Below, one piece after another: positions 1 to 64,000 of a DNA stretch of 64,000 bases. This DNA comes from Nonomuraea soli (GTDB lineage: Bacteria; Actinomycetota; Actinomycetes; Streptosporangiales; Streptosporangiaceae). The stretch's first letter is position 1. Each line of letters opens with the position of its first letter. Both the position numbers and the translations under genes were made by a program. The notes under the pieces were generated by a model, which had not been told where the DNA came from, did not search any database, and was given only the letters and a program-made list of their open reading frames with translations. The stretch spans positions 868,001 through 932,000 of the forward strand of contig NZ_JACDUR010000004.1 of assembly GCF_013761175.1 (NCBI RefSeq). Reading direction: 5' to 3'.

Positions 1-342
1 GACCTCCTGGACCCGGCGCCACGCGTCGATGCCGGTCTCCAGGATCGAGTCGTCGTCGGGAGGGGAGATGCCCGCGTTGTTGAAGGCGATGTCGACGCTG
101 CCGTAGGTCTCGAACGCGGTGAGATACATGCGCTCGACGGCGTCGGCGTCGGTCACGTCGGCGTCGACGAAGATCCCGCCGACCTCGGCCGCGACCTTCG
201 TGCCCGCCTCCTCGTCGACGTCGACGCAGACGACCTTCGCGCCCTCCTCGGCGAACCTCCTGGCGGTCGCCAGGCCGATGCCGCTGCCCGCGCCGGTGAT
301 GACGGCGACGCGGTCCTGCAAACGGTGCATGCTCACACTCAT
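1..342 (-). CDS. SDR family oxidoreductase (3' end cut by window)
   Basis: Reads MSVSMHRLQDRVAVITGAG and continues with the glycine-rich NAD(P) motif GAGSGIG, then a CVDVD stretch typical of NAD-preferring SDRs, and the NNAG motif (FNNAGIS) about 90 residues in. Only about 114 N-terminal residues are present, so the SYK catalytic region lies outside the window. The ATG overlaps the stop of the upstream aldehyde dehydrogenase as ATGA, so the two are translationally coupled. In context it is probably a dehydrogenase acting on an amine- or amino-alcohol-derived intermediate of the same pathway. The SDR family call is firm; the substrate is not known. Confidence 0.85.
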   Translation of the reverse strand, partial: MSVSMHRLQDRVAVITGAGSGIGLATARRFAEEGAKVVCVDVDEEAGTKVAAEVGGIFVDADVTDADAVERMYLTAFETYGSVDIAFNNAGISPPDDDSILETGIDAWRRVQEV

Positions 343-1682
343 TCCGTGGAAATGAAGACGTTCTTGGTCTCGGTGAAGGCGTCGAGCGCGTCCGCGCCCA
401 GCTCCCTGCCCAGGCCCGACTGCTTGAAGCCGCCGAACGGGGTCCAGTAACGCACGCTGGAGTGCGAGTTCACGCTCAGCGCGCCCGACTCCACCGCCCG
501 CGCCACCCGCAGGGCCCTGCCCACGTCCCTGGTCCAGATGGAGCCGGACAGGCCGTAGGGGGTGTCGTTGGCGATCTCGACGGCGTGCGCCTCGTCGCGG
601 AAGGGCACCACCGACACGACCGGGCCGAAGATCTCCTCGGTGAAGGCCCGGTCGCCGAGCGAGGACGTCAGCACGGTCGGCGGGAACCAGTAGCCCCTGC
701 CCGTGGGGCAGTCGCCGGTGACGTACGGCTCGCGGTCGACGAAGCCCCTGACGCGCTCGAGGTGCTCGGCGCTGATGAGCGGCCCCATCTCGGTCTCGGG
801 CGAGAGCGGGTCGCCGACCTTGACCTGTCGTACGGCACGCGCGAGCCGTTCGAGGAACTCGTCGTGCACGTCCTGCTGCACCAGGATCCTCGAACGGGCG
901 CAGCAGTCCTGGCCGGAGTTGTCGAAGACGGCGTACGGCGCGGTCCTGGCGGCCTTGTCGAGGTCGGAGTCGTTGAAGACGATGTTGGCCGACTTGCCGC
1001 CGAGCTCCAGGGTCAGCCGCTTGACCTGCCGCCCGCAGGAGGCGGCGATCTGCCTGCCCACCTCGGTCGAGCCGGTGAACACGATCTTGGCCACGTCGGG
1101 ATGCTCCACCAGGCGGGCGCCCGCGACCTCCCCTGCTCCAGGCAGCACCTGGAGCACCCCCTCGGGGAGGCCCGCCGCCAGGGCCAGCTCGGCCAGCCGC
1201 AGCGCCGTCAGCGGGGTCCACTCGGCGGGCTTGACGATCACCGTGTTGCCCGCCGCGAGAGCCGGGGCCACGCCCCAGGTCATGATCACCATCGGGAAGT
1301 TCCACGGCACGATGACGCCGACGACTCCCAGAGGCTCCTGGAAGGTGACGTCCACGCCGCCGGGCACCGGGATCTGGCGCCCGTGATGGCGTTCGGGCGC
1401 ACCGGAGTAGAAGGTGAGCACGTCGCGCACGTTGCCCGCCTCCCAGCGGGCGTTGCCGATCGGGTGGCCGGAGTTGCGGACCTCCAGCTGGGCCAGCTCC
1501 TCGGCGTGCTCCTCGACCAGCGCGGCGAAACGCCGCAGCAGCCGGGCCCGCTCGCCCGGCGCCGTCTCGCGCCAGGAGCGGAAGGCCGTCCTGGCGACGG
1601 AGACCGCGCGGTCGACCTCGGAGGCGTCGGCCATCTCGATGTCGGCGACGACCTCTTCCGTCGCCGGATTGATGATCTTCAA
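339..1682 (-). CDS. aldehyde dehydrogenase family protein
   Basis: NAD(P)-dependent aldehyde dehydrogenase of about 447 residues. It shows the N-terminal INPATEE motif, VPWNFP, VKPAEWTP, the nucleotide-site FTGSTEVG, the active-site glutamate in LELGGKSAN and the catalytic cysteine in GQDCCAR, followed by EIFGPV and the C-terminal FGGFKQSG. The frame stays open upstream but overlaps the glutamine synthetase gene. The only sensible start is the TTG at 1682, which overlaps the upstream TGA (TTGA), with AGGGGA about 11 bases ahead. It is slightly shorter than typical family members because the segment after MGPLIS is compact. It probably oxidises the aldehyde formed after gamma-glutamylation of an amine. 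The start codon is the least certain part. Confidence 0.88.
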   Translation of the reverse strand: MKIINPATEEVVADIEMADASEVDRAVSVARTAFRSWRETAPGERARLLRRFAALVEEHAEELAQLEVRNSGHPIGNARWEAGNVRDVLTFYSGAPERHHGRQIPVPGGVDVTFQEPLGVVGVIVPWNFPMVIMTWGVAPALAAGNTVIVKPAEWTPLTALRLAELALAAGLPEGVLQVLPGAGEVAGARLVEHPDVAKIVFTGSTEVGRQIAASCGRQVKRLTLELGGKSANIVFNDSDLDKAARTAPYAVFDNSGQDCCARSRILVQQDVHDEFLERLARAVRQVKVGDPLSPETEMGPLISAEHLERVRGFVDREPYVTGDCPTGRGYWFPPTVLTSSLGDRAFTEEIFGPVVSVVPFRDEAHAVEIANDTPYGLSGSIWTRDVGRALRVARAVESGALSVNSHSSVRYWTPFGGFKQSGLGRELGADALDAFTETKNVFISTE

Positions 1683-3025
1683 AGTCGTTCGAATCCCCTG
1701 AACAGTTCCCAGTCCGTGACCGCCGCGTCGAAGGCGGCCAGTTCCACGCGCGCGTTGTTGGCGTAGTGGGCGACCACCTCGTCGCCGAAGCTCTCGCGCG
1801 CCAGCTTGGAGCCCTCGAAGAGGGCCAGCGCGTCGCGCAGCGTGTGCGGCACGCTCTCGGCGCCGCTGGCGTAGGCGTTGCCCGTGAAGGGCTCCTCCAG
1901 CGGCAGCTCGTTGTCGATGCCGTGCAGCCCGGCGGCGATCAGGGCGGCGACCGCGAGGTAGGGGTTGACGTCCCCGCCCGGCACCCGGTTCTCGATCCGG
2001 AGCGAGTCGCCGTGGCCCACCAGACGCAGCGCGCAGGTGCGGTTGTCCACACCCCACTTGATTGCGGTCGGGGCGAAACTGCCCGGCACGTATCTCTTGT
2101 AGGAATTGATGTTCGGGGCGTAGAGCAGGGTGAGTTCCCGCAGGCAGGCGAGTTGCCCGGCGATGAAACGAGCACCGAGTTCGGAAAGTCCGAATGGCCG
2201 ATCTCCGGCCATAATCGGGTCATTGTCCACAGATCTCAGCGAGATGTGGATATGACAGGAATTGCCCTCGCGCTGATTGGGCTTGGCCATGAAGGTGATC
2301 GACCGGCCCTCCTGGGCGGCGATCTCCTTGGAGCCGTTCTTGTAGATCGCGTGGTTGTCACAGGTGCGCAGAGCCGTGTCGTAGCGGAAGGCGATCTCGT
2401 GCTGGCCCAGGTTGCACTCGCCCTTGGCCGACTCGACGTACATGCCCGCGCCCTCCATCGCCAGCCGGATGCGCCGCAGCAGGGGCTCGACGCGGGCCGT
2501 ACCGAGGAGGGAGTAGTCGACGTTGTACTGGTTGGCCGGGGTCAGGTCGCGGTAGGCGCGCCGCCAGGCCTCCTCGTAGGAGGTGTCGAAGACGACGAAC
2601 TCCAGCTCCGTGCCGACATAGGCGGCAAGTCCCCGCTCGGCCAGCCGGTCGAGCTGCCTGCGCAGGATCTGGCGCGGCGAGGCCACCACGTCGGCGCCGT
2701 CGTTCCAGACCAGATCGGCCATGAGCATGGCCGTGCCCTCCTGCCAGGGCACCAGCCGCAGGGTCGACAGGTCGGGCCGCATCATGAAGTCGCCGTAGCC
2801 GCGCTCCCACGACGACATCGCGTAGCCGCCGACGGTGTTCATCTCCACGTCGACGGCGAGCAGGTAGTTGCAGCCCTCGGAGCCATGTTTCAGCACCTCG
2901 TCGAGAAAGAAGCGCGCCGACAGGCGCTTGCCCTGCAGCCGCCCCTGCATGTCGACGAGCGCCAGCAGGACCGTGTCCACACGCCCGGCTGACACCTCGT
3001 GTCGTAGTTCGTCGAGAGATATCAC
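1679..3025 (-). CDS. glutamine synthetase-like gamma-glutamyl-amine ligase (GlnA4/GlnA3 type)
   Basis: A 448-residue glutamine synthetase superfamily protein with GTELEF, GECNLGQHEI, the ATP-site stretch FMAKPNQREGNSCHIHIS and RIENRVPGGDVNPYLA. It lacks the central segment and the adenylylation-site context of primary GlnA, and its neighbours are an aldehyde dehydrogenase, an SDR and a GntR regulator. This matches the Streptomyces glnA4 (gamma-glutamylethanolamide synthetase) and glnA3/puuA (gamma-glutamylpolyamine synthetase) clusters, which let amines serve as nitrogen sources. First gene of a leftward operon whose promoter overlaps the palindrome at 3051-3072. The exact amine, ethanolamine or a polyamine, cannot be read from the sequence. 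Codon use between about 2070 and 2260 is visibly more AT-rich than the rest of the gene. Confidence 0.85.
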   Translation of the reverse strand: MISLDELRHEVSAGRVDTVLLALVDMQGRLQGKRLSARFFLDEVLKHGSEGCNYLLAVDVEMNTVGGYAMSSWERGYGDFMMRPDLSTLRLVPWQEGTAMLMADLVWNDGADVVASPRQILRRQLDRLAERGLAAYVGTELEFVVFDTSYEEAWRRAYRDLTPANQYNVDYSLLGTARVEPLLRRIRLAMEGAGMYVESAKGECNLGQHEIAFRYDTALRTCDNHAIYKNGSKEIAAQEGRSITFMAKPNQREGNSCHIHISLRSVDNDPIMAGDRPFGLSELGARFIAGQLACLRELTLLYAPNINSYKRYVPGSFAPTAIKWGVDNRTCALRLVGHGDSLRIENRVPGGDVNPYLAVAALIAAGLHGIDNELPLEEPFTGNAYASGAESVPHTLRDALALFEGSKLARESFGDEVVAHYANNARVELAAFDAAVTDWELFRGFERL

Positions 3026-3050
3026 CTGCGGAGAGCTCCCGTTCCCGATT

Positions 3051-3072
3051 AATGGGCTAGTGTTAGACCATT
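3051..3072. promoter_or_regulatory. FadR/GntR-type operator in divergent promoter
   Basis: Imperfect palindrome AATGG-N-CTA-N4-TAG-N-CCATT, 22 bp with 16 symmetric positions. Its reverse strand contains TGGTCTAACAC, close to the FadR-subfamily consensus TGGTnnnACCA. It lies between the divergent glutamine-synthetase-like operon and the GntR gene, so it could control both. Confidence 0.65.
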
Positions 3073-3099
3073 GAGGTGCATCCCGGGAGCCGTTGTCAA

Positions 3100-3825
3100 G
3101 TGGAAGATGCCGCGCGTCTGATGACGATGCTGCGCCCCGTGCGGGCCGGCAACGCCTTCGAGGAGACCGTCGAACGGCTCCTGCAGGCGATCAAGCTCGG
3201 CGTCGTCCCGCCGGGGGAGAAGCTGCCGCCGGAGCGCGAGCTCGCCGTCCAGCTCGGCATCAGCCGCGTCACCCTGCGCGAGGCCATCAGGGCGCTGCAG
3301 GACGCGGGCTTCCTCGAGGTACGGCGGGGCAGGTACGGCGGCGCCTTCGTCACCTACCAGGCGCCCGCCCCCGGCACCGGAGACCTGAAGCGCGTCATCG
3401 CCGACATGGGCACCGACGACCTGGCCGACGCCCTGACCTTCCGCATGGCCGTCGAATGCGGCGCCGCCCAGGTCCTGGCGGTCATGGAGCTGACCCAGGA
3501 ACAACGCGACACCCTCAGCCGCCGCCTGGAGGAGCTCAACCGCGCCTGCCCCGAGGACTACCGCCGCCTCGACACCGCCTTCCACCTGTCGATCGCCGAG
3601 CTCACCGGCTCGCCGCTGCTGGCAGCCGCCTGCGCCGACGCGCGCATGCGGGTCGGCGACCTGCTCAACGCCATCCCGATGCTGCAGGTCAACATCGATC
3701 ACGCCGCCGCCCAGCACGCCGCCATCGTCACCGCGATCCTCGGCGGCGACCCGGAAGCGGCCAGACGGGCCGTGGCCGAACATCTTGACGGGACCGCCGC
3801 CCTGCTAAGAGGCTTTCTGTCCTGA
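3100..3825 (+). CDS. FadR/GntR family transcriptional regulator
   Basis: N-terminal winged-helix of the GntR family (LPPERELAVQLGISRVTLREAIRAL, here split for reading: LPPERELA and SRVTLREAIRAL), then an all-helical FCD ligand domain with the metal-ligand-type pattern of D and H residues (DTAFHLSIAE, AQHAAIV). Start chosen at GTG 3100, with GGGAG ten bases upstream. A GTG at 3076 and ATG at 3121 are in frame, but 3076 would almost touch the operator. It probably represses the divergent amine-catabolism operon, as reported for the GntR regulator beside glnA4 in Streptomyces coelicolor. Its TGA overlaps the next ATG by one base (TGATG), so the AfsR-like gene is coupled to it. Confidence 0.88.
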   Translation: MEDAARLMTMLRPVRAGNAFEETVERLLQAIKLGVVPPGEKLPPERELAVQLGISRVTLREAIRALQDAGFLEVRRGRYGGAFVTYQAPAPGTGDLKRVIADMGTDDLADALTFRMAVECGAAQVLAVMELTQEQRDTLSRRLEELNRACPEDYRRLDTAFHLSIAELTGSPLLAAACADARMRVGDLLNAIPMLQVNIDHAAAQHAAIVTAILGGDPEAARRAVAEHLDGTAALLRGFLS

Positions 3826-6668
3826 TGACGGCGATCCGCTTCCAGGTGCTCGGTCCGTTGCGCGCCTGGCGGGGCGACGCGGAGATCGAGCTGGGCACGG
3901 CACGACAGCGCAGGGTGCTGGCCGTCCTCCTGCTGGGCACCGGGCGCACGGTCACCGTCTCCGAGCTCATCGACACCGTGTGGGGCGAGAGCGCCCCCGC
4001 CTCGGTGATCAACGTCATCCAGACCTACGTCGGCCGCCTGCGCAGGGCCACCGGCGACGCGAGCTGGTTACGCACCACCTCCACCGGCTACCAGGTCGAC
4101 CCCGACCGCTGCGACCTGGACCTGCTCGACTTCCGCGACCTCGCGGAGCGCGGGCGGCCGGTGGAGGCGCTGGCCCGGTGGACCGGGCCGCTGCTGGCCG
4201 ACCTGGGCCCCGAGGTGCGCGGCAGCGCCCAGGCCCTCGGAGTGGCGAGAGAACGGCTCCGCGTGCTCGACGAGGCTGCCGAGCACGCCCTGCGCCACGG
4301 CGGTGCCGCGCAGGTCCTGCCGCACCTGCGCGCGACCGCCGCCGAGGAGCAGCTCAACGAGGGCGTGCACGCCCACCTCATGCTCGCCCTGGCCGCCACC
4401 GGCGCCCAGGCCGAGGCCCTGGCCGTCTACTCCGACATCACCGGCCGCCTCGACGAGCAGCTCGGCATCGACCCCTCGCCCCGGCTGCGCGAAGCCCACG
4501 TCAGAGTGCTCAGGCAGGCCGCCCAGCCGCCGCCCGAACAGCCCAAGGACTTCTGGCGCGGACGCCGCCCTCCGCCCGTCGACCTCGTGGGGCGCGAGCA
4601 CGACCTCGACTCCCTGGCCAGGCTGCTGGCCGACCACCGCATCGTCACCCTCGTCGGACCCGGCGGCGCCGGCAAGAGCGCGCTCGCCTTCGCCCTGGCA
4701 CGCCGCTCGCGCCGCGTCGCCGTCCTCGAACTCGGGCCGCTGCCCGCCACCGCCGACCTGGAGATCCTCACCGGCATCCTGGAGGTCGACGACCTCGACG
4801 ACGACGAACTCCTGGTGCTCCTCGACAACGTCGAGCACCTGACGCGTACGGCGGGGCAGCTGGTGGAGCGGCTGCTCGGCGCCTACCCGGGCCTGACCGT
4901 GCTGGCCACCTCGCGCCAGCCCCTGGGAGTCTCGGGCGAGGTGCTGTGGGACGTGGCGCCGCTGGCCGTACGCCCGGCCGTCGAGCTGTTCGTGCGCCGC
5001 GCCCGCCAGCACAGCCCGACGCTCGCCCCCGACCTCGTCCTGGCGGCCGAGCTGTGCACCCGCCTCGACGGCATCCCGCTGGCCGTCGAGCTGGCCGCGG
5101 CGCGCCTGCGCACCATGTCCGTGCGCGACCTGCTCGACCGCCTGCACGACCAGCTCGGCCTGCTCGGCGGCGACCGCCTGACCCTGCCGCACCAGCGGTC
5201 CATCGTCTCGTCCGTCGAGTGGAGCATCGCCCTGCTGGACGAGCCGGAGCGGCTGCTCCTGACCCGGCTCAGCGTCTTCGCCGGCTCGTTCGACCTGCTG
5301 GCCGCCGAGGCCGTGGGAAGCGGCGCGCGCGTCGCCGAGCTGCTCGGCCACCTCATCGACCGCTCACTGGTGCAGGCGCAGCGGGGCGAGGAGTACTCCT
5401 ATCGCATCCTCATCCCGATCCGCGACTCCTGCCGCGCCCTGGCCGACCCCGGCGAGCTGAGCTCCGCGCGCGACGCCCATCTGCTGCACCTCCGCTCGCT
5501 GGCGGAGGCTTCCAGCGGTCCCGAACTGGCCGACCGGCTGCACACCCGCTTCGCCGACCTGATGGCCGCACTCGACTGGGGGCTGCGGCCCGGCGGGCCG
5601 GCCCTGCGCGAGGGCGTGGAACTGCTCACCCTGGCCAGGCCGCTGTGGGACCGCGACATCGGCCAGATCGACGCCGTGCGCCGCTGGACCGGCCAGGCGC
5701 TCGACCGGCAGGCGGAACTCGAACCCGAGCTGCGCGGACGGCTGCTGCAATGGGCCGGGCGCCTCGCCTACATGGCCGACCGGCTGCCCGAGGCACGAGA
5801 AAGGCTCACCCGGGCACTGGACTTCCTCGCCGACCCGGCAGCCCGCGCCGACGTACTCCTGGGCCTGGCCGCCGTCAGCGACGTGCTGCTCGACGACGAC
5901 GCCGCCGACCTCGCCCGCGCCGCCGTCGCGGCCGCCCGCCGTACCGGCGACGACGCCAGGATCGTCGACGCCTGCGCGGGAGCGGCCGTGATCCTGGCCT
6001 GGCGCGGCCACATCGACGAGGCCGACCGGTCGGTGCGCTCGGCCTACGAGGCCGCCGAGGACAGCGGCCTGCCCTCCGACCGCTGCCGCTGGGTCCACGC
6101 CCTGGTGGCCCTGCGCGCCGGACGCCTCGCCGAGGCCGGCCAGGCCGCCGACCTGGTGCTCGACCGCGGCGGCGCCCCCAACACGGTCATCCAGGCGCAG
6201 ATCTGCAAGGCCTGGACCCGCGTCCTGACCGGCCTGGTCGACGAGGCGCTGGAGATCCTCGACGAGGCCGCCGAGCTCAGCGCCAGGACGGGATGGACCA
6301 CGCTCGTCCCCGAGATCCTCGAGACGCGCGCGCACGCCCACCGCCGCGCCGGCCGCCGCGAGGAGGCCAGGGCGGCACTGGTCGAGTGCCTGCGCGCCGG
6401 GTTGCCGCTCAACGACCTCGGCACCCTGTTCCGCGCGGTCCACCTGGCCGCCCTGATGGCCACGGAGGACCACGATCGCTCCGCCGAGACCCTGCAGGCG
6501 ATGGCCGCCGCCTGCAGGGCCCGCATCCGTTACGAACCCTGGCCCCTGCGGGCCGAGGACGTCAGCGGCTGGGAGGCACGGCCGGCGGTTGCCGTGCCCC
6601 CCGATGCCGCCCCCCGTGCCGACCTGGTGGGGAAGGCCGCCAGGTCGGTGCTTCATCATTTCTCCTAG
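3825..6668 (+). CDS. AfsR/SARP-type transcriptional regulator with NTPase and TPR-like domains
   Basis: A 947-residue multidomain regulator. Residues about 1-95 form the OmpR-like DNA-binding domain (FQVLGPLRAW, LGTARQRRVLAVLLL), about 95-245 the bacterial transcriptional activation domain (EEQLNEGVHAHLMLAL, LGIDPSPRLREA), and about 265-400 an NB-ARC-like ATPase with P-loop GPGGAGKS near residue 280 and Walker B LLVLLDNVEH. The C-terminal half is helical, Ala/Leu/Arg-rich and TPR-like. It belongs to the AfsR/SARP group that activates secondary metabolism or pathway genes in actinomycetes. It starts inside the stop of the GntR gene, so expression follows that gene. No biosynthetic cluster is visible nearby, so its target may be the amine pathway or lie elsewhere. 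Its TAG shares a CTAG with the convergent gene. Confidence 0.87.
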   Translation: MTAIRFQVLGPLRAWRGDAEIELGTARQRRVLAVLLLGTGRTVTVSELIDTVWGESAPASVINVIQTYVGRLRRATGDASWLRTTSTGYQVDPDRCDLDLLDFRDLAERGRPVEALARWTGPLLADLGPEVRGSAQALGVARERLRVLDEAAEHALRHGGAAQVLPHLRATAAEEQLNEGVHAHLMLALAATGAQAEALAVYSDITGRLDEQLGIDPSPRLREAHVRVLRQAAQPPPEQPKDFWRGRRPPPVDLVGREHDLDSLARLLADHRIVTLVGPGGAGKSALAFALARRSRRVAVLELGPLPATADLEILTGILEVDDLDDDELLVLLDNVEHLTRTAGQLVERLLGAYPGLTVLATSRQPLGVSGEVLWDVAPLAVRPAVELFVRRARQHSPTLAPDLVLAAELCTRLDGIPLAVELAAARLRTMSVRDLLDRLHDQLGLLGGDRLTLPHQRSIVSSVEWSIALLDEPERLLLTRLSVFAGSFDLLAAEAVGSGARVAELLGHLIDRSLVQAQRGEEYSYRILIPIRDSCRALADPGELSSARDAHLLHLRSLAEASSGPELADRLHTRFADLMAALDWGLRPGGPALREGVELLTLARPLWDRDIGQIDAVRRWTGQALDRQAELEPELRGRLLQWAGRLAYMADRLPEARERLTRALDFLADPAARADVLLGLAAVSDVLLDDDAADLARAAVAAARRTGDDARIVDACAGAAVILAWRGHIDEADRSVRSAYEAAEDSGLPSDRCRWVHALVALRAGRLAEAGQAADLVLDRGGAPNTVIQAQICKAWTRVLTGLVDEALEILDEAAELSARTGWTTLVPEILETRAHAHRRAGRREEARAALVECLRAGLPLNDLGTLFRAVHLAALMATEDHDRSAETLQAMAAACRARIRYEPWPLRAEDVSGWEARPAVAVPPDAAPRADLVGKAARSVLHHFS

Positions 6669-7267
6669 GGCCATGCCCGGGGTGTCGGACACCCTGGTTC
6701 GTCTCCAACGTCCCGGTCGCAGGGAGGCTCCCAGTCGATCTGGTCACCGGTCTCGAGCCAGTCCTCGGCGCCGTACTCCTCCCAGGTGAATCTGACCAGG
6801 TAGTGCATGTCGAGCAGGTCGCGGTCGTGGGCGTCCAGCATCAGCGAACGCACCGCACCGTATCCGGACTTGTCGGGACTGAGACCCCCGTCCGTCCCGA
6901 CCGTGGCCTCCTGGTACGGGAAGCCCTGTTCGTTGCTGCGGGCGAGGGACACCTGGATGTCCGGGACCTGGCCGCCCTCGGGCCAGTCGCGCACTTCCAG
7001 AGTGGTCCACTCCGACCCGCACTCCGCGCTCTGGTGGACCAGCAGCCTCGCCCTCGCCCCGTTCCTGAGCGCCTTGCTCTTGGCCGCGAAGATCGCGGCG
7101 CTGTTCAGACAGTTCGAGGTCGTCGCCTTGAGCCCGTCGCACGAGGCGACCGCCTGCCCTCCTCCTACGTCCTTGCACTGCACCGCGTCCCCCGCCGCTG
7201 CTGGCTGCGCCCCTGTGACGGCGCCTGCCAGCACCGCCGCCGCCAGCAGGGCCATGACCTTCCCCAT
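6665..7267 (-). CDS. secreted protein, DUF2690-like
   Basis: A 200-residue protein with a clear Sec signal peptide (MGKVMALLAAAVLAGAVTG, cleavage likely after AAAG at about residue 26). The mature part has a cysteine pattern C-x-D...SCDGLKATTSNC and LVHQSAECGSEWTTLEV, which resembles the DUF2690 layout (CDG...C...ELRYS..C...W). Start at 7267 has GGGAGA eight bases upstream; the longer upstream reading has no signal peptide. The role is unknown. Convergent with the AfsR-like gene, ending on the same CTAG. Confidence 0.7.
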   Translation of the reverse strand: MGKVMALLAAAVLAGAVTGAQPAAAGDAVQCKDVGGGQAVASCDGLKATTSNCLNSAAIFAAKSKALRNGARARLLVHQSAECGSEWTTLEVRDWPEGGQVPDIQVSLARSNEQGFPYQEATVGTDGGLSPDKSGYGAVRSLMLDAHDRDLLDMHYLVRFTWEEYGAEDWLETGDQIDWEPPCDRDVGDEPGCPTPRAWP

Positions 7268-7350
7268 GTACCGTGTCTCCCTTGTTCGGGGCCCCCGCGA
7301 AAAGCCTCGCCCGAGCCGCTGGATTTTTGCTGAACCCGCCCCATCGGGCA

Positions 7351-7432
7351 TCCTGGAGGCCAGCGCGACTGGCGGCCGGAGGATGGAATCGACCATCGGG
7401 GAGCTCGTCGTGGGAGCCGACCGCCTGGGCGA
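7351..7432 (+). ncRNA. ZTP riboswitch (pfl motif) upstream of folD
   Basis: Shows the conserved pieces of the ZTP/ZMP aptamer: ACTGGCGG at 7368-7375, an upper hairpin GATGG (7382-7386) with CCATC (7393-7397), GGGGAGC directly after it, and the 3' element CCGCCTGGGC at 7421-7430, whose CCGCC can pair with GGCGG. The pfl motif is known to sit upstream of folD and purine genes and turns them on when ZTP/AICAR builds up under folate shortage. Distance to the folD start is about 20 bases, so control of ribosome access or of a terminator are both possible. Confidence 0.9.
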
Positions 7433-7452
7433 CCACGTGACGAGGGAGTCGT

Positions 7453-8307
7453 ATGTCCAACGCGAGGATGCTGCCGGGTGGCCCGGTGGCCGAGGCGATT
7501 CTGGCCGATGTCCGCAAGCGTGTCGAGGCCATGAAGGCCCAGGGAGTGACGCCGTCGCTGGCCACCATCCTGGTGGGCGACGACGACGCGAGCGCCGGCT
7601 ACATCCGCATCAAGCAGAAGCAGGCCGCCGAGCTCGGCTTCGAGTCGCCGCACGCCCACCTGCCCGCCGACGCCAAGCAGGAGGACCTGCTGGCCGTCAT
7701 CCAGGGCTACAACGACGACCGTGCCGTCCACGGCGTGCTCGTGCAGTATCCGGTGCCGGGCCACCTCGACTACGACGCGGCGCTGCAGTCGCTCGATCCC
7801 GACAAGGACGTCGACGGCCTGCACCCGCTGAACATGGGACGCCTGGCGCTGGGCATGCCGGGCCCGCTGCCGTGCACCCCGGCCGGCATCGAGGAGATCC
7901 TGGCCTTCTACGAGATCCCCGTCTCCGGCAAGAACGTGGTCATCCTGGGCCGTGGCGCGACGCTGGGCAGGCCGCTGGCGATGTTGCTGGCGCAGAAGCG
8001 GCCCACCGCCAACGCCGCCGTCACGGTGGTGCACACCGGCGTGCCCGACTGGGCCGACTACACCCGCCGCGCCGACATCCTCATCGCCGCCGCGGGCGTG
8101 CCGGGCATCGTCCGGCCCGAGCACGTACGGCCCGGCGCGGTGGTCATCGGCGGCGGCGTGCGCTACGAGGGACGCCGCCTGCTGCCCGACGTCGACGAGT
8201 CGGTCGAGGAGGTCGCCGGCGCGATCACTCCGCGGGTCGGCGGCGTGGGTCCCACGACTGTGGCCATGCTGTTCCGGAATGCTATTGCCGCTGCCGAAAG
8301 GGCGTAA
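7453..8307 (+). CDS. folD: bifunctional methylenetetrahydrofolate dehydrogenase / methenyltetrahydrofolate cyclohydrolase
   Basis: A 284-residue FolD. It interconverts 5,10-methylene- and 10-formyl-tetrahydrofolate in one-carbon metabolism, supplying purine synthesis. Visible motifs are the active-site Tyr-x3-Lys (YIRIKQKQAAELG), HGVLVQYPVP, DVDGLHPLNMG, the nucleotide-binding GRGATLGRP and the C-terminal TPRVGGVGPTTVAMLF. ATG at 7453 is preceded by GAGGGAG. The ZTP riboswitch just upstream explains its regulation. Full length for the family. Confidence 0.97.
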   Translation: MSNARMLPGGPVAEAILADVRKRVEAMKAQGVTPSLATILVGDDDASAGYIRIKQKQAAELGFESPHAHLPADAKQEDLLAVIQGYNDDRAVHGVLVQYPVPGHLDYDAALQSLDPDKDVDGLHPLNMGRLALGMPGPLPCTPAGIEEILAFYEIPVSGKNVVILGRGATLGRPLAMLLAQKRPTANAAVTVVHTGVPDWADYTRRADILIAAAGVPGIVRPEHVRPGAVVIGGGVRYEGRRLLPDVDESVEEVAGAITPRVGGVGPTTVAMLFRNAIAAAERA

Positions 8308-8336
8308 TTTCCCGCAAGTCGTGCTTTCGTAGAGAG

Positions 8337-9065
8337 ATGAGCCCGACACGGTTAGGCCAGGTGCGCTGGTGGGCGGCGCGGCTGCTCACCACCTCCGGGT
8401 TGCTGCTCATGGTGGGGGGAGCCGGGCTGGGCGTGGCCGGCCTCCAGCTGAGCCCGGAGATCGTGGGCATCGCCCCGCTCCCGGGCGTGGAGACCTTCGA
8501 GGTGGCCAGGCCGCTGCCGCTCGACGGGCCCGCGGGCGAGGGGATCGTGCTGCACGCCGAGTGCCTGAGCGGCTGCCCGGTCCTGCTGATCACGCGGCAG
8601 GGCGGCGAGTTCCACCTGGGGCCCGGCGTCTCGCTCGAAAGCACCACACTGTCGCCCGACGGCCGCCTGCTGGCGACCTCGCGTCCCGGCGGCGGTGTCC
8701 TGGTGCGCGAGCTGACCAGCGACAGGGACACGCTCGTGGTGCCGCCCAGGTCCGCGCCCGGCGGCTCGCGGCTGGTGCCGTGGGGGTGGACGGGCGACCT
8801 GCTGGTGATGCGGCACGTGCGGGCCGGACGCGACGGGTGGGCCACGGCCGGGCTCGACGGGAGCAGGACACACGACCTGAAGCCGACCGCGGCCGAGGTG
8901 GCGGGGATGCGCGCGACGGCGCTGACGCTCGACCTGGTCGCGTTGCGCGAGTCGGGCGACCGGCGGCACCTGCGGCTCTACGGGCCGGACGGGACTGTCC
9001 GGGCCGACCTGTACGTGGAGCGGCTGCGGTCGGTGATCTCGCCTGCGGGCCACACGGTCCGCTGA
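8337..9065 (+). CDS. single-pass membrane protein of unknown function
   Basis: A 242-residue protein starting MSPTRLGQVRWWAARLL, followed by one hydrophobic segment (about residues 14-37), then an exported domain with one CLSGC cysteine pair and a SPDGRLLATS motif of the beta-propeller type. It could be a short WD40/PD40-like propeller fragment anchored outside the membrane. It follows folD by 29 bases with a weak ribosome site (AGAGAG), so it may be read through from the folD transcript. No catalytic motif is visible. Function unknown. Confidence 0.6.
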   Translation: MSPTRLGQVRWWAARLLTTSGLLLMVGGAGLGVAGLQLSPEIVGIAPLPGVETFEVARPLPLDGPAGEGIVLHAECLSGCPVLLITRQGGEFHLGPGVSLESTTLSPDGRLLATSRPGGGVLVRELTSDRDTLVVPPRSAPGGSRLVPWGWTGDLLVMRHVRAGRDGWATAGLDGSRTHDLKPTAAEVAGMRATALTLDLVALRESGDRRHLRLYGPDGTVRADLYVERLRSVISPAGHTVR

Positions 9066-9076
9066 CCGCCGAGCGC

Positions 9077-9162
9077 GAGGTCGTCAGGCGGGTGTCGTTT
9101 AGCGCACGCCGTCGGGCCAGAGGTTGTCAGGCGGGTGTCGTCCAGCGCACGCCGTCGGGCCA
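9077..9162. repeat. 43-bp tandem duplication of the 3' end of the DUF2264 gene
   Basis: Two head-to-tail 43-bp units, 9077-9119 and 9120-9162, differing at 3 positions. The inner unit contains the true stop codon (9127-9129) and last residues of the DUF2264 gene; the outer unit is a slightly diverged copy lying in the space between convergent genes. Confidence 0.85.
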
Positions 9163-10830
9163 GGTGAGTGTCAGGCGCTCCGCGGCGTCGACGGCGGGCA
9201 GGGGCTCGTCGTGCTCGCCCAGGATCGCGGCCGACACCGCCCAGCCGTCCGCCGCCACCCCGCCGAGCACCGGCACCGCGGCGGGGGCGCCGAACGCCGT
9301 GCCCTCGGGCGCCCGCGCCACCGACGCCCGCGCGAAGCCGTACAGCCCGACCAGCCTCGACCTCGGGTGTCCCGGCGACCTCAGGGTGACGCTTGTGACG
9401 CTCAGCCCGTCGGCCTCGCCGTCGCCGGGGACGGCCCAGCCGGTCTGGGTGACGGCCGCGCCGGCGACCACGCGGTGGACGCGGATCTCGGTGGCGCCGC
9501 GCACCACGCTGAAGCTGGTCACCCCCTCCGAGGCCGAGCCCGCCCAGGCCAGCTCGCCCTCCTGGCCTGCGCCCAGCGGGACGATCTTCCCGCGCGCCAC
9601 ACCGGCGGCCGTGAAGTCGTTGTCCGCCACCCCGGTCGCCACCCCACTCGTCGGCCCGGTGCGGGTGGAGTAGGCGTACCGGTCGTAGAGCGGATCGCCG
9701 AGGTGGTGCTGGCTGCCGTGGTTGATCAGCCTGGCCACGTCGCCGGTGTTGTGCACGATCATCCCGGGCGCCGCCAGGGCTATCACCCCGGTCGGCCCGT
9801 GCTCCTCGCGCTCCGTCCACACGGGGTGCTCCGGCGGCAGCAGCAGCCCGACGAAGGCCTTCGACGCCCAGTACGGCGAGGCGTAGCCGGAGTACGGCTG
9901 CAGCGAGGGCTCGTGCGGCCCGTGGTAGCCGAGCGTGAGCAGCCCTTCGGGCGACAGGGCGCCCGCGTCGAGGAAGTACCGCAGCACCGACGAGGCGATG
10001 CCCCTGGTCTGGCCGGGCCGCAGGGGAGTGGCGCCGGCGAGTGCCCCGGCGAACAGCGACGACACCGATCCGAAGCGGTAGGTGAGCGAGCGCCCGTGGT
10101 AGAGCATGCCGCCGCCGTGGTCGAAGGTGAGGGCGTAGCCGCGCAGGAACTCGCGCAGCCGCGTGCCGTACACGCCCTGGTCGCGGCCCGACAGCAGGTG
10201 GTGGAGCACCGGGTACAGGTGCATGGCCCAGCCGTTGTAGTGGTCGAAGGAGCGGTTGGCGCCGTCGGAGTACCAGCCCTCGCCGACGTACCAGTCCTCG
10301 ATGCGCTGCAGTCCGCGCGGGTCGGCCGGGCGTCCGACGGCCGACAGGAAGCCGCCGACCATGACGGGGAAGAGCCACCAGTTGTTGTCGGCAGGCTCGT
10401 GGTCGAGGGCCCCCGACAACCAGGCGGCGACCGCGTCCTGGGTCGTGGCGGGCAGGGTGTCCCACAGCCGTTCGCGGGTCAGCCACAGGCACAGGGCGAT
10501 CGAGGCCGCCTCGACCATGGACTGGGCGCGGTCGGTGATCGGCTGCCAGACGCGCGGCCCGGCCTCCAGCCCGATCCGGTACGGCTCCAGCAGGTCGGCG
10601 GGCCCCCCGCCCGCCACCCGGAAGGCGGCGAGCAGGAAGGTGCGCGCGTACCCCTCCAGCCCGTCGCAGCGTGACCAGCTCTCGCGCCCCGGCAGGACGA
10701 TCTCGGCCCGGTCGGCGCTGCGGTACGGCTCGACGGCGGCGAGCAGGCCGTCGGCGACGGCCTCCCAGTGCGTCCGGGTCCATCCGGTGATCGGACTGAG
10801 CGATCGATCTTCCGGCGGGAGAACGAACAT
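9127..10830 (-). CDS. DUF2264 domain protein, probable carbohydrate-active enzyme
   Basis: A 567-residue cytoplasmic protein without signal peptide. The N-terminal two thirds fit DUF2264, with many aromatic residues of the alpha/alpha-barrel kind: WSRCDGLEGYART, DNNWWLFPVMVGGFL, YVGEGWYSDG and FDHYNGWAMH; the last third is beta-rich. The family is found in sugar-catabolism clusters and is thought to act on oligosaccharides; the reaction is not established here. Start 10830 has GGAGG seven bases upstream. Divergent from the DeoR/LacI hybrid regulator and next to a sugar-type ABC importer, so it likely processes the imported glycan. Its 3' end is tandemly duplicated. Confidence 0.8.
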   Translation of the reverse strand: MFVLPPEDRSLSPITGWTRTHWEAVADGLLAAVEPYRSADRAEIVLPGRESWSRCDGLEGYARTFLLAAFRVAGGGPADLLEPYRIGLEAGPRVWQPITDRAQSMVEAASIALCLWLTRERLWDTLPATTQDAVAAWLSGALDHEPADNNWWLFPVMVGGFLSAVGRPADPRGLQRIEDWYVGEGWYSDGANRSFDHYNGWAMHLYPVLHHLLSGRDQGVYGTRLREFLRGYALTFDHGGGMLYHGRSLTYRFGSVSSLFAGALAGATPLRPGQTRGIASSVLRYFLDAGALSPEGLLTLGYHGPHEPSLQPYSGYASPYWASKAFVGLLLPPEHPVWTEREEHGPTGVIALAAPGMIVHNTGDVARLINHGSQHHLGDPLYDRYAYSTRTGPTSGVATGVADNDFTAAGVARGKIVPLGAGQEGELAWAGSASEGVTSFSVVRGATEIRVHRVVAGAAVTQTGWAVPGDGEADGLSVTSVTLRSPGHPRSRLVGLYGFARASVARAPEGTAFGAPAAVPVLGGVAADGWAVSAAILGEHDEPLPAVDAAERLTLTWPDGVRWTTPA

Positions 10831-10872
10831 GCGGGGGCCTCCAGAGAACGCGGGTGGCCGAAAACGTATCAG

Positions 10873-10907
10873 AGCGATCGAACGAAAGAAACGTTCACAA
10901 ACGAAAG
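10873..10907. promoter_or_regulatory. candidate operator, direct CTTTCGTT repeats
   Basis: On the minus strand CTTTCGTT occurs twice, 19 bases apart (AACGAAAG at 10881-10888 and 10900-10907), beside CGATCGAA at 10875-10882. The same words recur upstream of the solute-binding protein gene. DeoR-family regulators often bind TTTCGTTT-like repeats. It lies in the divergent promoter of the DUF2264 and regulator genes. Confidence 0.5.
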
Positions 10908-10952
10908 CGACACTCGGTAGGATCGGTCTGTCGAGTCCTAAGGAGCCCCCCA

Positions 10953-11987
10953 GTGTTCGTCGAGCAACGCCATGAACTCATCCTCCGCGAGGTGCGCGAG
11001 CGCGGCTCCGTGCGCCTGGCCGAGCTGGCGGAGAGCCTGGGCGTGTCCATGGTCACGCTGCGCAGGGACGTCGAGCACCTGGCCGGGCGCGGCCTGGTGC
11101 ATCGGGTGCACGGCGGCATCACGCTGCCGGAGCCGGCCCAGGAGAGCACGCCGCGCGAGACGATGACGATCGGCATGCTGGTCCCCGCGGCGACCTACTA
11201 CTACCCGAACGTGATCAGGGGCGCCCGCGAGCGCGCCGCCGAGCTGGGCGCGCGCCTGGTGCTCGGGGTCTCGCGCTACGACGAGGCCGAGGAACGCATG
11301 CAGGTCAAGCAGCTGATCAACGGTGGGGTCGACGGCCTGCTGCTGACCCTCACCAGGCAGCCCGACGCGAGCCACGCCGAGTGGCTGTCCGGCATCGGCG
11401 TGCCCGCCGTCCTGGTGGAGCGCAAGGCGGAGCTGGGAGGCGCTGCCTCGCTGCTCGACGCGGTGGCCTCCGACCATCCCCACGGCGCCTTCCTGGGCGT
11501 GCGGCACCTGGCCGAGCTGGGGCATCGCCGCGTGGCCATGGTGACGCGGGTCAGCCCGACCGCGCCGCGCATCCGCGAGGGCTTCCTGGCGGCCGTGCGC
11601 GCCTTCGGCCTGGACGATCCGGGCGAGCTGGCCATCGACCAGGACGGTCCCACCGACGCGCAGGCCGGCGCGGTGGTCGAGGCGATCAGGGGCGGCGTCA
11701 CGGGGCTGCTGGTGCACAACGACGAGGACGCGTTGCTGCTGGTGCAGCACCTGAGGGTGGCCGGGGTGAGGCTGCCGGACGAGGTGTCGATCGTCGCCTA
11801 CGACGACGAGGTCGCGGCGCTCAGCGATCCGCCGCTCACCGCGGTCGCCCCGCCCAAGGCCGCCGTCGGCCGTCATGCCGTCGACCTGCTGGTTCGCCGG
11901 ATCCAGGAGGGCTCGAGCATGCCCGGTCAGCACCTAGCCTTGCTGCCGGAGCTTCGGGTTCGCGATTCTTCGATCGCTCACGAGTGA
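10953..11987 (+). CDS. DeoR-type HTH / LacI-type sensor hybrid regulator
   Basis: A 344-residue repressor. Residues 1-55 form a DeoR helix-turn-helix (RHELILREVRERG, ELAESLGVSMVTLRRDVEHL, GLVHRVHGGI). From about residue 70 a LacI/periplasmic-binding-like sugar sensor follows (TIGMLVPAATYYYPNVIRG, HLAELGHRRVAMV, VSIVAYDDEVAALSDPPLTAV). GTG 10953 is preceded by AAGGAG with seven bases spacing, which decides this start. It sits between the DUF2264 gene and the ABC importer and probably represses both until a sugar ligand binds. Confidence 0.88.
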   Translation: MFVEQRHELILREVRERGSVRLAELAESLGVSMVTLRRDVEHLAGRGLVHRVHGGITLPEPAQESTPRETMTIGMLVPAATYYYPNVIRGARERAAELGARLVLGVSRYDEAEERMQVKQLINGGVDGLLLTLTRQPDASHAEWLSGIGVPAVLVERKAELGGAASLLDAVASDHPHGAFLGVRHLAELGHRRVAMVTRVSPTAPRIREGFLAAVRAFGLDDPGELAIDQDGPTDAQAGAVVEAIRGGVTGLLVHNDEDALLLVQHLRVAGVRLPDEVSIVAYDDEVAALSDPPLTAVAPPKAAVGRHAVDLLVRRIQEGSSMPGQHLALLPELRVRDSSIAHE

Positions 11988-11991
11988 AATA

Positions 11992-12039
11992 CTTTCGTTA
12001 CTGATCGATCACTAGACATTCGATCGAAAATGAGCGAAT
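11992..12039. promoter_or_regulatory. candidate operator before the sugar ABC operon
   Basis: Contains CTTTCGTT (11992-11999), CGATCGAA (12021-12028) and the inverted pair ATTCG (12018-12022) / CGAAT (12035-12039), words shared with the site upstream of the regulator gene. The stretch is AT-rich for this genome and lies 40-85 bases before the binding protein ATG. Confidence 0.45.
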
Positions 12040-12077
12040 GATGTTCCATCGCGATTGATTCCCCCCAAGGAGCAACG

Positions 12078-13376
12078 ATGGGACGCACACTCGCCGTCGC
12101 CGCGGCGCTGGCCGGCATGTCTCTTCTCGCCGCTTGCGGAGGCGAGAGCGCCGCTCCCGCCGCCGCGCCGGCCGGACAGCCCGCCACGGTCACCTTCTGG
12201 GGCTGGGCCAAGGGCACCCAGCAGGTCGTCGACGCCTTCAACAAGTCGCACAAGGACATCCAGATCAAGTTCGAGGAGATCCCCTCGGGCAACGCGGGCG
12301 GCTACGCGAAGTTCGCCAACGCGGTCAAGGCCGGCAACGCGCCGGACGTGATGTCGATCGAGTACCCGCAGCTGCCCGACTTCGTCAACCAGGGCGCGCT
12401 GCAGGACATCACCGCCGAGATCGGCGACGTGAAGTCCAAGTACCCCGCCAACGTCTTCAGCCTGGTCGAACTGGGCGGCAAGGCCTGGTCGCTGCCGATG
12501 GACGCCGCCCCGCAGGTCTTCTTCTACCGCAAGGACCTGTTCGAGGCCAACAAGATCGACGTGCCCAAGACCTGGGACGACTTCCGCGCCGCCGCCGAGA
12601 AGGTCAAGAAGGCCGACGACAAGGCCCGCATCGCCACCTTCTTCCCCGACGACCCCAGCGTGCTCACCGCCCTGTCCTGGCAGGCCGGCGCCAAGTGGTT
12701 CGGCACCGAGGGCGACGCCTGGAAGGTCTCCATCAACGACGAGGCCACCAAGAAGGTCGCCGACTACTGGCAGGGCCTGGTCAAGGACGACCTCGTCAAG
12801 GTGCAGGCCTCCTTCTCCCAGGAGTGGAACGCCGCCTTCGAGGACAACTCGCTGTGGGGTTACGTCGGCGCCAACTGGGGCGCGGGCGTGATGAAGGGCA
12901 ACCACGCCGGACAGGCCGGCAAGTGGGCCATCGCACCGGCCCCGAACTGGGGCACCCCCGCCAGCGGCATGCTCGGCGGCACCACCTTCGGCGTCAGCGC
13001 CAACAGCAAGAACACCAAGGCCTCCGTCGAGGTCATCAAGTGGCTGACCGGCTCGGAGGAGGCCTGGACCTCCCGCCTGTCGTCGGGCACCTCCAGCGGC
13101 TTCCCCGCCATCCCCGACCTGGTGCCGGTCGCGCAGAAGTCCTTCGACGCCTCCTTCTACGGCGGGCAGGACATCTACGCGCTGTTCACCGAGGCCTACG
13201 GCAGCATCCAGCCCGGCTGGACCTGGGGCCCGAGCATGGTCCAGGTGCTGACCGCCTTCAAGGACTCGCTCGGCAAGGTCTCCACCGGCGGCACCACCAT
13301 CCCCGAGGTCCTGGAGAGCGTCCAGCAGGCCACCGTGGCCGAGATCAAGGGACGCGGCCTCAACGTCGCCGCCTGA
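12078..13376 (+). CDS. extracellular sugar-binding lipoprotein of an ABC importer
   Basis: A 432-residue family 1 solute-binding protein. It has a lipoprotein signal with lipobox LLAAC (Cys at about residue 20), then VTFWGWAKGTQQVVDAFNKSHKDI, the APDVMSIEY and FYRKDLFEANKI motifs typical of oligosaccharide-binding proteins, and many tryptophans. It is anchored outside the membrane and delivers sugar to the two permeases that follow. Start 12078 has AAGGAG upstream. No ATPase gene is in the operon, so a shared MsiK-like ATPase elsewhere probably powers uptake, as is usual in actinomycetes. Confidence 0.93.
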   Translation: MGRTLAVAAALAGMSLLAACGGESAAPAAAPAGQPATVTFWGWAKGTQQVVDAFNKSHKDIQIKFEEIPSGNAGGYAKFANAVKAGNAPDVMSIEYPQLPDFVNQGALQDITAEIGDVKSKYPANVFSLVELGGKAWSLPMDAAPQVFFYRKDLFEANKIDVPKTWDDFRAAAEKVKKADDKARIATFFPDDPSVLTALSWQAGAKWFGTEGDAWKVSINDEATKKVADYWQGLVKDDLVKVQASFSQEWNAAFEDNSLWGYVGANWGAGVMKGNHAGQAGKWAIAPAPNWGTPASGMLGGTTFGVSANSKNTKASVEVIKWLTGSEEAWTSRLSSGTSSGFPAIPDLVPVAQKSFDASFYGGQDIYALFTEAYGSIQPGWTWGPSMVQVLTAFKDSLGKVSTGGTTIPEVLESVQQATVAEIKGRGLNVAA

Positions 13377-13414
13377 CCTCTCGAACCCGCCAGTGCCAGC
13401 CCCTAAGGACATTC

Positions 13415-14350
13415 ATGGCCACCACCGTTGAGGCGCCGCCGCCCCCCACCCGGGCCAAGCCGCGGCCCTCGCCCCGCCGTACCGAGAACTGGCGCAGGCG
13501 GGGAGCGATCACGCTGTTCACCGCGCCGTTCTTCGTGCTGTTCGCCGGGGTCATCGTCGCTCCGCTGGGCTACGCGCTCTACCTGAGCCTGTTCAGCGAG
13601 AAGTCCTCCGGCCTGGGCTTCGGCGGCAAGGAGACGGTCTTCGTCGGGCTGTCGAACTACCTCGACACCCTGGCCGACCGGGCCTTCACCGACGGCTTTT
13701 TGGTGGTGGCCGGATACTGCCTGATCTACATCCCGCTGATGATCGGCGGGGCGCTGGCACTGGCGCTGCTGCTGGACTCGGGGCTGGCCAGGCTGAGCAA
13801 GTTCTTCCAACTGGCCCTGTTCATGCCGCACGTGGTGCCCGGGGTGATCGCCGGACTGATCTGGCTCTACCTCTACACCCCGGGCATCAGCCCGATCATC
13901 GACCTGCTGGGCGACGTCGACTTCCTGGGAGCGAGCAACGTGCTCGGCTCGGTGGTCAACATCGCCCTGTGGGAGTGGATCGGCTACAACATGATCATCT
14001 ACTTCGCGGCGCTGCAGGCCATCCCGCGCGAGGTGATCGAGGCGGCCACCATCGACGGCGCCGGAGCCCTCAGGACCGCGATCTCGGTGAAGCTGCCGCT
14101 CATCAGGGCCGCCGTCATCACGACCGTGCTGTTCACGATCATCGGCTCGCTGCAGCTGTTCACCGAGCCCATGGTGCTCGACAACCCCAGCGACGGCGTG
14201 GTCAGCACCTGGACGCCGAACATGTACGCCTACACCGAGGCCTTCGCCAAGAACGACTACGGCCAGGCCGCCGCGTCGAGCCTGATCCTCGCCGGACTGG
14301 CCGCCGCGCTGTCGTTCTTCGTCACGAGGTGGGGGAACAGGACGCGATGA
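13415..14350 (+). CDS. sugar ABC transporter permease, MalF/UgpA type
   Basis: A 311-residue membrane protein with six predicted transmembrane segments after a Pro/Arg-rich cytoplasmic N terminus, and the EAA loop EVIEAATIDGAGALRTAISVKLP that contacts the ATPase. Start ATG 13415, with AAGGA upstream. Its stop overlaps the next start (ATGA). It forms the channel with the following permease. Confidence 0.93.
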   Translation: MATTVEAPPPPTRAKPRPSPRRTENWRRRGAITLFTAPFFVLFAGVIVAPLGYALYLSLFSEKSSGLGFGGKETVFVGLSNYLDTLADRAFTDGFLVVAGYCLIYIPLMIGGALALALLLDSGLARLSKFFQLALFMPHVVPGVIAGLIWLYLYTPGISPIIDLLGDVDFLGASNVLGSVVNIALWEWIGYNMIIYFAALQAIPREVIEAATIDGAGALRTAISVKLPLIRAAVITTVLFTIIGSLQLFTEPMVLDNPSDGVVSTWTPNMYAYTEAFAKNDYGQAAASSLILAGLAAALSFFVTRWGNRTR

Positions 14351-15183
14351 ACCGCCTGATGTCCAGGGGCGCGGTCAACGCCCTGCTGATCCTCGCGGCC
14401 GCCTACACACTGCTGCCGCTGAGCTGGCTGCTGTTCTCCTCGACCAAGTCGCTGCCCGACCTCTACGCCACGAGCGGCTTCGCCTTCGGCGACCTCAACC
14501 TGGGCGCCAACCTCGCCAAGGTCGCGGGCGAGGGCGACGGGATCTTCTTCCGCTGGTACCTCAACAGCGTGCTGTACGCCGGAGTCGGCGGCGCGATCAG
14601 CGCCCTGGTCAGCGTGATGTGCGGCTACGCCTTCGACAAGTACGCCTGGCTGGGCAAGGAGAAGCTGTTCGGGCTGGTCCTGCTCGGCGTGCTCGTGCCC
14701 ACCACCGCCACCGCGCTGCCGTTGTACCTGCTCGCCTCCAAGGCCGGGCTGGTCAACACCTTCTGGGCGGTCTTCATCCCGGTGCTGGTCCACCCGTTCG
14801 GCGTCTACCTGGCCAGGGTGCTGTCGTCCGGCTACGTGCCGGGCGAGGTGCTGGAGGCCGCCCGCTCCGACGGCGCGGGCGAGGTGCGCACCTTCTTCTC
14901 GATCGCGCTGCCCATGCTCAAGCCGGCATTCGTGACCATCTTCCTGTTCCAGTTCACCGCCATCTGGAACAACTTCTTCCTGCCGCTGGTCATGCTGTCG
15001 GACCAGAAGCTCTTCCCGCTCAGCCTCGGCCTGTTCTCCTGGAACTCCCAGGCCTACGCCTTCCCGGAGTACCAGACCCTGACGATCACCGGGGCGCTGC
15101 TGTCGATCGTGCCGCTGCTGGTGGTCTTCGGCTTCCTGCAGCGTTTCTGGAAGGCCGGCATGACCGCGGGGAGCGTCAAGTGA
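14347..15183 (+). CDS. sugar ABC transporter permease, MalG/UgpE type
   Basis: A 278-residue permease with six predicted transmembrane segments and the EAA loop EVLEAARSDGAGEVRTFFSIALPMLKP. Characteristic MalG-type end (WNNFFLPLVML). Starts in the ATGA overlap and ends in a GTGA overlap with the dehydrogenase, so the importer and enzyme are one translational unit. Confidence 0.93.
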   Translation: MNRLMSRGAVNALLILAAAYTLLPLSWLLFSSTKSLPDLYATSGFAFGDLNLGANLAKVAGEGDGIFFRWYLNSVLYAGVGGAISALVSVMCGYAFDKYAWLGKEKLFGLVLLGVLVPTTATALPLYLLASKAGLVNTFWAVFIPVLVHPFGVYLARVLSSGYVPGEVLEAARSDGAGEVRTFFSIALPMLKPAFVTIFLFQFTAIWNNFFLPLVMLSDQKLFPLSLGLFSWNSQAYAFPEYQTLTITGALLSIVPLLVVFGFLQRFWKAGMTAGSVK

Positions 15184-16169
15184 CCATCGCACGACCCAGG
15201 ACGCTCGTCGCCATGAGCGCCGACGTCGCCGACCGCCTCCTCCAGGCCCCCGTCCGCAGCCGCCTGTCCACGGTCGCCGACGTCGATCCCGGTCTGGTGG
15301 TCACCGACTTCTCCCAGGTGGACCTGACCAAGGTCGAGGTGCTGTTCACCTCGTGGGGCTGCCCCGAGGTGACCGCCGAAGTGCTGGACCGCGCGCCCGC
15401 GCTCAGAGCCGTCGTGCACGCGGCCGGCTCGGTCAAGCACCACCTGACCGACGCGGTCTGGCAGCGCGGCATCGCCGTCTCCTCGGCCGCCGCCGCCAAC
15501 GCCGAACCGGTCGCCGAGTTCACCCTCGCCTCCATCCTGTTCGCCAACAAGCGCGTGATCGACATCGCCCGCGCCTACCGCGAAGAACGGCGGACCGGCG
15601 ACTGGGACCGGCTCTACCCCGGCTTCGGCAACTACCGCAAGACCGTCGGCGTCGTCGGCGCCTCCCGCATCGGCCGCCGCGTGATCGAACTGCTGCGCCC
15701 CTTCGACCTGGACGTGCTGGTCAGCGACCCGTACCTGCGCGACGACCTCGGAGTGCCCACGGTCGGCCTCGACGAGCTGGTCGAGCGCTCCGACGTGGTC
15801 TCGCTGCACGCGCCCGACCTGCCCGAGACCCGGCACCTCATCGACGTCCGACGGCTGGCCCGCATGCGCGACGGCGCCACGCTGATCAACACCGCCCGCG
15901 CCGCCCTGGTCGACCAGGACGCGCTCACCCGCGAGCTGCTCTCCGGGCGGCTGTACGCCGTGCTCGACCACACCGAGCCGGAGTTCCTGCCCGCGGGCTC
16001 GCCCCTCTACGACCTGCCCAACGTGCTGGTCACCCCGCACATCGCCGGCTCGCTCGGAGGCGAGCTGGCCAGGATGGCCGACCTGGCCGTGGACGAGCTG
16101 GCCCGCCACGCGCGCGGGCTGGCCTTCGAGTACGCGGTGGAGCCCGCCAGCCTGTCCCGCTCCGCCTGA
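15180..16169 (+). CDS. D-2-hydroxyacid dehydrogenase family protein
   Basis: A 329-residue NAD-dependent dehydrogenase. It shows the nucleotide-binding GVVGASRIGRRV, the substrate-site VVHAAGSVKHH, LINTARAALVDQDAL with the catalytic arginine in the usual NTARG-like place (here NTARA), a glutamate in DHTEPE, and the catalytic histidine in TPHIAGS. It would reduce a 2-keto acid or oxidise a 2-hydroxy acid derived from the imported sugar. GTG at 15180 overlaps the permease stop; an ATG at 15213 is an alternative. Confidence 0.88.
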   Translation: MTIARPRTLVAMSADVADRLLQAPVRSRLSTVADVDPGLVVTDFSQVDLTKVEVLFTSWGCPEVTAEVLDRAPALRAVVHAAGSVKHHLTDAVWQRGIAVSSAAAANAEPVAEFTLASILFANKRVIDIARAYREERRTGDWDRLYPGFGNYRKTVGVVGASRIGRRVIELLRPFDLDVLVSDPYLRDDLGVPTVGLDELVERSDVVSLHAPDLPETRHLIDVRRLARMRDGATLINTARAALVDQDALTRELLSGRLYAVLDHTEPEFLPAGSPLYDLPNVLVTPHIAGSLGGELARMADLAVDELARHARGLAFEYAVEPASLSRSA

Positions 16170-16224
16170 CCCCCATCGGCCCCTCGCCCTAGCAGAGGTA
16201 CGGCAGGCATACCCTTGAGTGACG

Positions 16225-16980
16225 ATGGGGGAGTGGTTTCAGCAGGGCATCATCGCGACGGGACGGCTGCCGCTGTTCTGCTTCTTCGCCGCGCTCATCA
16301 GCGCCTTCCTCTTCACCCGCGTCAACGTGCGCCTCATCCGTGCCAAGATCGGCTGGTTCCGCAACGTCAACGTCGGTGACATGCACATCCACCACGTCGT
16401 CTTCGGCGTGGTGCTCATGCTCGTCGGCGGCGTCACCGGGCTGATGGTCTCGGGCTCCCAAACCTGGTACGCCGTGGCCGCCACCGTCTTCGGCATCGGC
16501 GCCGCCCTCGTGCTCGACGAGTTCGCCCTGATCCTCCACCTGCACGACGTGTACTGGGAGGAGGAAGGGCGCACCTCGGTCGACGCGGTGTTCGTCGCCA
16601 TCGCCATCACCGGCCTGCTCCTGGTGGGCCTGCGGCCCCTCGTCATCGACTACGGCGGCTTCTTCGCCAGCGCCTGGTTCATGGTCGGCAACCTCTTACT
16701 GGCCATCATCACCCTGCTCAAGGGCAAGATCTGGACCGGCCTCGTGGGCCTGTTCGTCCCCCCGCTGCTCCTCGTTGGCGCCGTCCGCCTGGCCCGGCCC
16801 GGCTCGCCGTGGGCGCACTGGTTCTTCGCCGGGAGACGCCCGCGCAAGCTCGCCACCGCCATCCACCGCGAGGAGCGGTGGCGGCGGCCGGTGATCAGGG
16901 CCAAGATCGCCGTCCAGGAGTTCGTCTCGGGCCGCCACGACCTGCCGTCGACGCGCAAACGACGCGGGCCATCGGGATGA
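16225..16980 (+). CDS. conserved multi-pass membrane protein
   Basis: About 251 residues with roughly six hydrophobic segments. It has histidine and acidic residues within or next to membrane segments (GDMHIHHVVFGVVLM, DEFALILHLHDVYWEEEGR), which suggests metal or proton chemistry, and a basic C-terminal tail. Such proteins are widespread in actinobacteria and uncharacterised. GTG 16219 is an in-frame alternative start. Its stop overlaps the next ATG (ATGA), tying it to the following gene. Confidence 0.7.
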   Translation: MGEWFQQGIIATGRLPLFCFFAALISAFLFTRVNVRLIRAKIGWFRNVNVGDMHIHHVVFGVVLMLVGGVTGLMVSGSQTWYAVAATVFGIGAALVLDEFALILHLHDVYWEEEGRTSVDAVFVAIAITGLLLVGLRPLVIDYGGFFASAWFMVGNLLLAIITLLKGKIWTGLVGLFVPPLLLVGAVRLARPGSPWAHWFFAGRRPRKLATAIHREERWRRPVIRAKIAVQEFVSGRHDLPSTRKRRGPSG

Positions 16981-17717
16981 CCACGACGCCCCCTCCCGAC
17001 CACCGTCAGACGGCCGCCGCACCCTCGCGGCCGGCCGAGCCCTCGCCGCCAGCCGGGCCAGCGCCTGACGTCGAGCAGCGTGTGCTGGCCGCCCTCGCTC
17101 CGCTGGGTGACGCCCACGACCTGCTCCTCGCAGGCCCCCACGCCCTCCACGCCCACGGCCTCCGCCCCCACGCCCTCATCCTCGGCCTCGCCGATCCTCC
17201 TCATGCCTCCCTGACCCTCGTCACGCGCTCGCCCCGCCGCCTCCCGGCCACCGTCGACGCCATCGCCCGAGCCCTGCGAGCAACCGGCCTCGACTGCGCG
17301 CCGCACCGCGATGGCCTGCTGATCGCCCAGGCATACGAGCTGACCGTGGCCGGCGAGAACCTCCGGCACCCGGCCGTGCCCCACGACCCGCTGCCGGTCA
17401 TTTCCCTCGACGACGCCGTCGGCCTCGCCGTACGAGCCCTCCATGACCGCGGCCTGGCCGGTGACGTGCTCGACGTGGCGTCGGCCGCCCACCTGTACAG
17501 CTTCCTGGAGCTGGAGAGCCTGGGCCGCACCCACCTCGACTCCTTCTCGGTGCACGAGCTGCTCATGCGCCTGGAGTTCGTGGAGGAGATGGACGACGAG
17601 CGCCTGGACGGCGAGATCCGCGCCCTGGTGCTGTCGTGGATCGAGGAGATCAAGCTGCGCAGAGCCGAGGAGGGCGACATCGACGTCGACGACCCCGACC
17701 TGCCCGCCCTCGACTAG
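16977..17717 (+). CDS. hypothetical protein, possible nucleotidyltransferase fold (AbiEii-like)
   Basis: A 246-residue cytoplasmic protein with a Pro/Ala-rich N terminus (first 30 residues). The core LLLAGPHALHAHGL ... PVISLDDAVGLAVRALHDRGLAGDVLDVASA recalls the AbiEii/DUF1814 nucleotidyltransferase layout (GG..L..HG.. then a D-x2-A-x-K/R-ALxDR-x3-DxxD helix region). The canonical catalytic Asp pair is not obvious, so it may be inactive or another fold. Acidic C terminus (EEGDIDVDDPDLPALD). Coupled to the membrane protein upstream. Its TAG lies in the same CTAG as the LysR gene stop. Confidence 0.55.
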   Translation: MTTTPPPDHRQTAAAPSRPAEPSPPAGPAPDVEQRVLAALAPLGDAHDLLLAGPHALHAHGLRPHALILGLADPPHASLTLVTRSPRRLPATVDAIARALRATGLDCAPHRDGLLIAQAYELTVAGENLRHPAVPHDPLPVISLDDAVGLAVRALHDRGLAGDVLDVASAAHLYSFLELESLGRTHLDSFSVHELLMRLEFVEEMDDERLDGEIRALVLSWIEEIKLRRAEEGDIDVDDPDLPALD

Positions 17718-18586
17718 GTGTTGCCGGTCTGTCCGCCGGCGCGCAGCTGGAGACGTGTCGCCGTGCGGACGAGGTCGGCGACGGCTCTGGACCTGCTGTG
17801 TGGCGGCCAGGCGACGACGGTCGTGACGGCCGGCGCGTCCGGCACCGGCACGACGGCGTAGTCGTCGCGTAGCTGCTCACGAAGCGACTCGGGCACGACG
17901 GCGCACGCCAGTCCGAGCGCGATCAGCTGGAACAGCTGGGTGTGGTCACGAACCTGCGGGCCGGCGCCGTCCGGATGGCCGCCGTCCCGTCCAGGCCAGC
18001 GCGGCAGCGGCAGTCCCGCCTCGGTCCTGACCTCCTCGAACGACAGGCGCGCCCGGTTGGCGAGCGGATGGCCCTTGGGCAGGACCACGACCTGCTGCTC
18101 GCTGTGGAGATCCTCGGTGTCGAATCCGGCCGTCGTGTCATAGGGCCGGTGGAGCAGAGCGACGTCGGCACGCCCGGTGCGCAGCAGGAACTCCGGCTCG
18201 CCCGGCCCGCACAGCATCACCTCGACGGCCACGGCGCCCGGTTCGGCGGCGTAGGCGGCCAGGAGCTTCGACAACAGTTCCCTGGAAGCTCCGGCCTTGG
18301 CGGCCAGGACCACACCCGGCTGGTCTCCCGCGGCGCGGCGGGTGCGGCGCTCGGCGGCTTCGACCGCGTCGAGCGCGGTCCGTGCCTCCCTCAGCAGCAC
18401 CGACCCGGCCTCGGTCAAGGCGACGGCGCGAGGGGTGCGGTGCAGCAGAACGACTCCGAGCCGCCGCTCCAGCTGCTGGATCGCCCGCGACAGTGGTGGC
18501 TGCGCCATCGCGAGCCGTTGTGCCGCCCGCCCGAAGTGCAACTCCTCGGCGACGGCGACGAAGTATCGCAACTCCCGCGTCTCCAC
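17714..18586 (-). CDS. LysR family transcriptional regulator
   Basis: A 290-residue LysR regulator starting at GTG 18586 (VETRELRYFVAVAEELHFGR): N-terminal helix-turn-helix AAQRLAMAQPPLSRAIQQLERRLG, then the substrate-binding domain with GRADVALLHRP and VVLPKGHPLA. Divergent from the SDR gene, with a T-N11-A box between them. It probably controls that SDR gene in response to a small ligand. Confidence 0.92.
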   Translation of the reverse strand: METRELRYFVAVAEELHFGRAAQRLAMAQPPLSRAIQQLERRLGVVLLHRTPRAVALTEAGSVLLREARTALDAVEAAERRTRRAAGDQPGVVLAAKAGASRELLSKLLAAYAAEPGAVAVEVMLCGPGEPEFLLRTGRADVALLHRPYDTTAGFDTEDLHSEQQVVVLPKGHPLANRARLSFEEVRTEAGLPLPRWPGRDGGHPDGAGPQVRDHTQLFQLIALGLACAVVPESLREQLRDDYAVVPVPDAPAVTTVVAWPPHSRSRAVADLVRTATRLQLRAGGQTGNT

Positions 18587-18616
18587 CGGGCCATCGTAGC
18601 CAGCCTCGACCAGGAC

Positions 18617-18635
18617 CGATACCTGTGCGGTATCG
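18617..18635. promoter_or_regulatory. LysR-type operator (T-N11-A box)
   Basis: Perfect 7-5-7 inverted repeat CGATACC-TGTGC-GGTATCG containing T-N11-A (T18620, A18632). It lies in the divergent promoter between the LysR gene (start 18586) and the SDR gene (start 18692). Confidence 0.8.
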
Positions 18636-18691
18636 CCGAGCACCTGACCGGTCTTGGACGCCTCACCCGGCCCCGCAACATGATCGACGGC

Positions 18692-19417
18692 ATGAGCGAA
18701 CGGACGATCGCGCTGGTGACCGGCGCGAACAAGGGAATCGGATTCGAGATCGCCGCAGGCCTGGGCGCGCTCGGCTGGCGCATCGGGGTGGGCGCGCGCG
18801 ATCGGCGGCGCCGCGACACCGCGGTGGAGAAGCTGCGCGCCGCCGGGACCGATGCGTTCGGCGTGCCGCTCGACGTGAGCGATGACGCGAGCGTGGCCGC
18901 CGCGGCCGAGCTGATCGCCGACCAGGCCGGAGGGCTCGACGTCCTGGTCAACAATGCCGCGATCACCGGCGGCACGCCGCAGACACCCAGCACGCTCGAT
19001 CCCGCGACCGTGCGAGCTGTCGTGGAGACCAATGTGATCGGCGTCATCCGGGTGACCAACGCGATGCTGCCGCTGCTGCGCGGCTCGGCATCACCGCGAA
19101 TCGTCAACATGTCGAGCAGCGTCGGCTCGCTCGCCCTGCAGACCGCCCCCGGCGTCGACATGGGCCCGGTTCCCGCCGCCTACCTGGCCTCGAAGACCTT
19201 CCTCAACGCCCTCACCATCCAATACGTCAAGGAACTGAGCGGCACCGGCATCCTGATCAACTCCGGTTGCCCCGGCTTCACCGCCACCGACCTCAACGGC
19301 TTCCAAGGCGTCCGCACACCGGAACAGGGCGCGGCCATCGCGATCCGCCTCGCGACCCTGCCCGACGACGGACCGACCGGCGCATTCCTCGACGACGCCG
19401 GACCGGTGCCCTGGTAA
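18692..19417 (+). CDS. SDR family NAD(P)-dependent oxidoreductase
   Basis: A 241-residue classical SDR. It shows TGANKGIG, VGARDRRR (arginines favour NADPH), NNAAI, the catalytic Ser in NMSSSVG, Tyr and Lys in AAYLASK, and CPGFTATDL. ATG 18680 is in frame just upstream; 18692 is chosen because the protein then begins MSERTIALVTGANKG. Under probable control of the divergent LysR gene. Similar SDRs reduce carbonyl compounds; the substrate is unknown. Confidence 0.9.
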   Translation: MSERTIALVTGANKGIGFEIAAGLGALGWRIGVGARDRRRRDTAVEKLRAAGTDAFGVPLDVSDDASVAAAAELIADQAGGLDVLVNNAAITGGTPQTPSTLDPATVRAVVETNVIGVIRVTNAMLPLLRGSASPRIVNMSSSVGSLALQTAPGVDMGPVPAAYLASKTFLNALTIQYVKELSGTGILINSGCPGFTATDLNGFQGVRTPEQGAAIAIRLATLPDDGPTGAFLDDAGPVPW

Positions 19418-19458
19418 CCGGCAAGCGCGGCCCATGATCAAGGCCGAGTGGGCAGGAG

Positions 19459-20931
19459 TCACAGCACCCCGGCGGCTGAGCGGATCACCAGGCCGGTGCC
19501 GAGGAGGACCACCATGGCGGCGGTGCCGGTGGGGGCCAGGCCCGAGAGGCGGGCGGCGAGTTTCATGCCGGAGGCGGCGCGGCGCTCCAGGCGGTCGGCG
19601 AGTTTGACGAGCAGCAGGCCGGTGGCGGTGAGGGTGGCGGCCATGCCGAGGCCGTAGGCGGTGACGAGGGCGATGCCGAACCAGGTGCGGCCCAGGGCGA
19701 TGGCGCCGAGCAGGACGATGAGGGCTGACGGGCTGGGCACGAGGCCGCCCGCGACGCCCAGGCCGATCAACCCGGCGCGACGGCTGCGGTGGGGGCGGCT
19801 CCCCTGGGGGTCGCCATCGTGACCGGCGTCGTGGTCAGCGTCGTGCTCATGCCCGTGCTCATGCCCGTGCCCGTGCCCATGTCCGTGGCCGTGCCCATGA
19901 CCGTGCCCATGACCGTGCCCGTGCCCATGTCCGTGCCCATGACCGTGCCCATGCCCATGCCCATGCCCGTCGAGGCCGTGGCCGCGGAGGGCGGACCAGA
20001 GGAGGCGGGCGCCGATGACGACGATGAGCGCCCCGCTGGCCACCCCCAGCCACCCCAGCACCGACTCCCCGGCCAGCGAGCTGGCCACCGTGAGGAGCAC
20101 GCCCACCGCCAGCACCCCGGCCGTGTGCGTGACCGTCACGGTGGCGCCGACGACGAGGGCGTCGCGGGGGCGGCCGCGGCGGCCGGCGAGGTAGGCGGCC
20201 ATGACCGTCTTGCCGTGCCCCGGGATGAGCGCGTGCCCAGCCCCCAGCACGGCGGCGAGGGCGATGGCGAGCAGGCCGAGGGGCACGGTGAGCGTGTCGG
20301 CGCCGATGAGGCCGGTGAAGACGCTGTCGATGTAGGTGAACAGGTCGCCGAGGAACCAGCCGGAGGGCAGCGAGGGAGCGGCGGCGGCCGACGAGGGGGC
20401 GCCGGTCACGCTGATGGTGGCCGAGCGCTGGTCCAGGGGGGAGGAGAGCAGGTCGGCCGGGTAGGAGCGCAGCTCGTCGCTGATGCTCGCCGAGGGCAGC
20501 GGGGCGCCGTTCGAGGTCGCCTGCCGTACGAGGGGGCCGCCGACCACGATCTCGCGCCAGCCGATGCGCTCCTGCTCGAAGGCGTCGGTGAACTCGATCG
20601 TGGACGCGGGCCGTACGGAGGCGACGAGGGAGCAGGTGAGCCGGGAGGTCTCCAGGCCGCCCTGGCCGGGCTGGTAGGAGAACGACGCGTCGGCCACCCG
20701 CCACGGCACCGGGGTGCCGTCGATGACGAGGCGCTGTGCGGAGGCGAGCGTGGCGCACTGCTCGGCGGCGGGGCGCGCGGTGGGCCTGCCCTGGAGGGTC
20801 GGCAGTTCGGCGGCGTCGACCACGGCGGTGTTCTCGACGCGGTCGGCGAAGACCCGCAGGCCGTTGTAGTGGTTGACGGTGAAGTTGCCCAGCGGGTGCG
20901 CCAGCACGAGGGCGACGAGCAGCATTCTCAT
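19459..20931 (-). CDS. NicO/RcnA-family nickel-cobalt type exporter with His-Gly tract
   Basis: A 490-residue integral membrane protein. It begins with an exported domain of about 190 residues (after a short signal-like segment MRMLLVALVLAHPLGNFTVNH), then transmembrane helices with the hallmark GAGHALIPGHGKTVMAAYL and VTHTAGVLAVG, a cytoplasmic or loop tract of 18 His alternating with Gly, then GLVPSPSALIVLL and further helices. These are NicO/RcnA/UreH-type motifs for Ni2+/Co2+ handling, usually efflux. Last gene of a DUF4331-TPR-NicO operon; its ATG overlaps the TPR stop (ATGA). Metal identity is inferred. Confidence 0.85.
   Translation of the reverse strand: MRMLLVALVLAHPLGNFTVNHYNGLRVFADRVENTAVVDAAELPTLQGRPTARPAAEQCATLASAQRLVIDGTPVPWRVADASFSYQPGQGGLETSRLTCSLVASVRPASTIEFTDAFEQERIGWREIVVGGPLVRQATSNGAPLPSASISDELRSYPADLLSSPLDQRSATISVTGAPSSAAAAPSLPSGWFLGDLFTYIDSVFTGLIGADTLTVPLGLLAIALAAVLGAGHALIPGHGKTVMAAYLAGRRGRPRDALVVGATVTVTHTAGVLAVGVLLTVASSLAGESVLGWLGVASGALIVVIGARLLWSALRGHGLDGHGHGHGHGHGHGHGHGHGHGHGHGHGHGHGHGHGHEHGHEHDADHDAGHDGDPQGSRPHRSRRAGLIGLGVAGGLVPSPSALIVLLGAIALGRTWFGIALVTAYGLGMAATLTATGLLLVKLADRLERRAASGMKLAARLSGLAPTGTAAMVVLLGTGLVIRSAAGVL
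19861..19970 (-). repeat. 6-bp repeat tract encoding the His-Gly run
   Basis: About 18 six-base units (CAC or CAT followed by GGN) inside the exporter gene, encoding alternating His and Gly. Codons vary (CAT/CAC, GGC/GGG/GGT/GGA), so it is protein-level selection as well as repeat expansion. Confidence 0.9.
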
Positions 20932-22136
20932 GAGAACCTCGCGAGCGCGGGCAGGGCGGGGTCGAAGGTCGGGTTGTAGGTGCGGGCGAGCGATGTGCCG
21001 CGCAGGCCGAGGGCCTGTTCGATCTCGGCCCGGTGGTGGTGCAGGAGGGCGTTGCGCCAGCCGGTCGCGGTGGCCTGTTTCGCGTACGGCAGAGCCTCGC
21101 GCGAGCGGCCCGCCCGGTGAAGCGCCCAGGCGAGCGCGTCGGCGGCGACGGGATTGGGGTTGCGCCCGAACTCGGCGCGCGCGTGCCGTACGGCCAGCGC
21201 CGGGTCGCCGTGGTCGGCCTCGAACTCGGCCAGGGTCAGGTCGTCGAGCACTCCGGATTCGGTGGCCAGACGCTGCTGGGCGCGCAGGAGGGTCCAGTCG
21301 GGGGCGAGCCCGGCCTTGATGCGCACCTCGCCGTACTCCACGAGGTACTGCGGCAGGGGCAGGCGCCCGACGACGGACTCGTAGAGGGGCAGCGCCGCCT
21401 TCAGGTCGCCGGACAGGGCGTGGGCGCGGGCCTGGCCGGCGATGGCCGGGGTGAAGGAGGGCATCGCCTGCAGCGCCTGGCCGTACCACTGCTGCGCCTG
21501 GGCGAGCTCGCCCGATCGCAGTGCCAGCTCGCCCAGGTAGAAGCGGCAGTAGGCGACGTCGGCCGGCTGGTAGGCGTCGGCGAGGGCGTATTCGAGGTGG
21601 CGCCGCGCGCCGGCGAGGTCGCCGCGGAGTTCGGCGGCGTAGGAGGCGCGGCTGAAGGAGGCCACGCCGGGGCGCAGGGCGATCATGCGCTCGATGGCCT
21701 GGCCGGCCCGGTCGTGGTCGCCGAGCTGGGTGCGGGCGTCGGCCAGGACGCCGAGGGCGGTGGTGCTGTAGGGGTTGGCGGCGACGGCCCGTTCGGCGAG
21801 CCGTACGGCCTGGGAGAAGTCGTGGCGGGCGGCGGCGAGGGCGGCGCCGGCGGTGAGCACCGCGTCGTCCTGGGGTGCCAGCCCGTTGGCCTTGATCAGG
21901 GCTTGTTCGGCCTTGGGGTAGAAGGCGGGGTTGCCGGTGATGCGGGCCTGTTCGAGGTGTTCGGTGGCGAGCCGGGCCCAGCCTCGGTAGTCGCCGGGCA
22001 GGCGCTGGAGGCGGGACTGGAGGGTTTCCGTGGTGCGGGTGGCCGCGCTCTGCTGGGGCGGCGCGGCCACGGTGGCGACGGTGAAGATCAGCGCCCCGGC
22101 CAGCACGACGCCGCCTGCCGCGATGAGGACACGCAT
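20928..22136 (-). CDS. membrane-anchored or secreted TPR protein
   Basis: A 402-residue protein with an N-terminal signal or anchor (MRVLIAAGGVVLAGALIFTVATVAA) and then tandem tetratricopeptide repeats (for example AVRLAERAVAANPYSTTALGVLA, GELAQAQQWYGQALQAMPSF, REALPYAKQATATG). It is an extracytoplasmic scaffold or partner protein. Sits between the DUF4331 gene and the NicO exporter, coupled to the latter by ATGA, and separated from DUF4331 by 83 bases. No enzymatic motif. Confidence 0.85.
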   Translation of the reverse strand: MRVLIAAGGVVLAGALIFTVATVAAPPQQSAATRTTETLQSRLQRLPGDYRGWARLATEHLEQARITGNPAFYPKAEQALIKANGLAPQDDAVLTAGAALAAARHDFSQAVRLAERAVAANPYSTTALGVLADARTQLGDHDRAGQAIERMIALRPGVASFSRASYAAELRGDLAGARRHLEYALADAYQPADVAYCRFYLGELALRSGELAQAQQWYGQALQAMPSFTPAIAGQARAHALSGDLKAALPLYESVVGRLPLPQYLVEYGEVRIKAGLAPDWTLLRAQQRLATESGVLDDLTLAEFEADHGDPALAVRHARAEFGRNPNPVAADALAWALHRAGRSREALPYAKQATATGWRNALLHHHRAEIEQALGLRGTSLARTYNPTFDPALPALARFS

Positions 22137-22219
22137 GAGCTGAACTCCTTCGGACGGAACGGGGGGACGGCGGGCTCCAGGGAGACGAGGGAAGGAGCCC
22201 GCCGAGTTCTGCTGCGGCC

Positions 22220-23605
22220 TTACTTGGCTCCGGCGGTGTTCACGCCGGAGTTCGAGGGCAGGGCCATGTACGGGAACGTCGAGCCGAACGGCTTGTCGTT
22301 GGCGTCGACCTTGTCGGTCAGCGCGGGCACGAGCTTGCCGGAGGTCGCGGCGCCGGCGAGCGCCTGGAGCTCGATGTCGAGCACGTCGTCGGCCAGGCGG
22401 CGGCCGTTCGGGAAGCCCTGCAGGTCACCGGCGAGGACGCCGAGCCGGTTGGGGTCCTTCGAGGGCGGGATCGACATGTTGAGTCGCAGCATCTCGGCGG
22501 GACGCAGCTTGCCCGCGTCCTTGTTGAGCGTCTGCGAGTTCAGGTCGGCCATGATCGGGCCGTTGCCCTTGGCGATGCCGGTCAGGAAGATCTCGACCAG
22601 GTCGTTGCGCGGGGTGGCGGGCGCCTTGATGCCGTAGATGGCCTCCAGGAGCTTGGGCACCTCGGGCTCGGTGACGCGCTTGACGACGGCGGGGACGTCG
22701 GCGTCCTTGTGCGGGGGCAGCGCGTTGAAGGCGTCCTTCAGCCCTGCGGGCACGACGACCTCGTTGACCAGCGGGTTGCCCAGGCGGGAGACCTGGACGT
22801 AGCCGTTCGGCGTCCACTTGTCGACGGTGGTCCACACGCCGATGACCGGGTTGCGCTTGACGTCGCCCTTGAGGGCCAGGTCCTTGGCGGGCACCTGCAC
22901 GCCCAGCGTGCTGATGTTGTAGCCGCGGACGCTGTCCTGGCCGACCTCGGACAGGTTGCCGCCGTAGAGCAGGTCGAAGACGCGCAGGTCGAGGAAGAAG
23001 GCGTCGTCGGACTGCCCGGCGTAGGTCTTGCCGCCGCCCGGCAGGTTGCGGATGGCCTGGTTCCTCAGGGTGCCGTAGTCGGGGATGGAGGCGGGTCCCA
23101 CGTTGCTGGGGGCGGCGATCGCGTTGTTGATGAGCGTCTGGGTGCCCGACTCGGTGATGCGCTTGAGCGTGTAGCGCTGCTTGTAGAGCAGGTTCTCGTC
23201 GTCGAGCGAGGTCACGGGGCCGTTGTTGTACAGGAACGTGGTGTTGCCGCGCTTGTCGTCGTCGCGGAAGGTCCACTGGTAGCTGATGTCGGGCTTGGCG
23301 TCACCGTCGTTGTCGATCCTGATGTAGTACCGCGAGCGGGTGTCCCAGGTGTAGAAGTTGGGGCCGCCGTTGGGCTCCTGGAAGGGGAGCCAGTTGCCGA
23401 GCAGGGTGACGGTGTCGGGCTTGTCGGGGCTGACGAACGCGTAGACGTCGGTGTCGTCGTTGCGCGGGTCGCCCGCGATCATCGGGGCTTCGCGGTGTGA
23501 GGAAGCCGTGCCGGTGTCGGGCCGGAGGAAGGCGAGCGAGGAGGCGGTCAACGCCACCGCGACGCCTAGCCCGACTACTGTGCGCCGGTTGATCCGGAGC
23601 TCCAT
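22220..23605 (-). CDS. secreted DUF4331 family protein
   Basis: A 461-residue DUF4331 protein. The N terminus INRRTVVGLGVAVALTASSLAFL is a signal with an arginine pair. The mature part starts with the family hallmark SSHREAPMIAGDPRNDDTDVYAFVSPD and continues with YIRIDNDGDAKPDI and a DDAFFLDLRVFD segment, rich in Asp and Asn as in calcium-binding or beta-propeller proteins. Function of the family is not established. First gene of the operon with TPR and NicO genes; divergent from the ABC exporter across a promoter with two inverted repeats. Confidence 0.88.
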   Translation of the reverse strand: MELRINRRTVVGLGVAVALTASSLAFLRPDTGTASSHREAPMIAGDPRNDDTDVYAFVSPDKPDTVTLLGNWLPFQEPNGGPNFYTWDTRSRYYIRIDNDGDAKPDISYQWTFRDDDKRGNTTFLYNNGPVTSLDDENLLYKQRYTLKRITESGTQTLINNAIAAPSNVGPASIPDYGTLRNQAIRNLPGGGKTYAGQSDDAFFLDLRVFDLLYGGNLSEVGQDSVRGYNISTLGVQVPAKDLALKGDVKRNPVIGVWTTVDKWTPNGYVQVSRLGNPLVNEVVVPAGLKDAFNALPPHKDADVPAVVKRVTEPEVPKLLEAIYGIKAPATPRNDLVEIFLTGIAKGNGPIMADLNSQTLNKDAGKLRPAEMLRLNMSIPPSKDPNRLGVLAGDLQGFPNGRRLADDVLDIELQALAGAATSGKLVPALTDKVDANDKPFGSTFPYMALPSNSGVNTAGAK

Positions 23606-23718
23606 GGTTGGGTCCTTGTCTCGTGACTGTCGGAGAGAAGAGGTTCCGGCCGGGTTCCTCGACGCTCTATTCGTCGCGAGTCGGCGAGCGGATTGCGTCT
23701 CCTTCCCAGGGAGTAGAA

Positions 23719-23761
23719 GTCAACTTTGGTTGACATACTTAGGTCGTCAATTTAGGTTGAC
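23719..23761 (+). promoter_or_regulatory. promoter with two overlapping inverted repeats before the ABC exporter
   Basis: GTCAAC-TTTG-GTTGAC (23719-23734) and GTCAA-N6-TTGAC (23746-23761) are two related inverted repeats. A sigma-70-type promoter overlaps them: -35 TTGACA at 23730-23735, 17-base spacer, -10 TAGGTT at 23753-23758. A repressor on these sites would block transcription toward the gene at 23799 and possibly the divergent DUF4331 gene. No regulator gene lies next to it. Confidence 0.7.
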
Positions 23762-23798
23762 CGGTGTAGAACCCGATCCCTGAAACGTTGGAGCAGGC

Positions 23799-25556
23799 AT
23801 GAGTCAGGAACGCCCCGAGGGCACCGTCGACCCCGGGCCCAAAGCCCCCCTGCGTGACTTGTTCGCCTATCTGCGCCCCCATCGCACGATCCTCGTGGTG
23901 GGCGGCCTGCTGTCCGTGCTCGGCTCGGGGGCGGCGCTGGCCATCCCCCAGGTGGCCGAGTACATCGTCAACGCCTTCGGCTCCGGCGAACCCGTCGGCG
24001 GGTTGCTGATCGGGTTGACGGTCGCCGTGATCGTGGGTGCGGCGATCATGGCCTTCGGCGGCTACATCATGGAACGCACCGGTGAGGGCATCGTCTACGA
24101 CGCCCGCCGCAAGCTGGTCGACCGCATGTTCCGCCTGAAGGTCGCCGACGTCGACCGGCTCAAGCCCGGCGACCTGCTGTCGCGGGTGACGGGTGACACC
24201 ACCCTGCTGCGCACGGTGCTGACCAACGGCCTCATCGAGTCGATCGGCGCCTTCTTCATGCTCATCGGCGCGATCGTGCTGATGGCGCTGAAGGACGGCG
24301 TGCTCTTCCTGGTCACCCTGCTGGTGCTGGTCGTGGTCGGCGGCATGGTCGCCACGCTGATGCCGCGCATCCAGAAGGCCCAGTTCAAGGCGCAGGAGGC
24401 GGTCGGCGACATGGGCGCGGTCCTGGACCGGGCGCTGCAGGCCTACCGCACGGTCAAGGCCAGCGGCGTGGAGGAGCGCGAGATCGCCATCGTCGGCGAC
24501 GCCGCGGAACGGGCACGCAAGCGCGGCGTGCAGGTCGCCGTCTGGGGCTCCCTGGCGGGCGTCTCCACCTGGGTGGCCTTCCAGATCGCCTTCGTGGCGG
24601 TCTTCGCCATCGGCGGCGCGCGGGTGGCGTCTGGGGCGCTGGAGGTGGCAGAGCTGATCGCCTTCTTCCTCTACCTGTTCTTCCTGGTCATGCCCATCGG
24701 CCAGCTCGTGCAGGGCGCCATCCTGGTCCAGAACGGCCTGGCCGCGCTGCAGCGCATGAAGGAGGTCGAGGACCTTCCCGCCGAGGAGACCGGCGTCGCC
24801 GTCGGTACGGCTTCGCACGAGCCCGTCGGGTTGACCTTCCGCGACGTGCACTTCCGCTACGGCGACGACAGGCCGACCGTGCACAACGGCGTCAGCTTCG
24901 AGGTGCCGCCCGGCGGCCTGACCGCCCTCGTCGGGCCCTCCGGCGCGGGCAAGTCCACGGTCTTCGCCCTGCTGGAGCGCTTCTACGAGCACCAGGAGGG
25001 CACGATCACGGTCGGCGGGCGCGACATCCGCGACTGGCCGCTGAACGACCTGCGCGCCTCGTTCGGCTACGTCGAGCAGGACGCGCCGGTGCTGGCGGGC
25101 ACGCTCAGGGAGAACCTGCTCTTCGCCGCGAACGGCGCCTCGGAGGAGGAGCTGACCCGGGCCATCAGGCGCACCAGGCTCGACGACCTGGTCTCGCGCC
25201 TGCCCGACGGACTGGAGACCGCGGTCGGCCACCGGGGCGTGCTGCTGTCGGGCGGCGAGCGGCAGCGGGTGGCCATCGCCAGGGCGCTGCTGCGCAAGCC
25301 GCGCCTGCTGCTGCTCGACGAGGCGACCTCGCAGCTCGACGCGGTCAACGAGCTGCGCCTGCGCGAGGTGATCGCCGAGGTGGCGGCGGAGACCACGGTG
25401 CTGGTGATCGCGCACCGGCTGTCGACCGTGACCAATGCCGACCGCATCGTGGTGATGGAGGGCGGCACCGTGCGGGCCGTCGGCACCCACGACGAGCTGG
25501 TGGGGGAGGACGACCTCTACCGCGAGCTGGCCGCGACCCAGTTCCTGACCGCCTGA
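23799..25556 (+). CDS. ABC exporter half-transporter (fused membrane and ATPase domains)
   Basis: A 585-residue type IV ABC exporter: six transmembrane segments in residues about 25-310, then a nucleotide-binding domain with Walker A GPSGAGKS, Q-loop YVEQDAPVL, signature LSGGERQRVAIARALL, Walker B LLLLDEAT and switch His in VIAHRLSTV. Functions as a homodimer or pairs with another half. The substrate is unknown (drug, lipid or peptide). ATG 23799 has GGAG upstream. Expression is probably controlled through the inverted repeats at 23719-23761. Confidence 0.93.
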   Translation: MSQERPEGTVDPGPKAPLRDLFAYLRPHRTILVVGGLLSVLGSGAALAIPQVAEYIVNAFGSGEPVGGLLIGLTVAVIVGAAIMAFGGYIMERTGEGIVYDARRKLVDRMFRLKVADVDRLKPGDLLSRVTGDTTLLRTVLTNGLIESIGAFFMLIGAIVLMALKDGVLFLVTLLVLVVVGGMVATLMPRIQKAQFKAQEAVGDMGAVLDRALQAYRTVKASGVEEREIAIVGDAAERARKRGVQVAVWGSLAGVSTWVAFQIAFVAVFAIGGARVASGALEVAELIAFFLYLFFLVMPIGQLVQGAILVQNGLAALQRMKEVEDLPAEETGVAVGTASHEPVGLTFRDVHFRYGDDRPTVHNGVSFEVPPGGLTALVGPSGAGKSTVFALLERFYEHQEGTITVGGRDIRDWPLNDLRASFGYVEQDAPVLAGTLRENLLFAANGASEEELTRAIRRTRLDDLVSRLPDGLETAVGHRGVLLSGGERQRVAIARALLRKPRLLLLDEATSQLDAVNELRLREVIAEVAAETTVLVIAHRLSTVTNADRIVVMEGGTVRAVGTHDELVGEDDLYRELAATQFLTA

Positions 25557-25589
25557 CGACCCAGGGCCGCCTCTGCGTGTAATCTGCCT

Positions 25590-25607
25590 TTGAATAGGTT
25601 CATTCAC
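25590..25607. promoter_or_regulatory. hut operator 1 (TGAAT-N6-ATTCA)
   Basis: TTGAATAGGTTCATTCAC just before hutU, with TGAAT at 25591-25595 and ATTCA at 25602-25606. It has the same arms and spacing as the perfect palindrome at 31111-31128 ahead of the second half of the hut cluster (13 of 18 positions identical). The RpiR-family gene downstream of hutU is the likely regulator. Confidence 0.75.
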
Positions 25608-25619
25608 GAAGGGGTGGCC

Positions 25620-27269
25620 ATGAGCCGGACCGTCAGAGCACCACGCGGCACCACGCTGACCGCGAAGGGCTGGCCTCAGGAGGCCGCCCTGCGCATGCTC
25701 CAGAACAACCTCGACCCCGAGGTCGCCGAGCACCCCGAGCAGCTGGTCGTCTACGGCGGCTCGGGCAAGGCGGCACGCGACTGGCCGTCGTTCGACGCGC
25801 TGGTGCGCACCCTGACCACGCTGGAGGGCGACGAGACCCTGCTGGTGCAGTCGGGCCGCCCGGTCGGCGTGTTCCGCACCCACGAGTGGGCGCCGCGCGT
25901 GCTCATCGCCAACTCCAACCTGGTGCCCGACTGGGCCAACTGGGAGGAGTTCCGCCGGCTGGAGGCGGCCGGGCTGACCATGTACGGGCAGATGACCGCC
26001 GGTTCGTGGATCTACATCGGCACCCAGGGCATCCTGCAGGGCACCTACGAGACCTTCGCCGCCGTCGCCGACAAACGGTTCAACGGCACCCTGGCCGGCA
26101 CGATCACGCTGACCGCGGGCCTCGGCGGCATGGGCGGCGCCCAGCCGCTGGCCGTCACCATGAACGGCGGCGTCGCGATCTGCATCGACTGCGACCCGCG
26201 CAGCGTCAGGCGCCGCATCGAGCACCGCTACCTCGACGTCGAGGCCGCCAGCCTCGACGAGGCGCTGCGCCTGGCCTACGAGGCCCGCGACCAGCGCCGG
26301 CCGCTGTCGATCGGCGTGGTGGCCAACGCGGCGCAGGCGCTGCCCGAGCTGCTGGCCAAGGGCGCCGAGATCGACATCGTGACCGACCAGACCTCGGCGC
26401 ACGACCCGCTCATGTACCTGCCGGTCGGGGTGGCCTTCGACGACATGGCCGCCGAGCGCGAGAAGGACCCCGCCGGGTTCACGCAGAAGGCGCGCGAGTC
26501 GATGGCCACCCACGTCGAGGCCATGGTCGGCTTCCTCGACGCGGGCGCGGAGGTCTTCGACTACGGCAACAGCATCCGCGGCGAGGCGCAGCTCGCGGGC
26601 TACTCCCGGGCCTTCGCCTTCCCCGGCTTCGTGCCCGCCTACATCCGGCCGCTGTTCTGCGAGGGCAAGGGCCCGTTCCGCTGGGCGGCGCTGTCGGGCG
26701 ACCCGGCCGACATCGCCAGGACCGACAAGGCGATGCTGGAGCTGTTCCCCGAGAACGAGCCGCTGGCGCGCTGGATCCGCATGGCGGGCGAGCGGGTGCA
26801 CTTCCAGGGTCTGCCCGCGCGTATCTGCTGGCTCGGGTACGGCGAGCGGCACCTGGCGGGCGAGCGCTTCAACGACATGGTGGCCTCGGGCGAGCTGCGG
26901 GCGCCGATCGTGATCGGCCGCGACCACCTCGACTGCGGTTCCGTCGCCTCGCCGTACCGCGAGACCGAGGGCATGGCCGACGGCTCCGACGCCATCGCCG
27001 ACTGGCCGCTGCTGAACGCGATGCTCAACACCGCCTCCGGCGCCGCGTGGGTCTCCATCCACCACGGCGGCGGGGTCGGCATCGGGCGCTCGATCCACTC
27101 CGGCCAGGTCACCGTCGCCGACGGTACGGCGCTGGCGCGCGAGAAGGTCAGCCGGGTGCTCACCAACGACCCGGGCACCGGCGTGATGCGTCATGTGGAT
27201 GCCGGGTACGACGAGGCCATAGAGGTGGCGGAGAATCGAGGGGTGCGCATCCCGATGCGCGAGTCCTGA
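25620..27269 (+). CDS. hutU: urocanate hydratase
   Basis: A 549-residue urocanase, the second enzyme of histidine degradation (urocanate to imidazolonepropionate). Visible family motifs include [85 protein letters not shown] and the active-site [19 protein letters not shown] near residue 440. Start at ATG 25620 with GAAGGGG upstream. Full length. No hutH is in the window. Followed directly by the RpiR-type regulator gene. Confidence 0.97.
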
Positions 27270-27281
27270 GAAGGCGGGTGG

Positions 27282-28142
27282 GTGATGGGCGGGCTCGGCG
27301 GGCTCCTCGACGGGGTACGGCTGTCGCCCGCCCAGCGCAGGATCGCCCTCTACCTCTCCGAACACCTCGACGAGGCGATCTTCCTGTCCAGCGTGGAGCT
27401 GGCCGAGCGGGCCGGCGTCAGCCAGCCGTCGGTGACGAGGTTCGCCGTGGCCCTGGGTTTCGCCGGCTATCCGGAGCTGCGCCAGGCGCTCAGACCCCTG
27501 GTGCTGGGCCGTACGGCGGGCGAGCCCGGGCTGATCGAGAGCGCGATCGACGGCGAGATCCGCAACCTCGGCCTGCTGCGCTCCCGCCTCGACGGCGCTC
27601 CTGCCGTGGAGGCCGGGCACGGCCAGGCGCCGCCGCCGCCGCTGCGGATCAAGGAGGCCGGTGAGGCGCTGGCCGCGGCGGACCCGCTGCCGATCTTCGG
27701 TCTGCGGGTCTCGGCCGGGCTGGCCACCACGCTCGGCTACTACGCCAGGCTCATCCACCCCGACGTGCGGTTGTTCACCCACGGCGGCTCCGAGCTGCTC
27801 GACGGCCTGCGCATCGTGCAGCGCGCGGGCGCGCAGTGGGTGCTCGCCGTGGTGCTGCCGCGCTATCCCGCCGAGTCGATCCAGGCGCTGGAGTACGCCG
27901 ACAAGCTGGGGCTCAGGCGTGTGGTGATCACCGACCGGCCGGGCCTGCCCGCCGACATCACGCTCGACGCGCCGGTCGGCGACCGGCTGGTCTTCGACTC
28001 GCACGCAGCCCCGCTGGCGGTGGCCATGGCCCTGGTGGAGGCCATGGCCGACGCGGCGCCGCTGCGCACCCAGGCCCGGCTGGAAGACTACGAACGTTCC
28101 TCCGACGAGGCGGGCATCTTCCTACCCGGCGAGCCGCCGTAG
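27282..28142 (+). CDS. RpiR family regulator, probable hut repressor
   Basis: A 286-residue regulator with N-terminal RpiR helix-turn-helix (LSPAQRRIALYLSEHLDEAIFL, ELAERAGVSQPSVTRFAVALGFAGYPELR) and a C-terminal SIS-like domain (about residues 125-245). It lies 12 bases after hutU, so it is cotranscribed with it. Two palindromes of the form TGAAT-N6-ATTCA precede the two hut transcription units and are its likely binding sites. Ligand could be urocanate or another histidine breakdown product. Start is GTG 27282 or ATG 27285. The 3' end overlaps the convergent ABC permease gene by 21 bases. Confidence 0.85.
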   Translation: MMGGLGGLLDGVRLSPAQRRIALYLSEHLDEAIFLSSVELAERAGVSQPSVTRFAVALGFAGYPELRQALRPLVLGRTAGEPGLIESAIDGEIRNLGLLRSRLDGAPAVEAGHGQAPPPPLRIKEAGEALAAADPLPIFGLRVSAGLATTLGYYARLIHPDVRLFTHGGSELLDGLRIVQRAGAQWVLAVVLPRYPAESIQALEYADKLGLRRVVITDRPGLPADITLDAPVGDRLVFDSHAAPLAVAMALVEAMADAAPLRTQARLEDYERSSDEAGIFLPGEPP

Positions 28143-28871
28143 CCCGCGCACCGACCACGAGATCGTCAGCGCGGCCAGGCCCAGCATGATGACGAAGCCG
28201 AGCAGCACGTTGAAGTCGCCGAAGTCGCCGGCGAACAGCGCCCTGCCCGCCTCGGTCGGGTGGTAGAAGGGCGTGAACCAGGCGACCTTCTCCAGCCAGG
28301 CGGGCCCGTAGGCCATCGGCAGCAACGCTCCGGACAACAACATCAGCGGCAGCATGACGAACTGCATGATCGAGCCCATGGCGTTCTCGTCCTTGGTCGC
28401 CAGCGCCAGGCCGTAGGCGGCTCCGGCGGCCATCAGCCCGGTCGCCACCATCAGCAGCAGCATCAGCAGGAGCGCGACCACGCCGATCCGCATGCCGAGC
28501 ACGAACCCGAGCACCAGGAAGACCGCCGACTGCACCAGCAGCATCACGGTGTCGCGCAGCATGCGGCCCAGCAGGATCGACGGACGCGAGGCGGGGCTGA
28601 CCGCCAGACGCTCCAGCACCCCGGACTTCAGCTCCATGATGGTGCCGTAGCCCGCGGTGAAGGAGCTGAAGAGCGCCGTCATGACGAGCATGCCGGGCGC
28701 GAAGACGTCGAGTGCCTTGCCCATGTCGCCGTTGAAGGCCTGCCCGGCGAAGAGCGGGGCGAACAGCAGCAGGTAGAGCACCGGCTGCATCAGCCCCAGG
28801 AGCGGCCAGACCGGGTTGCGCATGAGCGCGCGCATCTCGTAGCCGAAGAACAACCAGGTGTCGCGGATCAT
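28122..28871 (-). CDS. ABC-2 type exporter permease
   Basis: A 249-residue DrrB-like membrane protein with about six transmembrane segments (for example FLVLGFVLGMRIGVVALLLMLLLMVATGLMAAG in pieces across the middle) and the ABC-2 feature GVLERLAVSPASRPSILLGRML. Coupled to its ATPase by an ATGA overlap. Pairs with the DrrA-like ATPase to export a drug or lipid, probably under PadR control. Confidence 0.9.
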   Translation of the reverse strand: MIRDTWLFFGYEMRALMRNPVWPLLGLMQPVLYLLLFAPLFAGQAFNGDMGKALDVFAPGMLVMTALFSSFTAGYGTIMELKSGVLERLAVSPASRPSILLGRMLRDTVMLLVQSAVFLVLGFVLGMRIGVVALLLMLLLMVATGLMAAGAAYGLALATKDENAMGSIMQFVMLPLMLLSGALLPMAYGPAWLEKVAWFTPFYHPTEAGRALFAGDFGDFNVLLGFVIMLGLAALTISWSVRGLRRLAG

Positions 28872-29821
28872 GATTCTGCTCCGGTGTCACGCAGCGAACG
28901 GCCGGTCTTGGCCAGGAAGACGTCGTCCAGGGTCGCGCTGGTCATGGCGATGGACTTGATCTGGAGCTGCCGCTCCTCCAGCGTGCGCAGCAGCGAGGGC
29001 AGGGTGTGCTCGCCGTCGTCGACGTAGACGCGCAGCAGGTCGTCGTCGACGCGGGTCTCCTTGGCGTACGGCGCGAGCACCTCGGCTCCGCGCCCGAGGT
29101 CGTCCAGGCGCAGCGAGATCACATCGCCCTGGATCTGCCGCTTGAGCTCGGAGGCGGTGCCCTCGGCCACGATCACGCCGTGGTCGACGATCGCCAGCCG
29201 GTCGCACAGGGCGTCGGCCTCCTCCAGGTAGTGCGTCGACAGCAGCACGCTGGTGCCCTGCTCGCGAAGTTCGGCGATGCGGTCCCAGAGGTTGGCGCGG
29301 TTCTGCGGGTCCAGGCCGGTGGTGGGCTCGTCGAGGAAGAGCAGCGGCGGGCTGTGCACCAGGCCCAGGCCGATGGCCACGCGGCGCTTCTGGCCTCCCG
29401 AGAGGGTACGGGCGGGCCGGTCGGCGAACTCGACCAGGTCGAGGCGCTTGAGGACGCTCTCGACGGCGTTCTCGACGTCGGCGACGCCGTAGATCCTGGC
29501 GCCGAAGGTGATCTGGGCGCGGGGGCTGACGTTCTCGTCCACCCCGCCGGCCTGGCTGACGTAGCCCAGGCTGCGCCGTACCAGGCCCGGCTCCTTGAGC
29601 AGGTTGTGCCCGGCCACCGTGGCGGTGCCCGAGTCGGGGGTGATGAGGGTGGCCAGCATGCGGATGGTGGTCGTCTTGCCGGCGCCGTTGGGTCCGAGGA
29701 CGCCGTAGATCTGGCCCTTGTCGACCTGCAGGCTGACCTCTTTGACCGCCTCGACGGTCTGGGTGCCTTTTCTGGATTTAGTGGTGAATGTCTTGCGCAG
29801 CTCTCGCGCGTCGATGATCAT
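28868..29821 (-). CDS. ABC-2 type exporter ATPase, DrrA family
   Basis: A 317-residue ATPase with Walker A GPNGAGKT, Q-loop YVSQAGGVDE, signature LSGGQKRRVAIGLGL, Walker B LLFLDEPTTGLDP and H-loop LSTHYLEEA, plus the C-terminal DrrA-type domain (ATLDDVFLAKTGRSLRD). Start ATG 29821 with AGGAG about ten bases upstream. It follows the PadR gene by 20 bases, so padR-ATPase-permease form one leftward operon. Confidence 0.92.
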   Translation of the reverse strand: MIIDARELRKTFTTKSRKGTQTVEAVKEVSLQVDKGQIYGVLGPNGAGKTTTIRMLATLITPDSGTATVAGHNLLKEPGLVRRSLGYVSQAGGVDENVSPRAQITFGARIYGVADVENAVESVLKRLDLVEFADRPARTLSGGQKRRVAIGLGLVHSPPLLFLDEPTTGLDPQNRANLWDRIAELREQGTSVLLSTHYLEEADALCDRLAIVDHGVIVAEGTASELKRQIQGDVISLRLDDLGRGAEVLAPYAKETRVDDDLLRVYVDDGEHTLPSLLRTLEERQLQIKSIAMTSATLDDVFLAKTGRSLRDTGAES

Positions 29822-29841
29822 CGGGGGGATTCTCCTCTTGG

Positions 29842-30372
29842 TTAGGGGAGTTCTTCGTCCTCGACTCGTTTGACCGCCTGCAGGCACCAGGCCAGCTGGT
29901 TCTCGAGCATGCCGACGGTCAGCCGCAGGTTCTCGTCGATGTGCCGCGGGGCGCCGTACGCCTGTTTGCCGCCGAAGGCACGCTTGCACATCTCGACGGA
30001 CAACTCCAGTTGTTTGATGCGCGCCCGCAGCGCTCCCAGCAGCTCCGGGCGATCGAGCCGGTCCATGAAGGTCAGCGACACCTGGAACGGGTCGACGATC
30101 GGCTGGATCTCGTACCAGCTCGTCAGCAGCATGCGGTGGAACTCAAGGCGGCCCAGCTGGGTGATGCCGTAGACGGTCTTGCCCGCCTTGCCGCGCTCGA
30201 CGATCTCCAGCAGGCCCTCCTCCGCCATCCTGCCGAGGCCGTGGTAGATCGAGCCGAAGGCCACGTTGGCCCAGCTGTCGGCGCCCCACAACTCCAGCGT
30301 CTGGCGCACCCGGTAGCCGGTGAGCGGCTCGTCGAGCAGGGTGCCGAGGATCAGCAGGCGCGTCGAGGACAT
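29842..30372 (-). CDS. PadR family transcriptional regulator
   Basis: A 176-residue PadR regulator: winged helix in residues 1-90 (STRLLILGTLLDEPLTGYRV, FGSIYHGLGRMAEEGLLEIVERGKAGKTVYGIT) and a C-terminal helical Vir_act_alpha-like dimerisation region. Start ATG 30372 lies inside its own operator. Divergent from an SDR gene, with the ABC exporter pair downstream. It likely represses itself, the exporter and the SDR, and is relieved by a small toxic compound. Confidence 0.92.
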   Translation of the reverse strand: MSSTRLLILGTLLDEPLTGYRVRQTLELWGADSWANVAFGSIYHGLGRMAEEGLLEIVERGKAGKTVYGITQLGRLEFHRMLLTSWYEIQPIVDPFQVSLTFMDRLDRPELLGALRARIKQLELSVEMCKRAFGGKQAYGAPRHIDENLRLTVGMLENQLAWCLQAVKRVEDEELP

Positions 30373-30400
30373 ACTCAAATTTGAATACAAACTTGAGTAT
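30371..30400. promoter_or_regulatory. PadR operator with three half-sites
   Basis: AT-rich stretch with ATACTCAA (30371-30378) and its inverse TTGAGTAT (30393-30400), plus a third half-site TTGAATAC (30381-30388) between them and an inner palindrome TCAAATTTGA (30374-30383). PadR proteins bind ATACT...AGTAT-type sites. It covers the start codons of both divergent genes. Confidence 0.78.
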
Positions 30401-30401
30401 G

Positions 30402-31082
30402 ATGTCAACCGTGAAGACCGCACTGATCACCGGAGCCTCCCGCGGCGTGGGCGCCGCCCTGGCCCGCGCCCTGGCGCCCACCCACCGGCTCGTCCTCGGC
30501 GGCCGTGACCGCGCCGCGCTCGACGCCCTCGCCGGGCAGCTGCCCGCCGCCGTCGCCTGGCCCGTGGAGCTCACCTCGGTCACCGAGGCCGACCTGCCCG
30601 AGCTCGACCGGCTCGACGTGCTGGTGCACAGCGCGGGCGTGGTGCGCCTGGGCTCCGTCGCCGACACCCCCGCGCAGGTCTGGCGCGACACCTACGAGGT
30701 CAACGTGGTCGCCGTCGCCGAGCTGACCCGGCTGCTGCTGCCGGCCCTGCGCGCCGCCTCCGGCCACGTGGTCTGCGTCAACTCGGGTGCCGGGCTCAAC
30801 GCCAACCCCGGGTGGGGCTCCTACGCCGCCTCGAAGTTCGCCCTGCGCGCCTTCGCCGACGTGCTGCGGCACGAGGAGCCGGGGCTGCGGGTGACGACGG
30901 TCTACCCCGGCCGCATCGCCACCGACATGCAGCGCTCGGTGCGCGAGCAGGAGGGCGAGGCGTTCGAGCCGTCCAACTACCTGGAGGTGGAATCGGTGGC
31001 CAGGGCGATCGTGGCCGCGCTGGAGGCGGGGCCCGACGCGCACCTCACGGACCTGACGCTGCGCCCGCGCCCGCGGTCCTGA
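30402..31082 (+). CDS. SDR family oxidoreductase, PadR-divergent
   Basis: A 226-residue short SDR: TGASRGVG, LGGRDRAAL, VHSAGVVRLG, the catalytic Ser in CVNSGAGL, Tyr and Lys in SYAASK, then YPGRIATDMQ. ATGs at 30399 and 30402 and a GTG at 30411 are possible starts, and no ribosome site is visible, so the message may be leaderless. The start lies next to the PadR operator, so the enzyme may modify the compound sensed by PadR and exported by the ABC pair. Confidence 0.85.
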   Translation: MSTVKTALITGASRGVGAALARALAPTHRLVLGGRDRAALDALAGQLPAAVAWPVELTSVTEADLPELDRLDVLVHSAGVVRLGSVADTPAQVWRDTYEVNVVAVAELTRLLLPALRAASGHVVCVNSGAGLNANPGWGSYAASKFALRAFADVLRHEEPGLRVTTVYPGRIATDMQRSVREQEGEAFEPSNYLEVESVARAIVAALEAGPDAHLTDLTLRPRPRS

Positions 31083-31110
31083 CCTCCGTGGCGGGCGTGT
31101 GAACTTCCCG

Positions 31111-31128
31111 GTGAATGAAGTCATTCAC
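31111..31128. promoter_or_regulatory. hut operator 2, perfect palindrome
   Basis: GTGAATGA-AG-TCATTCAC, an 8-2-8 perfect palindrome with TGAAT-N6-ATTCA at its core, 14 bases before the start of the amidohydrolase gene. Matches the site before hutU and links the two halves of the hut cluster. Confidence 0.82.
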
Positions 31129-31141
31129 TACAGTGGGATCC

Positions 31142-32329
31142 ATGCTCGAAGACCTGGCCCGCATCGGGCTCGACCCCTCGACCGGTGGCTACCTGCGTGA
31201 CGCCTGGTCGGCCGCCGACCTGACCCTGCGCGAGTGGTTCCGCGACCAGGCCGCCCAGCGCGGCCTGGACCTGCACGAAGACCGCAACGGCAACCTGTGG
31301 GCCTGGTGGGGCGACTCCTCGGGCGAGCCCGGCGTGGTCACCGGCAGCCATCTCGACTCGGTGCGGCAGGGCGGCGCGTTCGACGGGCCGCTCGGCGTCG
31401 TCTCCGCCTTCCAGGCGGTCGACCTGCTCAGGGAGCGGGGTTTCACCCCTTCCAAGCCGATCGGCGTCGCCTGCTTCACCGACGAGGAGGGCGCGCGTTT
31501 CGGGGTGCCGTGTATGGGGTCGCGGCTGCTGACGGGCGTGCTCGACCCCGAGCGGGCCCGCGGCCTGGCCGACGACAACGGCGACCGGCTCGGCGAGGTG
31601 CTGGCCAGACAGGGACGCAACCCCGGGGAGCTGGGAGCCGACCCCGAGACGCTGGCGCGGATCGGGGTGTTCGTCGAGCTCCACGTCGAGCAGGGACGCG
31701 GACTGGCCGACCACGACTGCCCCGTGGGCGTCGCGTCGGCGATCTGGCCGCACGGGCGCTGGCGCTTCGACTTCCGCGGCCAGGCCAACCACGCCGGGAC
31801 CACGCGGCTGGAGGACCGCGACGACCCGATGCTCGCCTACGCGGCCAAGGTGCTGGCCGCGCGGGAGGCGGCGGTCAAGCACGGCGTGGTGGCGACCTTC
31901 GGCAAGCTGCGGGTCTCGCCCAACAACGCCAACGCCGTCCCCGGACTGGTGTCGGCCTGGCTCGACTCGCGCGGCGCGGGCGAGGCCGAGGTGCGCGCGC
32001 TGGTCGCCGAGCTGTCCGAGGGAGCCACCGTCAGCGAGGAGTCGTGGACTCCCGTCGTCGACTTCGACGTCGCCCTCAGGGAGCGGGTGGCGGTCGCCGC
32101 CCACCGAGCGCTCGGCGCGCCGGGCGGCCCGGGCATGATGGTGCCCGTGCTGCCGACCGGCGCCGGGCACGACGCCGGGATCCTGGCGGGGGCCGGAGTG
32201 CCGAGCGCGATGCTTTTCGTCCGCAACCCGACGGGTATCTCCCACTCTCCTGAGGAACACGCCGAGCAGGCCGACTGCGAGGCGGGCGTCGCCGCGCTGG
32301 CGGGCGTGCTCGAGGAGTTGTGCCGATGA
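31142..32329 (+). CDS. M20 family amidohydrolase (allantoate amidohydrolase-like) in hut operon
   Basis: A 395-residue M20 peptidase-family amidohydrolase of the allantoate amidohydrolase / N-carbamoyl-L-amino acid hydrolase group. Metal-site motifs are [40 protein letters not shown] and a late His in GISHSPEEH. Its place directly before hutF and hutI matches the Streptomyces hut layout, where HutG is absent. It may hydrolyse N-formyl-L-glutamate to glutamate and formate, completing the HutF route; that is inference. The start ATG 31142 is close to the operator. Its TGA overlaps the hutF start. Confidence 0.88.
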
Positions 32330-33645
32330 CGACGTACTGGTGCGAATACGCGTGGCTGCCCGACGGGCCGTCGCAGAGCGTGCTGATCGAGGTCGAGGGC
32401 GCGCGAATCATCCAGATCGGCCAGGGAGCGCAGGGCGGCGCGGAGAAACTGGCGGGCCTGACGATCCCCGGCCTGGCCAACGCCCACTCCCACGCCTTCC
32501 ACCGGGCGCTGCGCGGCCACACCCAGGCGGGCAAGGGCGACTTCTGGACCTGGCGCGACCAGATGTACTCCATCGCGGCCAAGCTCGACCCGGATTCGTA
32601 CCTGAACCTCGCCAGGGCCGTCTACGCCGAGATGGCGCTGGCCGGCGTCACCTGCGTAGGCGAGTTCCACTACCTGCACCACGGCCCCGGCGGCGTGCCG
32701 TACCACGACCCCAACGAGATGGGCCACGCGCTCGTGCGGGCCGCGCGCGACGCGGGGCTGCGCATGACGCTCCTCGACACCTGCTACCTCACCGGAGGCG
32801 TCGGCACGGCGCTGTCCGGTGCGCAGGTCAGGTTCGGCGACGGTACGGCGGAGCGGTGGGCGGTCAGGGCGGACGGGCTCGCGGCCGCCTACCGGGGACA
32901 GCCCGACGTCGAGATCGGCGCCGCCATCCACTCGGTCCGCGCGGTGCCGCCCGAGCAGATGCACGTCGTCAGCGAGTTCTCCCACCGCCACGCCGCTCCG
33001 CTGCACGCCCACGTCAGCGAGCAGCGCGCCGAGAACGACGCGTGCGTGCGCATGTACTCGGCCACGCCGGTACAGCTCCTGCACGAGCACGGCGCGCTCG
33101 GCCCGCGCTCCACGGCGGTGCACGCCACCCACCTGACCGAGGTCGACGTGCACCTGCTCGGCCACTCGCGCACCGCGGTGTGCATGTGCCCGACGACCGA
33201 GCGCGACCTGGCCGACGGCATCGGGCCCGCCCGCACACTGTTCGAGCACGGCTCGCCGATCACGCTGGGCTCCGACAGCCACGCGGTGATCGACCTGTTC
33301 GAGGAGGCGCGGGCGGTCGAGCTGAACGAGCGGCTCGCCTCGGAGAAGCGCGGCCACTGGCCCGCCGCCGAGCTGCTGGCCGCCGCCACCTCGGCCGGTC
33401 ACGCCTCGCTCGGCTTCCCCGACGCCGGGATGCTGGTGCCGGGCGCCTGGGCGGACCTGGTGTCCGTGCGCCTGGACTCGGTCCGTACGGCGGGCGCGGG
33501 AGGGGCCGAGGCGGTGGTCTTCGCGGCGACGGCGGCCGACGTGCACAGCGTGGTGTCGAGCGGCCGCCGGATCGTCGAGGACGGCCGCCACAGTCAAGGA
33601 GACGTCGGCCAGGCGCTGGCCGAAGCGATTGGAGCCCTCAGGTGA
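32326..33645 (+). CDS. hutF: formimidoylglutamate deiminase
   Basis: A 439-residue amidohydrolase-superfamily enzyme that deiminates N-formimidoyl-L-glutamate to N-formyl-L-glutamate plus ammonia. It shows the metal-site [22 protein letters not shown], the catalytic region [30 protein letters not shown] and the metal Asp in [13 protein letters not shown] 32326 overlaps the upstream stop (ATGA) and its TGA overlaps hutI (GTGA), so the three genes are one unit. Full length. Confidence 0.94.
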
Positions 33646-34772
33646 GCCTGCTCATCGACAACATCGGCCTGCTGTACACCGGCGACCCCGAGCGCGAGGA
33701 GCTCACCGGCGCGGCGGTCGTCATCCAGGACGAGCGCATCGCGTGGGTGGGAGAGCCGGGCAAGGCCCCGGAAACCGACGAGCGCCACGACGCCGAGGGA
33801 CGGGCCGTGATCCCCGGCTTCGTCGACAGCCACGCCCACCTGGTCTTCGCCGGTGACCGCACGGCGGAGTTCAACGCCCGCATGTCCGGCCAGAGCTACA
33901 CCGCGGGAGGCATCCGCACCACGGTCGCGGCCACCCGCGCCGCCTCCGAGGAGGCTCTCGGCACGCGCATGCGGGCGCTGGTCGAGGAGATGCGCGCCCA
34001 GGGCACCACCACCGTCGAGATCAAGAGCGGCTACGGGCTCACCGTCGACGACGAGGCCAGGGCGCTGCGCCTGGCCCGGCAGGTCACCGAGGAGACCACC
34101 TACCTCGGGGCGCACGTCGTGCCGCAGGGGATCGAGGCCGACGACTACGTGCGGCTGGTGACCGGCGACATGCTCGCGGCCTGCGCGCCGTACGCGAAGT
34201 GGGTCGACGTCTTCTGCGAGCGCGGCGCCTTCGACGGCGACCAGACCAGGGAGATCCTCACCGCGGGGACGAAGGCGGGACTGCTGCCCCGGGTGCACGC
34301 CAACCAGCTCACCCAGGGGCCGGGCGTGCGCATCGCCGTGGAACTCGGCGCCGCCAGCGCCGACCACTGCACCCACCTGTCCGACGCCGACGTCGAGGCG
34401 CTGGCCTCGTCGAACACGGTGGCCACGCTGCTGCCCGGCGCGGAGTTCTCCACCCGGTCGCCCTACCCCGACGCCAGGAGGCTGATCGACGCGGGCGCCA
34501 CCGTGGCCATCGCCACCGACTGCAATCCCGGTTCGTCGTTCACGTCGTCGATGGCGTTTTGTATCGCGCTCGCCGTACGGGAAATGAGAATGACGCCTTT
34601 GGAGGCGATCAGAGCGGCCACGTACGGCGGAGCCAGGGCGCTACGGCGTGACGACATCGGCATGATCCGCGCTGGCAACCGTGCTGACCTGGTCGTTCTT
34701 GACGCGCCGAGTTATGTGCATCTCGCATATCGCCCCGGAGTACCGATGATTAGGCGCGTTTTCTCCTCCTGA
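33642..34772 (+). CDS. hutI: imidazolonepropionase
   Basis: A 376-residue imidazolonepropionase, third enzyme of histidine degradation, opening the imidazolone ring to formimidoylglutamate. Motifs: [15 protein letters not shown] (metal His pair), the substrate-site [19 protein letters not shown] and the metal Asp in [13 protein letters not shown] 33642 overlaps the hutF stop. Codon use in the last 70 codons (from about 34550) is noticeably more AT-rich than in the rest. It ends within a hairpin at 34763-34780. Confidence 0.96.
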
Positions 34773-34780
34773 AGGAGGAG
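34763..34780 (+). terminator. hairpin over the hutI stop codon
   Basis: CTCCTCCT at 34763-34770 and AGGAGGAG at 34773-34780 form an eight-pair stem spanning the hutI stop, with a two-base loop on paper (four in practice). No T-run follows, so it is a weak or factor-assisted terminator, or it masks a ribosome-site-like AGGAGG. Confidence 0.4.
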
Positions 34781-34813
34781 GCGGGAAACCATCCGATCGG
34801 CGTACTTCTTGGG

Positions 34814-34839
34814 GGAATCTTTGCCACGGGCCGGACGTT
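34814..34839 (+). promoter_or_regulatory. sigma-R type promoter before the group 2 sigma gene
   Basis: GGAAT (34814-34818), exactly 18 bases, GTT (34837-34839): the consensus of SigR, the thiol-oxidative stress ECF sigma of actinomycetes. Transcription would start near 34847, leaving about 35 bases of leader. Streptomyces hrdD and hrdB are known SigR targets. Confidence 0.65.
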
Positions 34840-34881
34840 GCCGGGGTATAGAACGCAGCTGCGGGAACGAGGTGCCTGGGG

Positions 34882-35823
34882 ATGGCAAGGCCTACGGGGA
34901 ATCGCACGCAGGAGCAGGCGGTCGCGGATCGCGACCTGCTTGGGACCTACCTGGCCGAGATCGGGCGGGTCCCGTTGCTCAGTGCCGAAGAGGAGGTAGA
35001 CCTGGCCAAGCGCATCGAGGCAGGGCTCTTCGCCGAGCAGATACTCGACAGCGGGGGCAGCGAGCCGCGCATCGGGGACGCCCTCGACGAGGAGCTCAAC
35101 GCGCTGGCGGTGTCGGGGCAGCGGGCCAAGGACGAGTTCATCCAGGCCAACCTCCGGCTGGTGGTGGCGGTGGCGCGCAAGTACTCCGGGCGTGGCATGC
35201 CGCTGATCGACCTGGTCCAGGAGGGGAACCTGGGCCTGGTGCGCGCGGTGGAGAAGTTCGACTACCGGCGTGGGTACAAGTTCTCGACCTACGCCACGTG
35301 GTGGATCAGGCAGTCGGTGGGGCGGGCGATCCACGAGCAGGCGCGGCCGGTGCGCCTACCCACGCACGCCGGCGAGCAGATGACCCGGTTGATGCGGGTG
35401 CGGCGCGACATGCTGGCCGAGTTCGACGTGGAGCCGACCGACGACGATCTGGCCTCGGTGCTCGAGCTGCCGATCGAGCGGGTGCGCGAGCTGCGCCGCT
35501 GGGCCTCCGACCCGGTGTCGCTGCAGCTGGGCGTGGGTGACGAGGACGAGACCGAGCTGGGCGACATGATCGCCGACGAGACGTGGGCGGACCCGGAGCA
35601 GCAGGCGATCGACATCCTGGAGCGCGAGCGCCTCGACGAGTGGCTGCACGGGCTTGAGGGCGACACGAGCGAGATGCTGCGCTGGCGTTACGGGCTGGTC
35701 GACGGGCGCGAGCACACGCTGACGGAGGTCGGCGAGCGTTACGGCATCGGCCGTGACCGCGCGCGGCGCATCGAGCGCGACGCGCTGGCCAGGCTCAGGA
35801 AGATGGCCTCCTCGGCCGCCTGA
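34882..35823 (+). CDS. RNA polymerase sigma-70 factor, group 2 (HrdD-like)
   Basis: A 313-residue principal-like sigma factor without region 1.1. Region 1.2 DLLGTYLAEIGRVPLLSAEEE, region 2 FIQANLRLVVAVARKY, QEGNLGLVRAVEKFDYRRGYKFSTYATWWIRQSV (read in parts), region 3 RLPTHAGEQM, region 4 LTEVGERYGIGRDRARRIERDALARLR. Length fits the HrdA/C/D group rather than HrdB. It probably redirects transcription in stress or stationary phase. The upstream SigR-type promoter suggests induction by oxidative stress. Monocistronic, closed by a strong terminator. Confidence 0.93.
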   Translation: MARPTGNRTQEQAVADRDLLGTYLAEIGRVPLLSAEEEVDLAKRIEAGLFAEQILDSGGSEPRIGDALDEELNALAVSGQRAKDEFIQANLRLVVAVARKYSGRGMPLIDLVQEGNLGLVRAVEKFDYRRGYKFSTYATWWIRQSVGRAIHEQARPVRLPTHAGEQMTRLMRVRRDMLAEFDVEPTDDDLASVLELPIERVRELRRWASDPVSLQLGVGDEDETELGDMIADETWADPEQQAIDILERERLDEWLHGLEGDTSEMLRWRYGLVDGREHTLTEVGERYGIGRDRARRIERDALARLRKMASSAA

Positions 35824-35841
35824 GCATCACGACGCTCGAAT

Positions 35842-35886
35842 ACGCGGAGAGCCCCGCCCGATCCCGGGCGGGGCTCTCCGCGTTTC
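35842..35886. terminator. strong bidirectional terminator
   Basis: Perfect 18-bp stem, 35842-35859 with 35866-35883 (GC-rich, starting ACGCGGAGAG and ending CTCTCCGCGT), six-base loop, followed by a short TTT. Lies between the convergent sigma factor and SnoaL-like genes and can serve both. Confidence 0.92.
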
Positions 35887-35892
35887 TCCGGC

Positions 35893-36267
35893 CTATCGGC
35901 TCGGCGTCGGGCTCACCTGGAAGAAGGCGGCCCTCCACTCCCCGTCCCTGCGCACCAGCACGGTCGTGGCGTACAGCCGCATGGTCATCGGACCGGCGCC
36001 TTCGGCCAGGACGTCGATCTCGACGGTGCTGCTGTGCACGAGGCTGTCGTCCGTCAGCTTCACGATCTTGTGGTCGGACTGCTCGGTGCGCGTGTACGGG
36101 TTCCGGTTCTCGGCGAACCCGCGCAGGATCGCCTCGCGGTCGGTGACCACGCCCCAGTGCGAGACGCTGATCGCGTCGTCGGTGAGGAACTTGTCGTAGA
36201 AGACCGCGTCGCCCTCGCGGTTGGCCTGCCATGCGCGATCGGTGAGTTCGATGATCTCGTTGTCCAT
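35893..36267 (-). CDS. SnoaL-like / DUF4440 (NTF2-fold) small protein
   Basis: A 124-residue NTF2-like cone-fold protein: MDNEIIELTDRAWQANREGD, then FYDKFLTDDAISVSHWGVV, and the final beta strands VLVRRDGEWRAAFFQVSPTP. The family includes small cyclases, isomerases and ligand-binding proteins; the active-site set cannot be assigned. The start codon lies inside a palindrome shared with the divergent CGNR gene. Confidence 0.85.
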   Translation of the reverse strand: MDNEIIELTDRAWQANREGDAVFYDKFLTDDAISVSHWGVVTDREAILRGFAENRNPYTRTEQSDHKIVKLTDDSLVHSSTVEIDVLAEGAGPMTMRLYATTVLVRRDGEWRAAFFQVSPTPSR

Positions 36268-36290
36268 GACACCAGTTTAACCGGTGTCAT
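36266..36290. promoter_or_regulatory. palindromic operator between SnoaL-like and CGNR genes
   Basis: Inverted repeat ATGACACC (36266-36273), nine-base spacer AGTTTAACC, GGTGTCAT (36283-36290). The left arm covers the ATG of the SnoaL-like gene; the right arm is 12 bases from the CGNR start. Suits regulation of both genes, perhaps by the CGNR protein. Confidence 0.65.
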
Positions 36291-36302
36291 AGGATGGTGT
36301 CC

Positions 36303-36905
36303 ATGGAGATGGTGCTGACGGGCCGCGACGGCCAGAGCTTCCGCTTCGACGCGGGTGCGTTGTGCCTGGAGTTCCTGCTGTCGGGCGTGCTGGAGCCGTG
36401 GGAGCGACTGCACGAGGCCGCGGACCTGGCGGACTGGATCCCGCGCTCGCGCCTGGGCGTCGAGGGACCGGTCGAGGTGGGCGGGCACGAGATCGACGGG
36501 GCCAAGCGGCTGCGGGCGGCGATCTGGCGGCTGGCCGTGGCCGTGACCGGCGACAAGGAGATCACGCCGCCGCTCTCGGGGGAGGCGTATCGGACGGGGG
36601 AGCGCTCGGCGGACCTGGAGACGCTCAACGAGTTCGCCGCCGCGCCGCCGCCGGTGCCGGTGATCGACGGGGAGCTGCGGCGGTCGTGGGCGGCGCCGGT
36701 GACGGGTACGCAGTTCCTGTCGGCGGTCGCGCGTGATGCCGTGGAACTGTTCGGCGGTGATCGGCTGGAGCGGTTGCGGATGTGCGGCGGCGACCGCTGT
36801 GTCCTGATATTTCTGGACACGTCACGGCCGGGGGCGCGCCGCTGGTGCTCCATGGACCGCTGCGGCAACCGCCACAAGATGCGAACCCGCCGCACCAGGG
36901 CCTGA
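36303..36905 (+). CDS. ABATE / CGNR zinc finger domain regulator
   Basis: A 200-residue protein of the ABATE-CGNR family. Residues 1-145 form the stress-sensor-like ABATE domain (FDAGALCLEFLLSG, DLADWIPRS, AKRLRAAIWRLAVA), and the C-terminal zinc finger has CGGDRCVLIFLDTSRPGARRWCSMDRCGNRHK with four cysteines and the CGNR signature (read in parts). These are predicted DNA-binding regulators. Start 36303 is preceded by AGGA at eight bases. Likely autoregulated through the palindrome upstream. Confidence 0.9.
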   Translation: MEMVLTGRDGQSFRFDAGALCLEFLLSGVLEPWERLHEAADLADWIPRSRLGVEGPVEVGGHEIDGAKRLRAAIWRLAVAVTGDKEITPPLSGEAYRTGERSADLETLNEFAAAPPPVPVIDGELRRSWAAPVTGTQFLSAVARDAVELFGGDRLERLRMCGGDRCVLIFLDTSRPGARRWCSMDRCGNRHKMRTRRTRA

Positions 36906-36913
36906 GGCGGCGA

Positions 36914-37549
36914 TCAGAGCCCCAGGTCGTCCAGCTCCTTGCGCAACGCCGCGCGGGAGTCGGCGGGCGGCGCGGCGGACGCCCGCGGGCGGTCGCGGAA
37001 CAGCCAGCCGCCCGCCACACCGGCCACGAACCCGAACACGTGGGCCTGCCACCCGATCCCCTCCTGCGGCAGCAGCCCGGTGAAGGTGTAGGCGAAACAC
37101 AGCGCCATGACCACGCCCACCACGATGTCGATCAGATGCCGGTCGAAGACGCCGCGCACCAGGATGTAGCCGAAATACCCGAAGACCACGCCGCTGGCGC
37201 CCGCGCCGATGCTCATCGGGTCACTGGTGAACCACGCCCCGAGGCCGCTGACCAGGATGATCATCCCGGTCACCCAGAGGAACCTGCCGACCCCCCGGTA
37301 GGCGGCGAGGAAGCCGAAGATGAACAGCGGTCCCGAGTTGCCGTGGATGTGCCCCCAGCCCCAGTGCAGGAACGGCGCCGTGGCGATGTCGGGCAGGCTG
37401 GCGGGGTTCCACGCCTGGACGCCGAACTCGTCGCTCAGGGTGTAGCCGGTCATCCAGTTGACGATCTGCACCGCCCAGATGAAGGCCAGGAATCCGACCA
37501 TCACCCAGAAGGCCTTTCGTGCCTCCGCGACCATGATCTCCGCTGTCAC
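36914..37549 (-). CDS. rhomboid family intramembrane serine protease
   Basis: A 211-residue polytopic protein with six predicted transmembrane helices. Rhomboid features: HIHGNSGPLFIFG (the H-x3-N-like motif in helix 2), catalytic Ser in GAGASGVVFG and catalytic His in WQAHVFGFVAG. It would cleave membrane-embedded substrates. Convergent with the CGNR gene, eight bases apart. The upstream 37 bases carry no clear promoter. Substrate unknown. Confidence 0.9.
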   Translation of the reverse strand: MTAEIMVAEARKAFWVMVGFLAFIWAVQIVNWMTGYTLSDEFGVQAWNPASLPDIATAPFLHWGWGHIHGNSGPLFIFGFLAAYRGVGRFLWVTGMIILVSGLGAWFTSDPMSIGAGASGVVFGYFGYILVRGVFDRHLIDIVVGVVMALCFAYTFTGLLPQEGIGWQAHVFGFVAGVAGGWLFRDRPRASAAPPADSRAALRKELDDLGL

Positions 37550-37586
37550 GCGGTCGAGTATCAGGCCCCTGAGTCACGATCAGGGC

Positions 37587-38480
37587 TCAGCCCAGGTACT
37601 TCTGCAAGTCGTCGAGGATCTTCCCCGCGGCCGTGACGCCGATTCCGGTCATCCAGATCTCGTCGTCGACGTTGTGCTTGGCCGCCTTGAGGTTGCTCCA
37701 GAGCGGTCCCGCCGTGATCGAGGCCTGCTGGTCCTGGGCGGCCTTGCCGTACGCGGTGTAGAAGAGCACGTCGGCGTCCGCCTGCGCCAGGTTCTCGGGG
37801 GACAGCTTGCCGAACCGCTTGTCGTCCTGGCCGGCGAGCAGCTGGGCCTCGGGCCTGGCCACCGCGGCGTCGCCGAGCACGATGCCGCTGAACGACTCGG
37901 GACCGTAGACGCGGATCTCGGTGGGCATGAACCGGACGATGCTCACCTTCTTGTCGGTCTTGATGGTCTTGGCGCGCGCCTCGTAGTCGGACAGGAGCTT
38001 GGCCGCCTGCTCCTTCTTGCCCAGTGCCTCGGCGTCGAGCAGGAAGTTCTCCTTCCACGTGATGCCGACCTTCTCGGTGAAGACCGTGGGCGCGATCTTG
38101 GCGAGCTTGTCGTAGAGGGCGGCCTGGCGGAACTTGCTGCCGAGGATGAGGTCGGGCTTGAGCGCCGCGATGGCCTCCAGGCTGGGCGCCTGCAGTGTGC
38201 CGACGGGCTTGGTGTCGTTCAGCGCGGCGCCGAGGTAGGCGGGCCACTTCTGGTTCTCGCCCGCCTGGGCGGCGCCGACCGGGCTCAGCCCGAGCGAGAC
38301 CATCGTGTCGAGCTTGTCGGTGTCGAGGACGACCACGCGCTGGGGCGTCCTGGGCACCGTGGTCTGGCCCATGGCGTGCTTGACGGTGGGTCCGTCGGCG
38401 GTGCTCGCCGGGCCGGACGAGCCGCAGGCGGACAGGGCCAGGACGGGGAGCACGGCCAGAGCGGCCAGGCGCAGACGCAT
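37587..38480 (-). CDS. iron-siderophore ABC transporter substrate-binding lipoprotein
   Basis: A 297-residue type III periplasmic-binding-type (FecB/FhuD-like) protein: lipobox LSAC at about residue 19, then TTVPRTPQRVVVLDTDKLDTMVSLGL, LEAIAALKPDLILG and the second-lobe LAQADADVLFYTA. It captures ferric siderophore at the cell surface. No permease or ATPase gene lies beside it, so it feeds a transporter encoded elsewhere. An iron box 25 bases upstream of the start indicates control by a DtxR/IdeR-type repressor. Confidence 0.9.
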   Translation of the reverse strand: MRLRLAALAVLPVLALSACGSSGPASTADGPTVKHAMGQTTVPRTPQRVVVLDTDKLDTMVSLGLSPVGAAQAGENQKWPAYLGAALNDTKPVGTLQAPSLEAIAALKPDLILGSKFRQAALYDKLAKIAPTVFTEKVGITWKENFLLDAEALGKKEQAAKLLSDYEARAKTIKTDKKVSIVRFMPTEIRVYGPESFSGIVLGDAAVARPEAQLLAGQDDKRFGKLSPENLAQADADVLFYTAYGKAAQDQQASITAGPLWSNLKAAKHNVDDEIWMTGIGVTAAGKILDDLQKYLG

Positions 38481-38504
38481 TTCTGTGAATCCTCTGTCGG
38501 TTAG

Positions 38505-38518
38505 TTAGGTGACCCTAA
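38505..38518. promoter_or_regulatory. iron box (DtxR/IdeR/DmdR-type)
   Basis: TTAGG-TGAC-CCTAA; read from the gene strand TTAGGGTCACCTAA differs by one base from the 3' fourteen bases of the Streptomyces-type iron box (TTAGGCTCACCTAA). It lies 25-38 bases upstream of the siderophore-binding protein start. Confidence 0.85.
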
Positions 38519-38537
38519 GTATCCCATAAAGGCCCCT

Positions 38538-38617
38538 GTGAGCTGTCCGAAACATCCGCGAAACACCCTTCCTCCGAGATTCACGAATGCGAAACACACC
38601 TGGTCGTGCCCTGAAAC
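38538..38617 (+). promoter_or_regulatory. tandem GlnR boxes before amtB
   Basis: GlnR recognises gTnAC-n6-GaAAC repeats. Box 1: GTGAG-n6-GAAAC-n6-GAAAC (38538-38564). Box 2: TTCAC-n6-GAAAC-n6-GGTCG-n6-GAAAC (38580-38617), where all spacings are exactly six. They lie 120-200 bases before the amtB start, as in other actinomycete amtB promoters. Confidence 0.78.
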
Positions 38618-38736
38618 GGCGGAAGAACACAGTTCGGTTCAGCGTCAGTGCGCAGCCGGTCAACGAGGTCCTGGAGGCGTCCACTGCGACTCGTGAACAA
38701 CCGGCCACAGCCAATCTCTGAAGGAGGGTCGCGTCG

Positions 38737-40430
<1,694 letters not shown>

Positions 40431-40475
40431 TGCGGAAGCTTCCGATGCTCGACGAAGCGCTCGGTCGGTAGCACG

Positions 40476-42701
40476 GTGCGAGGAGAAGCCCGCTCGTTCG
40501 CCGCGGCCCGCAAGGAGCGGGCCGCGGACATCGACCGCTGGCTGAAGGATCTGGCCCGTACGGCAGGCGCGATCGGCAAGGTCGCGCTTGTCGCGGTCGG
40601 CTCACTGGGCCGCTCGGAGCTGGCTCCCGGCAGCGACCTGGACCTGGTCCTGCTGCATGACGGGAGCCAGGACATCGGCCGGGTGGCCGACCGGATCTGG
40701 TACCCGATCTGGGATTCGGGGGTCGGCCTCGACCACTCGGTCCGCACGGTCGACGAGGCCGTCAAGGTGGCCCGCCAGGACCTGAAGGCGGTTCTCGGCC
40801 TGATCCAGGCCAGGCACGTGGCGGGCGATCCCGAGCTGACCAGGAGCGTGCGCGAGGCGGTGCTGGCCGAATGGCGTGTCGACTCCCGCCGCCGCCTCGG
40901 CGAGCTGCGCGAGGCCGCCGACAAACGCGCCGAGAGCGCCGGGGAGCTGGCCTTCCTCCTCGAACCCGATCTGAAAGACTGCCGGGGCGGGCTGCGTGAC
41001 GTGCAGGCGATGCAGGCCGTGGCCGCCGCCTGGGTGGCCTCCGCCCCCGGCCCGCGGGTCCGCGAGGCCTACGAGTTCGTCCTGGATGTACGGCACGCGC
41101 TGCACGTGGTGACCACCCGCGGCGCCGACCGGCTGGTGTTGCAGGAGCAGGACGCCGTCGCGGGCACTCTGGGGCTGCTCGACGCCGACGCGCTGATGCG
41201 CCGCCTGGCCGAGGCCGGCCGTACGGTCTCCCATGCTTTCGACGGCACCTGGCGCACGGTCGACCGCCTGCTGTCCGGCCCGACGCCGCGCGGGCGCAGG
41301 CCGGTCGCCGACGGCGTGGTCGAGCACGGCGGCGAGGTCGTGCTGGCCCGCGGGGTCGACCCGCGCAAGGACCCGGTGCTCGTGTTGCGCGCCGCGGCCG
41401 CGGCCGCCGAGGCCGGGCTGCCGCTGGCCCCCGCCACCGTCTCCACGCTGGCCGCCCAGTCGCCGCCCATGCCGGTGCCCTGGCCCACGGAGGCCCGCGA
41501 CGCGCTGGTGGCGCTGCTGGGCGCGGGCCGCGCTGCGGTCCCCGTGTGGGAGGAGCTCGACCAGGCGGGCGTGCTGGTGAAGCTGCTGCCCGACTGGGAG
41601 CGGGTGCGGCACCGGCCGCAGCGCAATCCCATCCACCGATTCACCGTCGACCGGCATCTGATCGAGGCCGCGGCCAACGCCGCCGCCTACACGCGCGAGG
41701 TGTCGCGCCCCGACCTGCTGCTGATCGCGGCGCTCCTCCACGACATCGGCAAGGGCTGGCCGGGCGACCATTCGGAGACCGGCGAGGTGGTCGTGCGCGA
41801 CATCGGCTCCCGGCTGGGGTTGCCGGCGGCCGACGTGGACACGCTCGCCGCGGTCGTACGCCACCATCTGCTGTTGCCGGAGACCGCGACCCGGCGCGAC
41901 CTCGACGATCCGATGACGATCGAGAAGGTGGCCAAGGCGGTCGGTTCTCGCGAGGTGCTGGAGTTGTTGTCGGCGCTGGCGGTGGCGGACGGCCACGCGA
42001 CCGGCCCTGCGGCGTGGAACAGCTGGAAGGCCGGGCTGGTCGCCGACCTGGTGCGGCGGGTGCGCTCGATGCTGGCGGGGTCGCCGCCGCCCAAGGCGCC
42101 CACGCTGTCGATCGAGCAGACCGCGCTCGCCCGTCACGGGGGAGGGGCGGTGCGAGTGCAGGGTCCCAAGGTCACCGTGGTCGCCCCGGACCGTCCCGGC
42201 CTGCTCTGGCGTGCGGCGGGCGTGCTGGCCGCGCACCACCTGGTGATCCGCTCGGCGTCGTCGGCCGCCGCGGGCGACACCGCCGTGATCGAGTTCTCGG
42301 TGGTTCCTGAGTACGGCTCGCCGCCCGACCCGGCGACGCTGGAAGCCGATCTGCGCCTGGTGCTGGCCGGGCGGCTCGACATCGAGCAGCGACTGGCCCG
42401 CAGGGCCCGGTCGATCAGGCCCGCGCGCGTGCCGGTGGCGCCTCCGCGCGTCTCGCTTGTTGACGACGCGTCTGCCACTGCGACAGTTGTCGAAGTCAGA
42501 GCGCACGACCGACCAGGGCTTTTGTGGCGGATTGGTCGGGCTTTCGGGGAATGTGGGCTTGACGTGAAAGCTGCGCGTGTGGAGACTCTGGGCGCGGAGG
42601 CGGTAGACGTCTTCTACGTGGTTGACCGCGCCGGTCGCCCCCTCAGCGACGACGCGCATCGCAGCGAAGTCCGTGACCAGGTGCTTGCCGCACTGCGATA
42701 A
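40476..42701 (+). CDS. glnD: [protein-PII] nucleotidylyltransferase / removing enzyme
   Basis: A 741-residue GlnD: nucleotidyltransferase motif GSLGRSELAPGSDLDLVLLHD (about residues 41-61), the GlnD helper region LEPDLKDCRGGLRDVQ, an HD hydrolase domain (LLHDIGKGWPGDHSETGE, near residue 420) and two C-terminal ACT domains (VVAPDRPGLLWRAAGVLA and VRAHDRPGLLWRIGRAF). It modifies and demodifies GlnK according to nitrogen status. GTG 40476 lacks a clear ribosome site. Completes the classic amtB-glnK-glnD operon. Confidence 0.95.
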   Translation: MRGEARSFAAARKERAADIDRWLKDLARTAGAIGKVALVAVGSLGRSELAPGSDLDLVLLHDGSQDIGRVADRIWYPIWDSGVGLDHSVRTVDEAVKVARQDLKAVLGLIQARHVAGDPELTRSVREAVLAEWRVDSRRRLGELREAADKRAESAGELAFLLEPDLKDCRGGLRDVQAMQAVAAAWVASAPGPRVREAYEFVLDVRHALHVVTTRGADRLVLQEQDAVAGTLGLLDADALMRRLAEAGRTVSHAFDGTWRTVDRLLSGPTPRGRRPVADGVVEHGGEVVLARGVDPRKDPVLVLRAAAAAAEAGLPLAPATVSTLAAQSPPMPVPWPTEARDALVALLGAGRAAVPVWEELDQAGVLVKLLPDWERVRHRPQRNPIHRFTVDRHLIEAAANAAAYTREVSRPDLLLIAALLHDIGKGWPGDHSETGEVVVRDIGSRLGLPAADVDTLAAVVRHHLLLPETATRRDLDDPMTIEKVAKAVGSREVLELLSALAVADGHATGPAAWNSWKAGLVADLVRRVRSMLAGSPPPKAPTLSIEQTALARHGGGAVRVQGPKVTVVAPDRPGLLWRAAGVLAAHHLVIRSASSAAAGDTAVIEFSVVPEYGSPPDPATLEADLRLVLAGRLDIEQRLARRARSIRPARVPVAPPRVSLVDDASATATVVEVRAHDRPGLLWRIGRAFGECGLDVKAARVETLGAEAVDVFYVVDRAGRPLSDDAHRSEVRDQVLAALR

Positions 42702-42835
42702 CCGGACATGCACGGTCTGTGGTCACATTTGTAACAATTGTGTCGGTTTTGCCTGGTCATGCATGTGCTGCGGATACCTTGTGGACGACTTAATACCCGT
42801 TTTACTGCGGGATGATCGAGGGGTAGCGAGCAGCG

Positions 42836-45800
42836 GTGACAACGCGTAACAACGTGCCGGACCCGGGCACAGGGGGTGCCTGGCCGGACCAAGGTGGGGC
42901 CCCCAAGGGCAGGCGCGACCGCCAGAAGCGGTCGATGCCCAAGTTCGCGCTGCGTAACTGGCGCGTGAGATGGCGGCTCACGGCGCTCATCCTGGTTCCC
43001 ACCATCGCCGGCGTCACCCTCGCCGGCGCGCGCGTGGTCACCTCCATCGAGAGCGTCGGCAGCTACACCCGCGTGGCCACGGCCGCCGAGACGGCCGGAC
43101 GCCTGCGCGAGACGCTCCAGGCCATCGGGCTGGAGCGTGACACCGTCGGCTGGTACGTGATTTCCGGCAACAACAAGTCACTCCGCGAGCACTCGGAAGC
43201 CCGCGTCAAGGACACCGACCGCGCCATCGCCCGGGTCCTGGACGACCTGGCCACCATCGACGACTCCTACGGCACCCGCGCCGCCGAGCGCGCCAAGAGC
43301 GCCGCCGCCTCACTGCGCGGCCTGCCCAGCGTGCGCAAGGAGAAGAACCCCGCCCGCTACTCCGGCGTCATCGACAACCTGCTGCGTCTGCACGAAGAGC
43401 TCAGCCTCACCACCAACGACCCGCAGATCGTCGGCCAGCTGCGTGGCCTGAGCGCGCTCGCCCGCGCCAAGGAAGCCATCTCCCAGCAGCGCATCATGCT
43501 GCTGCAGGCCTCCTACCAGGACGGTGCGACCACCGCCCAGCAGGTCGAGGACTTCATCGCGATGCGCGACCGGCAGAAGAGCGCCGTCAGCGCCTTCGGC
43601 TCCGAGGCCGGCTCCAAGGCGGCGCTCGACCTCAGCTCCGCGCTGAACCAGGAGAAGTTCTACAAGACCGAGCTCACCAAGGCCCGCGCCATCGTGCTCG
43701 CCGGCAGCAAGGGCGCCTCGGGCGTGACGCTCCAGAAGCGCCTGATCGCCGACGACGCCAAGGGCATCACCGCCTGGTTCAACGACAACTCGTGGGTCGT
43801 CGAGCAGATCCGCACCCAGGTCGAGAACAAGTACGCCGAGCAGGCCCTCCTGCGCGCCGAGGAGCTGCGCGAGGCCGAGGTCCGCAACGCGATCCTCGCC
43901 GGTGTCGCGATCCTCGTGCTCCTGCTGCTGGTCCTGCTCCTGACCGTCGCGATCGCCCGCTCCATGGTCAGCCCGCTGCGCCGCCTGCGCTCCGAGGCCC
44001 TGGAGATCGCCGGTATCCGGCTTCCCGACGTGGTGCGCAACCTGCGCGTCTCCGGCGAGACCACCCCGCCCGACGTGCTGCCCATCCCGATCGACGGCAA
44101 GGACGAGATCGGCGAAGTGGCCCAGGCCTTCGACGAGGTCCACCGCCAGGCCGTACGGCTCGCGGCCGAGGAGGCCGAGCTGCGCGGCAACATCAGCGCG
44201 ATGTTCGTCAACCTCTCCCGCCGCACCCAGACCCTGGTGGAGCGTCAGATCTCCCTGATCGACGGTCTGGAGAAGGGCGAGCAGGACGGCGGCCGACTGG
44301 CCGACCTGTTCAAGCTCGACCACCTGGCCACCCGCATGCGCCGCAACTCCGAGAACCTCCTGGTCCTCGCCGGTCACGAGCCCGCGCGGCGCCGCAGCCA
44401 GCCCGCCCGCCTCGTCGACGTCGTGCGCGCCGCCCTGTCGGAGGTCGAGGACTACGAGCGCGTCCAGGTCCGCGTGCACCGCGCCACCATGGTGGTCGGC
44501 AGCGCCGCCAACGACCTCGTCCACCTCGTCGCCGAGCTGGTCGAGAACGCCGTGCAGTTCTCGCCGAAGAACTCCCAGGTCGGCGTCTCCAGCAGCGTCA
44601 TCGAGGGCGGTGGAGCGCTGCTGTCGGTGAGCGACTCCGGCATCTCGATGACCGACGAGGAGATCGCCGAGGCCAACCGGCGCCTGGCCGAGCCGCCCGT
44701 CGTCGACGTGTCGGTCTCCCGGCGCATGGGTCTGTTCGTGGTCGGCCGCCTGGCCCTGCGCCACGGCATCCGCGTGCAGCTGCGCAAGGGCGAGGGCAGC
44801 GGTCTGATCGCGATGATCCTGCTCCCGCAGTCGCTCATCCCCGACAGCGGCCAGCAGCCCGCGCCCCAGCGCCCCGCGTTCGGCGGCAACCAGAACTACC
44901 AGCCCCAGCCCAACGGCGCCTTCCCCTCCTACGGGGACAGCTGGGACACCACCGGCGGCGCTTCCGCGCAGCGCCAGGGCCTGGGCTCCTTCACCGCCGA
45001 CACGACCGGCTCCTTCTCCCAGCCCAGCGCTTTCACGCCTGGCTCGCATCCGAGCTTCCCGAGCAACCCGGGCAGCTACCCGAGCCTGGAGAACGCCGCC
45101 TTCCCGAGCCTCGACAACGCGAACTTCCCGAGCTTCCCCAGCGGTGACAATCCGCTTCCCCAGCGGGAGCCGCGCCCCCACGGTGACGAAGCCCAGGGAC
45201 AGCCGGCATTCGGCGATCAGCGCCCCGGCTCCGCCTTCCCGTCGTTCGGATCCAACGACCAGCCGTCCCACAACCCGTACCCGTCGTTCGGATCCAACGA
45301 CCAGGGCGGCGGATCCTTCCCGTCGTTCGGGCAGAACGAGCCGCAGACGGGTGCCTTCAGCCGGCCCACCGGGGGTTTCCCGAACCCGATGCCCGCGCCG
45401 CACTCCGCCGGAGAGCTGCGCAGGCCGCCGCACCAGCCCCCGTCGGTCGAGGTCTCGCCGATGGAGCCGGAGCGCGAGGAGTTCCTGCCGATCTTCGCCG
45501 CGGTGGAGTCGGCCTGGTTCCGCAGGCCCGACGCGACCAGCGACACGCAGCGCCCGGCCGCGCCCGCCGCGTCCGGGCCGCCCGCCGGTTCCGCTGCACC
45601 CGAGGAGCGGGACTCTCCCGCGCCTGCCGTACCCTCTGGCGAGGACGCCTGGCGTACGGCGGCCGACGCCGGTTGGCGCGCGGCCCAGGCCGCCAGCGAC
45701 CCCAGCCTCGGTGGCATCACCCAGGCTGGACTGCCCCGCCGTACCCCGAAGGCCAACCTGGTTCCGGGCACGGTCAGCCAGTCGGCCCAGCCGCAGCCGC

Positions 45801-45913
45801 AACCGGCGGCCCCCGCCCCGCCGCCCTCGGCGGACCGGGTCCGCAGCCGGTTGTCCAGCTTCCAGCAGGGTGTCCGGCGTGGCCGCGCCGAGCTCAACGA
45901 GCAGGAGGACTGA
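42836..45913 (+). CDS. cvnA: conservon sensor kinase-like protein CvnA (copy 1)
   Basis: A 1025-residue membrane sensor. Transmembrane helix at about 48-68, an extracellular NIT (nitrate/nitrite sensing type) four-helix domain to about residue 350, second transmembrane helix (ILVLLLLVLLLTVAIARSMV), HAMP (VSPLRRLRSEALEIAG), a dimerisation region with [20 protein letters not shown], and an HATPase domain ([42 protein letters not shown]). The last 350 residues are a low-complexity Pro/Ser/Phe-rich tail with PSFGSNDQ repeats and a conserved end ([27 protein letters not shown]). GTG 42836. It signals to the CvnBCD proteins encoded next. Confidence 0.93.
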   Translation: MTTRNNVPDPGTGGAWPDQGGAPKGRRDRQKRSMPKFALRNWRVRWRLTALILVPTIAGVTLAGARVVTSIESVGSYTRVATAAETAGRLRETLQAIGLERDTVGWYVISGNNKSLREHSEARVKDTDRAIARVLDDLATIDDSYGTRAAERAKSAAASLRGLPSVRKEKNPARYSGVIDNLLRLHEELSLTTNDPQIVGQLRGLSALARAKEAISQQRIMLLQASYQDGATTAQQVEDFIAMRDRQKSAVSAFGSEAGSKAALDLSSALNQEKFYKTELTKARAIVLAGSKGASGVTLQKRLIADDAKGITAWFNDNSWVVEQIRTQVENKYAEQALLRAEELREAEVRNAILAGVAILVLLLLVLLLTVAIARSMVSPLRRLRSEALEIAGIRLPDVVRNLRVSGETTPPDVLPIPIDGKDEIGEVAQAFDEVHRQAVRLAAEEAELRGNISAMFVNLSRRTQTLVERQISLIDGLEKGEQDGGRLADLFKLDHLATRMRRNSENLLVLAGHEPARRRSQPARLVDVVRAALSEVEDYERVQVRVHRATMVVGSAANDLVHLVAELVENAVQFSPKNSQVGVSSSVIEGGGALLSVSDSGISMTDEEIAEANRRLAEPPVVDVSVSRRMGLFVVGRLALRHGIRVQLRKGEGSGLIAMILLPQSLIPDSGQQPAPQRPAFGGNQNYQPQPNGAFPSYGDSWDTTGGASAQRQGLGSFTADTTGSFSQPSAFTPGSHPSFPSNPGSYPSLENAAFPSLDNANFPSFPSGDNPLPQREPRPHGDEAQGQPAFGDQRPGSAFPSFGSNDQPSHNPYPSFGSNDQGGGSFPSFGQNEPQTGAFSRPTGGFPNPMPAPHSAGELRRPPHQPPSVEVSPMEPEREEFLPIFAAVESAWFRRPDATSDTQRPAAPAASGPPAGSAAPEERDSPAPAVPSGEDAWRTAADAGWRAAQAASDPSLGGITQAGLPRRTPKANLVPGTVSQSAQPQPQPAAPAPPPSADRVRSRLSSFQQGVRRGRAELNEQED
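45239..45304 (+). repeat. 24-bp exact repeat in cvnA1 tail
   Basis: The 24 bases at 45239-45262 recur exactly at 45281-45304 (period 42), encoding PSFGSNDQ twice; a third partial copy PSFGQNE follows near 45318. Part of the low-complexity tail. Confidence 0.85.
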
Positions 45914-45915
45914 GC

Positions 45916-45969
45916 GTGAGCGAGCTTAAGAATCTGCGCACGCTTGCGATCAAGGAGGAAGTAGCGTGA
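45916..45969 (+). CDS. 17-codon micro-ORF between cvnA and cvnB
   Basis: GTG-initiated ORF encoding M/V-SELKNLRTLAIKEEVA. AGGAGG at 45903-45908 is exactly seven bases from the GTG, an ideal ribosome site, and the TGA overlaps the cvnB GTG (GTGA). The peptide is amphipathic and Leu/Lys/Glu-rich. Conservon 2 has no counterpart (cvnA2 and cvnB2 overlap). It may be a real small protein or a translational coupling leader for cvnB; function unknown. Confidence 0.5.
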   Translation: MSELKNLRTLAIKEEVA

Positions 45970-46388
45970 CGACCCTCAGTCATGAGGCTCATCGGTTCGA
46001 CTGGTTGATCACCGACTTCGTGCGCAACACCCCCGGTGTCGCCCACGCCGTCGTGGTCTCCGCCGACGGACTGTGCCTGGCCGCCTCCGAGGGCTTCCCC
46101 CCGGACCGCGCCGACCAGCTCGCCGCGGTCTCGGCCGGGCTGCTCTCGCTCACCGTGGGCGCCTCCCGGGTGTTCGAGGGTGGCGCCGTGACGCAGACAG
46201 TCGTGGAGATGCAGCGTGGACTGCTGCTGGTCATGGCGATCAGCGACGGCTCCGTGCTCACCGTCCTGGCCGCTCCCGACTGCGACATGGGACTGGTGGC
46301 CTACCAGATGACCCTGCTGGTCGACCGGGCCGGACAGGCGCTGACGCCGTCGCTCCGGGCCGAGCTGCAGGCCGCGCGGATCCGGTGA
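45966..46388 (+). CDS. cvnB: Roadblock/LC7 domain protein CvnB (copy 1)
   Basis: A 140-residue Roadblock/LC7-fold protein (FDWLITDFVRNTPGVAHAVVVSADGLCLA, DRADQLAAVSAGLLSL, VEMQRGLLLVMAISDGS, CDMGLVAYQM). Acts as partner or regulator of the CvnD GTPase, in the manner of MglB. GTG 45966 has AAGGAGG seven bases upstream. Confidence 0.95.
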   Translation: MTTLSHEAHRFDWLITDFVRNTPGVAHAVVVSADGLCLAASEGFPPDRADQLAAVSAGLLSLTVGASRVFEGGAVTQTVVEMQRGLLLVMAISDGSVLTVLAAPDCDMGLVAYQMTLLVDRAGQALTPSLRAELQAARIR

Positions 46389-46389
46389 T

Positions 46390-46758
46390 GTGATGGTGTA
46401 CGGCGCCGACGGCGCGGGGGAGGACGAACCCCTGTTCCGCCCGTATGCGGTGACGGGCGGCCGGTCGGAACCTCGCTATCACCTCGCGATGGAGACCCTG
46501 GTCTCCTCCATGTCGATCCCGGACGACGAGCTCGCCCTGCTCACCCCCGAGCAGGAGGCCATCATGCAGTTGTGCAGGACCTTCCGCTCCGTGGCGGAGA
46601 TCTCGGCTCTGCTGCGTGTCCCGCTGGGGGTGGCCCGCGTGCTGGTCGCGGACATGTCCGACGAAGGACTCGTCCGCCTGCACCAGCCGCAGCTGAAGCA
46701 GGGACAGCCAGACCTCACTATGCTCGAAAGGGTGCTCAGTGGACTTCGCAGGCTCTAG
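46390..46758 (+). CDS. cvnC: DUF742 protein CvnC (copy 1)
   Basis: A 122-residue DUF742 protein with LFRPYAVTGGRSEPRYHLAMETLVS and a winged-helix-like C-terminal part (FRSVAEISALLRVPLGVARVLVADMSDEGLVRL). Part of the membrane-associated Cvn complex. GTG 46390 or ATG 46393. The last 20 bases overlap cvnD. Confidence 0.94.
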   Translation: MMVYGADGAGEDEPLFRPYAVTGGRSEPRYHLAMETLVSSMSIPDDELALLTPEQEAIMQLCRTFRSVAEISALLRVPLGVARVLVADMSDEGLVRLHQPQLKQGQPDLTMLERVLSGLRRL

Positions 46759-47323
46759 CCCCGGGCTGACTTCCACGAAGATCGTGGTAGCCGGTGGCTT
46801 CGGCGTCGGCAAGACGACGTTCGTGGGCGCCGTGTCCGAGATCCTCCCGCTGACGACCGAGGCGGTCATGACCGACGCCTCGGCGAGCGTGGACGACCTG
46901 TCGCTCACGCCGACCAAGCAGACCACCACGGTCGCGATGGACTTCGGCCGGCTCTCGCTCGACCGTGACCTGATCCTGTACCTGTTCGGCACGCCCGGAC
47001 AGCACCGGTTCTGGTTCATGTGGGACGACCTGGTGCGCGGCGCCATCGGCGCCGTGGTCCTGGTCGACACCCGCCGCCTGGCCGACAGCTTCCCGGCGAT
47101 CGACTACTTCGAAGAGGCCAAGCTGCCCTTCGTGATCGCGATCAACGGCTGGGACGGCTCCTTCCTGCACGGCGAGGACGAGGTACGCGAGGCTCTCGCG
47201 CTCTCGCCGCACGTGCCGATCGTGCGCACCGACGCGCGCCACCGCGAGGCGGTCAAGCAGACGCTGATCACGCTCGTTGAGCACGTCGTGCGCATCCGCG
47301 CCGCCTACGGGGCGCCGGCCTAG
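46739..47323 (+). CDS. cvnD: small GTPase CvnD (copy 1)
   Basis: A 194-residue MglA/Ras-like GTPase: P-loop GGFGVGKTT, switch II FGTPGQHRF, and the base-specificity motif NGWD in place of NKxD. It is the switch component of the conservon. GTG 46739, overlapping cvnC by 20 bases. Followed by a terminator. Confidence 0.95.
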   Translation: MDFAGSSPGLTSTKIVVAGGFGVGKTTFVGAVSEILPLTTEAVMTDASASVDDLSLTPTKQTTTVAMDFGRLSLDRDLILYLFGTPGQHRFWFMWDDLVRGAIGAVVLVDTRRLADSFPAIDYFEEAKLPFVIAINGWDGSFLHGEDEVREALALSPHVPIVRTDARHREAVKQTLITLVEHVVRIRAAYGAPA

Positions 47324-47340
47324 GCACGCACACCCCTCTC

Positions 47341-47372
47341 ACCGGTTCCGGCGCCCGCCGGAACCGGTTTTC
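47341..47372 (+). terminator. terminator after conservon 1
   Basis: 12-bp perfect stem ACCGGTTCCGGC (47341-47352) with GCCGGAACCGGT (47357-47368), four-base loop, followed by TTTTCGGGTTTT. Ends the cvn operon before kdpD. Confidence 0.88.
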
Positions 47373-47442
47373 GGGTTTTCCGGCCGTCGGTCCCGGCTAC
47401 CGGCCTGGATAGGGTGAAGGGGCTGATCGAGAGGGGATCGAC

Positions 47443-49947
47443 GTGCCGCGGGGCAGGTTGAGGGTCTATCTGGGCGCCGCGCCCGGGGTGGGCAAGACCT
47501 TCGCCATGCTCGGGGAGGGGCGCCGGGCCAGGGATCGCGGGCGCGACGTGGTCGTCGGCTTCGTCGAGACCCACGGCAGGGCGCACACCGCCGAGCTGCT
47601 CGACGGCCTGGAGGTCGTCCCGCGCGCGCTGGTCCAGCATCGGGGCAGGAGCTTCACCGAGCTCGACGTGGAGGCGGTGCTGGCCCGCGCACCCAGGCTG
47701 GTGCTGATCGACGAGCTGGCCCACACCAACGTGCCGGGCTCGCGCAACGCCAAGCGCTGGCAGGACGTCGAGGAGATCCTCGAGGCGGGCGTCAACGTCA
47801 TCTCGACGCTCAACGTGCAGCACCTGGAGTCGCTCAACGACGTGGTGCACGAGATCACCGGGGTGCAGCAGCGCGAGACCGTCCCCGACGAGGTCGTACG
47901 GCGGGCCGACCAGGTCGAGCTCGTCGACATGGCGCCGGAGGCGCTGCGGCGGCGCCTGGCGCACGGCAACGTCTACCCTCCCGAGAAGGTCGACGCCGCG
48001 CTGTCCAACTACTTCCGCGAGGGCAACCTCACGGCGCTGCGCGAACTGGCGCTGCTGTGGGTGGCGGGCAAGGTCGACGAGCAGCTCGACCGCTACCGCG
48101 CCGACCACGGCATCCGCGGCACCTGGGAGGCTCGCGAGCGGGTGGTGGTCGCCCTGACCGGCGGGCCCGAGGGCGACACGCTCATCAGGCGGGCGGCCAG
48201 GGTCGCCGACCGCAGCAAGGGCGCCGATCTGCTGGCCGTCCACGTGACCAGTGCCGACGGGCTGGCGACAGGCGATCCCGCCCAGCTGGCACGCCAGCGC
48301 GGTCTGGTCGAGTCGCTCGGCGGCACCTACCACCAGGTGGTCGGCGACGACATTCCCAAGGCGCTGCTGGAGTTCGCCTCCGCGGTGAACGCCACCCAGC
48401 TCGTGCTCGGGGCCTCGCGGCGCGGGCGCCTGGCCCAGCTGCTGTCGCGAGGCGTCGGCGTGGAGACGATCGCCCAGTCGGGCTCCATCGACGTCCACAT
48501 GATCACGCACGCGGAGGCCAAGCGGGGCAGGCGGCGCCGCCAGCGTTCCAGGGCCGCGCTGACCCGGCGGCGGCGGCTGACCGGCTGGGCGATGGCGCTG
48601 CTGGGCATGCCGGGCCTGGCCGCCGTCCTGATCCCGGCCCGCGACGAGCTGTCGCTGCCCAGCCAGATCCTCTTCTTCCTGGTGCTGACCGTGGCGGTCG
48701 CGCTGGTCGGCGGCATGTGGCCGGCGGTCACCGCGGCGGTGGCGGGCTCGGTGCTGCTCAACTACTACTTCACCTCGCCGCTGCACGAGTTCATGATCAG
48801 CAGTCCCGACAACTTCTTCGCCCTGGTCGTGTTCGTGCTGGTGGCGGTCGCGGTGAGCAGCATCGTCGACACCGCCGCCCGCCGCACCAGAGAGGCGGCC
48901 CAGGCCGGCGCCGACGCCGAGATCCTGGCCACGCTGGCCGGACACGTGCTGCGCGGGGAGTCGGCCCTGCCGTCGCTGCTGGCGCGCCTGCGCGAGACCT
49001 TCGGCCTGGGCGCCGCGACCCTGCTCGAACGCTCCGCCGACCAGGAGTGGCGGATCGTCGCCACCTCGGGCGGGCCGCCCTGCGCCACCCCCGCGCAGGG
49101 CGACACCGACGTGGTGATCGACGAGAACCTGGTGCTCGCCGCCAGGGGCGAGCCGCTGGAGGCCGCCGATCGCCGGGTCCTGGAGGCCTTCGCCGCCGAG
49201 ATCGCGGTGGCGCTGCGCCACCAGCGGCTGGCCGAGGCCGCGTCGCGCGCCCAGCCGCTGGCCGAGGCCGATCGTATGCGGACCGCGCTGCTCGCGGCCG
49301 TCAGCCACGACCTGCGCACCCCGCTGGCCTCGGCCAAGGCGGCGGTCGACTCGCTGCTGTCGACGGAGGTCGACTGGTCGCCCGGCGACCGCCGCGAGCT
49401 GCTGGTCACCGCGGAGGAGTCGCTGGTCAAGCTGAACCGGCTGGTCGTCAACCTGCTCGACATGAGCAGGCTGCAGGCGGGTGTGCTCGGCGTGGCCGCG
49501 CAGCCGGTGGCGCTGGAGGAGATCGTGCCCCGCGCGGTCGACGAGCTGGGCCCGCTGGCCGACCGGGTCGAGGGCGACATCTCCTTCGAGCTGCCGGAGG
49601 TCGTGGCCGACCCGGCGCTGCTCGAACGGGTCCTGGTCAACCTGATGGCCAACGCGGTCCGATACAGTCCGGCCGACCGCACCGTGCTGGTGAGCGCCAG
49701 CCGGCACGGAGGCCAGGTGGAGATCCGCGTGGCCGACCGCGGCCCCGGCATCCCGCCGGAGGCGCACGAGCGGGTCTTCCAGCCCTTCCAGCGGCTGGGC
49801 GACCGCGACAACCACAGCGGCGTCGGGCTGGGCCTGGCCCTGTCGCGTGGCCTGACCGAGGCCATGGGTGGCACCCTGACACCGGAGGAGACACCCGGGG
49901 GAGGCCTCACCATGACCCTGACACTGCCGATCAAGGAAAGACCATGA
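47443..49947 (+). CDS. kdpD: osmosensitive K+ sensor histidine kinase
   Basis: An 834-residue KdpD. N-terminal KdpD domain with Walker A GAAPGVGKT (about residue 13) and LIDELAHTNVPGSRNAKRW, a universal-stress-protein-like domain (about 235-355), four transmembrane segments (about 385-480), a GAF-like region, the phospho-acceptor His622 in AAVSHDLRTPLAS, and an HATPase domain (LMANAVRYSP, DRGPGIPPEA, GVGLGLALSRGL). Senses K+ limitation or osmotic stress and phosphorylates KdpE. GTG 47443. Its stop overlaps kdpE (ATGA). No kdpFABC in the window. Confidence 0.95.
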   Translation: MPRGRLRVYLGAAPGVGKTFAMLGEGRRARDRGRDVVVGFVETHGRAHTAELLDGLEVVPRALVQHRGRSFTELDVEAVLARAPRLVLIDELAHTNVPGSRNAKRWQDVEEILEAGVNVISTLNVQHLESLNDVVHEITGVQQRETVPDEVVRRADQVELVDMAPEALRRRLAHGNVYPPEKVDAALSNYFREGNLTALRELALLWVAGKVDEQLDRYRADHGIRGTWEARERVVVALTGGPEGDTLIRRAARVADRSKGADLLAVHVTSADGLATGDPAQLARQRGLVESLGGTYHQVVGDDIPKALLEFASAVNATQLVLGASRRGRLAQLLSRGVGVETIAQSGSIDVHMITHAEAKRGRRRRQRSRAALTRRRRLTGWAMALLGMPGLAAVLIPARDELSLPSQILFFLVLTVAVALVGGMWPAVTAAVAGSVLLNYYFTSPLHEFMISSPDNFFALVVFVLVAVAVSSIVDTAARRTREAAQAGADAEILATLAGHVLRGESALPSLLARLRETFGLGAATLLERSADQEWRIVATSGGPPCATPAQGDTDVVIDENLVLAARGEPLEAADRRVLEAFAAEIAVALRHQRLAEAASRAQPLAEADRMRTALLAAVSHDLRTPLASAKAAVDSLLSTEVDWSPGDRRELLVTAEESLVKLNRLVVNLLDMSRLQAGVLGVAAQPVALEEIVPRAVDELGPLADRVEGDISFELPEVVADPALLERVLVNLMANAVRYSPADRTVLVSASRHGGQVEIRVADRGPGIPPEAHERVFQPFQRLGDRDNHSGVGLGLALSRGLTEAMGGTLTPEETPGGGLTMTLTLPIKERP

Positions 49948-50612
49948 CCCGCGTCCTCGTCGTCGACGACGAACCGCAGATCCTGCGCGCGTTGCGCATC
50001 AACCTGGCCGCCAGGCACTACGAGGTGGCCGAGGCCGCCGACGGCGGCGAGGCGCTGCGGCTGGCCGCGGAGTTCCGGCCCGACGTGGTCGTCCTCGACC
50101 TCGGCCTGCCCGACATCGACGGGGTCGACGTGATCCACGGCATCAGGGGCTGGAGCTCGATGCCGATCCTGGTGCTGTCGGGCCGGGCGGGCAACCAGGA
50201 CAAGGTGGAGGCCCTCGACGCGGGCGCCGACGACTACGTCACCAAGCCGTTCAACATCGAGGAGCTGCTGGCGCGCCTGCGGGCGGTGACCCGGCGCAGC
50301 GTGCTGCACGAGGAGGGCCTGTCGAAGATCAAGATCGGCGACCACCTGGTCGACCTGACCAGCAAGACGGTCTCGGGCGACGTACGGCTGACGCCGACCG
50401 AGTGGCACATCCTGCAGATCCTCCTGCACAACCCCGGCAAACTGGTCAGCCAGCGGCAGTTGCTGACCGAGGTCTGGGGGACCAAGTACCTCAGGGAGAC
50501 CCACTACCTGCGTCAGTACCTGGGCCAGCTGCGGCGCAAGCTGGAGCGTGACCCCGCGCACCCGGTCCACCTGATCACCGAGCCGGGCATGGGTTACCGC
50601 TTCCAGCCCTGA
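49944..50612 (+). CDS. kdpE: KdpE response regulator
   Basis: A 222-residue OmpR/PhoB-family regulator: receiver domain with the acidic pair VVDDEP, phospho-acceptor Asp in VVVLDLGLPD, and YVTKPF; winged-helix output with LTPTEWHILQILLHNPGKLVSQRQLLTEVWG (read in parts) and YIR-like HYLRQYLGQLRRKLE. Activates kdpFABC in other bacteria. The last codons and the stop are the first unit of a four-copy 20-bp tandem repeat. Confidence 0.96.
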   Translation: MTRVLVVDDEPQILRALRINLAARHYEVAEAADGGEALRLAAEFRPDVVVLDLGLPDIDGVDVIHGIRGWSSMPILVLSGRAGNQDKVEALDAGADDYVTKPFNIEELLARLRAVTRRSVLHEEGLSKIKIGDHLVDLTSKTVSGDVRLTPTEWHILQILLHNPGKLVSQRQLLTEVWGTKYLRETHYLRQYLGQLRRKLERDPAHPVHLITEPGMGYRFQP

Positions 50613-50674
50613 GCTACCGCTGCCAGTCCTGAGCTACCGCTGCCAGCCCTGAGCTACCGCTTCCGGCCCTGAGC
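50595..50674 (+). repeat. four tandem 20-bp copies of the kdpE 3' end with stop codon
   Basis: Units at 50595-50614, 50615-50634, 50635-50654 and 50655-50674, consensus TACCGCTKCCAGYCCTGAGC, differing at one to three positions. Unit 1 is the authentic kdpE end including its TGA; each later copy repeats the TGA. The unit length is not a multiple of three. Confidence 0.92.
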
Positions 50675-50688
50675 CGCGAGAGTCGGCC

Positions 50689-51444
50689 TCAGTCGCGCAC
50701 CAGCGCCTCGACGCCGTCGAGGATACGTTCCAGGCCGAACTCGAAGGCGTGGTCCGGGTCGTAGGCCGACTGGTGGGCCTCGCCCGCCGCCTGGCCGACG
50801 CGGGTGGCGACGGGGTAGCGGGTGGTGTCGGCGATGCGCGCGAGGAACGGCGCGTGCGCGGCCCACCACTGCTCGTCCGAGAGCCCGGTGGCCTGCTCGG
50901 CGCGGGCCACGTCGACGGCACCGCGCGCGCTGCCGTGCACGAAGTCGGTGACGAGGGTCAGCACGGAGTCCATCTCGATGTCGGTCAGGCCGATGCCGTC
51001 GATGGCGCGCAGCTCGTATTCGTACTTGGCGGTCACGTTGGGCCCGAGCACCGGCCGGTTGCTGGCCACCTGGAGCAGCCAGGGATGGCGCAGGTAGAGC
51101 GCCCAGTTCTCGCGGGCGATGTGGCGCAGCCGGTCGCGCCAGCCGCCGGTCACGTCCGCGGGCCGGTCGGTCTCGCCGTAGACGGTGTCGAGCATGACGT
51201 CGAGCAGTTCGGGCTTGCCCGGCACGTAGGTGTACAGGGACATGGTGCCGACGCCGAGTCTCTCGGCGACCCTGCGCATCGACAACGCCTGCAGGCCCTC
51301 CTCGTCGGCGACGGCGATGGCCGCGCGGACGATGCGGTCGACGTTGAGCTCCGGCTTGCCCTTGCGGCTGGGCTTCTCGCTGGTGCGCCAGAGCAGCGCC
51401 AGGCTGCGGGCGGGGTCGCCCTTGCCTGAGTACTCGGTGGTCAT
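50689..51444 (-). CDS. TetR family transcriptional regulator with TetR-type C domain
   Basis: A 251-residue regulator: N-terminal extension of about 40 residues, helix-turn-helix IVRAAIAVADEEGLQALSMRRVAERLGVGTMSLYTYV (read in parts, about residues 38-85), then a helical ligand domain resembling the TetR_C family of drug-responsive repressors. ATG 51444 lies five bases from a perfect palindrome. Divergent from an ABC exporter, so it probably represses that exporter and itself. Confidence 0.92.
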   Translation of the reverse strand: MTTEYSGKGDPARSLALLWRTSEKPSRKGKPELNVDRIVRAAIAVADEEGLQALSMRRVAERLGVGTMSLYTYVPGKPELLDVMLDTVYGETDRPADVTGGWRDRLRHIARENWALYLRHPWLLQVASNRPVLGPNVTAKYEYELRAIDGIGLTDIEMDSVLTLVTDFVHGSARGAVDVARAEQATGLSDEQWWAAHAPFLARIADTTRYPVATRVGQAAGEAHQSAYDPDHAFEFGLERILDGVEALVRD

Positions 51445-51448
51445 GATT

Positions 51449-51505
51449 CGTACGGTACACCGTACGCTTGCCTTCAATGAACCGTATGCTGTACGGTACG
51501 CCGTA
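51449..51505. promoter_or_regulatory. TetR operators between regulator and ABC exporter
   Basis: Site 1: CGTACGGT-AC-ACCGTACG, perfect 8-2-8 palindrome (51449-51466). Site 2: ACCGTA-TGCTG-TACGGT (51481-51497), overlapped by TACGG-TACG-CCGTA (51492-51505), which touches the exporter ATG. All share the half-site TACGGT/ACCGTA. Confidence 0.85.
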
Positions 51506-52431
51506 TGATTAACGCGCAGGGCTTGAGAAAGGTCTACGGAGACCGGGCCGCGCTCGACGGGTTCGACCTCGAGGTGCGCGAAGGCACCGTCTGCGGCCTG
51601 CTCGGGCCGAACGGAGCGGGCAAGACGACGGCGGTGCGCATCCTGACCACGCTCCTGCGGCCCGACGGCGGCAGGGCCGAGGTCGCCGGATTCGACGTGA
51701 CCCGCCAGGGCGGCCAGGTGCGGCGGAGCATCGGCCTGGTCGGCCAGAACGCGGCGCTCGACGAACTGCTCAGCGGCCGTCAGAACCTGGAGCTGTTCGG
51801 CCGCCTCTACCACCTGGGCGCCAGGCGGGCGCGAGTCAGGGCGCAGGAGCTCCTGGAGCGCTTCGGCCTCGACGACACCGGCGGCAAACCGGTCAGGACC
51901 TACTCGGGCGGCATGCGCCGCCGCCTCGACCTGGCCGCGGGGATGATCCTCTCGCCGCCGGTGCTCTTCCTCGACGAGCCCACGACCGGCCTGGACCCGC
52001 GCAGCCGCAGCGAGGTCTGGAAGGCCGTGCGCGACCTGGTCGCGGAGGGCGCCACGGTGCTGCTGACCACGCAGTACCTGGAGGAGGCCGACCAGCTCGC
52101 CGACCGCATCTCGGTGATCGACGCCGGTCGTGTGGTCGCCGAGGGCACGGCCGACGAGCTCAAGTCGGGGATCGGCGGCGACCGCCTCGACGTGGTCGTC
52201 CGGCACGCCGGGGACCTGGGCGAGGCGGCGGCGGTGCTGGAGCGGATCGCGGGAGGCGCCGCGGAACACGACCCCGACACCCGCCACGTCAGCGTCCCGG
52301 TGCGCGACCGCATCGCCGCGCTGACCGAGGCGGCCGCGGCGCTGAAGTCCATCGAGATCGAGGACCTGGCGGTGCGGCGCCCGACCCTCGACGAGGTGTT
52401 CCTCGACCTGACCCAGAAGGCGGAGAAATGA
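51505..52431 (+). CDS. ABC exporter ATPase, DrrA family
   Basis: A 308-residue DrrA-like ATPase: Walker A GPNGAGKT, LVGQNAALDE, signature YSGGMRRRLDLAAGM, Walker B LFLDEPTTGLDP, TTQYLEEA, and the C-terminal LAVRRPTLDEVFLDLT. No ribosome site fits between operator and ATG, so the message is probably leaderless. Coupled to its permease by ATGA. Drug-resistance type exporter under the divergent TetR. Confidence 0.93.
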   Translation: MINAQGLRKVYGDRAALDGFDLEVREGTVCGLLGPNGAGKTTAVRILTTLLRPDGGRAEVAGFDVTRQGGQVRRSIGLVGQNAALDELLSGRQNLELFGRLYHLGARRARVRAQELLERFGLDDTGGKPVRTYSGGMRRRLDLAAGMILSPPVLFLDEPTTGLDPRSRSEVWKAVRDLVAEGATVLLTTQYLEEADQLADRISVIDAGRVVAEGTADELKSGIGGDRLDVVVRHAGDLGEAAAVLERIAGGAAEHDPDTRHVSVPVRDRIAALTEAAAALKSIEIEDLAVRRPTLDEVFLDLTQKAEK

Positions 52432-53225
52432 TCACGGACGCACGCTGGGCGCTGGCCGACGGATGGACGGTGGCCAGGCGCGACCTGCTCCACTGGGTGG
52501 TGCAACCGGCCTCCGCGATCTTCGGGCTGATCTTCCCCGTCATGATCACGCTGGTCTTCGGCTATCTGTTCGGCGGGGCCGTGGCCGTACCGGAGGGCGC
52601 GAACTACTTCGACTTCCTCATGCCCGGCATGTACGGCATGACGATGCTCTTCGGGCTGTCGGCCACGATGGTCGCGGTGACCACCGACGCCTCCAAGGGC
52701 GTGACCGACCGCTTCCGCTCGATGCCCATGTCGCCCTCGGCCGTGCTGCTCGGCCGCAGCATCGCCGACCTGCTGCACTCGGCGCTGCTGCTGGTCCTCA
52801 TGCTCGGCACCGGCCTGGCCGTCGGCTGGCGGCCGGTCAACGGCCCCGGCCAGGCGATGGCCGCCGTCGGCCTGCTCCTGCTGCTGCGCCTTGCGCTGTT
52901 GTGGGCGGGCATCTACCTGGGCCTGCTGGTCAGGGATCCGGGCGCGGTCGTCGCGGTCCAGACCCTGGAGTTCCCGATCGGCTTCCTGTCGAACGCCTTC
53001 GTCGCGCCCGGCAGCATGCCGGGCTGGCTGGGCGCGATAGCGGAGTGGAACCCGCTGTCGTCCACGGTCGCCGCCACGCGGGAGCTGTTCGGCAACCCGT
53101 CGTGGGGCGGCGAGTCATGGGTCGCCCAGCACCCGGTGCTCATGGCGCTCGTGTGGCCGTTGGCGCTGCTGGCGATCTTCTTCCCGCTGTCGGTGCGCGC
53201 CTACCGTCAGCTGGAACGCCGGTAG
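52428..53225 (+). CDS. ABC-2 type exporter permease, DrrB family
   Basis: A 265-residue membrane protein with six transmembrane segments and the ABC-2 motifs [49 protein letters not shown] and [17 protein letters not shown]. Works with the preceding ATPase. Its 3' end overlaps the convergent GMC oxidoreductase gene by 19 bases. Confidence 0.93.
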
Positions 53226-54832
53226 AACTCCAGCGGCTCGGGAGGCAGCGGGGTGTTGCCCAGGATGAGGTCGGCCGACTTCTCCGCCAGCATCATCACC
53301 GGCGCGTAGATGTTGCCGTTCGTCACGTACGGCATGGCCGAGGCGTCGACCACCCGCAGTCCCTCCAGGCCGTGCACCCGCATGGTCTCCGGGTCGAGCA
53401 CCGACAGCTCGTCCACGCCCATGCGTGCCGTACAGGAGGGGTGCAGGGCGGTCTCGCCGTCACGGCGCACCCAGTCGAGGATCTCCTCGTCGGTCTCCAC
53501 GCCGGGGCCCGGGCTGATCTCGCCGCCGTTGAGATCGGCCCAGGCGGGTTGCGACAGGATGCGCCTGGCGTGGTGGACGGCCTCGATCCACTCGCGGCGG
53601 TCCTGGTCGGTGGAGAGGTAGTTGAAGCGCAGCTCCGGCTTGACGGCGACATCGCCTGACGTGATACGGACCGAACCCCTCGCATCGCTGTACATCGGTC
53701 CGATGTGGAGCTGGTAGCCGTGCCCTCCGGCCGGAGCCGAGCCGTCGTAGCGCACCGCGATCGGCAGGAAGTGGATCATCAGGTTCGGATACGCCACCTC
53801 GTCGTTCGAGCACAGGAAGCCGCCCGCCTCGAAGTGGTTGGTCGCCCCTGGACCCTTGCGCCTGAACAGCCAGTCGGCCCCGATGAAGGGCCGCCGCCAC
53901 ATGGCCAGCGACGGTTGCTGCGAGACCGGCTTGAGGCAGGCGTGCTGCACGTAGACCTCCAGGTGGTCCTGGAGGTTCTCGCCCACGCCGGGCAGGTCGT
54001 GCACCACCCGCACGCCGGCCGCCTCCAGCACCGCGCGTGGTCCCACACCGGAGACCTGGAGCAACTGGGGCGTGTTGATCGCCCCGCCGCACAGGATGAT
54101 CTCCTCGCCGCGGATCACCGACCCGCCGACCTCGACGCCGACCGCCCGCGTGCCCTCGAACACGATGCGCGAGACCATCGCGCGGGTGCGCACGGTGAGG
54201 TTCTTCCTGCCGCGCACGGGGTGCAGGTAGGCGCGGGCGGCGCTGAGCCGTCGCCCCCGGTGCAGGTTGCGGTCGAAGGCGGCGAAGCCTTCCTGGCGGA
54301 AGCCGTTCACGTCGTCGGTCAGTTCGTGCCCCGCCTCGCGCACGGCGGCGAAGAACGCGTCGAACAGCGGGCCCTGCGCGGGCCCGCGCTCCAGCTTGAG
54401 CGGCCCCGACGACCCGCGGAAGGGCGAGTCCGGGTCGGCCAGGCAGTTCTCCATCTTCCTGAAGTACGGCAGGCAGTGGGCGTAGTCCCAGCTCTTCATC
54501 CCGGGATCGGCGGCCCAGCGCTCGTAGTCGAGGGGGTTGCCGCGCTGGAAGATCATGCCGTTGATGCTGCTGGAGCCGCCGAGCACCTTGCCGCGCGCGT
54601 GGTAGACGCGCCGCTCGCCCATGTGCGGCTCGGGCTCGGACTCGTACTTCCAGTCGTAGAAGCGGCTGCCGATCGGGAACATCAGCGCGGCGGGCATGTG
54701 GATGAAGACGTCCCACGGGTAGTCGGGCCGCCCGGCCTCCAGCACCAGGACGCGCGCCGAGGCGCTCAGCCGGTTGGCCAGGGCGCTCCCGGCGGACCCT
54801 CCGCCGACGACGATGTAATCCCACGTGGTCAC
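53207..54832 (-). CDS. GMC family oxidoreductase, choline dehydrogenase-like
   Basis: A 541-residue FAD-dependent GMC enzyme: FAD motif [20 protein letters not shown] signatures [20 protein letters not shown] and [16 protein letters not shown], and the C-terminal active-site region [11 protein letters not shown] ... [25 protein letters not shown]. Closest in appearance to BetA choline dehydrogenase. It overlaps the betaine-binding protein stop (GTGA) and so belongs to the betaine uptake operon, where it could turn choline into betaine aldehyde. No betaine aldehyde dehydrogenase is present here, so choline is likely but not proven. Confidence 0.87.
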
Positions 54833-55767
54833 CGGGGCATCCAGTCCTTCCAGACGATCTTGTTTTCCTCGACCCACTTCTTGGCCGCCTGGTCGGCCGT
54901 CATGCCGCCGTTGACGATGTCGCTGGCCACCTTGTTCTGGTGATCGTTGCTCCAGGAGAAGTTGCGCACCAGCTCGTAGGCGCGCCCGCCCTCGCGGGCG
55001 AACTTGGCGCTGACGACCTTGTCGAGCAGGTAGGGCGGGTAGTCGCAGGCGACCTTGACCGCGTCGGCGTCGCAGCCGATGGCGTAGGGCGGCAGCGTCA
55101 CCTTGGCCAGTTTGACCTTGGTGAACAGCCATTGCGGCTCGTAGAAGTACATGAGCAGCGGTGTGCGGTTCTTGGTGGCGTCCTGGGCCGCCTTGATCAG
55201 CGCGTCCTCGCTGCCCGCGTAAACGACCTTGAAATCGAGGCCGAGATTGGTCACCAGGGCCTTGTCGTTGGTGACGAAGCTCGGATCGCCATCAAGCAGC
55301 TGACCGAAATTCCCGGATTTGTTGGTCCGGAATAGAGCGGCGCGCTTTTTGAGGTTCCGCCAATCGGTGATCCCCGGGTATTGCTCCGCCATCCATTGAG
55401 GGACGTACCACCCGATGATCCCTTTGTTGCCGTTCAGTCCGGCCGAAAGTGCGACCCTCTTGTCCTCGATGTAGATCTTCTTGAGATCGTCGTGCCCCCA
55501 GTTCTCGACGATCACATCGGTCTGCCCGTTCTCGAATCCGGGCCACGACTTCTTCTCGTCGGCCACCGGGCGGCGCACCACCTTGTAGCCGAGCTCGTGT
55601 TGCAGCAGGTAGGCCATGACGGCCGCGGTGGCCTCGTAGCCCAGCCAGCCGTGTACGTCGATGCGCACCGTGTAGTCGGCCGCCTCCGCCGTGGTCGGCG
55701 TCTGCTCGGCGCTGCACGCCGCCAGCAGGACGACCGCCAGGGGGACGGCAAGCAGTCTGCGATTCAT
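54829..55767 (-). CDS. glycine betaine/choline-binding lipoprotein (OpuAC type), copy 2
   Basis: A 312-residue lipoprotein, lipobox LLAAC at about residue 18, OpuAC domain with [50 protein letters not shown] and many tryptophans for quaternary-amine binding. Close paralogue of the gene at 55820, 52 bases downstream of it. The bases around 55250-55460 are more AT-rich than the surroundings. The two binding proteins may differ in ligand (betaine versus choline). Confidence 0.92.
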
Positions 55768-55819
55768 AGGGGAGCTCCATGCCCGGGGCCGGAAGAGGCC
55801 CCGGGCGGTCAGCGGAAGA

Positions 55820-56800
55820 TCACTTGGGGATCCAGGCCTGCCACTTGGTGGCGTTGGCCTCGACCCACTTCTTGGCGGCTTCCTCCGGCGTCATGCCGTC
55901 GTTGATGTCCATGGCGACCTGGTTCTGGTCCGCGTTGGTCCAGCTGAAGTTCTTGACCAGGTCGTAGGCCTTGCCGCCGGTGTCGGCGAACTTCTTGCTC
56001 ACGATCTTGTCGAGGTCCAGCTCGGCGTAGTCGCAGGCGACCTTCTTGGGGTCGGCGTCGCAGCCCTCGGTGTAGGCGGGCAGGTTCACGCGCACCAGCT
56101 CGGTCTTGCTGAACAGCCAGTGCGGGTCCCAGAAGTAGAACAGCAGCGGCTTCTGCTGCTCCTGCGCCTGCTGGGCGCCCTTGATGAGGGCCGCCTCCGA
56201 GCCGCCGGTGACGACCTTGAAGTTCAGCTTGAGGTTCTTGATCAGCGCTTCCTCGTTGCTGACGTAGGACGGGTCGCCGAACAGCAGCGCGCCCTTGCCG
56301 CCGGACTCCGAGGTCTTGAACAGGTCGGCGTACTTGTTGAGGTTCTTCCAGTCGGTGATGTCCGGGTACTTGTCGGCCATCCACTTGGGCACGTACCAGC
56401 CGATGACGCCCTTGTTCCCGGTCGAGCCCGCCTCGACGGCGACGCCGTCCGTCTCGATGTACTTCTTCTTGAGGTCGTCGTGACCCCAGTTCTCGATGAT
56501 GACGTCGACCTGGCCGTTGGCGAAGCCCTCCCAGGCGAGCTGCTCCTTGATCTCGGGCAGCTCCACGGTGTAGCCGAGCTCGTTCTTCATCAGGTAGGCC
56601 ACGACGGCCGCGCTGGCCTCGTAACCCACCCACGGGTTGATGGCGATCTTCACGGTGCCGCCGGCCGACGGCTGCGCGCTGGCACTGGCCGAACCCGAGG
56701 GGGCCGGCGCGGCGCTCGGAGTGTCCTCCACCTTGGCGCCGCCGCACCCCGCGAGGGCGACACCGAGCATGAGGACGCCCGCGAGCAGGCGAATCTTCAT
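55820..56800 (-). CDS. glycine betaine-binding lipoprotein (OpuAC type), copy 1
   Basis: A 326-residue lipoprotein, lipobox LAGC at about residue 19, Ser/Ala/Pro-rich linker, then OpuAC domain [50 protein letters not shown] and FYFWDPHWLFSKTEL. Start ATG 56800 overlaps the permease stop (ATGA). It hands betaine to the double permease. Confidence 0.94.
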   Translation of the reverse strand: MKIRLLAGVLMLGVALAGCGGAKVEDTPSAAPAPSGSASASAQPSAGGTVKIAINPWVGYEASAAVVAYLMKNELGYTVELPEIKEQLAWEGFANGQVDVIIENWGHDDLKKKYIETDGVAVEAGSTGNKGVIGWYVPKWMADKYPDITDWKNLNKYADLFKTSESGGKGALLFGDPSYVSNEEALIKNLKLNFKVVTGGSEAALIKGAQQAQEQQKPLLFYFWDPHWLFSKTELVRVNLPAYTEGCDADPKKVACDYAELDLDKIVSKKFADTGGKAYDLVKNFSWTNADQNQVAMDINDGMTPEEAAKKWVEANATKWQAWIPK

Positions 56801-58695
56801 AGCGATTTCCTTCTCAAGGGGGGAGGGCGCCTGTCGGCGCCCTGCGTGATCCGGTCGAGCATGATTCCGAGCAGCACGATCGCGACACCGGCGGCGAAGC
56901 CCATGCCGAAGTCCGTGCGCTGGGAGAAGCCCGACACGACGTCGTAGCCGAGCGCGCCGCCACCGACCAGCGCGCCCAGCACGACCATGGCGAGTGTCAT
57001 GACGATGCCCTGGTTGGCCGCCAGCAGGATGGCCTTGCGCGCCATCGGCAGCTGCACCTTCCACAACATCTGGCGAGGGGTCGACCCCGCCGACAGCGCC
57101 GCCTCCACCACGGTGGGCGGCACGTTACGAATGCCCTCCTCGACCAGGCGCACCACCGGCGGCACGGCGTAGATCACCGAGGCGAAGATCGCGGTGAACC
57201 TGGTCGCGCCGAACAGCGCCAGCGCGGGCAGCAGGTAGACGAAGGCGGGCAGCGTCTGCGCGGCGTCGAGAAGTGGCCGCTGGAAGGCCGAGAACCGGGC
57301 GGAGCGGGCGCCCAGGATGCCGAGCGAGACGCCGATGGCCAGGGTGGCGGCCACCGCCACGATCACCATGGCCAGGGTGACCATGCTGTGCTCCCACAGG
57401 GCCAGCAGCACGATCGCCGCGACGCACACGGCCACCGTCACCGCCGGCCGTACGCCGCCGATCCGCCACGCGAGGGCCAGCAGCGCCAGTGCCACCAGCC
57501 ACCACGGGGCCGAGGTCAGCACCCCTTCCAGCGGGTTGAGCAGGAAGAGGCTGACGGCTTCCTTGATCGCGTCGGTGACCTCGAACCACGAACGCTCGGC
57601 CCAGCGCACTGCCTCGTTGACCGGCTGCGCCGTACGCAGCACCCACGGCCACTCGGCGGGCAGCACGAAGGTCAGGCCGGCCCCGGCCAGGCCGGCCGCC
57701 ACGGCGTACGGCACCCGCGAGGGCCGGAAGCGTTGCCGCGAGGCGGCCATGGTGGTGCGGTCGAGGGCGATGCCGATCAGCACGATGGCCAGGCCCGCGG
57801 GCAGCATGAGCCCGACGTTCTCGCGCGACAGGCCCTTGATGATGTCGGAGCCGAGGCCGGGGGAGTTGATCAGGTTGGCGATGACGACCATCGACAGCGC
57901 CATCATGATCGTCTGGTTGATCGCCAGCCCCATCGTCGAGCGCGCCAGCGGCAGGTAGACCTTGGTGAGGGTCTGCCGTGGCGTGGCGCCCAGCGACGCC
58001 GAGGCCTCCACGGCGGTGGGGGAGACCTGCTCGATGGCCAGCGCGGTGATGCGGATCGCGGGCGGGATGGAATAGATCATCGTGGCCGCCACCCCCGCCG
58101 GTGCGCCGATCTGGAAGAACAGCACCATCGGCGCGAGGTAGGCGAAGGTCGGCATGATCTGCATGAAGTCGAGCACCGGGCCGAGCGCCCTGCGCAGGCG
58201 CGGTGAACGTCCCGCCCACACGCCGAGCGGCAACCCGATCGCCAGCGACAGCAGCACCGACGCGCCCACCAGGGCGAGGGTGTCGACGGTGAGGGTCCAC
58301 ACGCCCAGCACGCCGCAGGCGGCCAGGCTCGCCATCGCCAGCAGGCCGGTCCTCCAGCCGCCGGCCAGCCAGCCGAGGGCGCCCATGACGCCGATGAGGC
58401 CGGGCCAGCCCAGGCCGTGCAGCGAAGTCTGGAGCAGGGCGAACAGGCCGCCGATGAAGAGCCGGACATAGTTGACGAAGTAGAGGAAGAGCGGGCTGTC
58501 GTTCTTGTGCGCGTCGACCCACTCGCGCAGCTCGGTGATCGCGGTGAACTGGGGCGCGTCGTCGTCGTGGGGCAGCGTTCCCGAGCCGCGCAGCAGCAGG
58601 TAGGCCAGGACGAGGACGAGCGTGAACGCGGCGGGCGCCGCCCAGCGCGGTAAGCGGAAGGCGGGCGGCGGTGCGAGGCCGGGCTCAGCGGCCAT
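56797..58695 (-). CDS. glycine betaine ABC transporter double permease (ProW-ProW fusion)
   Basis: A 632-residue protein carrying two complete ProW/OpuAB-type permease domains in one chain. Each has an EAA loop: AVEASASLGATPRQTLTKVYLP near residue 240 and VVEAALSAGSTPRQMLWKVQLP near residue 550, each followed by GLGSDIIKGLSRENVG or ALGYDVVSGFSQRTDFG. Usual importers use two copies of a single-domain permease; here duplication and fusion replace that. About twelve or more transmembrane segments. Follows the ATPase by 45 bases. Confidence 0.93.
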   Translation of the reverse strand: MAAEPGLAPPPAFRLPRWAAPAAFTLVLVLAYLLLRGSGTLPHDDDAPQFTAITELREWVDAHKNDSPLFLYFVNYVRLFIGGLFALLQTSLHGLGWPGLIGVMGALGWLAGGWRTGLLAMASLAACGVLGVWTLTVDTLALVGASVLLSLAIGLPLGVWAGRSPRLRRALGPVLDFMQIMPTFAYLAPMVLFFQIGAPAGVAATMIYSIPPAIRITALAIEQVSPTAVEASASLGATPRQTLTKVYLPLARSTMGLAINQTIMMALSMVVIANLINSPGLGSDIIKGLSRENVGLMLPAGLAIVLIGIALDRTTMAASRQRFRPSRVPYAVAAGLAGAGLTFVLPAEWPWVLRTAQPVNEAVRWAERSWFEVTDAIKEAVSLFLLNPLEGVLTSAPWWLVALALLALAWRIGGVRPAVTVAVCVAAIVLLALWEHSMVTLAMVIVAVAATLAIGVSLGILGARSARFSAFQRPLLDAAQTLPAFVYLLPALALFGATRFTAIFASVIYAVPPVVRLVEEGIRNVPPTVVEAALSAGSTPRQMLWKVQLPMARKAILLAANQGIVMTLAMVVLGALVGGGALGYDVVSGFSQRTDFGMGFAAGVAIVLLGIMLDRITQGADRRPPPLRRKSL

Positions 58696-58740
58696 GACAC
58701 CTCCACCGCGTGGAGCTCCGGCGTGCGCGAGGCCGGGCGC

Positions 58741-59787
58741 TCATGCCGTCACCGGCTGACGGGGCGCCATGGCGGCCAGGATGTCGACCCGGTCGACCAC
58801 GCCCACGAGCCGCTCGCCGTCGGTCACCCTGATGGGCAGCGCGGTGGCGGTGGCGACCTGCACGGCGTCCTTGATGAGGGTCGAGGCGGGTAACGGCGGA
58901 CCCTCCATCGAGTCGTGCTCGTCGGGCTCGCGGCAGATCCAGCGCAGCGAGAGCACGTCGCTGCGCGGTACGTCGCGCACGAAGTCGGCCACGTAGTCGT
59001 CGGCGGGCGCGCCCACGAGCTCCTCCGGCGTGCCGAGCTGGACGATCGAGCCGTCGCGCATGATCGCGATGCGCTCGCCCAGCTTCAGCGCCTCGGCCAG
59101 GTCGTGGGTGATGAAGACCATGGTCTTGCCCACCTCGCGGTGCAGCCGGATGATCTCGGCCTGCATGTCGCGGCGGATGAGCGGGTCGAGCGCGCTGAAC
59201 GGCTCGTCGAAGAGCATCACCTGCGGCTCGACCGCCAGCGCCCTGGCCAGGCCGACCCGCTGCTGCATGCCGCCGGAGAGCTGGTCCGGGTAGGAGCCGG
59301 CATGTCCGTCGAGGCCGACCAGGGTGAGGATCTCGCGCGCACGCGCGTGCCGTGCGGCCTTGGCGACGCCCTGCACCTCCAGCCCGTAGGCGACGTTGTC
59401 GATGACGCGGCGGTGGGGGAGCAGGCCGAAGTGCTGGAAGACCATGCTGACCCGGTGCCGGCGCAGCTCGCGCAGGCCGGCGGGGGTGGCGCGCAGGACG
59501 TCGTCGCCGCCGATGGCGATCTCGCCCGCGGTCGGTTCGATGAGCCGGGTCAGGCAGCGGACGAGCGTGGACTTGCCGCTGCCCGACAGGCCCATGACGA
59601 CGAACACCTCGCCGGGCCGTACCTCGAAGCTCACGTCGCGGACGGCGGCGGTGCAGCCGGTCCTCTCGCGGAGGGCGGCGGGTTCCAGGAGGCGGTCATC
59701 GCTCGTCAGGACACGTTCGGCCTTCGGGCCGAAGATCTTCCACAGTCCCTTGACCTCGATGCCAGCACTTTCTGGACCAATCCGCAC
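58741..59787 (-). CDS. glycine betaine ABC transporter ATPase (ProV type) with CBS tail
   Basis: A 348-residue ProV/OpuAA-type ATPase: Walker [24 protein letters not shown], signature [16 protein letters not shown], Walker [14 protein letters not shown], and [10 protein letters not shown]. About 75 C-terminal residues ([34 protein letters not shown], read in parts) form a short CBS-like region, used in this family to sense ionic strength or c-di-AMP. GTG 59787 with GGAGGG upstream. First gene of the osmoprotectant operon. Confidence 0.94.
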
Positions 59788-60059
59788 AATTCCCTCCAGA
59801 AGGTCGCAGCATGCTGGGGCACAACATATGACCTGAATAGAGGCTTCCTCAACGTCGTGACCTGCTGGAGCCCTGACTGTTACGTAATGGAACGCGCCAA
59901 TCGCCCATGGTCGGACAGTAAACGTATTAAGTGAATAAGAGGGACGGAAGTGGGGGCTCCAGCTTTCTTCTCGCCTGCCCCATAGCTCGACTTTTGTCGC
60001 GTAATGTGTGCTTGGCCGAGCTGGTAGTGATTGTTGAATATTCTCCCAAGGACATTGAG
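59788..60059. other. divergent intergenic region, betaine operon / conservon 2
   Basis: 272 bases without a gene, clearly AT-richer than the coding DNA. It holds a perfect TTACGTAA palindrome at 59880-59887 as a candidate operator. For cvnA2, AAGGA at 60048-60052 lies seven bases before ATG 60060. A frame open from 59931 lacks a good start and I do not count it as coding. No clear -35/-10 pair could be assigned. Confidence 0.5.
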
Positions 60060-62702
60060 ATGGGTGACAGACGGCCTCGAGCGAGGGATGTCGGTGGATG
60101 GCGCTTACGCAACTGGCGGGTGCGAGCCCGCCTGGTGGCCCTCATCCTGGTTCCGACAGCGGCGGCCGTCCTGCTGGGCGGCGTGCAACTCCTCAGCTCC
60201 AGCAGCGCTGCGGCTGACTACGCGAGGACCAGCAGGCTGGCCCAGCTGTCGTCGCAGACGGGACTGCTGGTCCACCGGCTCGCCGAGGAACGCGCCCGGG
60301 TGGCCTGGTTCATCGCGCTGGGCCGCCCCTCCGGCTCCCGCGAGGCCGTCGAGCGGCAGCGGAGTGAGACCGACGCGGCCGTCCTCGACGTGCGCGACGC
60401 CATCGCCGAGCTCGGCGGCGACGTCACGGGCCGCACCGCCGACGAGGTCGAGGCCATGACGGCCCGCCTCGACGACCTGACGGGACTGCGCCGCCAGGCC
60501 TTCGACGGCGATCTGCTGCCCGCCGCCGCGATCGACTCCTACGGCACGATCGTCAAGGACCTGCTCACCATCCACGACGAGGTCAGCAAGGGCGCCACCG
60601 ACGACGCGCTGTTCCGTCAGACCCGCGTGCTGCACTCCCTGGCCCTGGCCAAGGAGAGCTTCTCGATCCAGCAGGCGCTGATCACCACCGCCGTGGTCGC
60701 GGGCAGGATCGACGACGACCAGCTCAAGCGCCTGCTCGGCGAGCTGGCCACCGAGCAGAACGAGCGCAGGGCCTTCGCCGCCGAGGCGACCGCCGACGAG
60801 CGCCGCGTGTTCGACGAGAAGGTCAGCACGCGCGCCGCCGACCAGGCGCTGTTCCTGCGCGAGCTGGTGCTCACGCGGGCCACCGCCGGCGTCCCGCTCG
60901 ACGACCTCGACCTGACCCAGAACGACGACCCGCGCCAGTGGTTCGAAGCAAGCAAGGTGATCGTCGACTCCCTGCGCGAGGTCGAGACCGCCCACGCGGC
61001 CGGGATCGTCCTGCGCAGCGAGCAGCTCAGCTCCACGGAACGCGGGCGCGCCATGGTCGTGGCCGTCGCCGTGCTCGCCCTCCTCGTCGCGGTCCTGCTG
61101 ATCACCACCGGGGTGGCGCGCTCGCTCGTGCGCCCGCTGCGCCGCCTGCGCCGCGACGCCCTGGAGGTCGCCGGGCGCCGCCTGCCGGACTTCGTCCAGC
61201 GGCTGCGCGAGGGCGCCGCCTTCGACCCGGCCATGCTGCCCGCGGGCGGCCACTACGCCCAGGACGAGGTCGGCGAGGTCGCGCGGGCCTTCGACGAGGT
61301 GCACAGGGAGGCCGTACGGCTGGCGGGCGAGGAGGCGCGCCTGCGCTCCAACGTCAACGCCATGTTCGTCAACCTCTCCCGGCGCTCCCAGACCCTGGTC
61401 GAGCGCCAGCTCACCCTCATCGAGCGGCTGGAGCGCGGCGAGCGCGACGACACCCGTCTGGGCGACCTGTTCAAGCTCGACCACCTGGCCACCCGCATGC
61501 GCCGCAACAGCGAGAACCTCCTGGTCCTGGCCGGGCAGGAGACCTCGCGCAAGTGGAGCGAACCCGTCGAGCTGCTCGACGTCGTGCGCGCCGCTCTGGG
61601 TGAGGTCGACGGCTACGACCGGGTCAGCGTGCAGATCCAGTCGGACGTGGCGATCGCCGGTCAGGCGGTCAACGACGTGGTGCACCTGCTGGCCGAGCTG
61701 ATCGAGAACGCCGTCTCCTTCTCCCGGCACGACAGCCGGGTCAGCGTCACCAGCAACCGCGTCGACGGCGGCTCGCTCATGCTCTCGGTCACCGACCACG
61801 GCATCGGCATGAGCGCGGAGGAGCTCGCCCAGGCCAACTGGCGGCTGGCCAACCCGCCCGTCGTGGACGTCTCCATCGCCCGGCGCATGGGTCTGTTCGT
61901 GGTCGGCCGGCTGGCGCTGCGCCACCAGATCCGGGTCCAGCTGCGCCAGCAGGACGTGGGCGGCCTGGCGGCGATGGTGCTGCTGCCCGATCGCATGCTC
62001 ACCGAGGTGTCGGCGCACGTGCCGCCCGCGCCGCCGATCAGCATGCTGCCGCCCGACCCCTTCGGCCGCGGGCATCCGTCCTTCGACCACGGGCACCCGT
62101 CCTTCGACCGCGGCCAGCCGTCCTTCGGCCACGGCCATCCCTCCTTCGACCCGATGCCTACGGTCGACACCCTCGACAGGGTCGAGTCGGCGGCCTCCTG
62201 GTTCACCAAGACGCCGAGCCCGAGCGACTACTCGCTGGCCGAGATGACCGGGCCGCTGGAGCGCGTGGAGACCGGCGCCGCCGCCGCGACGCCCGAGCTG
62301 CCCGAGGTCGTCGACGTACCGGTGATCTCCCAGGCCCAGGCGCTGTCGATGGAGCCGCCACCCACGGCTCAGGAGGAGCCTCCCAGCAGCTGGTTCGTCA
62401 AGTCCGGCCGCCCGAGCGAGCCGCAGCCCCAGGACGGCTGGCGCACGCCGGAGCCCGGTGGCGCGATGCGCACGGCCGAGGTCGCCAGTCAGCCGCTCCT
62501 GGGAGGAACCACGTCCGCGGGCTTGCCGAGACGCACACCGAAGGCGAATCTGGTTCCGGGAACCGCCGCGCCGGAGCCGGCCTCCCGGCCGTCCGCCGGG
62601 CCCGTCCCGCCCGTCTCGCCCGACGAGCTGCGTGACCGGTTCTCCAACTTCCAGCAGGGCGTCAGGAAAGGCCGTGCGGAGATTGAGGAGGAGCCCCAAT
62701 GA
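60060..62702 (+). CDS. cvnA: conservon sensor kinase-like protein CvnA (copy 2)
   Basis: An 880-residue paralogue of the protein at 42836: transmembrane helix after [18 protein letters not shown], extracellular NIT-type helical domain, second helix ([25 protein letters not shown]), [24 protein letters not shown], and HATPase ([41 protein letters not shown]). The tail is shorter, with HPSFDHG repeats and the same conserved end ([31 protein letters not shown]). Start ATG 60060 chosen from the AAGGA ribosome site. The extracellular domain is the most diverged part, so the stimulus probably differs. Confidence 0.93.
62074..62151 (+). repeat. 21-bp repeats encoding HPSFDHG in cvnA2 tail
   Basis: Nearly four 21-bp units encoding HPSF(D/G)-(H/R)-G, at 62074, 62095, 62116 and 62137. 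Same PSF core as the unrelated-length repeat in cvnA1. Confidence 0.85.
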
Positions 62703-63121
62703 GAGAGATGAGCCAGGCTGCCCGCGATGTGAACTGGCTGGTGACGGGATTCGTCGATGACGTGCCCGGCGTGGCGCACGCCGTGGTGGTCTCCTCCGAC
62801 GGCTTGCCGATGGCCTTCTCCCGCGGATTTCCCAAGGACCGGGCCGACCAGCTGGCGGCGATCGCCGCGGGATTGATCAGTCTGACCCAGGGCGCCGCGC
62901 GGGTCTTCGAAGGCGGCCCGGTCAACCAGACCCTGGTGGAGATGCAGCGTGGCCTGCTGCTGGTCATGTCGATCAGCGACGGATCCTGCCTGGCGGTGCT
63001 GGCCGCGCCCGACTGCGACATGGGCCTGGTGGCCTACCAGATGACCGTGCTGGTGGAGCGGGCGGGACAGGTGCTCACCCCGGCTGTGCGGGCGGAACTG
63101 TCGGCCTCGCGCCCTTGGTGA
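62699..63121 (+). CDS. cvnB: Roadblock/LC7 domain protein CvnB (copy 2)
   Basis: A 140-residue Roadblock/LC7 protein (VNWLVTGFVDDVPGVAHAVVVSSDGLPMAFS, DRADQLAAIAAGLISL, CDMGLVAYQMTVLVERAGQ). ATG 62699 overlaps the cvnA2 stop (ATGA) and has GGAGGAG upstream; ATG 62708 is an alternative. Paralogue of the gene at 45966. Confidence 0.95.
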   Translation: MREMSQAARDVNWLVTGFVDDVPGVAHAVVVSSDGLPMAFSRGFPKDRADQLAAIAAGLISLTQGAARVFEGGPVNQTLVEMQRGLLLVMSISDGSCLAVLAAPDCDMGLVAYQMTVLVERAGQVLTPAVRAELSASRPW

Positions 63122-63134
63122 TGGGAGGAGGCCG

Positions 63135-63488
63135 ATGACCTCGTGGAATGAGGAACGCAGCTCGCTGGTGCGCATGTACGCCGTCACCGGCGGGCGCACC
63201 ACGCCGCGGACCAACCTGGCCATGGAGGCCCTCGTCTCCTCGGCCACGTCGGCCCAGCTCGGCCCCACCTACTCGCGCGAGTATCGTGCGATCAGCGAGT
63301 TGTGCCGCCAGGTGCGCTCGGTGGCCGAGGTCTCGGCGCTGCTGGCCGTCCCGATCGGGGTGGCCAGGGTGCTGATCGCCGACATGGAGGCCGAGGGGCT
63401 GGTGCGGATCTACCAGCCGCAGCTGGAGGCCGGAGCGCCGCAGCTGAACCTGCTGGAAAGGGTGCTCAGTGGACTACGCAGGCTCTAG
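63135..63488 (+). CDS. cvnC: DUF742 protein CvnC (copy 2)
   Basis: A 117-residue DUF742 protein (VRMYAVTGGRTTPRTNLAMEALVS, VRSVAEVSALLAVPIGVARVLIADMEAEGLVRIYQPQLE read in parts). GGAGGAGG precedes ATG 63135. It overlaps cvnD2 by 20 bases, exactly as in conservon 1. Confidence 0.94.
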   Translation: MTSWNEERSSLVRMYAVTGGRTTPRTNLAMEALVSSATSAQLGPTYSREYRAISELCRQVRSVAEVSALLAVPIGVARVLIADMEAEGLVRIYQPQLEAGAPQLNLLERVLSGLRRL

Positions 63489-64000
63489 CCCCGGGCTCAC
63501 CTCGACCAAGATCGTGGTCGCGGGGGGCTTCGGGGTCGGCAAGACCACCTTCGTCGGCGCGGTCTCGGAGATCATGCCGCTGACGACGGAGGCGGTCATG
63601 ACCGACGCGTCGGTCGGCGTCGACGATCTGGGCATGACACCGCTGAAGTCGACCACGACGGTGGCGATGGACTTCGGGCGTGTCTCGCTCGACCGCGACC
63701 TGATCCTGTACCTGTTCGGCACGCCGGGCCAGCACCGGTTCTGGTTCATGTGGGACGACCTGGTCAGGGGTGCGATCGGCGCGGTCGTGCTGGTCGACAC
63801 CCGCCGCCTGGCCGACAGCTTCCCGGCGATCGACTACTTCGAGGAGGCCCGCCTGCCGTTCGTGGTCGGCATCAACGGCTGGGACGGGCAGTTCGCCTAC
63901 GGGGAGAACGACGTCAGGGACGCGCTCGCGTTGCCGCCGCACGTCCCCGTGGTCCGCACCGACGCCAGGCGGCGCGACGCGGTCAAGGGCGTGCTCATCA
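63469..64000 (+). CDS. cvnD: small GTPase CvnD (copy 2), 3' end cut by window
   Basis: First 177 residues of a CvnD GTPase starting at GTG 63469: GGFGVGKTT, FGTPGQHRFWFMWDDLVRGAIGAVVLVDTRR and NGWD, all as in the copy at 46739. The two copies are nearly identical through the GTPase core and differ mainly near residues 50-60 and 150-165. The end of the gene lies outside the window. Confidence 0.95.
   Translation, partial: MDYAGSSPGLTSTKIVVAGGFGVGKTTFVGAVSEIMPLTTEAVMTDASVGVDDLGMTPLKSTTTVAMDFGRVSLDRDLILYLFGTPGQHRFWFMWDDLVRGAIGAVVLVDTRRLADSFPAIDYFEEARLPFVVGINGWDGQFAYGENDVRDALALPPHVPVVRTDARRRDAVKGVLI

Follow-up and report, generated by a model that had tools for sequence, protein, structure and literature searches.

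Serum albumin and human CTR1 are ATCUN proteins with a free N-terminal X-X-His, and the YcnI/YcnJ and CopC/CopD copper systems each combine an extracytoplasmic N-terminal-His copper protein with a membrane transporter. For the anglerase Ang-1, the available text of PMC12537917 gives binding of Cu at 74 nM and of Ni at 220 nM. For the SigK/RskA regulon, the available part of PMC7509140 states that the signal is unknown. DUF4331 (PF14224) found no mention in the open-access literature that was searched. Here we analyze a window of 64,000 nucleotides from Nonomuraea soli (contig NZ_JACDUR010000004.1, positions 868,001 to 932,000) with an operon of DUF4331, TPR, and NicO genes, which may encode a relay that handles Cu(II)/Ni(II) outside the cytoplasm under SigK-type control, a reading for which our confidence is evenly divided.

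Organization of the operon

22220..23605, minus strand: DUF4331 gene, 461 aa, exported product (PF14224, predicted-structure model)
20928..22136, minus strand: TPR gene, 402 aa; the product starts with a hydrophobic export/anchor segment (over cut-off in several Pfam TPR models)
19459..20931, minus strand: NicO permease with an exported N-terminal domain, 490 aa (PF03824, model)
20928..20931, minus strand: ATGA, in which the TPR stop codon overlaps the NicO start codon (translational coupling)

The three genes lie at these positions in the order DUF4331, TPR, NicO and are a genuine operon, as stated in the sequence-only reading of this DNA. The NicO start was set at 20931 because the TPR stop and the NicO start share 4 bp, and an over-long 676-aa ORF for NicO was discarded. 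An overlap of 4 bp is found in 48/61 adjacent TPR-NicO pairs among the named loci. DUF4331 matches PF14224 over its full length (E 1.2e-148, 496.3 bits vs. a cut-off of 27) and NicO matches PF03824 with 41.7 bits (cut-off 27.7), while its score against the RcnA Ni/Co exporter model NF007454 (116.5 bits) is below the cut-off of 195. The TPR protein scored 30.1 bits against the CcmH/CycH TPR model PF23914, below its cut-off of 42. Joined TPR-NicO frames (L062, L120) were not accepted as Rosetta-stone evidence: an internal signal-peptide-like segment precedes HPLGNF, and they may be frame joins.

Co-occurrence across bacteria

The three families recur together, and strongly so, as expected from the sequence-only reading: the trio is present in 66/80 named actinobacterial loci, 36/57 family loci, and 11/19 phylum loci. 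Across 150 family genomes, NicO with the N-terminal domain adjoins DUF4331 in 48/51 copies, and NicO without this domain in 0/25. A Nostoc plasmid also carries the trio. In alpha-, beta-, and gammaproteobacteria the arrangement is DUF4331-TPR-HupE/UreJ; a HupE matched into its N-domain adjoins DUF4331 in 10/11 plasmid records, and the two proteobacterial trio proteins tested possess the HupE_UreJ_2 domain. In Lichenicola, Comamonadaceae, and Variovorax the middle protein resembles TPR proteins only weakly and scores below every Pfam cut-off. For 25/73 DUF4331 copies in the family genomes, no NicO carrying the N-domain is found up to 6 kb away, and DUF4331 therefore acts in some way without such a permease. 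Type II secretion clusters (T2SS) lie next to DUF4331 instead at 5/18 plasmid loci, all from Rhodobacterales, and a class F sortase lies beside it in one Streptomyces plasmid; with this limited spread, neither was taken as part of the core system.

The N-terminus of mature DUF4331

23504..23605, minus strand: DUF4331 signal peptide, residues 1–34, ending in GTA (predicted cleavage site)
23495..23503, minus strand: Ser-Ser-His, predicted mature residues 1–3 of DUF4331 (candidate ATCUN motif); leaderless relatives start exactly there

The leader has a twin-arginine-like NRRTVVG, but twin-arginine export was rejected as a family trait, with RR-x-hydrophobic found in just 46/113 trio leaders. Behind the leader, the mature protein is predicted to start with X-X-His in 154/155 assignable actinobacterial copies, the N-termini being those expected after cleavage; L114 is a copy with SNR in place of X-X-His. 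Further starts are SHH, ADH, and SDH, and Nostoc DUF4331 has Ala followed by SDH at the predicted cleavage point. Two Adhaeribacter copies (ESSSH) have no clear X-X-His. Leaderless copies open directly with Met-Ser-X-His, and therefore Met removal and export yield an identical N-terminus. Remote leaderless paralogs start with Met followed by SHH or SNH in 20/20 regions fetched.

By the position of His3, the N-terminus is a candidate ATCUN motif for Cu(II)/Ni(II). The protein had been described as Asp-rich, which is mildly so (40/461 residues, 8.7%); it has no Cys and two His, one of which lies within the N-terminal motif. An acidic metal site was not needed, and the N-terminus rather than the acidic residues appears to be the best candidate metal site.

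NicO and its exported N-terminal domain

20392..20898, minus strand: exported beta domain of NicO, residues 12–180, predicted mature N-terminus His12-Pro-Leu-Gly-Asn
19789..19980, minus strand: His-rich loop of NicO, residues 318–381, 25 His (topology predicted from sequence and model helices)

The N-terminal domain of NicO was rightly called unusual, fused, and exported in the sequence-only reading, and it is conserved in the family, with H12, D39, E42, C59, and C100 invariant in an alignment of 42 rows (H12 in 42/42); D39 and E42 are candidates for second metal ligands. Ala precedes His12 in 36/42 rows, with the motif unmatched in four. NicO thus has a conserved His directly after the predicted signal peptide, a feature in common with anglerases. 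The best PDB match of the modeled domain is the Cu-bound Ang-1 “anglerase” 9GCE (Foldseek E 1.2e-4, prob 1.00), which was the sole Foldseek match at E ≤ 0.001 and the top row in two structure searches. The VIA score against 9GCE is modest (Z 8.4, rmsd 3.7, 132 aligned) and is followed by that of ZrgA at 8.1; the alignment begins at model residue 16, so that His12 stays unplaced, and residues 1–16 of the model have pLDDT < 50. Profile comparison (hhalign) with Ang-1-type HupE domains gave a probability of 3.1, with no detectable homology. Searches against PDB sequences gave matches confined to the His-rich stretch for NicO and no match for the Comamonadaceae HupE.

NicO contains 30 His in total, 25 of them in residues 318–381, and the 18 His-Gly dipeptides reported before have to be corrected to 20 (with 23 Gly-His). 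As judged by the positive-inside rule on the sequence and the model helices, the His-rich loop is probably cytoplasmic.

Promoter and regulation

23668..23694, minus strand: putative SigK-type ECF promoter of the operon, AATCC-N16-CGAATA, upstream of DUF4331

Strict sites with constant spacing were found in 25/114 upstream regions against 0.08 expected, with two on the reverse strand; these 114 regions are related, and the pairs L085/L122 and L087/L128 are identical DNA in two draws. Only the strict pattern was given weight because a looser one also scores on the reverse strand (16/114). Apart from the operon promoter, the 10-Mb genome has no strict site. Looser copies precede two sigma/RskA operons and a molybdopterin oxidoreductase-fasciclin operon in the same genome, in which the trio is located away from the sigma genes. 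ATCC-N16-CGAA with fixed spacing presumably resembles the published SigK-type consensus, and the pattern predicts that the operon is under the control of a SigK/RskA-type ECF sigma factor.

Proposed relay and alternative readings

Because two of the proteins carry motifs of a metal-binding type at the N-terminus, we read the trio as a Cu or Ni surface system. The sequence-only reading is supported in part: its metal link gains independent sequence support from the Ang-1-like N-terminal-His domain of NicO and the putative ATCUN motif of DUF4331, but copper is no less probable a metal than the Ni/Co type it had in view. The gene set, its conservation, the N-terminal motifs, the promoter, and the fold match are shown above; metal binding, docking, topology, and direction we infer as follows. 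A SigK/RskA-type ECF sigma factor would switch on the trio, and such control would therefore suggest a stress or homeostasis module, not a housekeeping transporter. DUF4331 would be exported, and its mature NH2-Ser-Ser-His would hold Cu(II) or Ni(II) in a square-planar chelate. The second metal site would be the mature N-terminus of NicO itself, His1 of the anglerase-like domain, facing outwards, and the His-rich loop would point into the cell. The TPR protein, exported and translated together with the permease, would dock DUF4331 to NicO. NicO may then move excess metal outwards, to DUF4331, for buffering or sequestration in the envelope.

We lean towards this outward direction over uptake because RcnA efflux proteins are relatives of NicO and because ATCUN, a tight type of Cu(II) site, should bind Cu(II) more strongly than a mono-His site does and win the competition against one of roughly 60–75 nM. 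The same two points, the first tempered by an RcnA-model score (116.5 bits) below the cut-off of 195, speak against metal acquisition, in which DUF4331 would scavenge outside Cu(II)/Ni(II) and pass it to the N-domain of NicO/HupE for uptake, perhaps after reduction to Cu(I); so does the promoter, which is SigK-type and not a known metal-starvation operator. We nevertheless consider acquisition a tentative possibility, since both candidate metal motifs would face outwards and uptake is favored by the anglerase authors for the HupE/UreJ-2 fusions, “known nickel permeases” in the available text of PMC12537917.

It is rather unlikely that the X-X-His of DUF4331 is not a metal site and was kept as an N-terminal catalytic amine or nucleophile, or as a docking tail. 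The low pLDDT of residues 1–44 is what would be expected of a docking tail, but residues 1 (S/T/A) and 2 (S/N/D/H) vary while His3 is constant, a pattern expected of ATCUN but not of an N-terminal nucleophile. Leaderless forms that lack TPR or NicO neighbors still hold the motif, which therefore does not serve solely as a tail for docking to TPR.

The DUF4331 model (pLDDT 77.6, pTM 0.83) gave no Foldseek match at E ≤ 0.001, and the sequence had no match among PDB sequences. The best folds were weak, namely CBM9 (E 0.024, prob 0.44) and the gamma subunit of ethylbenzene dehydrogenase (E 0.053). VIA returned CBM74 (Z 7.2) and then antibody domains (Z 5–6), which we read as a common beta-sandwich in the model. 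The top Foldseek row, 1I82, is absent from the VIA rows listed. A reading in which DUF4331, weakly CBM9-like, has a structural or binding role after secretion or at the cell surface, aided by lineage-specific secretion helpers and with NicO as an accessory, is improbable: these two folds and the adjoining T2SS clusters and sortase would suit it, but the fold matches are not significant and the 48/51 linkage to the N-domain permease is left unexplained.

Returning to the relay, DUF4331 may represent a large family of ATCUN metalloproteins in which Ser-X-His is kept, be it exposed through cleavage of the signal peptide or through loss of Met, and which, together with TPR as scaffold and a permease that has an N-terminal His, would form a SigK-controlled two-site Cu/Ni envelope relay in Actinomycetota, Cyanobacteriota, and Pseudomonadota (where HupE replaces NicO); we consider this generalization equally likely to hold or to fail. 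If true, it would provide the first function for DUF4331, place two metal-chelating N-termini in series, and connect Cu/Ni outside the cytoplasm with the SigK/RskA regulon.

Comparison with known systems

The anglerases Ang-1 and Ang-2, fused to HupE/UreJ-2 (available text of PMC12537917; 9GCE), share with NicO an exported beta-sandwich, a mature N-terminal His (predicted in NicO), and a small Ni/Cu-type permease, and the HupE/UreJ_2 proteins of the proteobacterial trios have an Ala-His N-terminus in common with the NicO domain. They differ in the permease, which is HupE/UreJ-2 in anglerases and NicO (PF03824) here, and the N-domains have no detectable profile similarity. The main text of PMC12537917, as far as available, does not mention NicO, TPR, or tetratricopeptide. 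The relay reading of DUF4331 casts the NicO permease as a third, NicO-fused kind of anglerase.

RcnA-type Ni/Co exporters likewise have a NicO domain and a His-rich loop, but the protein described here has an exported N-domain and DUF4331/TPR partners, and its NF007454 score is below cut-off. With serum albumin and human CTR1, DUF4331 would share the X-X-His as a candidate site, here in a bacterial family that is secreted or leaderless. The fixed-spacing ATCC-N16-CGAA promoter is that of SigK-RskA (ECF18/19) regulons and is common to the sigma/RskA and fasciclin operons of this genome; the trio differs in sitting apart from the sigma genes, and its activation is predicted from the promoter sequence. 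In its way of working, the trio would resemble YcnI/YcnJ and CopC/CopD, a likeness by description between systems built from different families.

Gene organization and recurrence of the trio in actinobacteria

The DUF4331, TPR and NicO genes that the sequence-only reading had placed together were found at that site, all on the minus strand:

19459-20931, minus strand: NicO gene (41.7 bits with Pfam NicO, cut-off 27.7)
20928-20931: ATGA, a 4-nt overlap of the TPR stop and the NicO start
20928-22136, minus strand: middle gene, matching Pfam TPR models above cut-off
22220-23605, minus strand: DUF4331 gene (Pfam DUF4331, E 1.2e-148)
23668-23694: AATCC-N16-CGAATA, upstream of DUF4331
23719-23763: GTCAAC/GTTGAC repeats, between DUF4331 and a divergent ABC exporter

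The assembly (10.09 Mb, 21 contigs) contains one DUF4331 match, and most of its closest relatives among the matches listed come from Nonomuraea, which places the window in or near that genus. The GTCAAC/GTTGAC repeats, which also occur at three loci of Nonomuraea relatives (L101, L130, L185), are perhaps the operator of the exporter.

DUF4331 loci were taken from three draws (phylum, family and named) and annotated with our own gene caller and profiles, the trio being counted when its members lay within four genes. Recurrent co-occurrence was borne out at actinobacterial loci: the trio was present in 11 of 19 loci of the even phylum draw (all 20 full-length matches outside the window were fetched, and L080 was dropped as having no DUF4331 call), in 36/57 loci of the family draw (fetched out of 73 copies scoring at least 200 bits) and in 66 of the 80 named loci, which are the best 80 of 588 confirmed relatives and are biased towards the window. 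The family and named sets share two loci of identical DNA, and the four named loci scored as DUF4331 alone all lie close to a contig end. Match coordinates from 150 family genomes, independent of our gene caller, put a DUF4331 gene at a distance of 6 kb or less from 48 of 51 NicO copies with the N-terminal domain, versus 0 of 25 copies without this domain (ten candidates scored per genome, E ≤ 1e-20, weaker copies uncounted). The three unlinked copies are in genomes G210 and G218 and, as a broken copy with DPLG instead of HPLG, in G173; 25 of the 73 DUF4331 copies are without such a NicO within 6 kb.

At two loci (L062, L120) one open frame joins TPR and NicO, with a signal-peptide-like segment inside. 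A small-protein family (170-257 aa) recurrently adjoins DUF4331 at six others (L109-L112, L116, L117); a Pfam search of one member gave no match.

Related loci in other phyla and on plasmids

DUF4331 matched 40 plasmid records; 18 of these sites were inspected, together with a single representative of the remote “DUF4331 family” class. The order DUF4331-middle gene-HupE/UreJ was found in Lichenicola (two plasmids), Comamonadaceae, Marinobacter and Pseudoalteromonas CF6-2 and, by our own gene calls and a match, in Variovorax and Paraburkholderia PGU19; in P. hospita it is TPR-HupE-DUF4331. The middle proteins of Marinobacter, both Paraburkholderia and CF6-2 exceed a TPR cut-off; those of Comamonadaceae, Variovorax and Lichenicola are TPR-like but reach none of the cut-offs. 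A Nostoc plasmid outside the DUF4331 matches listed carries DUF4331-TPR-NicO (135, 185 and 477 bits, respectively, with our own profiles), Adhaeribacter (Bacteroidota) and Miltoncostaea carry DUF4331-TPR, and Pseudoalteromonas THAF3 has DUF4331-Ig-TPR-like, HupE being absent from the stretch inspected.

HupE-like plasmid matches came from 95 records, 60 of them among the matches listed. Within these 60, eleven (H41-H51) matched into the N-terminal part, ten of them beside DUF4331, while the eleventh, H51, keeps just an anti-sigma gene and HupE; the remaining 49 lie in the membrane half. Both HupE proteins tested matched PF13795, and all eight aligned HupE proteins have an Ala-His start.

On five Rhodobacterales plasmids (two of Sulfitobacter, and Paracoccus, Marinovum and Jannaschia; L204, L209, L233, L234, L238), one of 32.5 kb, a type II secretion cluster adjoins DUF4331, mostly with a small gene downstream; neither TPR nor HupE is annotated in the same stretch. 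A Streptomyces plasmid (L208) has two DUF4331 genes, a class F sortase following one, with molybdopterin oxidoreductase, fasciclin and DUF4394 genes nearby.

The DUF4331 N-terminus

Two duplicates removed, there were 159 distinct actinobacterial copies, of which 155 were assignable and four were fragments or had uncertain starts. The N-terminal tripeptide is preceded by Ala after a leader in 142 of the assignable copies and by the initiator Met in 13, and its third residue is His in 154/155 (the exception, L114, has SNR). Of the 142 copies with a leader, 130 have A, G or S at position -3. By our reading, A↓SSH or A↓ASH is evident in 15 of 18 plasmid copies, mostly from other taxa; L233 is ambiguous, and neither is clear in the two from one Adhaeribacter strain. 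The Nostoc protein begins A↓SDHQD; His3 is therefore fixed, and REAP is not.

The 13 leaderless copies begin Met-Ser-Ser-His, without a signal peptide, and 11 of them have an in-frame stop in the displayed upstream stretch; this class is the strongest point for the N-terminal motif. Methionine aminopeptidase normally removes Met before Ser or Ala. Leader cleavage and Met removal would both expose X-X-His, and two routes thus converge on one predicted free N-terminus. This predicted mature N-terminus is an ATCUN motif, of the kind described as binding Cu(II)/Ni(II) square-planar by the amine, two amides and an imidazole (PMC7701195). Remote paralogs start with Met-Ser-His-His or Met-Ser-Asn-His in 20/20 fetched regions (17 ATG starts by script; two GTG starts and L266, with ATG, on second inspection), and three further remote N-termini read SHH, ADH and SDH. 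The DUF4331 protein of the window has two His in all.

At 11 of the 13 leaderless loci (L076, L103-L108, L223-L228), the gene directly upstream codes for a small protein whose twin-arginine leader is of the SRRxxLRG type, which suggests that leaderless DUF4331 may be exported by Tat hitch-hiking on this protein.

A shared promoter motif

The motif upstream of DUF4331 presumably resembles the published SigK consensus. Its strict form, ATCC-N15..17-CGAATA, was found in 25/114 trio upstream regions (and in 2 on the reverse strand), when first-order Markov copies predict 0.08; the looser CGAA form was found in 52/114, with 3.0 predicted, but also in 16 on the reverse strand. The strict AATCC site upstream of DUF4331 is the only one in its genome. 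A slightly looser pattern has five sites there, one preceding a molybdopterin oxidoreductase-fasciclin operon divergent from a sigma/RskA pair (L246, with a like motif on both sides); looser motifs also precede the sigma gene of that pair, a second sigma/RskA pair and a third ECF gene, which has a different type of partner. Genes for ECF and anti-sigma factors also neighbour DUF4331 at several deep actinobacterial loci, where Pfam recognized RskA_C in L061 and L062, and, by annotation, on two Pseudoalteromonas plasmids.

The NicO N-terminal domain and the proposed mechanism

Invariant positions among 42 aligned NicO proteins are His12, Pro13, Asn20, Asp39, Ala41, Glu42, Cys59 and Cys100, and HPLG is preceded by Ala in 36/42, Met in one and Thr in one, the motif being unmatched in four. 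An AlphaFold model (pLDDT 76.6, pTM 0.55) contains nine strands and a single helix from the leader to the membrane part, with His12 within a low-confidence stretch. Its best PDB match in Foldseek, and the sole one at E ≤ 0.001, was 9GCE (E 1.2e-4, probability 1.00); VIA gave a modest Z of 8.4 (rmsd 3.7, 132 residues), followed by ZrgA at Z 8.1. 9GCE shows Ang-1, a domain of a HupE/UreJ-2 protein, with Cu bound, and metal binding by an N-terminal His is described for Ang-1 (Pseudomonadota) and Ang-2 (Actinomycetota), with Kd values for Cu of 73.6 and 62.3 nM, respectively, and for Ni of 220 nM in Ang-1 (PMC12537917); the main text of that paper makes no mention of NicO or TPR. The modelled domain thus appears to have anglerase anatomy, yet is assigned to neither Ang-1 nor Ang-2; sequence profiles gave no connection to the Ang-1-type domain.

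Trio linkage, N-terminal motifs, fold match and promoter form the established part of the case. We infer metal binding, His-loop topology and transport direction, and docking by the TPR protein because TPR and NicO are ATGA-coupled in 48/61 pairs. The leading version, compatible with the evidence and already put forward by the sequence-only reading, is that NicO would export metal, DUF4331 would buffer it and the TPR protein would act as a scaffold. Its serious rival is metal uptake instead; metal capture for uptake is the role put forward for Ang-1 and Ang-2 by their authors (PMC12537917).

The permease type and metal motifs are of known kinds. Neither their combination nor DUF4331 as a predicted ATCUN family was found in the literature searched, which covered a minority of subscription papers and in which DUF4331/PF14224 is absent by name and anglerase appears in a single paper.
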